From the NCBI GenBank assembly GCA_001516055.1, contig LOEZ01000035.1, positions 1 through 36,172 of the forward strand: a DNA stretch of 36,172 nucleotides, written 5' to 3'. Shown one piece after another: positions 1 to 36,172 of the stretch; within the stretch, counting starts at the first letter, position 1; every line of letters starts with the position of its first letter. This DNA comes from Gracilibacter sp. BRH_c7a. GTDB lineage: Bacteria; Bacillota; Desulfitobacteriia; Desulfitobacteriales; Syntrophobotulaceae. The translations under genes and the position numbers were made by a program. The notes beneath the pieces are model-generated. The model was not told where the DNA came from. It did not search any database and was given only the letters and a program-made list of their open reading frames with translations.

Positions 1-47
1 AAAGAATTGACCTTTACCTTCAACCTAATGAGATGGAGGTAGGTAGT

Positions 48-503
48 ATGAACTACAAAGTTGAGTTGAAGGAATTTGAGGCCTTGACAGTTGCGGCGAT
101 CCGGTTTAAAGGGAAGTACAGTGATGTGGGAAAATATTTTGGTGCGATTTACAAAGAGGCCAAAGGAAAAACTTACGGCGAACCTTTTTGCTGCTATTAC
201 GATGACGATTACCAAGAGGAAGCTGATATTGAAGCCTGTATTCCGACTAAAGGATTGGTGACAGGGACGAAGGTGATTGCCAAACAGTTTCCCAAGGTTA
301 AGGCCATTTGCACCACCCATACCGGTAGTTATGAAACATTGAATTTGGCCTACAAAGCTGTAATGGATTACATGAAGGAACATAGTCTGGCGTCCATACT
401 TCCTTCCAGGGAGATTTATCATAAAGGGCCCGGCATGATTTTCAGGGGTAATCCCAACAAGTATGTGACGGAAATTATCATCCCGATTGAACAGGAGGGT
501 TAG
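48..503 (+). CDS. GyrI-like / AraC-type effector-binding domain protein
   Basis: This encodes about 151 residues of a single GyrI-like (SOUL/effector-binding, BmrR-type) domain, a fold that binds small hydrophobic molecules. The N-terminus has the usual beta-strand pattern VELKEF-x-LTVAAIRFKGKYSDVG, the middle has the C-terminal partner of the duplicated unit (ICTTHTGSYETL), and it ends with the family-typical strand EIIIPIE. I chose ATG 48 because GGAGG lies at 35-39 with ideal spacing; an in-frame ATG at 33 has no ribosome site. However, this reading frame stays open back to base 3, so it could instead be the C-terminal domain of a longer MerR- or AraC-type regulator cut by the window edge. 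It is followed after 3 bases by another GyrI-like gene, so the two are likely co-transcribed. The ligand is unknown. Confidence 0.8.
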   Translation: MNYKVELKEFEALTVAAIRFKGKYSDVGKYFGAIYKEAKGKTYGEPFCCYYDDDYQEEADIEACIPTKGLVTGTKVIAKQFPKVKAICTTHTGSYETLNLAYKAVMDYMKEHSLASILPSREIYHKGPGMIFRGNPNKYVTEIIIPIEQEG

Positions 504-506
504 GAT

Positions 507-1175
507 ATGGCCGATAAATTCGACTTCAAAAAAGAATATAAGGATTTGTACCTGCCGAAACAAAAACCCGTCTTGATTGATGTTCCGGCTATGAATTTTA
601 TTATGATCGACGGGGCGGGAGACCCCAATACGGCGGAAGAATATCAGGAGGCCATCGAAATTCTATATGGCCTGAGTTTTACCATTAAGATGAGTAAGAT
701 GAGCGACCAGCAGCCAGCAGGATATTTCGATTATGTCGTACCCCCACTGGAAGGACTGTGGTGGTTTAAAGACGATGATTTTGACGGCATAAAGTTGATG
801 GATAAATCGAAATTTCTCTGGACATCGATAATCCGCCAGCCGGAATTTGTCACCGAGGATGTTTTTACTTGGGCTGTTGCGGAGCTAAAAAAGAAAAAGC
901 CCCATCTCGATGCGGCAAAAGCCCGCCTGGAATCACTGACTGAAGGACTGTGCGTGCAAATGATGCACATCGGCCCCTATGATAACGAACCCGCCTCGAT
1001 TGCCCAAATGGAACAATTCATGATAGAACAGGGATATACAAATGCCATATCCGATACCCTGCCTTCCGGTCAAATCCGGCGGCATCATGAGATCTATTTG
1101 GGCGACCCGCGTAAGACGGTGCCCGCTAAGCTCAAAACGGTGATAAGACACCCTATAAAGAAGATGAGTGCCTGA
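507..1175 (+). CDS. GyrI-like small-molecule-binding protein (COG4832 type)
   Basis: A 222-residue protein of the stand-alone GyrI-like family. The start region FDFKKEYKDLYLPKQKP, followed by PAMNFIMIDGAGDPN, is characteristic of this family, as is the second half with LCVQMMHIGPYDNEPASI and the final RKTVPAKLKTVIRHP. Members are cytoplasmic and bind or hydrolyse small molecules; no DNA-binding domain is present here. A GGAGGG site sits 7 bases before ATG 507, overlapping the end of the previous gene, with only 3 bases between the two frames, so this is a two-gene transcription unit of two different GyrI-like proteins. Its sequence is visibly GC-richer than most of the window. Family assignment is firm; ligand and partner regulator are unknown. 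Confidence 0.88.
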   Translation: MADKFDFKKEYKDLYLPKQKPVLIDVPAMNFIMIDGAGDPNTAEEYQEAIEILYGLSFTIKMSKMSDQQPAGYFDYVVPPLEGLWWFKDDDFDGIKLMDKSKFLWTSIIRQPEFVTEDVFTWAVAELKKKKPHLDAAKARLESLTEGLCVQMMHIGPYDNEPASIAQMEQFMIEQGYTNAISDTLPSGQIRRHHEIYLGDPRKTVPAKLKTVIRHPIKKMSA

Positions 1176-1233
1176 AAAAATAATCAAGGATATCAATGGA
1201 ATGATAAAGTATACACCTTAAGGGGAAAGCCCG

Positions 1234-2403
1234 ATGGAAATTATTATAACCAAAGCACTAAGCAACGCCAGATTCGTAAGCGGGAAGCAAGAAAAGCTGC
1301 TGGCGCAGTTTGCCAAGCGGTTGTGGCTCCCGGAGGAAATCCCGGTTGTTTCCGACGGCAGTGTGGTCTACCGGCTTGTTTTCGCCGGCGGGACAGCCGT
1401 AGAGGGCAGGATTACCGGTACCGGCGTTGACGAACAGGGATTTTATATTGTCTTTAAACTGCATTCCTTTAGCCTGAATAATGATATATTGCTGTTGGAG
1501 CATAAACGGCTGCCGCGGGGCCGGGCAATTCTCTCGGAAGTTTTCAACCCGCATACGGACAAGACCTTCCGGGCTCTGACCGATGAACGCTATATGGGAC
1601 AGTATTTTTTCCATGGGGCCTTTATGCGGAGCAGCCGCACAGCCAATGGAATGGTTTTGGAGTTTGAACTGGGGGCCCTGAGTGACCGGGCCTTCCGGAT
1701 TGAACTTTCGGGGATTGCGGCCGAGAATTGTGTCAGCGAGAGCGGGGGAGGATTAGAAACCTTTGCCGGCGGCAGAATCAGGGAAGTCTTTTTCCGCAAA
1801 AATGAAAGCGGCGAATACCAAATCACGATTGACAATACCTACAACGATTTTATTTTTTCCAAAGGGACAAATTGTTTTTCCCCGCCGGTAAAGCCGAAAA
1901 TCGTCAAACATATCAATTACTTTACGATTCGCTGCCGGGACCTTAAGGTACGGCAATCCAATTATTTTATCGACACATTGAAGAAGAACGGGATAGAATG
2001 CATAGAGCTTCACCACAACCGGGAAGAAAATATGACGGAAACTCTCAGGCAAAGATGGAAGCAGGCTTTCTTGCAGGGGGTTGATGTTGAGAATATTTAT
2101 CTGGACCAGTGTTTATGGCATGTTTTCAGTTATAACCGGCTGAAATCCCTGACAGGTGAAGAAGCCTCGGCACGCCTGGACTCGGTCGGCAGTTCTACCC
2201 TGTATGTATTTCTCGATAATGCTCGAATCAATGGGCCGGATATCTGTTACCGCCTAGAAAATGCCGCCTCTTTTAGCCATAAAATGCTTAGCTGTTACAA
2301 AGATGTTTATGTCATGGATGAGAACTTCTCCTGGACCTATGTGAGAACCCATGAAGAAAGATCATGTGGTCCGTACTTTTATCATGTTAATATAAAGAAA
2401 TAA
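1234..2403 (+). CDS. DUF4275 protein with an extra N-terminal domain
   Basis: A 389-residue cytoplasmic protein. The C-terminal part, about residues 235-389, resembles DUF4275: it has LRQRWKQAF, then CLWHVFSYNRLKSLTGEEA, and ends with the aromatic stretch FSWTYVRTHEERSCGPYF. DUF4275 proteins are normally only about 140-150 residues, so the first 230 residues are an addition that I do not recognise; they look beta-rich with repeated EFELG/YRLVF-like strands and no membrane segment. The start is supported by AGGGGAAAG at about 1220-1228. It lies 58 bases after the GyrI-like pair and ends before a strong hairpin shared with the convergent SLH gene. GC content is higher than in genes to the right. 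Function is unknown. Confidence 0.75.
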   Translation: MEIIITKALSNARFVSGKQEKLLAQFAKRLWLPEEIPVVSDGSVVYRLVFAGGTAVEGRITGTGVDEQGFYIVFKLHSFSLNNDILLLEHKRLPRGRAILSEVFNPHTDKTFRALTDERYMGQYFFHGAFMRSSRTANGMVLEFELGALSDRAFRIELSGIAAENCVSESGGGLETFAGGRIREVFFRKNESGEYQITIDNTYNDFIFSKGTNCFSPPVKPKIVKHINYFTIRCRDLKVRQSNYFIDTLKKNGIECIELHHNREENMTETLRQRWKQAFLQGVDVENIYLDQCLWHVFSYNRLKSLTGEEASARLDSVGSSTLYVFLDNARINGPDICYRLENAASFSHKMLSCYKDVYVMDENFSWTYVRTHEERSCGPYFYHVNIKK

Positions 2404-2482
2404 AGAGAATTAGTATATTAGCATTCAAAACCAATCTGACTGGGCAATGGGAGCAAATTTTTTCATTGATTTTGAAGACTAA

Positions 2483-2508
2483 ATAGCCGGCGCTAAAACG
2501 CCGGCTAT
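2483..2508. terminator. Bidirectional hairpin terminator
   Basis: A perfect 10-bp stem (ATAGCCGGCG / CGCCGGCTAT) with a 6-base loop lies between the convergent DUF4275 and YcdB-SLH genes. The T-rich stretch after it is better on the minus strand (TTTAGTCTT) than on the plus strand, so it most likely ends the minus-strand transcript and may serve both. Confidence 0.7.
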
Positions 2509-2564
2509 CCTGATTCTTTGTCAAATTGTCCTAACTTCAAATTTAACGAGCTTATTTTTTAGTA

Positions 2565-4781
2565 TTATAGTTTATTCCCCAAGGCTTTAATTATCGAGTA
2601 AGCAGCTTCTGCTCTGGTGACGTTTTTGCCCGGTTCAAAGTTTTGCCCATCTGTCTTGATGATCCCCAAACCGGTCGTCAGCGCAATATACCCTTGAGAT
2701 TGGGGAGTATCTTGGAAGGAAGGTTGGTAGATATCTTTCAGTTCGGCGATTTTTTCTAAGCTAAGATAGCGCACGATAATTTTACTGAACAGTTCTCTGG
2801 ATATATGCTGGGTCGGAGTTATCTCTTCTCTTAGCCATTCTTGTTCTTTGGCTTTTTTCAGGATATCTTCGGCAGACAGGTTATAATCTCCGGTACCGTT
2901 ATTAATATAGAGCAAGGCCCGGAAAAGGGACTCTGCGGTAATAATTTCAGCGGGTTTAAAGACATCACTGTATTCTCCGAAGATTCCGGCTTGGCCAAGT
3001 GCCGTTATTTCTTTTACAGCTTCGTGTTCGCTGATGTCTGTAAAATGATAGGAGCTGGGCTTGGAGTTCAGAGGTTTTCCTTGCCAGTCTAGAAATGCGC
3101 CTGTCTTGGCGTCCATGCTATCAGATATTTGAGTTCCTTTGCTAGCTGGCTGATAGGCTAACTTAGCCTCAGTTACTTCACCGCTGTTATTAACCAGGAC
3201 ATATTTTAAAACCATTGGTCTGTATTTAAGGAATGTTTCTTCAGCTTTTGTTTGAGGAAGGGCCTGGGATAGTGGGGGGAAGTCGAGACTATACCAATTA
3301 AGATTATAGGAAGTAATTTTTTTCGTAGTTAAGTCAACCGTAACATTCATTCCATTGGAAGGAAAAGTGATTCCGTTGACCTTACGTTCATAGTTAAAAG
3401 ACACAGATGTATCTTCAGGTTTAAGGACTAAAACAGCATCGGAAGCAACATCAGGAATAGCTTCGTCGGTTTCATCTGCTTTTAGTTCTGTTTGCTTAAA
3501 CTTAGCCGGTTGTATTTTATTAAGAAATTCTTCGGCCAGGGCCTGAGCTTCTTTTTTACTTAGGGTTGAATTCTGTTCAGTGTTTTCGGTTAAAGGGAAG
3601 CGGGGACTATATAAGTTAAACCCAATTAGTTCTCCATTTACGGCGTCTACTCTGGCCGTTATATTCTGGGTCCGTTCTTGGTCGGAAGAAGACCATTCAA
3701 AATACCATACTTTGGTGTCTCTTAAGCCATTGTCTGTATTCAGGTTCATGGTTCTCAAGGACAGGCCGGAGGGAATCTCCACCCACTTTTGAATCATTTG
3801 GATTGCTTCTTCTTTGGTTAAGAGCTTGGTATTTTCTTCAATCTCCCGTACTTCCTGAGGTGTCAGGGGGATTGACTTGGCCTGGGCGTCCTCAGCCATA
3901 CCATAACCGATTCGTCCCAAAGAATATTCATCTCCTGCTAAATATTGATTCTGCTTCAGTTCCAGTGGTTTGCCGGTTACAGCATCAATCAAGCCATTTT
4001 TATTCAGCTGGTAGACCAGTTGAACCTGTTCTTTATTTCCTGCAGCAGCTAAAATCCTGAAAGCCGGAGCCAGAAAATATTTCAGTTCCAGCATTTTATA
4101 CTGGTTAAAAGCTTGGGAGGCTTGCTCGGCGTCAATTATATTTTCGATTTTAGTTAGGTTTAGGTTATGCCAGGTAAAGCCGTAGGATATAACTTCGCCG
4201 TTATTGGCATTGATCTGAATTCTGGCCCCATTACCCTGGACAGGGATTCCGTTTTCTGTTCTTTCCCAGCTGAAACTGAAAGTAGGGGACCCATAAAGAT
4301 CAAGCGGAATAATATCGTCGTTTTCTACAAATTTCATTTTTTTATACTTCTGTCCGGTAAGTTTATTCACCATATTCTCGGCGATAACCTTAGCTTCTGC
4401 TAGAGTAAGCGCAGGTAATTTATAAGTTTGTTCGCCATCTGAAGATTTATTGGTAAAAATATTAACGACTTCTCCGCTAACCGCATCCACTTGGGCGGAA
4501 AAGCTTTCATTTCTTTCTCCCGTTGAATTCCAACTTAAGGACCATGATTGACGGTTATTATAGTTGCTGAAACCCGAAGTAAATTCTTTAAACTTTTCAG
4601 GAATCTCAAAGTTTTCTTTGACAATCTTAATCGCGTCTTCCAAAGTAACTTTTGGCTCCTGTAAATCTATCGTCCGGACTTCGGCAGCTAGGGAACCAGG
4701 AATTAATACTTGGACAATCAGGATAAAGACCAGAGAAAAAGCCAGAAACCGGTGACTAGAATTAGTCATTTGGACGTTCAC
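2565..4781 (-). CDS. Secreted YcdB/YcdC-repeat protein with SLH domains
   Basis: A 738-residue exported protein. Residues 1-33 form a signal peptide (hydrophobic FLAFSLVFILIVQVLIPGS, likely cleaved after AA). Two YcdB/YcdC (formerly DUF4901, PepSY-like) units follow, roughly 45-330 and 335-590, each with the pattern of a Lys-Glu-Ala helix, then FSW-type strands and GEVISY / KKITSYNLNW turns. From about 600 there are SLH-like repeats (HFTDISEHEAVKEITALGQ; DGQNFEPGKNVTRAEAA), which anchor proteins to cell-wall polymers. It therefore sits on the cell surface; the YcdB repeats have no established activity, although PepSY-like units are often linked to protease inhibition. The listed start is GTG 4781; an in-frame ATG at 4769 is a serious alternative, because AAGGAA lies directly against the GTG. 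It is monocistronic. Confidence 0.9.
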   Translation of the reverse strand: MNVQMTNSSHRFLAFSLVFILIVQVLIPGSLAAEVRTIDLQEPKVTLEDAIKIVKENFEIPEKFKEFTSGFSNYNNRQSWSLSWNSTGERNESFSAQVDAVSGEVVNIFTNKSSDGEQTYKLPALTLAEAKVIAENMVNKLTGQKYKKMKFVENDDIIPLDLYGSPTFSFSWERTENGIPVQGNGARIQINANNGEVISYGFTWHNLNLTKIENIIDAEQASQAFNQYKMLELKYFLAPAFRILAAAGNKEQVQLVYQLNKNGLIDAVTGKPLELKQNQYLAGDEYSLGRIGYGMAEDAQAKSIPLTPQEVREIEENTKLLTKEEAIQMIQKWVEIPSGLSLRTMNLNTDNGLRDTKVWYFEWSSSDQERTQNITARVDAVNGELIGFNLYSPRFPLTENTEQNSTLSKKEAQALAEEFLNKIQPAKFKQTELKADETDEAIPDVASDAVLVLKPEDTSVSFNYERKVNGITFPSNGMNVTVDLTTKKITSYNLNWYSLDFPPLSQALPQTKAEETFLKYRPMVLKYVLVNNSGEVTEAKLAYQPASKGTQISDSMDAKTGAFLDWQGKPLNSKPSSYHFTDISEHEAVKEITALGQAGIFGEYSDVFKPAEIITAESLFRALLYINNGTGDYNLSAEDILKKAKEQEWLREEITPTQHISRELFSKIIVRYLSLEKIAELKDIYQPSFQDTPQSQGYIALTTGLGIIKTDGQNFEPGKNVTRAEAAYSIIKALGNKL

Positions 4782-4938
4782 TTCCTTTCGATAAGTTTTT
4801 CTCTTTATTAAGACGAAAAAACTGAATCGAAATGACGCGTAAGCAGGGAAATTTTTCTAGACCCTATCTCGTATTTATAAAAATATATGTTTGTGCTTAT
4901 AAATCTACCCGAAGACAGCTAATCGCTTGACGGAAATC

Positions 4939-4967
4939 TTGTAATATTCAACTGTTCAATTTAAACT
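4939..4967 (+). promoter_or_regulatory. Possible sigma-A promoter for the YgbA-type gene
   Basis: TTGTAA (4939-4944) and TAAACT (4962-4967) are separated by 17 bases, each matching 4 of 6 consensus positions. The start codon lies about 100 bases downstream, so the transcript would have a long leader. No clear NsrR- or FNR/CRP-type palindrome was found. Weak evidence. The rest of 4782-5070 shows nothing else I can name. Confidence 0.25.
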
Positions 4968-5070
4968 AAAGGGAAGAGCTGGCAGGAATACGACTACCAA
5001 TAGACGATTGTATTACATATAGGCTAATGTAAGGAGTACCCTTAACTCCAAAATATCAAAGGTAAAGAAA

Positions 5071-5418
5071 ATGAAAATTACTAATAAAAGACTTAAGCGA
5101 GAAAAGAAAACTCTGGAAGCAATGACTAGGCTGTATTGCAAAGACAACCATGATTCTGCACAAGCTATGTGTACCCAATGCGAAGAATTATTTCACTATG
5201 CATGCCAAAGAATAGATAATTGTATCTTGGGAGATAAAAAAACCACCTGTGCTAAATGTCCAATTCATTGCTTCAAGCCAGAGTATAAAGACAAGATAAA
5301 AAAGGTGATGAGGCACTCAGGACCCAAGATGATCTATAAGCATCCTATCTTAGCTTTTTATCATCTATTAGATAACAAACTAAAACCAATTCTAATAAAA
5401 AATAGAATGCCTAAATAG
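5071..5418 (+). CDS. ygbA: YgbA-type nitrous oxide-stimulated promoter family protein
   Basis: A 115-residue cysteine-rich protein of the YgbA_NO family. It carries the family hallmarks: an N-terminal KREKKTLEAMTRLYC, the C-x2-C of MCTQC, YACQRIDNC, CAKCPIHC, and the C-terminal HPILAFYHLLDN. Eight cysteines (23, 34, 37, 45, 51, 60, 63, 67) make a metal or iron-sulfur site plausible. In E. coli, ygbA belongs to the NsrR nitric-oxide regulon, so a role in coping with nitrosative stress is likely; the biochemical activity is not known to me. It stands alone, with 85 bases to the next gene and a long upstream region. Other nitrosative/redox-type proteins lie in the window (NrfH-like, DUF438-hemerythrin) but are not adjacent. 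The ribosome site AAAGG before ATG 5071 is moderate. Confidence 0.88.
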   Translation: MKITNKRLKREKKTLEAMTRLYCKDNHDSAQAMCTQCEELFHYACQRIDNCILGDKKTTCAKCPIHCFKPEYKDKIKKVMRHSGPKMIYKHPILAFYHLLDNKLKPILIKNRMPK

Positions 5419-5502
5419 ATCTTTAGACTAATGACAGAAGATAATTTAATAAGTATATTCCGGTAGGGCGGGGGACAGATATATTTACGAGGAGAATGAC
5501 TT

Positions 5503-6159
5503 ATGAAGATTATAGATTTAACTCACACGATTCAGCCTGACATGCCGGTATACCCCGGCACTGAACAGCCTACTTTCGCAGATGCCAATAGTCTGGACGG
5601 ACATGGATTTATTGAGAAGAAGATAACTTTATATTCCCATACAGGAACACATATGGATGGTCCTGCACACATTTTAGAAAGTGGGAAGACACTTGATTCC
5701 TTTCCGGTAGATCATTTTATGGGAAGGGCATATATGATCAGTTTGGAAAGCTACCAGAAAACTCATGAGCAGCGGGAAATAGATAAGACATATATACTGG
5801 ATTATGAAGACCAGTTAAAAGATGTTGACTATGTAATCTTCAATACAGGCTGGGGTAAGCACTGGGGAAGTGAAGAGTTTTATTCAGCATACCCGATACT
5901 TAGTGAGGAATCTGCGATATGGTTAACGGAAAAGTATAATCTTAAAGGAATAGGAACTGATTCGATTTCCATTGACCATGAGGATAGTACTTATTTCCCG
6001 ATACATAAAATCTTCTTTAGAAAAGGGCTCGTAGTGATAGAAAATCTAGCCAACCTTGATATGCTTAAAAAGCAACCGAAATTCCAATTGTTTTGTTTAC
6101 CCTTAAAAACTAAAGATGCAGATGGAGCCCCGATAAGAGCTATAGCGGTTGCAGAATAG
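5503..6159 (+). CDS. Cyclase-family metal-dependent hydrolase (kynurenine formamidase-like)
   Basis: A 218-residue protein of the cyclase family (PF04199), which includes bacterial kynurenine formamidase and isatin hydrolase. It starts with the typical IDLTHTIQPDMPVYPG and carries the metal-binding motif HTGTHMDGPAH (His46, His50, Asp52, His56). GTDSISIDHEDS, followed by the His of PIHKIFF, matches the second half of the active site, and the C-terminus LPLKTKDADGAPIRAIAV is typical. These are cytoplasmic enzymes that hydrolyse amide or cyclic bonds with zinc or manganese. No tryptophan-degradation genes (kynA, kynU) are next to it, so the substrate cannot be named. GAGGAGAATG-type ribosome site precedes ATG 5503. 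It is followed after 70 bases by the ABC-F gene on the same strand. Confidence 0.88.
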   Translation: MKIIDLTHTIQPDMPVYPGTEQPTFADANSLDGHGFIEKKITLYSHTGTHMDGPAHILESGKTLDSFPVDHFMGRAYMISLESYQKTHEQREIDKTYILDYEDQLKDVDYVIFNTGWGKHWGSEEFYSAYPILSEESAIWLTEKYNLKGIGTDSISIDHEDSTYFPIHKIFFRKGLVVIENLANLDMLKKQPKFQLFCLPLKTKDADGAPIRAIAVAE

Positions 6160-6229
6160 AATCACATGAAACCGTTAAAAGAAGATGTTATAATTATCTT
6201 TGTTAACTTTGAAGACTAGGAGTGAGATT

Positions 6230-8038
6230 TTGATCCTTCTATCAGCAGAAAATATAACCAAAAGCTATAGTGAAAAAAAATTATTACATGAAATCTCCCT
6301 TTACTTGAATGAAGGCGATAAAGTGGGGGTGATCGGTATCAATGGAACAGGGAAATCCACCTTCTTAAAGATAATTGCTGGACTTGAGACACCTGACAGC
6401 GGAACTATTACGAAAGCTTCCGGGGTAAGTATAGGATATCTGCCCCAGAACCCTGTCTTTAGTGAGAACATCACTGTACTTGAACAGGTATTTCTAGGAT
6501 CTTCATCCGAGATAAAAGAACTCAACGAATATGAGGCAAAAACTATCCTGACCAAGCTCGGTATAACAGAATTTGATTCAGACGTCAGTGTGCTTTCAGG
6601 CGGAGAAAAAAAACGGGTGGCGATCGCCAGTGCCATAGTAAATCCTTGTGAGATACTCATCATGGATGAGCCAACTAACCACTTAGATAATGAAATGGTT
6701 ATGTGGCTGGAGAATTATCTGAGGAGGTACACAGGTGCCATTCTGATGATTACTCATGATCGGTATTTCCTCGATAGGGTAACCAATCGCATTGTGGAAA
6801 TAAGCAAGGGTAATCTCTATGGTTATCAGACCAACTACACCAAGTACCTGGAGCTGAAAGCGGAACGGGAAGAGATGGAGATTAGCACGGAGCGCAAGAA
6901 TAAAAGCCTCTATAGAAAAGAACTGGAATGGATTATGCGGGGAGCAAGAGCTCGGAGCACCAAGAGTAAAGAAAGAATCGAGAGATTTAATGCGTTAAGT
7001 TCCAGGGAAAAGCCTACCGCTAGGGAGAAAATGAATCTTAATTCTGTGACTACTCGTCTTGGCAAAAAGACTATAGAGATAACAGGTGTATCGAAGAGTT
7101 TCGGTGACAAGCTGTTAATCCAAGACTTCAACCATATAGTTCTGCGCGATGCCAGGATAGGAATTATAGGTAAGAATGGGTGTGGCAAATCAACTCTGTT
7201 AAAAATCATAACCGGTGAGGAGATTCCAGACAATGGAACGGTTGTCCAAGGAGAAACAGTAAAAATCGGATACTTTTCCCAGGAATCCGAAGAGATGGAT
7301 ACCACATTGCGAGTGATAGATTATATTCGGGGAATTTCTGAATACATCGAGACCGTAGACGGAAAATTAACCGCCACACAAATGTTGGAGAAGTTTCTCT
7401 TTCCTGCGGATTTGCAATGGAATACTATTGAAAAACTCTCGGGAGGAGAGAGAAGAAGGCTTTATTTATTAAGAGTGCTGATGGATGCCCCTAACATCCT
7501 ACTTCTGGATGAACCGTCCAATGATCTGGATATAGATACTCTGGTGATTCTGGAGGACTATCTAGAGGGCTTTAATGGTGCAGTAGTGGTAGTATCTCAT
7601 GATCGCTACTTTCTTGATAAAGTGGTTGATAGGATTTTCGAATTTCAGGATGACGGTACGCTGAAACAGTATGTTGGCGGGTACTCTGACTATCTTGAGC
7701 AACGTTTGACTCATAGTAACCAAGAAAAAACACCATCCTCAAATTTGCAAGAATCGTCAAGAGAAAAAGAAAGCACTACCCTAAAACCATTAAAAAGTAG
7801 ACAGACCAAGTTCACTTATAAAGAGCAACTAGAATATGAAGAAATAGAAGATGTTATCGCAGTGCTAGAAGAGCAGGTACAAGTATTAGAAGAGAATATG
7901 CAGTTGGAAGCTACGAACTATTCAAAGCTACAGGCGTTAACGGCAGAGAAAGAAGAGGTTGAAAAGAAATTATATATGAAAATGGAACGTTGGGTGTATC
8001 TCAATGATTTAGCCGAACAGATAGCGGAAAGAAAATAG
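6230..8038 (+). CDS. ABC-F family ATPase (Uup-like)
   Basis: About 602 residues with two ABC ATPase domains and no membrane segments, so this is a soluble ABC-F protein acting on ribosomes or nucleic acids, not a transporter. Domain 1 has GINGTGKST, LSGGEKKR and ILIMDEPTNHLD; domain 2 has GKNGCGKST, LSGGERRR and LLLDEPSNDLD. Both contain the ABC-F catalytic pattern ending SHDRYFLD/THDRYFLD. The linker (WIMRGARARSTKSKERIERF) is charged as usual. The last 70 residues form a coiled coil, as in the C-terminal domain of Uup. I place the start at TTG 6230, 7 bases after AGGAG (6218-6222); the frame extends upstream to TTG 6200 but without a ribosome site. Antibiotic-resistance-type ABC-F cannot be excluded, but the C-terminal coiled coil points to the housekeeping Uup group. 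Confidence 0.92.
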   Translation: MILLSAENITKSYSEKKLLHEISLYLNEGDKVGVIGINGTGKSTFLKIIAGLETPDSGTITKASGVSIGYLPQNPVFSENITVLEQVFLGSSSEIKELNEYEAKTILTKLGITEFDSDVSVLSGGEKKRVAIASAIVNPCEILIMDEPTNHLDNEMVMWLENYLRRYTGAILMITHDRYFLDRVTNRIVEISKGNLYGYQTNYTKYLELKAEREEMEISTERKNKSLYRKELEWIMRGARARSTKSKERIERFNALSSREKPTAREKMNLNSVTTRLGKKTIEITGVSKSFGDKLLIQDFNHIVLRDARIGIIGKNGCGKSTLLKIITGEEIPDNGTVVQGETVKIGYFSQESEEMDTTLRVIDYIRGISEYIETVDGKLTATQMLEKFLFPADLQWNTIEKLSGGERRRLYLLRVLMDAPNILLLDEPSNDLDIDTLVILEDYLEGFNGAVVVVSHDRYFLDKVVDRIFEFQDDGTLKQYVGGYSDYLEQRLTHSNQEKTPSSNLQESSREKESTTLKPLKSRQTKFTYKEQLEYEEIEDVIAVLEEQVQVLEENMQLEATNYSKLQALTAEKEEVEKKLYMKMERWVYLNDLAEQIAERK

Positions 8039-8202
8039 TTTTTGTGAACAGAGAAACATCTTGTCCACTATGAATATAATACAAATAGCACCTTTAAAAA
8101 AGCAGATTTAGTATGATATTATTTTTACATGAAATATTTAATAACTAAAAGGTAATTTATAACTAAGAAAAAAGAATAATTGAATTTCAGGAGTGGTTAA
8201 GG

Positions 8203-9054
8203 ATGAGGAAAGTTAAGATTATCACAGACAGTACCAATGATCTTTCCGCCAAGATACTTCAGGAATACGACATTACAGTGGTTCCTTTGTATGTAGAATT
8301 TGGTGAAGAAACTTACAAAGATGGCTTAGAATTGGATCCCGGCCGCCTTATACAAATGGTTGATGATAAAGGAATAATGCCTAAGACTGCATCCCCTTCA
8401 CCCTATGATTTCTCTGAGATTTATTGGGAGTATATTAATCAGGAATTTGATTTAGTAGTGATAACCCTATCATCAGAGCTATCATCGACTTACCAGAATG
8501 CAGTTCTGGCGGCAGCAGAATTTCCACCCGAAAGAATCCTGGTGGTAGACTCCAAAAGTCTTTCTAGTGGGATTGGAATATTAGTAATGGCAGCGGGAGA
8601 TTATGCTAGAACAGGGATGTCAGCGGAGTTAATAGCAGAACAGATACAAAAAATGACAGCCAAAGTAAATGTAAGGTTCATTATCGATACACTCGAATAT
8701 CTTTATAAAGGTGGAAGGTGCAGCGCAGTACAGAATTTAGTAAGTAGTGTGCTCAAGATTCGGCCTATCATAGGATTAACAGACGGTAAGATGATTGTTA
8801 AAGACAAAGTGCGTGGAGATAAGATCAAGGCTTTAGATAAGATGATTAATGATATATTAATGAAAAAAGAATCCATCGACTCAGATAGGATTATCATCAC
8901 TTATTCATTAGGTAGTGAGGATGAAGCAAGTAATCTGAAGAATTATTTTAAAACAGAGTTCCCAAACACAACCATTCAAACTACCACTGCCGGTTGTGTG
9001 ATATCCAGTCATTGTGGTCCCAATACTATAGGCGTTATATATCTGGATAAATAA
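8203..9054 (+). CDS. DegV family fatty-acid-binding protein
   Basis: A 283-residue DegV/FakB-type protein. The N-terminus VKIITDSTNDLS, the stretch VVPLYVEFGEETYKDG, the substrate-pocket segment SPSPYDFSEIY, the VITLSSELSSTYQNA motif and the C-terminal HCGPNTIGVIYL are all hallmarks. These proteins bind one fatty acid; FakB members present it to the FakA kinase for phosphorylation, producing the acyl-phosphate used by PlsX/PlsY. No fakA is in this window, so the exact role is open, but a PlsY-like gene lies 13 kb away. AGGAG at 8189-8193 supports ATG 8203. It is monocistronic and followed by a strong terminator hairpin. Confidence 0.92.
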   Translation: MRKVKIITDSTNDLSAKILQEYDITVVPLYVEFGEETYKDGLELDPGRLIQMVDDKGIMPKTASPSPYDFSEIYWEYINQEFDLVVITLSSELSSTYQNAVLAAAEFPPERILVVDSKSLSSGIGILVMAAGDYARTGMSAELIAEQIQKMTAKVNVRFIIDTLEYLYKGGRCSAVQNLVSSVLKIRPIIGLTDGKMIVKDKVRGDKIKALDKMINDILMKKESIDSDRIIITYSLGSEDEASNLKNYFKTEFPNTTIQTTTAGCVISSHCGPNTIGVIYLDK

Positions 9055-9101
9055 TAAACAATCAATGCCCAAACCTAAAAGAATTAAAATATTGAAATTC
9101 A

Positions 9102-9132
9102 AAGGAGATTAGTTAAATTGACTAGTCTCCTT
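9102..9132 (+). terminator. Hairpin terminator after degV
   Basis: AAGGAGATTAGT and ACTAGTCTCCTT form a 12-bp stem with one T-G wobble around a 7-base loop, followed by ATTGTCTTTAATT. Located 47 bases after the DegV stop codon, it separates this gene from the sigma-factor operon. Confidence 0.65.
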
Positions 9133-9187
9133 ATTGTCTTTAATTAAATCATTAAATTTGAAATATTTCCCCTAAAGAGGAAATATA

Positions 9188-9250
9188 ATGATAATTGAAG
9201 AATATTTAGAAAGAACGTCATTTCTTACGGAGTTACATTTCTTAGCGTAA
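9188..9250 (+). CDS. Possible 20-residue leader ORF before the sigma factor
   Basis: A short frame (MIIEEYLERTSFLTELHFLA) with a well placed AAGAGG seven bases before its ATG, ending 67 bases before the sigma-factor start. It overlaps two CATTTCTTA direct repeats 17 bases apart, so those bases may be a regulatory site and the ORF may be chance. Nothing in the peptide identifies a function. Confidence 0.2.
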   Translation: MIIEEYLERTSFLTELHFLA

Positions 9251-9317
9251 CTTTTAAGAGTTCTAATCGTTAATACATAGTGAAGAGCACGGATATCGAT
9301 GGAGGAGGTGGCTGCTG

Positions 9318-9869
9318 ATGAATTCCAGCAATCTAGCCACAGATGAAAAGGACCTGATAAAACGGGTTAAAAGTAACAAGGAAGTTTTTATTGAAATTTA
9401 TGATGCTCATTTTCAACCAATATATAACTATGCCTTTTACCGCTCCATGAACCATAGCGAGGCTGAGGAAATAGCTTCCCAGACCTTCCTTGCTGCGTTG
9501 GAAAAGATTCAGAGTTTCGAGTATCGCAACATTCCCGTGGTGGTTTGGCTGTATAAAATAGCTTCTAATGCCTTGACCGACCATTATCGCAAGAAAGGGA
9601 AAACTGTGGAGCTGACAAATGATTATGTTAATGTCGATTCCAACTGCGAACCGGAACAAGTGGTTATGGACAGATCAGAAAAGGAACAGTTAATCCAGCA
9701 GCTCAAAGATCTGCCGAGTTTACAGCAACAGGCTCTTGTTCTACGGTATATTCAGGATCTGTCATACAAAGAGATTGCTCAGATTATGGACAAAACAGAA
9801 GGATCGGTCAAACAGCTTCTTCATCGGGGTCTGACCTGTTTACGCGAAAGGATGGTGCGTTATGCCTAA
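9318..9869 (+). CDS. ECF-type RNA polymerase sigma factor
   Basis: A 183-residue sigma-70 family factor of the extracytoplasmic-function type, containing only regions 2 and 4. Region 2 covers about residues 25-95 (YDAHFQPIYNYAFYR, then SEAEEIASQTFLAALEKI, ending in the promoter-melting segment VVVWLYKIASNALTDHYRKK). Region 4 covers about 125-180 (LPSLQQQALVLRYIQDLSY, then the helix-turn-helix KEIAQIMDKTEGSVKQLLHR). GGAGGAGG just upstream gives an excellent ribosome site for ATG 9318. Its end overlaps the following alpha-2-macroglobulin-like gene by 8 bases, so the two are translationally coupled. In this gene order the next gene is normally the membrane anti-sigma factor; here it is the giant A2M-like protein, whose N-terminus may play that role. 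Confidence 0.93.
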   Translation: MNSSNLATDEKDLIKRVKSNKEVFIEIYDAHFQPIYNYAFYRSMNHSEAEEIASQTFLAALEKIQSFEYRNIPVVVWLYKIASNALTDHYRKKGKTVELTNDYVNVDSNCEPEQVVMDRSEKEQLIQQLKDLPSLQQQALVLRYIQDLSYKEIAQIMDKTEGSVKQLLHRGLTCLRERMVRYA

Positions 9870-12800
9870 AGAACCTTTTGAGAATGACACAGAACTTGAC
9901 ACAGAACTTGACACAGAACTTGACACAGAACTCGAAGAACTAGAGAAAGTGATGGGTAATTCGTTTGAAGATATGGACCCTGTTCCTCCTATTAGAGCTG
10001 AATTCAAAGACGAGCTGAGAACTGAATTGCAGAACAAAGTATCCTCCATTAATAAAGGAACATCACTTAGAGGAAGAATAGGCTCTTTTTTGGGCCCTGG
10101 AAAAGGATCAGATGGCTTCCGCAAATGGAAATATGTTATCAGCTTCACTCTGGTAATAGTAATGCTAACTACCATTTTTTGGGGGATGGGTGAACTTGGT
10201 CCTGCACCTGAACCTCTGGATGCCTCTGAAGTGACTATCACTGCCTTAAGTACAGATACGTTGGGGATTGAACTTGATAGTGCTTTTTTATTGACTGGCT
10301 CAGAACCCATGGATGAAAAGACCATAAAAGATAGTTTGAAAACAAATCCGGAGTTTGCTTACAGATTAGATAAACAAGCTGATGGATCAGAGTATAAGAT
10401 TATACCGCAAGAAGAGTTATCCCCCAATACCATCTACACTTTGTCCTTTGACCCCGTAGGGATGGGTTATGAGAATTTGAGCTGGGCTTTCCAGACTAAG
10501 ACCAACTTCCGAGTTATCGGATCTTTACCCGCCGATAGGAGTAGTCATGTTCCTGTTGCAACCGGGATAGAATTAACCTTTTCTCATGAGAACTATGACA
10601 GCCAAAAGATTAACGAGTATTTTACTATGTCACCACAAACAGAAGGGACTTTTGAAAAACACAAAAAGACGACGGTATTTGTCCCTAAGGAATTACAGCC
10701 ATCTACCATTTATACCATCACCTTGAAGAAAGGATTGCCTCTGGTTGGAACCTCCGAAACTCTGAAAGACGATTATGTTTTCAGTTTTGAGACAGCACCC
10801 ATAAATCAAGGGAGTACTGCCTTTGAGTTTAATATGGATACAGCTCTGACTGAATTCAGTACCACGGACATACCGGCTTTTTCTGTTTACTTCTACAATC
10901 AGTACCAATCGGGAAATAACGCTGCTAACACTCCTTCTCTCCATATCGATCTCTATCGCTACCCTGATTATAAAGATTTCCAATCTTCCTTGGCCAAACG
11001 AGACTTGATTCCCAGTTGGTCATACTTTGCTTGGAATGGTTATCGAGAAGAACTCAATCCTCAGTACAGGATAGCTGATTACGATACTGAATTCCTCCGT
11101 GTAGATCAGTATAGCCATTATATTGTCTTTCCCGAGGAATTGGAGGCTGGCTATTACGCAGCTGAACTTAAGGCAGATGACGCTGTCAGGCAGGTTTGGT
11201 TTCAGGTTAGTGACTTAGCAGTTTATCAAGCTCAAGGAGAAACAAATACTTTATTTTGGGTAAATGATTTGCAGACCAAAACCCCTGTTTCTGATTTCGA
11301 GGTAATTATCGACAGTAAGAACCTATCAACTAAAGGAGATGGAACAGGAGCAGTACTAATCGAAGAAGAGTTGATGGGAACAAATCGAGATTATGCCCTT
11401 ATCAAGAGCGGCATTAGAGAGCTGTTAGTTCCATTAGAGGCAAGGCCAGAACACATCAAGAGTGGCTCCACCTCAAAAGATTATTGGAAATATTTCTACC
11501 TCGACAGAGAGCTGTATCAACCAGAAGATATCATCAATTTCTGGGGAGTCTTATCGTCCAGAGATCAAGCTGGAACACAACCTAACGAGATTACTTTAGA
11601 GCTTCGGGGAACTGATGGTCCTTATCACCGAGGTGCTGAAGATAGTCCGATTCTAACCAGAAAAATATCAGTCAAAGACAAAACGTATACCGGCCAAATG
11701 AAATTGCCAGTTCTTAAACCAGGTTATTATTACATCCAGCTTAAAATAGGAGATATGTTCCTCCTTTCCAGAGGATTCTCAGTTGAGACTTATCAAAAAC
11801 CATCTTATAAACTTACCCTGACCCAAGACAAAAAGGCAATATTTGCGGGAGAAAGTCTAGGATTCAAGGCTAAAACTGCTTTCTTTGAAGGGACTCCGGT
11901 ATCAGGCACACAATTAAATTATAATATTGAGTCCAGTAATGGTACTGTTACCACCGACGACAAAGGGGAAGCTGAGATTTCTTATAAAGGCTTCACTCAG
12001 CAGGAGGATTACAGTCCTTATCGCTACGTTTCCATGTGGGTAAATGCAGTACTCCCGGAAGTCGGAGAGATAGCTACTTCAACTGATTTTTATGTATTTA
12101 AGAGTAAGGTTTATATTACAGGAGAGGCAAAGCGGCAGGCAGATAGTTATACCCTCACCGCTAAACTGTCTGAAGTGGATCTGACAGATATCAATAACGG
12201 CCAGTATATCTCAGAAGAACACTTCCTCAAAGATGCTGTTGCCAATAGTCCAATTAAAGCCAACCTCTACCAAGAGGTGTGGACCAAAGTAGAGTCAGGT
12301 CAACAGTATAATTTTATAAGTAAACAAGTGGAGAAGATATATCACTATAATTATTCTACGAAACATATTAATGAATTTGAACTTATTACAGATGCTGATG
12401 GGACAATCAACCATACAGGGGAATTGGATCCTGAGAACTCCTATTACATCGAGCTGACTGCAGTGGACAGCGATGACCGTCAGTTCACTCGCAGGCTTTA
12501 CGTTGGCAGCGATAGGCACAACAGTCCTGACTATCAACATTACTACCTGCAGACTTCACCTGAAATAGACGGATATCTACCTGGGGATGATGTGTTGGTC
12601 ACAATGATGGTCAACGATAGGGAATTGAAGGCGGCTGATAATAGTATTCTTTTCTACAGAGGTCAAAAATTCATTGACTCCCACCAGGTAACTGGTAATC
12701 CTAAATATGGCTTTACTTTTACCAACGAAAATATCCCCAATATCATTGTCTATGGTGTTTACTTCGATGGATATACCTATCATGAGGCTTATTCGATAAA

Positions 12801-14976
12801 TATACCCTTTGCCCGTGATTCGAGAGCCCTGGAAATCAATATAGAATCAGACCGGCAGGAGTATAAGCCTGGAGACACGGTAAAGCTGGAGGTAATGGTT
12901 AGTGACGCTAACCATAAGCCTATAAAAGGAGCACAAGTCAATTTAAACCTCGTTGATGAAGCTTTATTCAGCTTACGTGAACAAAATGTTAACTTCCTGA
13001 ATAGCCTCTACGGGGATTACTTGTATCCCTATCTCAATACCAGAAAGTCTCACGATCATCCTGAATTTCGGGGTGGAGCGGAGAGTGGAGGAGAAGGGGG
13101 ATCGGACCGTAAGGATTTCCGTGATACAGTAGTTTTTACTACCATTCAGACTGACGCTAATGGCAAGGCAAGCATAGAATTCGAACTACCGGATAATCTT
13201 ACTTCTTGGCGGGTAACATACCACGCTTTTACCGATGAGCTTCAGGCAGGAAGTGGGACCAAGCAGATTCCAGTAAGATTGCCCTTCTTTATTGAGATGA
13301 CTTTAAATAATTCCTATCTGGAAGGGGATTCTCCTCTGGTTATTCTCCGTTCGTTTGGAGATAAACTGCAGGGTGCGAAGGAAGTAGCATATACTATGAA
13401 ACTGATAGATCCTCAGGGTAAGGAACAGACCTGGAAAGAAAATGCATTATCTTTTACACCATTGGATTGGAAATTGCCTGAACTAAAAGCTGGTAAATAT
13501 AGCCTAACTGTTTCCGCCGCTTATAATGGCCTCAGCGATACTCTTACCAAGGAATTCATGGTAGTAAGCTCTTTCCAAGAAAGGACTATCACTTACATTG
13601 AGTTATTACAAGAAGGTATAGGAATTGAAGGTTCTCAGGTATCACCTACCACGGTAATCTTTAGTGATTATGAAAAAGGACAATACCTCAGGGGGCTGTA
13701 CCAATTAGCTTGGAATAATGGCAGCCGCTTAGAACAAAAACTCACATCGCTTGAAGCAAAAAAACTTTTGCAAGAGTATTTCCCTGAGGAACCAGAATAT
13801 TCTCAGATGATAGAAGATCAAGATTCCCTTCTGCTCTACCAAAAACCGGACGGTGGAATCAGTATCCTGCCTTATGGGGAGAGTGAACTGACTTTATCTG
13901 CCATGGTAGCTTCCACAACTCCGGAACTATTCGACAGTAAGGCTTTGTGTGGGTACTTCTATCGCGTAATGGAAGAAGGGCAAGAAGATAACATGAGTCT
14001 GGCCCTCTTGGGGCTAGCAGCCCTCAAAGAACCTGTACTTCTTGATATTAAAAACTATTTACTGGAAAAAGAATTGGAACCCGCAGTGAGAATAAACCTA
14101 GCCCTGGCTCTGCTAGATATAGGAGATGGTGCTTACGCCCAAGAAGTATTTCAGGAGTTACTAACCCTCTACAGTCAAGACTTAGGTGTGGTGATGAGAA
14201 TCAATGTAGGGCGTGATCAGGATGAAATAATCCAAGCCACTACTCAAATGGCTCTTCTGGCTGCACGTCTCAATCAACCGCAAAAGAATAAACTCTATCA
14301 GTATCTCCTCGAAAATCAAGGCAAAGATATTCTCAACACAGTGGAACAATTACAGATTCTAAAGTATAACCTAAAGTTTATGAAGCCTACGCCAGTGAGC
14401 TTCACCTACGAACTCAATGGTGAAAAAGTTAATAAAGAGCTTGTTGGCAACGATCTTTTTAAATTAACCCTATTACCGGAAGATCTGCAAGAAATCAGAT
14501 TCAGCCATGTAGAAGGTAAAGTAGGAATAATGAGGAAATATACGCTTCCAATTCCGGCTGGAGAGACAGGAGACAGTGTAGACCTGATGATCAGCCGAAC
14601 CTATATGGTTGATGATAATAAAGCTACTACTTTTAACAGATCAGACCTTATTAAAGTAGTGATAAACAGCAATATTGGCGATAAAGCGCCAGCGGGACTA
14701 TACGAAATCGTGGATATTCTGCCTGCAGGTCTAACCCATGTTTCTCAGCCCTATAATTATTATGAGTATGATAAGAATCAGACTCGTTGGGATTATCCTT
14801 CTGAAGTCAATGGCCAAAAACTAGTCTTCCTATTAGGCAAAGGCAACCATGAAATCACATATTTAGCTCGTGTCATTTCACCTGGTGAGTTCACCTGTGA
14901 AGCCCCGGTTCTAAACAATATTAAGAACAATACCATCTATACAAGTGGCAGTAAGGACAGGATAGTAATTGAATGA
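9862..14976 (+). CDS. Membrane-anchored alpha-2-macroglobulin-like protein with anti-sigma-like N-terminus
   Basis: A 1704-residue protein. Residues 1-90 are cytoplasmic and acidic, with a TELD repeat (10-25) and a segment PIRAEFKDELRTEL (about 43-56) like the membrane-proximal tail seen in many anti-sigma factors. Residues 91-109 form the only membrane span. Outside are two SbsA/Big_5-type Ig-like domains (about 125-315), a series of macroglobulin domains (MG2 near 640-690), a low-complexity bait-like segment GGAESGGEGGSDRKD (about 1070), the A2M core (DTVVFTTIQTDANGKASIEF, LPDNLTSWRV), an alpha-toroid (about 1280-1530) and a C-terminal beta domain (VDILPAGLTHV). At the thioester position the sequence is GSRLEQ (1287-1292), so the cysteine of CxEQ is Arg1289: no thioester can form. 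Length is close to E. coli YfhM (about 1650). It overlaps genes on both sides (8 and 4 bases). Bacterial A2Ms trap proteases; here a sensing role for the sigma factor is my inference. Confidence 0.9.
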   Translation: MPKEPFENDTELDTELDTELDTELEELEKVMGNSFEDMDPVPPIRAEFKDELRTELQNKVSSINKGTSLRGRIGSFLGPGKGSDGFRKWKYVISFTLVIVMLTTIFWGMGELGPAPEPLDASEVTITALSTDTLGIELDSAFLLTGSEPMDEKTIKDSLKTNPEFAYRLDKQADGSEYKIIPQEELSPNTIYTLSFDPVGMGYENLSWAFQTKTNFRVIGSLPADRSSHVPVATGIELTFSHENYDSQKINEYFTMSPQTEGTFEKHKKTTVFVPKELQPSTIYTITLKKGLPLVGTSETLKDDYVFSFETAPINQGSTAFEFNMDTALTEFSTTDIPAFSVYFYNQYQSGNNAANTPSLHIDLYRYPDYKDFQSSLAKRDLIPSWSYFAWNGYREELNPQYRIADYDTEFLRVDQYSHYIVFPEELEAGYYAAELKADDAVRQVWFQVSDLAVYQAQGETNTLFWVNDLQTKTPVSDFEVIIDSKNLSTKGDGTGAVLIEEELMGTNRDYALIKSGIRELLVPLEARPEHIKSGSTSKDYWKYFYLDRELYQPEDIINFWGVLSSRDQAGTQPNEITLELRGTDGPYHRGAEDSPILTRKISVKDKTYTGQMKLPVLKPGYYYIQLKIGDMFLLSRGFSVETYQKPSYKLTLTQDKKAIFAGESLGFKAKTAFFEGTPVSGTQLNYNIESSNGTVTTDDKGEAEISYKGFTQQEDYSPYRYVSMWVNAVLPEVGEIATSTDFYVFKSKVYITGEAKRQADSYTLTAKLSEVDLTDINNGQYISEEHFLKDAVANSPIKANLYQEVWTKVESGQQYNFISKQVEKIYHYNYSTKHINEFELITDADGTINHTGELDPENSYYIELTAVDSDDRQFTRRLYVGSDRHNSPDYQHYYLQTSPEIDGYLPGDDVLVTMMVNDRELKAADNSILFYRGQKFIDSHQVTGNPKYGFTFTNENIPNIIVYGVYFDGYTYHEAYSINIPFARDSRALEINIESDRQEYKPGDTVKLEVMVSDANHKPIKGAQVNLNLVDEALFSLREQNVNFLNSLYGDYLYPYLNTRKSHDHPEFRGGAESGGEGGSDRKDFRDTVVFTTIQTDANGKASIEFELPDNLTSWRVTYHAFTDELQAGSGTKQIPVRLPFFIEMTLNNSYLEGDSPLVILRSFGDKLQGAKEVAYTMKLIDPQGKEQTWKENALSFTPLDWKLPELKAGKYSLTVSAAYNGLSDTLTKEFMVVSSFQERTITYIELLQEGIGIEGSQVSPTTVIFSDYEKGQYLRGLYQLAWNNGSRLEQKLTSLEAKKLLQEYFPEEPEYSQMIEDQDSLLLYQKPDGGISILPYGESELTLSAMVASTTPELFDSKALCGYFYRVMEEGQEDNMSLALLGLAALKEPVLLDIKNYLLEKELEPAVRINLALALLDIGDGAYAQEVFQELLTLYSQDLGVVMRINVGRDQDEIIQATTQMALLAARLNQPQKNKLYQYLLENQGKDILNTVEQLQILKYNLKFMKPTPVSFTYELNGEKVNKELVGNDLFKLTLLPEDLQEIRFSHVEGKVGIMRKYTLPIPAGETGDSVDLMISRTYMVDDNKATTFNRSDLIKVVINSNIGDKAPAGLYEIVDILPAGLTHVSQPYNYYEYDKNQTRWDYPSEVNGQKLVFLLGKGNHEITYLARVISPGEFTCEAPVLNNIKNNTIYTSGSKDRIVIE
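9886..9933 (+). repeat. Four tandem 12-base repeats encoding TELD
   Basis: GACACAGAACTT is repeated four times head to tail (last copy ends in C instead of T), within the first 25 codons of the A2M-like gene. The unit is a multiple of three, so copy-number change would lengthen or shorten the acidic cytoplasmic tail without a frameshift. Confidence 0.95.
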
Positions 14977-15860
14977 GATTAAAACAAAGTCGGACAGTTC
15001 AATGGTTGATTCTCCTAGTCTGTGTCCTGACCATAGTGATATGGGGCAGTAAAGATACAGACTCAGTCAGGAGGGAGGAGGTCAACTCCACCCACCCTAG
15101 TTTTGTCACTGGTCAGGAGTTAAACTCAATCCTAGCTGTCAAAACAGAAAAACAACCTATTATTGAAGGCCGGATAGTGAGTATGGTTGTTCCTCATCAT
15201 TTGGTAGCTAGCCGCCTTTTAGTTCAAGTAATGGAAATACTGGTTCCTCAACAACCTACGGTCGTAATAGTCATCGGTCCAAACCATTATAACAGTGGCG
15301 GTAAAACCATCACCGGTCTGAATGATTGGCTTAGCCCCAATGGAGTTATAGAAACTGAAGCTAATACAGTTAAAGCCCTTCTGGATAAAGGGCTGGCTGT
15401 AAGGGATGAAGAGACTCTATCAAAGGAGCATTCTATTGGGGCCTTGGTTCCTCTTCTTAAACACTATCTCCCCGAGACAAAAATTGTTCCTATTATTCTC
15501 CATCATGATGTCAGTCTTCAGGAAGTAGATGGGATTCTTCAAGCCTTGGAACCCTTCCTGGCTCAAGATGCAGTTGTCATCTCTTCCGTTGATTTCTCCC
15601 ATTACCTCACCAGAAGCCAGGCGCAAGCTAAAGATGAAGAGACTTTAAGGCATATGAATAATTTTGATTATCCTACCATCTTCCGTCTGGGAAATGACTA
15701 CCTGGATTCTCCGGCATCATTGGCAGCAGCATTTCGACTGGCAGAAAAACGCGGCATTAAGGAGTTTACTGTCCTTGATAATACGAACTCGGGAATAATT
15801 ATGCAGAATGATTTTATCGAGACAACCAGCTATTTTACCTTGGTGTTTCATACTACGTAA
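14973..15860 (+). CDS. Membrane-anchored MEMO-family protein (AmmeMemoRadiSam protein B)
   Basis: A 295-residue MEMO family protein, a fold related to class III extradiol dioxygenases. An N-terminal hydrophobic segment (residues 9-25, VQWLILLVCVLTIVIWG) makes it exported or membrane-anchored, unlike the usual cytoplasmic members. Conserved family motifs are present: VPHH (His75/76), GPNHY (His105), EHSIGALVPLL (Glu152-His153), VPIIL, and SSVDFSHYL (Asp207, His210). The next conserved position, occupied by a metal-binding cysteine in human MEMO1, appears as DSPASL with Ser246. The start overlaps the A2M-like stop by 4 bases (ATGA), making it the third gene of the sigma-A2M-MEMO operon. The AMMECR1 and radical-SAM partners named in the family title are absent, so this member works elsewhere, on the outer membrane face with the A2M protein. 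Reaction unknown. Confidence 0.9.
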   Translation: MRLKQSRTVQWLILLVCVLTIVIWGSKDTDSVRREEVNSTHPSFVTGQELNSILAVKTEKQPIIEGRIVSMVVPHHLVASRLLVQVMEILVPQQPTVVIVIGPNHYNSGGKTITGLNDWLSPNGVIETEANTVKALLDKGLAVRDEETLSKEHSIGALVPLLKHYLPETKIVPIILHHDVSLQEVDGILQALEPFLAQDAVVISSVDFSHYLTRSQAQAKDEETLRHMNNFDYPTIFRLGNDYLDSPASLAAAFRLAEKRGIKEFTVLDNTNSGIIMQNDFIETTSYFTLVFHTT

Positions 15861-15892
15861 AGTAGGATTAGCAATAACACCTGCCTACTTTA
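15858..15892 (+). terminator. Hairpin after the sigma-A2M-MEMO operon
   Basis: TAAAGTAGG and CCTACTTTA form a perfect 9-bp stem around a 17-base loop, starting at the stop codon of the MEMO gene. It lacks a following T tract, so it may be a weak or factor-assisted terminator or an mRNA-end stabiliser. Confidence 0.35.
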
Positions 15893-16080
15893 ACGAAACA
15901 ATTTAAATCCTCTTTCAAGGAGATTATGAGGTCGCGTTTCAAATGATGCTAATTTAGATTTACCTAAATGAGGTTATAATAACAAGTTTCATTACTGTAT
16001 ATTTATCGAGAAAAAGAGTATAACAAAATTATCTTATATAATTAGACTATTTAATTATTTAATAAAGGGAATGAGTTATT

Positions 16081-17034
16081 TTGATTCGAACCTTTGGATT
16101 TAAGAAGGACAAAGAGTTGTGTTTAAACTTTGATATAAATAATTTAAGTGATTATGATTTTGAATGGTACTGGGTTGATTTTGATAATCCTAGTGGCCTT
16201 GAGTTAGAATTATTCCACAAATGCTTTAACTTTCATCCTTTGTCCATTGAAGATAGTATTTACTCGTTGAACAAACCAAAATTAGACTACTATGAAAAGT
16301 ACAGTTTTTTTATCCTCAACGCATTAAGAAGCGATACTTTAGAACCAACTGAGGTTTCCTTATTTGTTTCTCATAATTATATTGTATCCTTCCATACTGA
16401 AAGTTTAATTGAAATAAATGAAGCTTGGGAACGGGTTACAGGAGACAATACAAATTGGGACAAAGGATCCATCTTTGTTACACATCAGATTTTTGATAAA
16501 ATAGTTGACCTTTTTTTCCCGGCTGTTTCCAAGATTGAAGATCAATTGGATGACTTATATTCGAAAGAAAAAAATAAATCTACCCATAACCTTTTAAATG
16601 AATTATTTCAGATTAGAGGCGATTTACAGAAAATACGAAGAATCGTAACTTCGATGAGAGACTTATTATATAGAATACTAAATTCTGAACGACTCGAAGG
16701 TTTTAAAGGACATAAAATATATTTTTCAGACATCCATGATCATTTATTAAAACTCTTGGATATGGTTGAGTCAAGCAGAGAGATAACTTCAGATCTACGT
16801 GATAGCTATTTATCGATTAATTCAAATCGTATGAACACAAATATGATGGTCTTAACGGTTATAACTACGATTTTTATCCCGTTAACCTTTATTGCCGGGA
16901 TATATGGAATGAACTTTGAATACATGCCAGAATTGAAATGGAAATTTGGTTATTTTCTGGCACTAGGAATAATGACGGGTATCGGTATTCTAATGTTTTT
17001 GTGGTTTAAACGTAAGGGGTGGTTTGATTCTTGA
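16081..17034 (+). CDS. corA: CorA family magnesium/cobalt transporter
   Basis: A 317-residue CorA-type channel for divalent cations. The large N-terminal cytoplasmic part contains HPLSIEDSIYSLNKPKLDYYEKY, the family pattern around residues 58-80, and the long helix FPAVSKIEDQLDDLYSKEKN. The C-terminus has two membrane helices (about 253-275 and 288-308) with the invariant pore motif YGMNFEYMPEL between them and a basic KRKGWF tail. It starts with TTG 16081, ten bases after AAAGGGA (16064-16070); an ATG at 16071 is out of frame. It would act as a homopentamer in the membrane. It is monocistronic and ends 9 bases from the convergent small membrane protein. No M-box-like leader could be recognised in the 220 bases upstream. 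Confidence 0.92.
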   Translation: MIRTFGFKKDKELCLNFDINNLSDYDFEWYWVDFDNPSGLELELFHKCFNFHPLSIEDSIYSLNKPKLDYYEKYSFFILNALRSDTLEPTEVSLFVSHNYIVSFHTESLIEINEAWERVTGDNTNWDKGSIFVTHQIFDKIVDLFFPAVSKIEDQLDDLYSKEKNKSTHNLLNELFQIRGDLQKIRRIVTSMRDLLYRILNSERLEGFKGHKIYFSDIHDHLLKLLDMVESSREITSDLRDSYLSINSNRMNTNMMVLTVITTIFIPLTFIAGIYGMNFEYMPELKWKFGYFLALGIMTGIGILMFLWFKRKGWFDS

Positions 17035-17043
17035 GAGATTATC

Positions 17044-17517
17044 TTAATTGTTCTCCCTGATATTATTTAACTTAAAGAGTGGCAGGAACATGGACATAAT
17101 AGTATGAGTTACAATTGCCAGAGGAAAGGTATAGATTGGTTTCCATTTCTTGCTTTCCCACATACCTATTAAGCCTTGGATATATTGAAATATTGTAGTC
17201 CCTAAAGCAAACAGCAGTATGTATCCGGTCTTCCAAGAAAGCTTTTTACCGTATGGATAATAATACGCATAAATAATTGAAGGGGGAATCCAGGATATAC
17301 ATGTTAATATTGGTATCCCTTTAATTACTACATCTCCAGGTATTTTCCATAGTTTGTACTTTTTTACTGCAATAAAATTTAAAATGACTGCCTGAACAAA
17401 GCCTAGATAGAATCCGAAACCGGATATCCGCGGGCCTTTTTTTAAAGGAATTAGCATGAACATTATTATATAGCTAGCAATAGCAAAAATAATCCAATTT
17501 TTAGTCTGCCTATTCAT
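17044..17517 (-). CDS. Small multi-pass membrane protein (possibly CBO0543 family)
   Basis: A 157-residue protein with about four to five hydrophobic helices: residues 8-24 (WIIFAIASYIIMFMLIP), 34-50, 64-85 (VIKGIPILTCISWIPPSII), 97-115 and 130-146 (FPLAIVTHTIMSMFLPL). The motifs SWIPPSIIYAYYYPYGK and the polar loop WESKKWKPIYTF resemble the CBO0543 family of uncharacterised clostridial membrane proteins, but I cannot confirm that without a search. GGGAGGG just before the ATG is a strong ribosome site, so the gene is real. It is convergent with corA and divergent from the racemase gene. No function can be assigned. Confidence 0.8.
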   Translation of the reverse strand: MNRQTKNWIIFAIASYIIMFMLIPLKKGPRISGFGFYLGFVQAVILNFIAVKKYKLWKIPGDVVIKGIPILTCISWIPPSIIYAYYYPYGKKLSWKTGYILLFALGTTIFQYIQGLIGMWESKKWKPIYTFPLAIVTHTIMSMFLPLFKLNNIRENN

Positions 17518-17591
17518 ATTGGCCCTCCCTAATTTATGCTGATTAACCTTATTCTTAGGTGAATTAATTAACTTTATACAGTAAAATATTA

Positions 17592-17615
17592 GATAGTTTT
17601 GGAGATAGTTTTGGA
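17592..17615. repeat. Tandem 12-base duplication
   Basis: GATAGTTTTGGA occurs twice head to tail in the divergent intergenic region upstream of the racemase gene. This may be a simple slippage event; no promoter could be assigned to it. Confidence 0.9.
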
Positions 17616-17664
17616 AAAGAAATACCTCAGTCGTTGGGTGATTAAATAAAGAGAGGAGTCTTTA

Positions 17665-18366
17665 ATGAAGAAGATAGGAATGATTGGCGGATTCGGTCCG
17701 GAGTCTACGCTTGATTATTATCGCTTATTGATTGACCAGTATCGAAAATCAAATGGCGAGGGAAGTCTTCCCGAAATAATTATTTACAGTATGGATGTTT
17801 ATGCCTTACTTGGAATGGTTGAACAGGAAAAATGGGATGATGTAACAGAATACCTTTTAGGCGGTATTAATACGCTTTCCAAAGCTGGAGCGGATTTTGG
17901 CTTTATCTCAGCTAATACTCCGCACATTGTCTTCGATAGATTGAAAGACCTTTCACCAATACAACTGATAAGTATAGTCGAAGAAACGGGTAAGAAAACT
18001 CAAACAATGGGATTACATAAAGTCGGGCTGCTTGGAACCAGCTTTACTATGGGATCAGGTTTTTTTCAAGAAGTCTTCACCAACTATAATATTTCTATCG
18101 TTGTTCCTAATAAAGAGGAACAAGAGTATATTCAACATAAATTAATGTCAGAGATAGAATTAGGAAAATTTCATGAAAAGACTCGTAAAGGTTTACTTAC
18201 CATTGTTAAGCGTATGATTAGTGATGAGACAATTGAGGGAGTAATACTTGGGTGTACAGAACTACCGCTGATTTTGACAAAAGATGAGTTTGGTATACCT
18301 TTCCTTAATACAACTAAGATTCATGTAGATAGTATAATGAATTTTTGTTTAAGCAAACATAGTTAA
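17665..18366 (+). CDS. Aspartate/glutamate racemase family protein (YgeA-like)
   Basis: A 233-residue PLP-independent amino-acid racemase. The N-terminus KKIGMIGGFGPESTLDYY is diagnostic of the Asp/Glu racemase superfamily, and the second catalytic motif LGCTELPLI is intact with Cys197. At the first catalytic position the motif reads SANTPH with Thr85 where two-cysteine racemases have CNT. This Thr/Cys arrangement is known from the E. coli YgeA-type enzyme, which acts on L-aspartate and L-glutamate with one-sided preference, so a similar selective racemase is likely. The protein is cytoplasmic. AGAGGAG precedes ATG 17665. It is followed after 36 bases by the Tam-like methyltransferase on the same strand, probably one operon, although no functional link is obvious. 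Confidence 0.88.
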   Translation: MKKIGMIGGFGPESTLDYYRLLIDQYRKSNGEGSLPEIIIYSMDVYALLGMVEQEKWDDVTEYLLGGINTLSKAGADFGFISANTPHIVFDRLKDLSPIQLISIVEETGKKTQTMGLHKVGLLGTSFTMGSGFFQEVFTNYNISIVVPNKEEQEYIQHKLMSEIELGKFHEKTRKGLLTIVKRMISDETIEGVILGCTELPLILTKDEFGIPFLNTTKIHVDSIMNFCLSKHS

Positions 18367-18402
18367 GCCTTATAGTTCTAATGTGGATGGGGAGGGATAA
18401 CA

Positions 18403-19173
18403 ATGTCTGAGTGGGATCCAAATCTATATTTGAAGTTTGAAAACGAAAGAACTCAACCAGTTAAGGATTTAATTTTTCATATTAAGAAAGAAAACCCTGG
18501 AAGAATTATTGACATTGGATGCGGACCTGGCAATAGTACAAATGAGCTGAAGAAAAGATGGGGGAAAGCACATATTATTGGTTTGGATAACTCAAAAACT
18601 ATGCTCGATAAGGCAAACTCAGACTACCCTTACTTAGATTGGGTCCAATATGATGCCAGAGGAGATTTATCGTTTCTAGGTAAATTTGATATTGTCTTCT
18701 CCAATGCAGCTATTCAATGGATGGCTGATCAGAAAAGCTTGCTTGAAAAATTGTTTGCAATGCTTCATGATAATGGTTTATTAGCTGTTCAATTACCAAA
18801 TCCTACATATATGCCTATCAATATAGCTGTTCTTGACACGGCAGAAGATGAGAGATGGCAAGATAGATTTAAGGACATTGATGATGGATTAATATGTAAT
18901 GAGCTAAGCTATTATTATAATGCGCTTAGCCCACTGACCAAAGATATTGAACTGTGGGAAACATATTACTATCATGTTGTTCCAGGACATGAAGCAATTA
19001 TTGACTGGTATAAATCAACTGGAATGAAGCCTTTTCTTGCTAGATTAGATGAAAGTGAAAAAGATGAATTCGCTCAAGAAGTATTATCAAAGATACAAAC
19101 GGAGTATAAAACTCAAGAAGATGGCAACGTTTTATTCCCGTTTAGAAGACTATTCTTTATTGCGCATAAATAG
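18403..19173 (+). CDS. tam: Trans-aconitate 2-methyltransferase-like protein
   Basis: A 256-residue class I SAM-dependent methyltransferase, close in length to E. coli Tam (252). It begins with the Tam hallmark WDPNLYLKFENERTQPVKDL, then motif I IIDIGCGPGNST (about residues 36-47), the acidic loop IIGLDNSKTML, the aromatic VFSNAAIQWM stretch and, near the C-terminus, PFRRLFFIAHK. Tam methylates trans-aconitate, a by-product that inhibits aconitase; that role is plausible here but substrate specificity cannot be read from sequence. GGGGAGGG is a strong ribosome site before ATG 18403. Likely co-transcribed with the racemase and ended by the hairpin at 19214-19241. Confidence 0.85.
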   Translation: MSEWDPNLYLKFENERTQPVKDLIFHIKKENPGRIIDIGCGPGNSTNELKKRWGKAHIIGLDNSKTMLDKANSDYPYLDWVQYDARGDLSFLGKFDIVFSNAAIQWMADQKSLLEKLFAMLHDNGLLAVQLPNPTYMPINIAVLDTAEDERWQDRFKDIDDGLICNELSYYYNALSPLTKDIELWETYYYHVVPGHEAIIDWYKSTGMKPFLARLDESEKDEFAQEVLSKIQTEYKTQEDGNVLFPFRRLFFIAHK

Positions 19174-19213
19174 TGACTTTATAGTGGCTTATTTAGAAAA
19201 AAGAAATAAAAAT

Positions 19214-19241
19214 AGAGGTTATTCAATTCTGAATAACCTCT
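19214..19241. terminator. Bidirectional terminator between tam and carD
   Basis: A perfect 12-bp stem (AGAGGTTATTCA / TGAATAACCTCT) with a 4-base loop lies between convergent genes. The minus-strand transcript is followed by a long T-rich run (complement of AAAAAAGAAATAAAAAT), so it is a strong terminator for carD; on the plus strand the tail is weaker but usable. Confidence 0.88.
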
Positions 19242-19257
19242 ATAAATACTTATATTT

Positions 19258-19752
19258 CTATACTGAACTTGAACACAATACTTCATCTAATAAATGATCT
19301 GCTTGTTCTTGAGCAATACCCTTTATTTCCATTAGCTCACTGATAAATACCTGACGAGCATTATTTAACATGTTTGCATCGTCTGCTCCAAGCTTACTTC
19401 TTTGACCTTTTCTCGTTAAATCACGGATTATTTCTGTACCTTTGTAAATGTCGCCACTTTTCATTTTCTTTTTATTAATATCCTTGCAGTAGCGTTGGTT
19501 TTCAAAAATCACTGGATCTGTATCTCCAACATTAATCCCATTGAGTACTTTTTCTAAAATCTCAGGTTTAACTACCTTACGAACTCCTAAGTCCATCGCT
19601 TTGTCCACAGGAATCGAAATTTGCATTCGTGCCTGGGGGATATATAAAATGTAACAGAGTTTGATTTCACCTAATATTTCCTTCTCAGCAATGGCATCAA
19701 TAAGACAAGTGCCATGCATGGGATAAAGAACCTTGTCGCCTACTTGAAACAT
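19258..19752 (-). CDS. CarD family transcriptional regulator
   Basis: A 164-residue CarD/CdnL-type protein. The N-terminal Tudor-like RNA-polymerase interaction domain (residues 1-60) opens with FQVGDKVLYPMHGTCLIDAI and contains the family pattern CYILYIPQARMQISIPVDKA. The C-terminal half is helical (about 70-160), with RDLTRKGQRSKLGADDANMLNNAR as the DNA-contacting region of CdnL proteins. These bind the RNA polymerase beta subunit and stabilise open promoter complexes, often at rRNA promoters. GGGAGGTG precedes the ATG. The gene is monocistronic, with its own TTGACA promoter and a strong terminator. Upstream are two direct repeats 20 bases apart that overlap the promoter. Confidence 0.93.
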   Translation of the reverse strand: MFQVGDKVLYPMHGTCLIDAIAEKEILGEIKLCYILYIPQARMQISIPVDKAMDLGVRKVVKPEILEKVLNGINVGDTDPVIFENQRYCKDINKKKMKSGDIYKGTEIIRDLTRKGQRSKLGADDANMLNNARQVFISELMEIKGIAQEQADHLLDEVLCSSSV

Positions 19753-19817
19753 AAATTCACCTCCCTATGACCTACTTTTATAAGTATACCACGGAAAGCG
19801 TTCATTGGCAAATTTAT

Positions 19818-19847
19818 AGTTTAACACATTGCAATTATTAATGTCAA
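19818..19847 (-). promoter_or_regulatory. Sigma-A promoter of carD
   Basis: On the minus strand TTGACA (19847-19842, perfect consensus) is followed after 18 bases by TAAACT (19823-19818), about 65 bases before the carD start codon. With 17-base spacing the -10 would read TTAAAC. The -35 hexamer lies inside one copy of a repeated 12-base sequence. Confidence 0.55.
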
Positions 19848-19866
19848 CAACCATTTATTAATGTCA
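19835..19866. repeat. Two TTATTAATGTCA direct repeats, 20 bases apart
   Basis: TTATTAATGTCA occurs at 19835-19846 and again at 19855-19866. The centre-to-centre distance is 20 bases, about two helical turns, and the first copy contains most of the carD -35 element. This is the arrangement expected of an operator or activator site, but the binding protein is unknown. Confidence 0.6.
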
Positions 19867-19873
19867 GGAAACG

Positions 19874-21436
19874 TTATTCAGAGGCCAATACCTCCTTAAA
19901 AGTATCTAGCATCTGCCTGATCTCTTCTTCTTGCCGCCCAATAATACTAATCTGGAGCCAGTTTCTCTCTATAAGATAGGAACTCTCATAGTGTAACTTG
20001 AAGCCAAATGAGGCCATGATATCACCAAATTCTAAAGAAGATTTATATTTAGGAATTTGGATAGTAATAATATATGGTAAAGCCCCAATCTTTGGAACAA
20101 TTATTGACAACCCGATTGATTCAATTTCTCTGCGGAGGAAAGTTAGATTGTCTTCAGTTACTTTATACCTTTCCGAATAATCTTGTTCCAAAGCTGACTG
20201 TAATGCCTGAAGAAGATTTGAAGAGTGGGAGAATGGTACGCTCTCCGTAATTTGGTATAAGCCTAGATCTAAATAACGAGGAATCGATGGGGAAGGAAGG
20301 ATATTCTCTTGATGAAATACAAAACATAGACCTGTATATCCTCCAACTCCTTTACCACTTACCCCAGAGGCAAGATAGACATTGCTTAAATCAAGCGGAA
20401 CCGATCCTAACACACTAATCACATCGAGACATAGGATTATTTCATTATTATTGCAGACATCTTTTAGCATGGTTATATTATTCAACATCCCGGTTGAGGT
20501 TTCACCATAAACAGTCCAGAGCCATTTAGCCCCTTCAGTTTGGATGCTATTATTCACTTCATTTTTATCAAAAGGTTGTCCCCATGGTTTTTGTAGGACG
20601 GCAAAATTAAGTCCTGCTCTTTGAGCATGGTCAATTAGTCTCTCCCCAAATTCGCCGTTAGCTAAGATAAGTCCCTTTTCCTTTCTTAGTCCAAGTTGGG
20701 CAGCGATACAATCATTAGCTAAGGTACCGGTTCCCATTAGTATCTGAACGTGTATCGAGCAGGCCATCTCACAAAGAGAGTCTCGAACATTTCGCATCAT
20801 CTTTTTAAATGTTGTTGATCTATGGGATATTGCCATATTCTGAAGTGAAGCTGAGACTTCTTCTTTAATTGGGACAGGTCCTGGAAGGAAAGCTAAGGGA
20901 CGAGGCTGTAAACGACCTGCTAAAGAAGCATTGAAAGTTTCTTTCGTTAAATACATCGGCTGATATAAAGCATCCTCAGTCCCCACAAGCTTAGCAAAAG
21001 GAAAGAATCCCATTTGATTATATAGTTTAAGCTGACGAACCGTACCGGACATTATTGCTAAATCGTATCTCTGTTGAAGGCAATAGCTTGCCAAATGTTG
21101 AGCTAAACCAAAAAAGAGTCTGCTTTTACGGTATTCCTTTTGGACGGCTAAGAGACGAAGCTCACATACTGACTTATGGGGCGGTAGATAGAGGTCTAAC
21201 TGTTCTAATTTATCATCAAGAGAGAAGGGCCTCTGATCCCTTACCGCTATCATACCTACTACCGTTGGGCCATCGCAAGCGATTAGATATGTATTCTGGA
21301 GATGAAAACGATCTATTAATTTTTGCTCCTTATTTTGTTGGTGTTGAGGTATTTCCAGGACAAATGTCTTATAATTCAAGCGATGAATCTGTTCAAATTC
21401 ATTTTCCGTTGAAGCCACCTTATAAGTAATCAACAT
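19874..21436 (-). CDS. GNAT acyltransferase - class V aminotransferase fusion
   Basis: A 520-residue two-domain enzyme. Residues 1-165 are a GNAT-fold acyltransferase resembling FeeM/autoinducer-synthase-type N-acyltransferases: VCELRLLAVQKEYRKSRL is the acyl-donor motif A region and AIMSGTVRQLKLYNQMGF the following helix. Residues 180-520 are a class V PLP-dependent aminotransferase of the alanine-glyoxylate/PhnW type: LPGPVPIKEEV and HRSTTF near the start, MGTGTLAND (234-242), GETSTG (311-316), Asp338 for the pyridine nitrogen and Lys362 in SGVSGKGVGG as the likely PLP lysine. The residue before GETSTG is Tyr310 where many relatives have His-Gly. It is cytoplasmic. It starts 26 bases after the PlsY-like gene and is surely co-transcribed with it. 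The pair suggests transamination of a keto acid followed by N-acylation, or delivery to a lipid; this is inference. Confidence 0.88.
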   Translation of the reverse strand: MLITYKVASTENEFEQIHRLNYKTFVLEIPQHQQNKEQKLIDRFHLQNTYLIACDGPTVVGMIAVRDQRPFSLDDKLEQLDLYLPPHKSVCELRLLAVQKEYRKSRLFFGLAQHLASYCLQQRYDLAIMSGTVRQLKLYNQMGFFPFAKLVGTEDALYQPMYLTKETFNASLAGRLQPRPLAFLPGPVPIKEEVSASLQNMAISHRSTTFKKMMRNVRDSLCEMACSIHVQILMGTGTLANDCIAAQLGLRKEKGLILANGEFGERLIDHAQRAGLNFAVLQKPWGQPFDKNEVNNSIQTEGAKWLWTVYGETSTGMLNNITMLKDVCNNNEIILCLDVISVLGSVPLDLSNVYLASGVSGKGVGGYTGLCFVFHQENILPSPSIPRYLDLGLYQITESVPFSHSSNLLQALQSALEQDYSERYKVTEDNLTFLRREIESIGLSIIVPKIGALPYIITIQIPKYKSSLEFGDIMASFGFKLHYESSYLIERNWLQISIIGRQEEEIRQMLDTFKEVLASE

Positions 21437-21462
21437 AATATTTCCCCTACTCTAAGTGGTTT

Positions 21463-22038
21463 TCACAGTACTAAATGTTTTTTATAGTACTGGATAAGAT
21501 TGACTCTATGTGCCCAAAGAATAATTAGTATAAGCACAAGTTGAAAGAATAAAAGATTCCAACTAGTTCCTTGAAATAATTTAAATAAAGGCCAAAGAGA
21601 GACCGCCACAAGTCCGGATACCGTAAATTCCCTTAGTAATAAATAAAAGATGCCTGTAACAATTATTAAAAATAATAAGTTCGAGTAATCATAAGCTAAA
21701 AGTCCTCCCAGAAAAGTGGCAGCACCTTTACCTCCTTGGAATCTAAAGGGCAAAGGCCAGATATGACCGGCAACAACTGAGATAAGTCCAAGAATAAGAA
21801 CCCATTCTGGGAACATCAACATTATTCCGCTAACAACAGCTATGCCGCCTTTAAGAGAGTCACCGAGAAAAGTAAGTATAAACCCTTTTACTCCTGTTAC
21901 CCTCCCTGAGTTTAGTGCCCCAATGTTCCCACTTCCTTGTAAACGTATATCCTTATGGGTAAGTAGACGGACAACAAAATAGCCGGTCATAGCCCAGCCC
22001 AAAATATAACAGAATACTAGATAACCTAAATATGTCAT
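21463..22038 (-). CDS. PlsY-like glycerol-3-phosphate acyltransferase paralogue
   Basis: About 191 residues with five or so membrane helices. The three PlsY motifs can be seen: GSGNIGALNSGR (normally GSGNPGATNxxR), GHIWPLPFRFQGGKGAAT (normally FKGGKG) and a final HRVNLIQY. PlsY uses acyl-phosphate to acylate glycerol-3-phosphate at the membrane. The changes in motif 1 (Pro to Ile, Thr to Leu) and Lys to Gln before GGKG suggest a divergent paralogue, perhaps with another acceptor. I use ATG 22038 because AAAGGA lies eight bases upstream; the frame extends to TTG 22071 without a ribosome site. It is the first gene of a two-gene operon with the GNAT-aminotransferase fusion, not next to usual plsY neighbours. 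Confidence 0.85.
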   Translation of the reverse strand: MTYLGYLVFCYILGWAMTGYFVVRLLTHKDIRLQGSGNIGALNSGRVTGVKGFILTFLGDSLKGGIAVVSGIMLMFPEWVLILGLISVVAGHIWPLPFRFQGGKGAATFLGGLLAYDYSNLLFLIIVTGIFYLLLREFTVSGLVAVSLWPLFKLFQGTSWNLLFFQLVLILIILWAHRVNLIQYYKKHLVL

Positions 22039-22224
22039 TGCCACCGTCCTTTGATTATAATTTTTAGACAAGATTAATTAATAGTAATTTAAACAAATGT
22101 GGTTTAATGGAATTCGACAAGTTTAGCTCATTTCCCTTTAAGTTTAGTTTTGAAAAGAGATGAATAATTATAAATAAAAAGGCTAAATTCGCATAATACT
22201 ATCAAAAAATCATGGAGGTAATAA

Positions 22225-22710
22225 ATGGCTCTTTGGAGAAAACTACTGCTAATTACCTGTATTATGTTAATAGGATTATATATTCTTTTCCAAATTGGCT
22301 ATTATGCAACATCTATCCCAGGGTTCTGTGCAAGCTGTCATGAGGTTGAAACCTATGTAAACTCCTGGAAAGGTTCTGCACATTCGGAAATTAACTGTCT
22401 AGAATGTCATCAGCCAAGCGGTGAATTGGGGAAATTCCATGCCAAATCAAGAGGCTTGAATTATGTTTTTCAACACTTCAGTGGAGATTATACCGTACCT
22501 ACAGAAGCTCCTATTTATGAACAAAACTGCATTCAATGCCATCTGGGCGATTCCAGCCAATTTCCCAATACAGTAAGACTTGAAAATACATCAGAAATCA
22601 ATCATTACGAGATTATTAAACAGTCTCGGTCTTGTTTAGATTGCCACAGAGAAACTGGACACGAGGTAGATATTTATTTAACTCCTGATTTGAAAGGAAT
22701 CAAAAGATGA
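22225..22710 (+). CDS. NapC/NirT-NrfH-like tetrahaem cytochrome c
   Basis: A 161-residue membrane-anchored cytochrome. Residues 7-27 form the single N-terminal membrane helix, and four CxxCH haem-c sites follow: CASCH (35-39), CLECH (58-62), CIQCH (102-106) and CLDCH (137-141). Size and layout match NrfH, the small quinol dehydrogenase that passes electrons from menaquinol to nitrite reductase NrfA; related NapC/NirT proteins feed other reductases. No NrfA or other catalytic subunit is in the window, so its partner is unknown. GGAGG sits before ATG 22225. The next gene, 90 bases downstream on the same strand, is a DUF438-hemerythrin-PAS protein. Haem-c maturation genes must lie elsewhere. Confidence 0.92.
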   Translation: MALWRKLLLITCIMLIGLYILFQIGYYATSIPGFCASCHEVETYVNSWKGSAHSEINCLECHQPSGELGKFHAKSRGLNYVFQHFSGDYTVPTEAPIYEQNCIQCHLGDSSQFPNTVRLENTSEINHYEIIKQSRSCLDCHRETGHEVDIYLTPDLKGIKR

Positions 22711-22800
22711 ACCTCTTAAGAAGAACTACAAGCTAGGAATAAATATCTTCCTACAAGAGAAAACTTTCTACAAACAATTGATTTTAAGGAGGTTTTCTTT

Positions 22801-24015
22801 GTGAGCGAATATATAAACAATAGAGAGTATAGACAACAAGTCTTAAAAGAATTAATTACAGAGCTGCATAATGGCAAGTCTGTAGAAGAAGTTAAAGCAA
22901 GGTTCGAAGATCTTATTCAAGGGGTATCGGCTTCTGAGATATCAGAGATGGAGCAAAAACTAATTTCAGAGGGAATGCCTGTTGGTGAAGTTCAAAGATT
23001 ATGCGATGTTCACTCAGCAGTTTTTAAAGGTTCTATTGAAGAAATCCATAGTGCAACAGCATATATGGATACACCTGGGCATCCCTTACATACATTTAAG
23101 ATTGAGAATGAAGCTGTTGAACAATATATTAATGAAACAGTCCTCAAAAATCTAGAAAAAGTTAAGGAAGAGGCAACAGATCCTCAAAGGAATTTGCTTT
23201 TGCAAGATTTTAACACGCTATGGGATTTGGATAAACACTACAAGCGTAAAGAGAATCTTATCTTCCCTTATTTGGAGAAATACGGAATCACTGCTCCCCC
23301 GAAAGTTATGTGGGGAGTAGACGATACTATTAGAGATGGAATTAAAGAAGTAAAGAAAATGATTGTAGATAATTCCATCCCAAACTATGAAATTTCTAGT
23401 AAAGCAACAGAGGTAATTGAAAAAATACGAGAGATGATTTTCAAGGAACATAATATCCTCTTTCCAATGGCCGTAGATGCTTTGACTGAACATGAGTGGT
23501 CAGCGATAGAAAGCGAAAGTGATGAACTTGGATATTGCATAGTTGGACCACAAGGAAAATGGCAACCCTTAAACGTAGATGTTCAAGCTAAAGAGGAACA
23601 ACAGAATGTTCAAGGTTACGTTAAATTTGAGACAGGTAGCTTATCATTTAAAGAAATAAGCTGTATTCTGAATACCCTTCCTATAGACATCACGTATATC
23701 GATAAAGACGATATAGTTAAGTACTTTACTCAAGGAGAAAGAGTCTTTGCCCGGACCAAAGCAATAATAGGAAGAAGTGTTGAAAACTGTCATCCTCCAG
23801 ACAGTGTTGCTATTGTCAGTAAAATGCTGGAGGACTTCAAATCTGGAGAGAAAAATAACGAGGATTTCTGGTTGAAAATGGGGGATCTGTATATCTATAT
23901 CCGCTACTTTGCCGTGAGAGATGAAAACGGTGAATACCTGGGAACCATGGAAGTAACCCAAAACATTCGACCTATACAGGAAATCAAGGGAGAGAAAAGA
24001 CTGTTATCAGATTAA
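22801..24015 (+). CDS. DUF438-hemerythrin-PAS protein
   Basis: A 404-residue cytoplasmic protein with three parts: DUF438 (about residues 8-80, QQVLKELITELHNGKSVEEVKARFEDLI and GEVQRLCDVHSAVFKGSIEE), a hemerythrin-like HHE domain (about 95-245, with HPLHTFKIENEAVE, LDKHYKRKENLIFPYLEKYG and EHNILFPMAVDAL supplying His and Glu ligands for a di-iron site), and a C-terminal PAS domain (about 275-395, LPIDITYIDKDDIVKYFTQG to DENGEYLGTMEVTQNI). Such proteins are thought to sense or scavenge O2 or NO through the iron site. No output kinase is attached. The start is GTG 22801 after AAGGAGG. Following the tetrahaem cytochrome gene, it may be part of the same respiratory or stress response. A terminator follows. 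Confidence 0.93.
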   Translation: MSEYINNREYRQQVLKELITELHNGKSVEEVKARFEDLIQGVSASEISEMEQKLISEGMPVGEVQRLCDVHSAVFKGSIEEIHSATAYMDTPGHPLHTFKIENEAVEQYINETVLKNLEKVKEEATDPQRNLLLQDFNTLWDLDKHYKRKENLIFPYLEKYGITAPPKVMWGVDDTIRDGIKEVKKMIVDNSIPNYEISSKATEVIEKIREMIFKEHNILFPMAVDALTEHEWSAIESESDELGYCIVGPQGKWQPLNVDVQAKEEQQNVQGYVKFETGSLSFKEISCILNTLPIDITYIDKDDIVKYFTQGERVFARTKAIIGRSVENCHPPDSVAIVSKMLEDFKSGEKNNEDFWLKMGDLYIYIRYFAVRDENGEYLGTMEVTQNIRPIQEIKGEKRLLSD

Positions 24016-24067
24016 TTCAATAATATTCGGAAGCCATGTTGTGCTTGATATTATTCCAATATAAAAT

Positions 24068-24113
24068 AATGAAAAGAAGGCTGCTCATTCTTTTAGTAAC
24101 CTTCTTTTTCATT
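24068..24113 (+). terminator. Hairpin terminator after the DUF438 gene
   Basis: AATGAAAAGAAGG pairs with CCTTCTTTTTCATT (one bulged T) around a 19-base loop; the T run is part of the descending arm. It lies 52 bases after the stop codon. Confidence 0.6.
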
Positions 24114-24187
24114 ATAGTAAAGCAGCAGGAAATATTTCATCTTATGAGGAAATATCTTTTAGGACGGAATGGGGGAGAAGAGAATCA

Positions 24188-25018
24188 ATGAAGTTTAAAT
24201 ATTTCGACGATCTTTGGAATCAAAGTACTGACGATCTTGAAAAACAAAAAAAGCATTGGGATACCAGAGCAAAAGAGTTTAACAAATACCGCGAGCTAAC
24301 GGGTGAAGAAAGAATAGGTGAACTGTTAGATTTCTTTAAACAAAAGGGAATTTCTCTACAAAACCTGGATATCCTAGATATTGGATGTGGCGCAGGTCAA
24401 TTCTCGCTGGAGTTCGCCAAGCAAGCAAAAAGTGTAACCGGATTGGATATTTCTACCCAGATGATTGAGTATGCAAATAATAACGCCCAAAAAGAAGTAG
24501 TCAACAATATTGAGTTTTATGAACTGCCTTGGGAAGAAATTAATCTGTTAGACTTAGGTTGGCATAATAAATATGATCTTGCTGTCGCAATCATGACCCC
24601 AGCAATCAACAGTAGACAAAGCTTGGAGAAAATGATGGAAGCAAGCAAAAACTACTGCTTTATGAGTGGACATTTAGAAAGATATGAAAAAGTAAAAGCT
24701 GAAATTGAGCAAAAGGTCTTAGATAGGAACCCAAGAAAATCTGATCACGGAAGAGGGATCTATTGCAGCTTTAACATTCTCTGGCTGTATGGAATACATC
24801 CAGAGATTTCTTATCACCGTATGGAGCGAGAAAATGACAGGACAGTGGAGGAGGCTTTTACCTATTATTGCAGTCAACTAGAAATGAAAGGCCCGCTTAC
24901 TGCTACCGAAAAAAATGAAATTAAGGATTACTTGGAGAAAATATCACAAAACGGTAGGGTAAAGGATACTTTCAAATCTAAAACTGCCTGGCTATTCTGG
25001 CGAAATAAAAGTTTTTAA
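24188..25018 (+). CDS. Class I SAM-dependent methyltransferase
   Basis: A 276-residue soluble methyltransferase. The SAM-binding motif I is LDILDIGCGAGQFSLEFA (about residues 57-74), followed by the acidic motif VTGLDISTQMIEYA and a post-motif segment YDLAVAIMTPAIN. The N-terminus (WNQSTDDLEKQKKHWDTRAKEFN) is like that of several small-molecule methyltransferases from anaerobes, but I do not recognise a named family. The ribosome site is GGGGGAGAAGAG. It is 49 bases upstream of a second, unrelated methyltransferase on the same strand; the substrate of each is unknown. A 15-codon frame ending ATGA across its start is probably chance. Confidence 0.85.
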   Translation: MKFKYFDDLWNQSTDDLEKQKKHWDTRAKEFNKYRELTGEERIGELLDFFKQKGISLQNLDILDIGCGAGQFSLEFAKQAKSVTGLDISTQMIEYANNNAQKEVVNNIEFYELPWEEINLLDLGWHNKYDLAVAIMTPAINSRQSLEKMMEASKNYCFMSGHLERYEKVKAEIEQKVLDRNPRKSDHGRGIYCSFNILWLYGIHPEISYHRMERENDRTVEEAFTYYCSQLEMKGPLTATEKNEIKDYLEKISQNGRVKDTFKSKTAWLFWRNKSF

Positions 25019-25067
25019 AACCAGCTCTCAATCAAGGTTAATATTATTGGAGGTATGGAAGTAGTAT

Positions 25068-25649
25068 ATGAGCGAGAAAGAACATAAAAAAGAAGCAGGG
25101 AAAAGTAGTTTTTCAAAAGTAGATACCAAGAAATTGTTTGAAACTATTGATTTAAGGCCTGGTGAAAAGTTTTTAGATGTTGGCTGTGGCAAGGGAGAAT
25201 ACGCTCTGGCAGCAGCTAAGTATGTTAGAGAAACAGGACACTTGTATGCTATTGATACCTGGGAAGATGGCATAAATATATTGAAAGAACAATCCCATTC
25301 TGCGGGAATTCTGAATCTCGATGGTTTTGTTGGCGACATTAGTAAAGGGATACCAATTGAAGACAATATTATTGATAAGTGTTTAATGGCGAATGTATTA
25401 CATGGATTAAGAGATAAAGAAACTCAGAAGGCAACTATCGATGAAATAAGACGCGTGTTAAAATCTCAAGGGGAATTTATTCTTATTGAGTGGAAAAAAG
25501 CAGATGGCACCCATGGACCATCTACGAGTATTCGTCTTAATCCTGAAGAGATCGAAACTATTTTAATACCTATGGGATTCAAGACAAAAATCATTGAAGA
25601 TGTTAGCGAAGATTTCTATCTAATCGTTTTTATTGCTGATATTAAGTAA
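25068..25649 (+). CDS. Class I SAM-dependent methyltransferase (UbiE-like)
   Basis: A 193-residue protein with a single Rossmann-type methyltransferase domain: motif I KFLDVGCGKGEYALAAA (about residues 35-51), YAIDTWEDGINILKEQ for the adenosine pocket, DNIIDKCLMANVLHGL for motif II and a C-terminal RVLKSQGEFILIEWKKADG, the usual UbiE/Methyltransf_11 layout. It begins with a charged, lysine-rich tail. Substrate cannot be assigned; the family includes quinone, arsenite and small-molecule methyltransferases, but no arsenite-binding cysteine set is present. The GGAGG is 14 bases from ATG 25068, so the closer GGAAG may be used. Confidence 0.85.
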   Translation: MSEKEHKKEAGKSSFSKVDTKKLFETIDLRPGEKFLDVGCGKGEYALAAAKYVRETGHLYAIDTWEDGINILKEQSHSAGILNLDGFVGDISKGIPIEDNIIDKCLMANVLHGLRDKETQKATIDEIRRVLKSQGEFILIEWKKADGTHGPSTSIRLNPEEIETILIPMGFKTKIIEDVSEDFYLIVFIADIK

Positions 25650-25748
25650 TGTAAAGACTATAGTTGATTGCTCTTAAATTATAAGTAAATTCTTGTAAAC
25701 TGGGGAAAATACTAAAACATAGATGTTGAGTATTAGGGAGGATTTACT

Positions 25749-26267
25749 TTGGACGAGCAAATAATTAATCGACTTAAACATATTTACGAATTAGAAAAAT
25801 TCCAGATTGCCTTCTACATGTCCCAACTATCTTCAACTGAAGATAAGTATTACCATAAAGCTTTTGAAAAAATTGTAGAAACCGAGAAAAAACACGCCGT
25901 TTTTTTCGCCCACAAATTAGCTAAAGCAGATATACCTATTCCTAAGGTAGGTGGGACTCTTGCAGAGTTTGCTGGAAGTATTGTTGGTGAATCTCTAGAA
26001 CTAACAGGTCAAGCAAATACTTGTAAAATGGGAGTCTCTCTCGAAAAGAAATCTTTATTAGCTTACCATAACCTTATCGATGAACTAAGGGGAGAGCCTG
26101 AGGTGCGTTCTAAGTTAATGGAATTCTTACTAGAGGAAGAATTCCATACCTTATGGCTTCAAGATTATGTTAAACGTCTGAAACAGAATGAATGTCAAAA
26201 CTATGGTTTAGCAAGTGATAGCATTGAAGATCATCCAACGATTAATATCAACATGCACTGGCTTTAG
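25749..26267 (+). CDS. Ferritin-like di-iron protein
   Basis: A 172-residue four-helix-bundle protein of the ferritin/rubrerythrin superfamily. Di-iron ligands can be picked out: Glu16 (ELEKFQIAFY), Glu46-x2-His49 (ETEKKHAVFF), Glu99 (SLEKKSLLAYH) and Glu130-x2-His133 (EEEFHTLWL). This ExxH...ExxH spacing resembles the demethoxyubiquinone hydroxylase (COQ7)-type and other single-domain ferritin-like proteins. There is no rubredoxin-like CxxC tail, so it is not a classical rubrerythrin. Probable role is iron or peroxide/oxygen handling in an anaerobe, which is inference. It starts with TTG 25749, seven bases after GGGAGG, and ends before a hairpin. It is downstream of two methyltransferases but separated by 99 bases. 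Confidence 0.85.
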   Translation: MDEQIINRLKHIYELEKFQIAFYMSQLSSTEDKYYHKAFEKIVETEKKHAVFFAHKLAKADIPIPKVGGTLAEFAGSIVGESLELTGQANTCKMGVSLEKKSLLAYHNLIDELRGEPEVRSKLMEFLLEEEFHTLWLQDYVKRLKQNECQNYGLASDSIEDHPTININMHWL

Positions 26268-26287
26268 GAGACAAAATATATTATTTC

Positions 26288-26317
26288 GAGAAAGATCTCT
26301 ATGAAGAGGTCTTTCTC
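26288..26317 (+). terminator. Hairpin after the ferritin-like gene
   Basis: GAGAAAGATCTC and GAGGTCTTTCTC form a 12-bp stem with one T-G wobble and a 6-base loop, 20 bases after the stop codon. The following sequence CTGTGGG is not T-rich, so termination strength is uncertain. Confidence 0.5.
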
Positions 26318-26369
26318 CTGTGGGACATGTAAACAAAATTTAAGTAATAAGCAGGATATATTTCATGGT

Positions 26370-26399
26370 TTGAAGAATTATATAAAAATCATGTAAAAT
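26370..26399 (+). promoter_or_regulatory. Possible sigma-A promoter of the FIST-GGDEF gene
   Basis: TTGAAG (26370-26375) and TAAAAT (26394-26399) are separated by 18 bases, matching 4/6 and 5/6 consensus positions. The predicted transcript starts near 26406 and would contain a small hairpin, TGGTAGTA/TGCTACCA (26419-26442), before the start codon at 26466. Confidence 0.4.
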
Positions 26400-26465
26400 T
26401 TAGGATATTGGAGTCGTCTGGTAGTACTGATTATTGCTACCATAAAATAATAGGGGGTATCAGAT

Positions 26466-28259
26466 ATGGATACATTGAACACCTATTATGAATCAAGAGA
26501 AGATCTAATAACATTTGTTAAAGAATATCATGACATTCTATTTAATAATCAACCTACAGTCTTAGTACAGGTTTTTAGTGGCATTTGTGAAAAAGAGTTC
26601 ATTCAAAGACTGACAGCAGAGATTTCTGAACTGGTTCCTCACGCTAAGATTATTGGTACGACTACAGCCGGAGAAATCATGAACGGACAAGTAAGTGAGA
26701 TTAAGATCGTAATCTCCTTTGCTATGTTTTACCACACTGAGACAAGACATAAATTGTTTTTTAAAGAAAAGGCTCAAAACGACTTTGAACTAGGTCAGTC
26801 TATCGCCTCATCACTTTGCAGTGATAGAACAAAAGTATTAATTCTGTTTGCAACTGGATTGACGATTAACGCCAACCAGTTATTAAAAGGGGTTCAATCC
26901 ATTAACCCTAGTTTACCTATAGCAGGAGGTAATGCTGGCGATAACTCTTTGATGCAACAATCCTTTGTATTTTGTAACGATTATATAACCGATTATGGAG
27001 TAGTAGGAACTGTCTTAGAAGGTGATCATTTGACAGTTAATTGTCATTGGCATCTAGGATGGCAGCCTATCGGTAATGAGATGACCATAACTAAAGCTGA
27101 TGAATTACGTGTATATACCATCGATAATCTACCTGCCTTTAAGATATATGAGAAATATCTCGGATTAAACAATGCTAGACTTCTAGATAATCATCAAGAG
27201 TATCCACTGATCTCCTATCGTCACGGTGTCCAAATGGCAAGAATCCCTGTCATTCACTATGATGATGGTTCGCTAGGCTTTCTAGCAGATGTAATTGAAG
27301 GGGAAAAAGTTTGGTTTAGTTACGGTCATGTGGGAACTATTCTGCATCAAATAGATAACCTTAGCCGACAAATTAAACAACATCCTGCCGAAAGTATTTT
27401 TGTTTATTCATGTGTCTCGAGAAAAGGTTTCTTGCAGGAACTAAGTCAGATAGAAACAGTTTCATTGCAGCAAATCGCGCCTACTGCAGGTTTTTTTACC
27501 TATGGTGAATTTTATCATGCCGGCGAAACCAACCAGTTATTAAACGCTACGATGACAGTATTAGTGCTAGCAGAGAAAGAACAAATTGGACACTTACCAG
27601 AAAAAGAATTAAGACCTCAAGTATTTATCCAAAAGTTGATAGACAATCAAGATAATGTAATCCCTAAAAATATCCGTGTCCTGAAGACATTAAGTCATTT
27701 AGTTAACACTGTCACTGAAGAACTGGTTATGGCTAATGAAAAGCTTACGTATATGAGTCTGCACGATGGGTTGACAGGACTGTATAATCGCGCTTTTTTC
27801 GAACAAGAAATGAAGAAGCTAGATGAGTCAGAAAAACCTGTAGGGATTATTATCTGTGATATCGGTTCTCTTAAATCGATAAATGATATTTTAGGACATG
27901 ACTTCGGAGACCGCGTTATCCGAATAGCCGCTGAACGGCTTACCAAATCATGTTGTTCAAATGAGATTATCGCTAGAATCGGTGGGGATGAATTTGCGAT
28001 ATTAGTACCCAATGCTGAACTAGGTATATTGGAAGAGATCACTAAACAGATATCAGAAACTGTCATCAATAATAATAGTCTTGAAGAAGTCTTACATCTT
28101 TCAGTTGGATGTGCTCTTAAGGGCTTAGATAACACTGATAATATGGATGAAGCATTCAGGCTTGCCGATCAAAGAATGTACCAACATAAGGTTGCTGCAT
28201 TACCTAAAGTTCGACAAAGAATTACCGATATACTAATATCAAGGGAAGACTATGAGTAA
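26466..28259 (+). CDS. FIST-sensor diguanylate cyclase (FIST_N-FIST_C-GGDEF)
   Basis: A 597-residue cytoplasmic signalling protein. Residues 30-225 form FIST_N (PTVLVQVFSGICEKEF, HAKIIGTTTAGEIMNG, SLPIAGGNAGDN), residues 230-375 FIST_C (PAFKIYEKYLGL, FVYSCVSRKGFL, TAGFFTYGEFYH), and about 430-590 a GGDEF domain (LTYMSLHDGLTGLYNRAFF, IARIGGDEFAIL; GGDEF at 506-510). FIST domains are proposed to bind small ligands such as amino acids; GGDEF domains make c-di-GMP from two GTP. The active motif is intact. The usual RxxD inhibitory site five residues before GGDEF is absent (CSNE), so no product feedback is expected. The metal-site segment reads CDIGSLKSIND instead of the common DxDxFKxIND. Monocistronic or ahead of yccF. 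Confidence 0.92.
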   Translation: MDTLNTYYESREDLITFVKEYHDILFNNQPTVLVQVFSGICEKEFIQRLTAEISELVPHAKIIGTTTAGEIMNGQVSEIKIVISFAMFYHTETRHKLFFKEKAQNDFELGQSIASSLCSDRTKVLILFATGLTINANQLLKGVQSINPSLPIAGGNAGDNSLMQQSFVFCNDYITDYGVVGTVLEGDHLTVNCHWHLGWQPIGNEMTITKADELRVYTIDNLPAFKIYEKYLGLNNARLLDNHQEYPLISYRHGVQMARIPVIHYDDGSLGFLADVIEGEKVWFSYGHVGTILHQIDNLSRQIKQHPAESIFVYSCVSRKGFLQELSQIETVSLQQIAPTAGFFTYGEFYHAGETNQLLNATMTVLVLAEKEQIGHLPEKELRPQVFIQKLIDNQDNVIPKNIRVLKTLSHLVNTVTEELVMANEKLTYMSLHDGLTGLYNRAFFEQEMKKLDESEKPVGIIICDIGSLKSINDILGHDFGDRVIRIAAERLTKSCCSNEIIARIGGDEFAILVPNAELGILEEITKQISETVINNNSLEEVLHLSVGCALKGLDNTDNMDEAFRLADQRMYQHKVAALPKVRQRITDILISREDYE

Positions 28260-28320
28260 GAACAGTGATATAATTTAATAGGTATAATATGGAAATGAGT
28301 AATGCAATAATGGAGGAGTC

Positions 28321-28683
28321 ATGAATCTAATTGGTAATATTATCTGGTTAGTTTTTGGTGGGATTTTAGGGGCAATTCTATGGGTAATCTCAGGGATTAT
28401 TTTATGTGTGACTATAATTGGTATACCCTTCGGATTGCAGTGTTTTAAGATTGCTCAATTTGTTCTGTGGCCTTTCGGCAGAGAAATAGAATTGGGAAAC
28501 TTTGGAGTAGGCGGATTGCTGTTAAATATTATTTGGGTCATTTTTTTAGGGTGGGAGCTGGCTGTCACCCACCTCATTATTGGGATAATTTTTTGTATAA
28601 CCATTATCGGAATACCTTTTGGGTTACAGCATTTTAAATTTGCTCAACTGGGGTTAATCCCATTTGGGGCAAGAATCTACTAA
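28321..28683 (+). CDS. yccF: YccF domain membrane protein
   Basis: A 120-residue membrane protein made of two copies of the YccF unit: GIILCVTIIGIPFGLQCFKIAQ (about 25-45) and GIIFCITIIGIPFGLQHFKFAQ (about 88-108), each ending near a PFG turn. The repeats are nearly identical, as is typical of the family. YccF is an inner-membrane protein of unknown function, in E. coli located near a transporter-like gene. GGAGGAG directly before ATG 28321 gives a strong ribosome site. It lies 61 bases after the FIST-GGDEF gene and 79 before topoisomerase III on the same strand; no functional link is evident. Confidence 0.93.
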   Translation: MNLIGNIIWLVFGGILGAILWVISGIILCVTIIGIPFGLQCFKIAQFVLWPFGREIELGNFGVGGLLLNIIWVIFLGWELAVTHLIIGIIFCITIIGIPFGLQHFKFAQLGLIPFGARIY

Positions 28684-28762
28684 CGATCATTTTGATTAAA
28701 GATATATTTTGCTAACAAGTAAACTTTCAAAAACACATGTGACAGAAAAAGAGAGGTTCAAC

Positions 28763-31090
28763 ATGGGAAGAATCCTTATCGTAGCCGAAAAACCGGCTCA
28801 AGCGCGTGAATATGCTTCAACCTTAGGAGTTCGTGGTAAAGGCCAAGGTTATCTGGAAAATGAAAAATATGTAATTACCTGGTGTGTGGGACATCTTTTA
28901 GAACTGGAAAAGCCGGAAGCTTATATGGATCTGGAGAAAGTAGGGAAGCGCTGGAGTTTAAGGCGGCTTCCTGTTTTACCTGAGATTCATGCTTTTCGAC
29001 GTACTATTAAAGCCAATACGCGAGGTCAATTTCAGGTTTTGGAAAAGTGGCTGAAAGCTGCAGAGATAGAACATGTTATCTGTGGGACTGATGCTGATAG
29101 GGAGGGGCAGCTCCTTTTTCAGGAAGTTTGGGATTTAGTGAACTGTTCCAAACCATTATCCCGACTTTGGATTTCTTCACTCACTAGAGAAGCTATCCAA
29201 GAAGGGATGAATAATCTACTTCCTAAAGAAAAAGTTGCTGGTTTAGCTGCCGCCGGCTATGGGCGTGCTATTGCCGACTGGGATTTTGGAATGAATCTGA
29301 CTGAAGGCTTTACTGCTTTATTTGGTAGCTTCGATCCGGTACGCAAAAAACCGAATGTGATTTCCATAGGCAGAGTTCAGACCCCAACTCTGGCCTTGAT
29401 TGTTGAACGAGAATGGGAAATCGAACAGTTTATTCCTGAAGAGTATTTCGAAGTTAAAGCCACCTTTTTAGGATCCCAGGGAGGGTTTAATGGTCGTTGG
29501 TTTGAGAAGAGCGAAGAAAATAAACGTCTCTCTGATCGTCAGAAGGCAGAAGAGATCGTCGCTAAAACCAAAGGTCGCCAAGGAAAGATTATTAAAGTCG
29601 AACAGAAAAAAGTATCAGAACCACCACCATTACTTTTCGAGTTGACCAGCCTCTCCGTGACGGCTTCTAAGCGGTTTGGCTTAAGTGCCGAAAAGGTATT
29701 GGAACTTGCCCAATCCTTATATGATAAAAAGGCAATCACGTATCCAAGGACAGACTGTGCTTATCTTCCGGAAGATATGATTTCCAAGCTTCCTGCTCAT
29801 CTGAAAGCAATTAGACAAACCCCTTATACGGACAATGTAGATGAAGCACTGAAGCAAGGAATTCCTAGTGGTAAACGTGTAATTAATACCATCACTGCTC
29901 ACCATGCCATTATTCCTACAACGGAGAAAGTATCACTGGAAAAACTCCCAGACTTAGAACGGAAATTATACGATTTGATTGCGCGACGTTTTCTCGCTGT
30001 TTGGTTTCCGGCGGCTTGGTACCAGCAAACAGAAATTATTACAGAAGTGGAACAAGAAAACTTCCGAACTAAAGGCCGTGTTCTGCTTAGCCCAGGTTGG
30101 AAGAACGTTTATAACTTGGAAGAATCGGAAAGCCCAAAGAAAAAAGGAAGCAAAGATCAAACCGAGAATGAAAATGTAGATTTACCTCCTGTCAGTCATG
30201 GAGAAAGTGTCCAAACCAGACAGGTAAAGATTGAAGAGAAAAGTACCAAGCCGCCCAAACGTTATACACAGGGTGATTTGTTAAAAGCGATGGAGAGTGC
30301 AGGCAAACAAATAGAGGATGAGGATTTACGCCAGCAGATGAAAGGCAAAGGGCTGGGGACAGTTGCAACCAGACCTGCTATCCTTGAGAATCTTCTTCAA
30401 CGGGGTTATATTCGTCAGGAACAGAAGGCTTTGAAACCAACTGAAAAGGGAAAAGAACTTATCTCTCTGATTAAGAATAAACTTCCCCTAGCTGGCTTAC
30501 TTATCAGTCCCGAAATGACGGGACAGTTGGAGCATGATTTGGCGAAAGTAGAAAAAGGAGAATTCACCTTAGCTGATTATATGAGCGAGGTGGAGGAAGC
30601 CATTACCCGTATTCTTAACGAATTGCGTAGTTACGAGAAAAAACATGGTAAAACACCATTATCTCTTGCACCCAGCCAATCAGCGAAGAAAACTGATACA
30701 GGAAAAACAGCTAAGAAAAGAGTTGCGAAGGAACATAGTAATGATAATAAGGTAAAAAGTAAATCTGAAGAAACGACTTCTGGACAACTTTTATCTAATG
30801 GAAAAACATACGATAAATTAGGGGTTTGCCCCCGATGCGGGGGAGATATAATTGAAGGTCAAAAAGGATATGGCTGTTCCAACTGGAAAGAAGGCTGCAG
30901 CTTCGTAGTCTGGAAAAAAGAGATTTGCGGAAAAAAACTCACTCCAACTCAAATGAAAAGCCTTCTTAAGAAAGGAAAAACTCCTCTCATTAAAGGCTTT
31001 AAATCTAAAAGCGGTAAATCATTTGCGGCCTCACTCGTTTGGGATAATGCCGAAACCGGAAAACTGAAATTCGAATTTCAAAGTGAATAG
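28763..31090 (+). CDS. topB: DNA topoisomerase III
   Basis: About 775 residues of a type IA topoisomerase. The N-terminal Toprim domain opens with GRILIVAEKPAQAREYA and carries the metal motif GTDADREGQLLF. The catalytic tyrosine is Tyr327 in ITYPRTDCAYLP, and the later PPKRYTQGDLLKAMESAG and GKGLGTVATRPAILENLLQRGY are the type IA core. The C-terminus adds a four-cysteine zinc ribbon (CPRCGGDIIEGQKGYGC, EGC) and a topoisomerase C-terminal repeat (KKEICGKKLTPTQM to TGKLKFEF). It relaxes or decatenates DNA through single-strand passage. I start at ATG 28763, which has GAGAGG six bases upstream; the frame extends 18 codons further to a weak start at 28709. It ends 8 bases from the convergent cyclase gene. 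Confidence 0.95.
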   Translation: MGRILIVAEKPAQAREYASTLGVRGKGQGYLENEKYVITWCVGHLLELEKPEAYMDLEKVGKRWSLRRLPVLPEIHAFRRTIKANTRGQFQVLEKWLKAAEIEHVICGTDADREGQLLFQEVWDLVNCSKPLSRLWISSLTREAIQEGMNNLLPKEKVAGLAAAGYGRAIADWDFGMNLTEGFTALFGSFDPVRKKPNVISIGRVQTPTLALIVEREWEIEQFIPEEYFEVKATFLGSQGGFNGRWFEKSEENKRLSDRQKAEEIVAKTKGRQGKIIKVEQKKVSEPPPLLFELTSLSVTASKRFGLSAEKVLELAQSLYDKKAITYPRTDCAYLPEDMISKLPAHLKAIRQTPYTDNVDEALKQGIPSGKRVINTITAHHAIIPTTEKVSLEKLPDLERKLYDLIARRFLAVWFPAAWYQQTEIITEVEQENFRTKGRVLLSPGWKNVYNLEESESPKKKGSKDQTENENVDLPPVSHGESVQTRQVKIEEKSTKPPKRYTQGDLLKAMESAGKQIEDEDLRQQMKGKGLGTVATRPAILENLLQRGYIRQEQKALKPTEKGKELISLIKNKLPLAGLLISPEMTGQLEHDLAKVEKGEFTLADYMSEVEEAITRILNELRSYEKKHGKTPLSLAPSQSAKKTDTGKTAKKRVAKEHSNDNKVKSKSEETTSGQLLSNGKTYDKLGVCPRCGGDIIEGQKGYGCSNWKEGCSFVVWKKEICGKKLTPTQMKSLLKKGKTPLIKGFKSKSGKSFAASLVWDNAETGKLKFEFQSE

Positions 31091-31098
31091 GAAATGGT

Positions 31099-33021
31099 CT
31101 ATTTGCTACTTACTTGATTTCTACCCTGAGACTTTGCCTCGTATAATGCTTGATCTGCCGTTAGGAATAAATCATTCGGGAATGCATTGATTTTAGGTAC
31201 AATAGAAGCTACTCCTATACTGACAGTAACGCATGCATTTACTGAAGAGTGGTTATGAGGGATTTTAAGCTCTTCAATGTTCTTTCGTAGAATATTGGCC
31301 ATTTCAAGAGCCTCGTTCTTTCTTACCTCAGTCATAATAACTACAAATTCTTCTCCTCCATAGCGCGCTACTGTATCACTAACACGCTTGCAAGAAGCCC
31401 TTATTGCAAGCGCAACCTGGATGAGGCATTCATCTCCTGCTTTGTGACCGTAAAAGTCATTATATTCTTTAAAGTGATCAATATCTATAATAATTAAGGA
31501 AACTGGTTTCTTATGTTTTAAACCATGGTTCCATTCTATCTTGATGCTTTCATCAAAGTGACGTCTGTTCCAGAGACCAGTTAGGGGGTCTTTTAAGGAA
31601 AGCATCTGAAGTATCTGATTTGATTTTTCCAGCTCATTTTTTTGGTGTTGGATTTTTTTCCTCGACTTTTCCAGGGCATAAGTACGTTTTTGAACGAGTG
31701 TATCAAGGTTTGCGTTAATTTCTTGAAGCTGCTCTGTCATCACTTCTTCTTTTTCCAAAGCAAGTGAAAACTTCTGTGCTAAGGCTAAAGAATGGGTAAA
31801 GATAAAGACTAGTTGGCCGAAAGAGGACTGGTTTCCACTTCGTATAATACTTCTCAAAAGGGGAGTGCTATAATCGCTCATCCAGACGCTTAAGAATATA
31901 ATATCATTCACTGTGGTTAGAATCAGAATTAAGGCACCCACAACAATAAACCCTGTACCCGTTTCCTTCCGAGGAATTACTTTTACTAAAATATATACGA
32001 TGTAGGTAATTACGATTAAGGCAAATAACTGATATGCAGGGTTGGCAACTGAGAAAGTCTTAGCAGGGGTTAGAAGAACAAGACCTCCAAAACCGAGGGC
32101 AACAACCTGAACTGCTCTCACAATTTTCTGGGAAATATCATGAGGGAAGATAGCTTTAAAGAACATTAATATTAAAGGTAATCCGAGATAAAAAATTAGT
32201 GTTTGGAGTTTATGGGCAACTTCCCAATTAAAAGCTGGAAAAAGAAAAATTAAGAATCTTTCTCCCACTAATAATGTTCTTATCCCAACAAGTATACTGA
32301 ATAAACCAAAAAAGAGGAGAGAGTAATCTTTTTTTCTAAAGAGAAATAAAGCTAGGTGATAGGCTCCAATAATAATTAAACTGCCAAACAAAAAAAGCTC
32401 GTAGGCAATCCTTTTATAATGTAAGGAAAGAATCTGTTTTTCATTACCTAATAATAAGCTTTCTAGTATTCCACCGCTGCGGTGATAAAAGTTTGCTACC
32501 TGTATCACTATTTCGTTGTCATCCTGTTGTGCTTCAAAAAATGCAACTTGGGGGAGATATTGAGGTATCGTTGTGTCTCGGCTTTTACCTACGGTTCCGG
32601 CAGAAGCAACAAGTTCTTCATTAATCCAAAGATTATATGATGTAAATATTCTGGGTATCTTTACTGCTAATCTGCTATTATCAGCTGTCTTAAATTTTAA
32701 TCTATAGGTAGCATAACCATCACCAGGTAATTTTTGATCTTGTATTTGGTACCCATTCCATGAAGCTGGAAGGTTTATATACCCGCTCCATCGCATACTC
32801 GTTTCTTTAAGTTCCGCAGGTTCCAGAAGTTGATTCCAATAAAATTCCCATTGTCCATCTAACCTTATAACTTCTTCATCTAATTGGGATTGGGTTAAGT
32901 CAAGAATCCCTTCTACTGCCTCAGGACTGTTACCGAGAGACTGATTGGAGCAGCTTGCATGAAATAGTAATAAAATAGTAAATGCTACTAAAGTAATTAA
33001 TATCAACCTTTTATAGAACAT
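31099..33021 (-). CDS. 7TM-DISM sensor diguanylate cyclase
   Basis: About 640 residues. An N-terminal hydrophobic signal/anchor (LILITLVAFTILLLFH) with a nearby cysteine that does not fit a good lipobox is followed by an outside jelly-roll-like sensor domain (about 35-185; RLDGQWEFYWNQL, LPASWNGYQ, YATYRLKFKT), the 7TMR-DISM seven-helix module (about 200-400), a coiled coil (about 405-465) and a GGDEF domain (LKDPLTGLWNRRHFDESI, IIDIDHFKEYNDFYGHKAGDE, GGEEF at 555-559). Its active-site form is GGEEF, which is functional. An RxxD inhibitory site (RVSD) lies five residues before it, so product inhibition by c-di-GMP is expected. It starts at ATG 33021 (GAGGAG six bases upstream); a frame start at 33039 lacks a ribosome site. 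The ligand may be a carbohydrate or other small molecule. Confidence 0.92.
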   Translation of the reverse strand: MFYKRLILITLVAFTILLLFHASCSNQSLGNSPEAVEGILDLTQSQLDEEVIRLDGQWEFYWNQLLEPAELKETSMRWSGYINLPASWNGYQIQDQKLPGDGYATYRLKFKTADNSRLAVKIPRIFTSYNLWINEELVASAGTVGKSRDTTIPQYLPQVAFFEAQQDDNEIVIQVANFYHRSGGILESLLLGNEKQILSLHYKRIAYELFLFGSLIIIGAYHLALFLFRKKDYSLLFFGLFSILVGIRTLLVGERFLIFLFPAFNWEVAHKLQTLIFYLGLPLILMFFKAIFPHDISQKIVRAVQVVALGFGGLVLLTPAKTFSVANPAYQLFALIVITYIVYILVKVIPRKETGTGFIVVGALILILTTVNDIIFLSVWMSDYSTPLLRSIIRSGNQSSFGQLVFIFTHSLALAQKFSLALEKEEVMTEQLQEINANLDTLVQKRTYALEKSRKKIQHQKNELEKSNQILQMLSLKDPLTGLWNRRHFDESIKIEWNHGLKHKKPVSLIIIDIDHFKEYNDFYGHKAGDECLIQVALAIRASCKRVSDTVARYGGEEFVVIMTEVRKNEALEMANILRKNIEELKIPHNHSSVNACVTVSIGVASIVPKINAFPNDLFLTADQALYEAKSQGRNQVSSK

Positions 33022-33240
33022 TGAGAACTCCTCATACATATTACCTATTACATATTAATCTGAATCTATTAAAACTAACAATCGGTTAAATGATTATCTA
33101 CCTATATATATCGACACTAATTTCTAGAAAAAATAGATACAAAGATAGTTTTTATCTTATTTGGCTTCATAAAAATTTTTTCGTGATACATAAAAGGGAT
33201 TAAAGAACAGATATAGAAATAAAAGGAAGAAGTTACTGGG

Positions 33241-33294
33241 ATGATCCAAGACTTTCTAAAGAGATATAAAGATATTATCGAGGTGGGAACATGA
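33241..33294 (+). CDS. Possible 17-residue leader ORF coupled to the epimerase gene
   Basis: A short frame (MIQDFLKRYKDIIEVGT) begins at ATG 33241 after AAAAGGAAG (33221-33229) and ends in ATGA, overlapping the start of the next gene by 4 bases. Its own last codons contain the ribosome site of that gene, so it could couple translation. It may also be chance; nothing identifies a function. Confidence 0.3.
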   Translation: MIQDFLKRYKDIIEVGT

Positions 33295-34220
33295 AAGTTT
33301 TGCTTTTTGGGGGGACGGGTTTTATCGGACGAAACCTGTCAGAGGAATTACTTGCTAACGGATATCAGGTATTCGTTGTTACAAGGAATCGACAAACAAT
33401 TACCAAGGATTTAGCAGATAAGGTGCAGATCATTGAATGGGATAATATATCAGTGCTTCCTTCTGTTAACGGTTTACAAGATGCTGATGTAGTAATTAAC
33501 CTTGCGGGGGAGTCATTAGCAAACCACCGTTGGTCTGATTCAGTGAAAGAACAAATTATGGATAGCAGAATCAGAACTACTCAAGCGATTGTAACGGCCA
33601 TAAATAATCGTATTATGCAGCCAAAAGTTCTAATCAACGCTTCAGCTGTTGGATATTATGGTTTTCGTCAGAATGAGGAGATTACCGAAGTTGGAACAAC
33701 AGGGCAGGATTTTCTTGCTCAAGTATGCCAGAAGTGGGAAAGTGAAGCCTACAAAGTTCAAAGTAATTTAGCAAGGGTTGTGACAATGCGGATTGGTGTT
33801 GTCTTAGGAAGAGAAGGGGCCCTCGCTAGGATGAAAATGCCTTTTAGATTCTATCTAGGTGGTAAGCTGGGAACCGGCAAGCAATATATCTCCTGGATTC
33901 ATATCAATGACTTAACTAGAATGATAAGATTTGTAATCGAGCATCAAGAACTAATCGGACCAATCAATATGACTGCACCACAGCCTGTTACAATGGGGGA
34001 TTTTTGTTCTGTTTTAGGTGAAGTCATGCATAAACCATGTTGGTTACCCGTTCCAGAGATACTTCTAAAAATAGCACTGGGCCAGATGGCCGAAATGCTA
34101 GTATACGGACAAAGGGTCAGCCCGAAAAAAATTAGAGATGCAGGTTTTGAATTTCGTTTCAAAGAGTTAAAATCTGCCCTAGAAGAAGTTATCGTTAAAG
34201 AAAGGAGCAGAATGAAATGA
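33291..34220 (+). CDS. TIGR01777 family NAD-dependent epimerase-like protein (YfcH)
   Basis: A 309-residue short-chain dehydrogenase/epimerase-like protein. The dinucleotide-binding motif KVLLFGGTGFIGRNL is at the N-terminus; DADVVINLAGESLANHRW, the characteristic SAVGYYG (catalytic Tyr region) and VVTMRIGVVLGREGALARM are TIGR01777 hallmarks, as is the C-terminal GQRVSPKKIRDAGFEFRF (the DUF1731 tail). E. coli YfcH and plant chloroplast division protein GC1 belong here; the substrate is unknown. GAGGTGGG precedes ATG 33291. It overlaps the following membrane-protein gene by 4 bases (ATGA) and is itself overlapped by a short upstream frame. A terminator separates this operon from the convergent P-II gene. 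Confidence 0.93.
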   Translation: MKVLLFGGTGFIGRNLSEELLANGYQVFVVTRNRQTITKDLADKVQIIEWDNISVLPSVNGLQDADVVINLAGESLANHRWSDSVKEQIMDSRIRTTQAIVTAINNRIMQPKVLINASAVGYYGFRQNEEITEVGTTGQDFLAQVCQKWESEAYKVQSNLARVVTMRIGVVLGREGALARMKMPFRFYLGGKLGTGKQYISWIHINDLTRMIRFVIEHQELIGPINMTAPQPVTMGDFCSVLGEVMHKPCWLPVPEILLKIALGQMAEMLVYGQRVSPKKIRDAGFEFRFKELKSALEEVIVKERSRMK

Positions 34221-34777
34221 GCAAACGAGAAATCGCCAGTTTAGCATGCAAGCTTATCTCCATATTTTTAATTTTACAAGGGATTAATATTATGGCAAAT
34301 TTGTTATCCTACTATATTTCTGTTCCAAACCTAACGGGGATGATGGAACCTGAACAACTTAGCAATATGATCTTTCCTTACATATTCCTCTTGATTTTCG
34401 GGGTATTACTATGGGTTTTCTCGGATAAATTGGCCATGATTATGATTAAAGGGGAAAGCGATTCTGTTCGGAGCGAAAACTTGACAATTAAAGCCATTGA
34501 GGTAGAAAGAATCCTGTTTTCTGTACTAGGTTTATTCTTTATGGGAAACTCTTTACCAGATATAGTATCGGCACTTATAAATATGTATTGGTTGGGTGAG
34601 CTGCCTAACTTCTCAAGAACACTGTTGCCTAACGCCATCGGAGACATATCACAGTTCATCCTAGGCTTGGGGATTTTTCTTGGTTCCCATGGATTAGTAG
34701 GGTTATTAAAAACAGTAAGGAATCTTGGAATGAAGAGCAGACCAGATGATTTGAAAGAAAAGCTAGATAGTGATTGA
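34217..34777 (+). CDS. Four-helix membrane protein of unknown function
   Basis: A 186-residue protein with four hydrophobic segments: about 8-31 (ACKLISIFLILQGINIMANL), 51-70 (FPYIFLLIFGVLLWVFSDKL), 98-118 (ILFSVLGLFFMGNSLPDIV) and 140-162 (AIGDISQFILGLGIFLGSHG), joined by short polar loops and ending in a charged tail. I do not recognise the family; the layout is like several small uncharacterised clostridial membrane proteins. It is translationally coupled to the TIGR01777 gene (ATGA overlap) with AAAGGAG upstream, so both are likely made together. A role in membrane biology is possible but not shown. It ends shortly before the terminator at 34801-34836. Confidence 0.8.
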   Translation: MSKREIASLACKLISIFLILQGINIMANLLSYYISVPNLTGMMEPEQLSNMIFPYIFLLIFGVLLWVFSDKLAMIMIKGESDSVRSENLTIKAIEVERILFSVLGLFFMGNSLPDIVSALINMYWLGELPNFSRTLLPNAIGDISQFILGLGIFLGSHGLVGLLKTVRNLGMKSRPDDLKEKLDSD

Positions 34778-34800
34778 ATGGATAAGAGAGAGAACTAAAA

Positions 34801-34836
34801 AATAATCCCCACTTTAATAGTGAGGATTATTTTTTA
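34801..34836. terminator. Bidirectional terminator between the membrane-protein and P-II genes
   Basis: AATAATCCCCACT and AGTGAGGATTATT form a 13-bp stem with one C-A mismatch and a 5-base loop, flanked by A runs on the left and TTTTT on the right. Both convergent transcripts get a T-rich tail. Confidence 0.85.
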
Positions 34837-34846
34837 CTGTTACAAC

Positions 34847-35185
34847 CTAAACAGCACTTTCTCCAGATTCACCGGTTCTGATCCTTACTGCATTAATCAT
34901 ATCGTAGACAAAGATTTTACCATCCCCTATTTCTCCGGTTCTTGCAGTTTCTACGATGATATCGATGATTTTGTCCACAGAATCATTGGGAATTACGATT
35001 TCAATTTTGACCTTGGGCAAAAGGTTGACAATGTAGGTGTTGCCCCTATAGACTTCGGTTTTACCTTGTTGGAGGCCGCAGCCTATGACGTTCGTTACAG
35101 TCATACCTTTGACACCAGATTTACCCAAGGCTTCTTTAAGCTCTTCGAATTTAGCGGGACGAATGACACATTCTAATTTTTTCAT
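34847..35185 (-). CDS. P-II family nitrogen regulator
   Basis: A 112-residue P-II signalling protein (GlnB/GlnK type). The N-terminus KKLECVIRPAKFEELKEALG, the T-loop GLQQGKTEVYRGNTYIV with Tyr51 (the usual uridylylation residue), the PKVKIEIVIPN strand and the C-terminal TGEIGDGKIFVYDMINAVRIRTGE are all conserved. P-II proteins bind ATP/ADP and 2-oxoglutarate as trimers and report nitrogen status. Located 42 bases downstream of an ammonium transporter on the same strand, it should act as GlnK, blocking AmtB when nitrogen is plentiful. I start at ATG 35185 after AGAGGTG; the frame extends 3 codons to GTG 35194. Confidence 0.96.
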   Translation of the reverse strand: MKKLECVIRPAKFEELKEALGKSGVKGMTVTNVIGCGLQQGKTEVYRGNTYIVNLLPKVKIEIVIPNDSVDKIIDIIVETARTGEIGDGKIFVYDMINAVRIRTGESGESAV

Positions 35186-35227
35186 TACATACACCTCTTT
35201 ATTTTTTATAAGAATTTAAATAACTAA

Positions 35228-36172
35228 TTATCCATTATGACTTTTTAGTTGAAATCCGGGATATGCTTCCATTCCATGTTCGCTCATATCAAGGCCAACA
35301 TTCTCTTCTTCTGTTGATACTCTTAAACCGATGGTATATTTGATGGCTCCAAAGAGAACGAGGGAAATAATCGCTGTCCAAGCGAATACCGCGACGATAC
35401 CGATTAGCTGTGTAACAAGTAGTGATGCACCGCCTCCATAGAAAAGACCGCCATCTAAGGCTAATAATCCAACCATTGCTGTCCCAAAAGCACCGCAAAC
35501 TCCATGAACGGAAATCGCACCGACAGGATCATCAATATGGAGTACTTTGTCAAAGAATTCTACGGAAAGAACTACCAGTAATCCTGCGAGTAATCCTATA
35601 GCTGCAGCTCCCAGAGGGCTTACGGAAGCACAACCTGCAGTAATTGCAACTAAACCCGCTAAAGCACCGTTTAAGGAAAGAGAAACATCAGGTTTTTTGT
35701 ACTTCATCCAGGTGAGAACCATGGCGGCTATGGCACCACAAGCTGCGGCTAGATTGGTATTGACTGCGATTAGGGCGATATCTGGTGATGTTCCCGATAA
35801 GGTACTTCCAGGGTTGAATCCGAACCATCCAAACCAGAGAATGAATACCCCTAAAGCCCCTAATGTAATGCTATGACCAGGGATAGCATTGGCTTTGCCT
35901 TCTTTGGTATACTTACCAATACGTGGCCCTATGAGGAAAGCTCCGATTAGGGCAGCCCAACCACCCACGGAATGAACTACTGTAGAGCCGGCGAAGTCAA
36001 CCATTCCTCTTTCCGTAAGCCAGCCGCCTCCCCAGATCCAGTGACCTACTACAGGATAAATTAAAGCAATAATTACTACACTATAAATTAAATAAGCGAT
36101 AAATTTTGTTCTTTCTGCCATGGCTCCAGAAACGATAGTAGCAGCAGTGGCAGCAAAAACAGTTTGGAAAAT
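35228..36172 (-). CDS. amt: Ammonium transporter, 5' end cut by window edge
   Basis: The last ~314 residues of an AmtB/Rh-type ammonium channel. The frame is open to the window end (FQTVFAATAATIVSGAMAERTKF is the usual upstream sequence), so the Met at 36121 is internal and the true start is outside. The family signature DFAGSTVVHSVGGWAALIGA, the conserved FNPGST and the pore-lining ISVHGVCGAFGTAMVG are present, with about eight membrane helices remaining. The C-terminal cytosolic tail TEEENVGLDMSEHGMEAYPG is the part contacted by GlnK. The following gene is P-II, giving the classical amt-glnK pair, expected to be induced under nitrogen limitation. Its promoter is beyond the window. Confidence 0.96.
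   Translation of the reverse strand: MFQTVFAATAATIVSGAMAERTKFIAYLIYSVVIIALIYPVVGHWIWGGGWLTERGMVDFAGSTVVHSVGGWAALIGAFLIGPRIGKYTKEGKANAIPGHSITLGALGVFILWFGWFGFNPGSTLSGTSPDIALIAVNTNLAAACGAIAAMVLTWMKYKKPDVSLSLNGALAGLVAITAGCASVSPLGAAAIGLLAGLLVVLSVEFFDKVLHIDDPVGAISVHGVCGAFGTAMVGLLALDGGLFYGGGASLLVTQLIGIVAVFAWTAIISLVLFGAIKYTIGLRVSTEEENVGLDMSEHGMEAYPGFQLKSHNG

What the first reader, a model, noticed from the sequence alone, without database searches (positions are those of the whole stretch)
9318..15860. ECF sigma - A2M - MEMO operon with a fused anti-sigma-like tail
Three genes overlap by 8 and 4 bases: an ECF sigma factor, a 1704-residue single-span A2M-like protein and a membrane-anchored MEMO-family protein. 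No separate anti-sigma gene is present; the A2M protein has a 90-residue cytoplasmic N-terminus with a segment (PIRAEFKDELRTEL) like the tails of membrane anti-sigma factors. This suggests a sensor in which cleavage or binding of the outside A2M module releases the sigma factor. Bacterial A2Ms are usually paired with PbpC; a pairing with ECF sigma and MEMO is not one I know.
Basis: partly seen in the sequence, partly recalled or inferred. Interest (0 to 1): 0.65.

Follow-up and report, generated by a model that had tools for sequence, protein, structure and literature searches.

The report
Macroglobulin protein fused to anti-sigma tail
A bacterial operon links a gene switch (an ECF sigma factor) to a large surface alpha-2-macroglobulin whose inner tail looks like the switch's own inhibitor, so a protein of the complement family outside the cell probably controls transcription inside it; the pairing recurs in several bacterial lineages and I found no published description.

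Summary
In detail: an ECF sigma (9318-9869), a 1704-aa single-span A2M (9862-14976) and an anchored Memo protein (14973-15860) overlap by 8 and 4 bases. The A2M's cytoplasmic tail resembles the anti-sigma domains found beside BldN-like sigmas. A profile built only from non-A2M anti-sigmas hits it (E 1.5e-5), and profile-profile comparison gives P 2.9e-6; sigma-less A2Ms give nothing. Among 86 A2M loci, sigma and tail co-occur in 19 and are both absent in 65. The two exceptions carry a decayed sigma gene beside an intact tail. A BldN-type promoter (CGTAAC-N16-CGTTAA; published S. coelicolor BldN site CGTAAC-N16-CGTTGA) lies 72 bp upstream and is the only exact match in the 4.1-Mb genome, so the operon looks self-regulated. 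The A2M fold is confirmed, but the thioester motif CxEQ is replaced by an invariant RxEQ. Memo adjoins A2M in 63 of 70 named loci, mostly without sigma, so A2M-Memo is the older, broader pair. A2M-linked sigmas come from at least three ECF types. Most likely the A2M is a transmembrane anti-sigma with a macroglobulin ectodomain. What triggers release, and direct sigma-tail contact, remain untested.

The parts
9246..9279 (+). operon promoter: -35 CGTAAC (9246-9251), N16, -10 CGTTAA (9268-9273), extended TACATA
   Evidence: Only exact match of CGTAAC-N16-CGTTWA in the 4.1-Mb genome; exactly one match, at the same place, in G001, G002 and G204; <=2 mismatches of the extended motif still only here; the published BldN motif is CGTAACN16CGTTGA
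9318..9869 (+). BldN-like ECF sigma factor, 183 aa
   Evidence: Pfam Sigma70_r2/r4_2; best NCBIfam hit TIGR02952 BldN family, 129 bits, below its cut-off; best PDB match 6dxo_A E 9.7e-20
9847..9855 (+). probable ribosome-binding site of the A2M gene (AAAGGATGG), inside the sigma 3' end
   Evidence: Conserved in sigma-bearing loci and in most sigma-less loci at the same spacing
9862..14976 (+). A2M with cytoplasmic anti-sigma-like tail, one TM span and a macroglobulin ectodomain, 1704 aa
   Evidence: Pfam; model of residues 886-1704 matches E. coli and Salmonella A2M
9931..10047 (+). putative anti-sigma domain (A2M residues 24-62; invariant F48, near-invariant L52 and L56)
   Evidence: HMM from 17 non-A2M anti-sigmas hits the tail at E 1.5e-5; hhalign P 2.9e-6; alignment A3
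10135..10191 (+). single transmembrane span of the A2M (residues 92-110)
   Evidence: Hydropathy 2.03
13054..13122 (+). bait-region-like disordered loop (A2M residues 1065-1087)
   Evidence: Model residues 180-202 pLDDT <50 at the bait position; alignment
13726..13737 (+). RLEQ (residues 1289-1292) in place of the thioester CxEQ
   Evidence: No CxEQ in 28 homologues; this Arg invariant in 40
14973..15860 (+). membrane-anchored extracytoplasmic Memo-fold protein, 295 aa
   Evidence: Pfam Memo 79.5 bits; model pLDDT 92.3, Foldseek to human MEMO1 E 8.9e-13; N-terminal span

Best explanation
The operon is a self-contained sigma/anti-sigma circuit. The A2M is a single-pass membrane protein whose cytoplasmic N-terminus (about residues 24-62) is an anti-sigma domain of the kind that accompanies BldN-like ECF sigmas. 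It holds its own sigma at the membrane and inactive. The outside part is a thioester-less (type-II-like) macroglobulin. When its state changes, most likely by proteolysis of the bait loop or of the stalk followed by intramembrane cleavage, or by binding a partner such as the co-encoded Memo protein, the sigma is freed. It then transcribes its own operon from the single BldN-type promoter, making more A2M and Memo. Shown by computation: gene order, tail homology to anti-sigma domains, sigma-tail co-occurrence and co-loss, promoter, A2M and Memo folds, missing thioester. Inferred: sigma binding, the trigger, cleavage, and the role of Memo.
For: Tail profile hits. Co-occurrence in 86 loci: 19 both, 65 neither, 2 exceptions, both with a decayed sigma gene; Fisher p 3.8e-17 ignoring kinship; 6 of 6 independent pairs agree, p 0.031. 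Sigma nearest BldN, crystallised with its anti-sigma RsbN. Promoter CGTAAC-N16-CGTTAA unique in the genome and equal to the BldN motif but for one base. A2M-sigma pairs in Bacillota, Chloroflexota and Uhrbacteria, with several ECF types. Fold models.
Against: No physical contact was tested; a sigma-tail model could not be run. Only 6 of 10 tails score above all 3000 shuffles. The tail profile finds no RsbN chain in the PDB. Tails of the f102, Oscillospiraceae and Uhrbacteria versions are not recognised by the profile. A2M and Memo persist where sigma is lost, so their work does not need it.
Confidence: 0.8

Rival explanations
1. Homeostat without a sensor: the tail binds the sigma, but the ectodomain senses nothing. 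The sigma is free until enough A2M has been inserted, and this feedback keeps A2M and Memo at a set level.
For: The only strict promoter match in the genome is the operon's own; A2M is both product and probable inhibitor; A2M-Memo works without sigma in many relatives.
Against: Most transmembrane anti-sigmas studied respond to an outside or membrane signal (general knowledge); other ECF types were recruited to the same ectodomain, as expected if the ectodomain supplies a signal.
Confidence: 0.2
2. The tail is only a cytoplasmic linker; sigma and A2M share an operon because the sigma makes A2M and Memo, and another protein inhibits the sigma.
For: No direct contact data; tail outside residues 24-62 is variable, low-complexity and charged.
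Against: Anti-sigma profile hits the tail but not sigma-less N-termini; the tail is missing wherever the sigma was lost, except beside sigma pseudogenes; invariant F, near-invariant L shared with bona fide anti-sigmas.
Confidence: 0.07
3. Memo is the sensor: an extracytoplasmic dioxygenase-fold protein binds a small molecule or metal and changes A2M, which then releases the sigma. (Overlaps with the best explanation.)
For: Memo adjoins A2M in 63 of 70 loci, often by 4-bp overlap; fold as MEMO1; invariant His residues.
Against: Memo is kept equally in loci without sigma, so its task is not tied to signalling; human MEMO1 has a Cys metal ligand, and the window Memo domain has no Cys.
Confidence: 0.15

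Closest known systems
BldN-RsbN of Streptomyces (ECF sigma with ASDIII anti-sigma)
   Same: Sigma nearest 6dxo_A; promoter CGTAAC-N16-CGTT; anti-sigma-like domain in the cytoplasmic N-terminus of a single-pass protein encoded next to the sigma
   Different: The ectodomain is a 1600-residue A2M; RsbN was not recovered by sequence profile; sigma is below the TIGR02952 cut-off; apparent target is its own operon rather than development genes
Type II bacterial A2M (MagD of Pseudomonas aeruginosa, PMC5764988)
   Same: Macroglobulin fold without CxEQ thioester, with a bait-like loop, near the inner membrane
   Different: Own TM span and cytoplasmic tail; partners are ECF sigma and Memo, not the six-gene mag operon
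Type I bacterial A2M (ECAM/YfhM, Salmonella A2M) with PbpC
   Same: Same fold (Foldseek E 3.2e-39; VIA Z 18.3)
   Different: No thioester, no PbpC in the operon
AmmeMemoRadiSam protein B / human MEMO1
   Same: Memo domain and fold (TIGR04336, E 1.8e-30, over cut-off)
   Different: Outside the cell, anchored and paired with A2M; no Cys in the domain; only Memo in this genome

Membership tests
ECF sigma factor | Sigma70 region 2 and region 4 above Pfam cut-offs in a short protein | tested here: met
   r2 44.8 bits (cut-off 24), r4_2 60.9 (25.7)
BldN equivalog (TIGR02952) | Score over the curated cut-off 206.45 bits | tested here: not met
   129 bits, though the best family; no Bacillota genome of 398 passes. 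Hence called BldN-like only
BldN-like sigma | Promoter CGTAAC-N16-CGTTGA | tested here: met
   CGTAAC-N16-CGTTAA upstream, differing at one position; use of it by this sigma is inferred
ASDIII / RsbN anti-sigma class | Cytoplasmic N-terminal domain on a single-pass membrane protein encoded beside its sigma | tested here: met
ASDIII / RsbN anti-sigma class | Sequence similarity to anti-sigma-like domains next to other BldN-like sigmas | tested here: met
ASDIII / RsbN anti-sigma class | Detectable similarity to RsbN itself | tested here: inconclusive
   No PDB hit with the profile or single domains
ASDIII / RsbN anti-sigma class | Helices 1-2 bind sigma4 and helix 3 binds sigma2 | not testable with these tools
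Alpha-2-macroglobulin family | MG, A2M and bait domains above cut-off, and A2M fold with TED toroid | tested here: met
Type I bacterial A2M | CxEQ thioester; pbpC neighbour | tested here: not met
   RLEQ instead; neighbours are sigma and Memo
Type II bacterial A2M | No thioester but a bait region | tested here: met
   bait function not tested
Type II bacterial A2M | mag-type six-gene operon | tested here: not met
   Neighbours are sigma, Memo, DegV and CorA
Memo | Pfam Memo above cut-off and MEMO1 fold | tested here: met
   79.5 bits against 27; Foldseek E 8.9e-13
Memo | His-His-Cys metal site of human MEMO1 | tested here: not met
   His residues of PHH and GPNH invariant but no Cys in the domain

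The most novel reading that the evidence does not exclude
Bacteria use a complement-family macroglobulin as a protease-attack receptor. Cleavage of the bait loop on the cell surface is passed through one membrane span to free an ECF sigma, and this wiring has been built several times with different ECF sigmas on an older A2M-Memo module.
Probability: 0.35. Interest if true: 0.85.

Novelty: new variant of a known kind. Interest (0 to 1): 0.7.

Why it matters
Bacterial A2Ms are known as protease traps; here one appears to be wired straight to transcription, which would make it a sensor. That gives a testable system for what bacterial A2Ms do, for how conformational change in a macroglobulin can signal, and for what extracytoplasmic Memo proteins are for. 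It also adds an A2M ectodomain to anti-sigma factors, with repeated recruitment of different sigmas.

Tried and rejected
Single-protein scan of genome contigs with the A2M found nothing; an alignment query found 79 loci. RsbN could not be reached by sequence in the PDB. The RsbN-BldN and ECF classification papers were not held. Unpaired tail rows misaligned in a mixed alignment and were dropped. The first independent-pair test had too few pairs; the larger tree gave six. I considered f102 sigmas as the same lineage; the sigma tree and AU test (p 0.0085) argue against a single clade, with long branches as a caution. No paper held links a macroglobulin with an anti-sigma in this sense.

Full report
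WHAT IS THERE. Three + strand genes overlap by 8 and 4 bases: an ECF sigma (9318-9869), a 1704-residue A2M (9862-14976) and a Memo protein (14973-15860). Pfam assigns each above its cut-off. The sigma's best NCBIfam family is TIGR02952 (BldN), 129 bits against a cut-off of 206, and its best solved relative is 6dxo_A, the Streptomyces BldN solved with its anti-sigma RsbN. A2M and Memo are single copies in the genome. Upstream is a DegV gene and downstream a CorA gene.

RELATIVES: SIGMA AND TAIL GO TOGETHER. In the family, A2M homologues of two other genera (L010/L031 and L011/L032) have the sigma and an extended cytoplasmic tail. Those of the other closely related genera have neither; they start 10 to 42 residues before the membrane span and keep Memo. 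A distant class holds more sigma-A2M-Memo operons (L143, L145, L146, L147; sigma-A2M in L164) and more sigma-less ones. In L141 and L153 the sigma has decayed to a 3' remnant while the tail is intact, so the sigma can go first. Over 86 non-redundant loci: 19 with both, 65 with neither, 2 discordant, those two pseudogene loci. Fisher p is 3.8e-17 but ignores kinship; on supported branches 6 of 6 independent pairs agree (p 0.031). The tail threshold was 47 residues, with an SD-guided start choice for the loci added later. In the better-sampled clade the tree suggests an ancestral sigma lost several times, though deep branching is partly unresolved.

THE TAIL IS AN ANTI-SIGMA DOMAIN BY SEQUENCE. 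Genes downstream of other BldN-like sigmas in Bacillota encode single-span proteins with an N-terminal F-x3-L-[RK]-x2-L motif. These are called anti-sigmas from their place and architecture, not from experiments. An HMM built from 17 of them, no A2M included, gives the window tail E 1.5e-5 in a set with 3000 shuffled tails; 6 of 10 tails beat every shuffle; no sigma-less N-terminus was among the hits listed. Profile against profile gives probability 88%, P 2.9e-6 over 42 columns; the control with sigma-less N-termini gives 0.4%. In alignment A3 the Phe is invariant and two Leu are nearly so. The closest non-A2M anti-sigmas (L172, L187) share the upstream LE(Q/K)..IG pattern too. RsbN itself was not recovered.

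PROMOTER. CGTAAC-N16-CGTTWATACATA precedes the sigma gene in the window, L031, L032 and L143, and L145 has the core. The core occurs exactly once in the whole genome, at 9246-9273, and exactly once, at the operon, in G001, G002 and G204; G258 has its one match at a contig end that carries the start of its sigma gene. With the extended motif and up to 2 mismatches, the operon is still the only hit in G000, G001, G002, G473, G204 and G258; hits at 3 mismatches are about as many as the control pattern gives. S. coelicolor BldN is reported to recognise CGTAACN16CGTTGA (PMC2375139). Sigma-less loci lack it; L033 keeps a degraded copy 63 bp before A2M, and the decayed loci keep only the -35 half. 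So the sigma probably serves mainly its own operon; weaker targets are not excluded. The A2M's ribosome-binding sequence AAAGGATGG lies in the sigma 3' end and survives in most sigma-less loci.

A2M AND MEMO. The model of residues 886-1704 (pLDDT 85.9) matches E. coli A2M (Foldseek E 3.2e-39; VIA Z 18.3, rmsd 5.2, 655 aligned), with a full helical toroid and a disordered loop at the bait position. No homologue has CxEQ; RxEQ stands there, the Arg invariant in 40 sequences. Thioester-less MagD still traps proteases (PMC5764988). Memo (pLDDT 92.3) matches human MEMO1 at E 8.9e-13; it is anchored by a span here and by a lipobox-like motif in many relatives, and its domain has no Cys. Memo adjoins A2M in 63 of 70 named loci with enough downstream sequence, from Bacillota, Chloroflexota, Collierbacteria, Uhrbacteria and WOR-1. 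The pair is therefore wider, and probably older, than the sigma link.

RECURRENCE. Sigma plus tailed A2M also occurs in Uhrbacteria (L299, L300) and a Chloroflexi genome (L309, tail LPDSEFKERLGAELV), both with BldN-like sigmas; in Oscillospiraceae-type genomes (L304, L308, L319; sigma-C-like); and in f102 (TIGR02954-like). One clade of all A2M-linked sigmas is rejected (AU p 0.0085), with long branches as a caution. f102 operons carry another motif, GGAACA-N16-CATC.

MECHANISM. Shown: architecture, homology, co-occurrence, promoter, folds. From the literature: ASDIII anti-sigmas bind sigma4 and sigma2 (PMC7406223). Inferred: the tail holds the sigma; a change in the ectodomain frees it; the freed sigma raises sigma, A2M and Memo. 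Whether the change is bait cleavage, stalk proteolysis, partner binding or simple titration is open.

VERDICT. It is a new variant of a known kind: a transmembrane anti-sigma with a macroglobulin ectodomain.

Noticed in passing
L055, L075, L093, L094, L098, L107, L108 (G000:C38), L167, L173: Other BldN-like sigmas are followed by small soluble proteins, most with an anti-sigma-like stretch, plus an acidic ELxDxDLxxVAGG-like element (resembling double-glycine leader peptides), some ending in a zinc ribbon.
   Followed up: no
L159, L160, L165 upstream of sigma: f102 sigma-A2M operons share GGAACA-N16-CATC, a different ECF-type promoter in front of the same kind of operon.
   Followed up: partly
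L141 and L153, upstream of A2M: Fossil sigma genes: only the 3' part remains next to an intact A2M tail.
   Followed up: yes
L033 63 bp upstream of A2M; L249, L252, L257 A2M starts: Relics in sigma-less loci: a degraded operon promoter (L033), and a sequence encoding (RE)RMVA at or before the A2M start that resembles the sigma 3' end.
   Followed up: partly
L245-L323: A2M-Memo gene pairs across Bacillota, Patescibacteria, Chloroflexota and WOR-1, often with a 4-base overlap; function of an extracytoplasmic Memo unknown.
   Followed up: partly
9886-9933: Tandem 12-base repeat giving (D)TELDTELDTELDTEL in the A2M tail, before the anti-sigma motif; not conserved in relatives.
   Followed up: no
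L018 / L039 (G007): A2M reading frame of this genome is reported with one in-frame TAA in the matched stretch.
   Followed up: no
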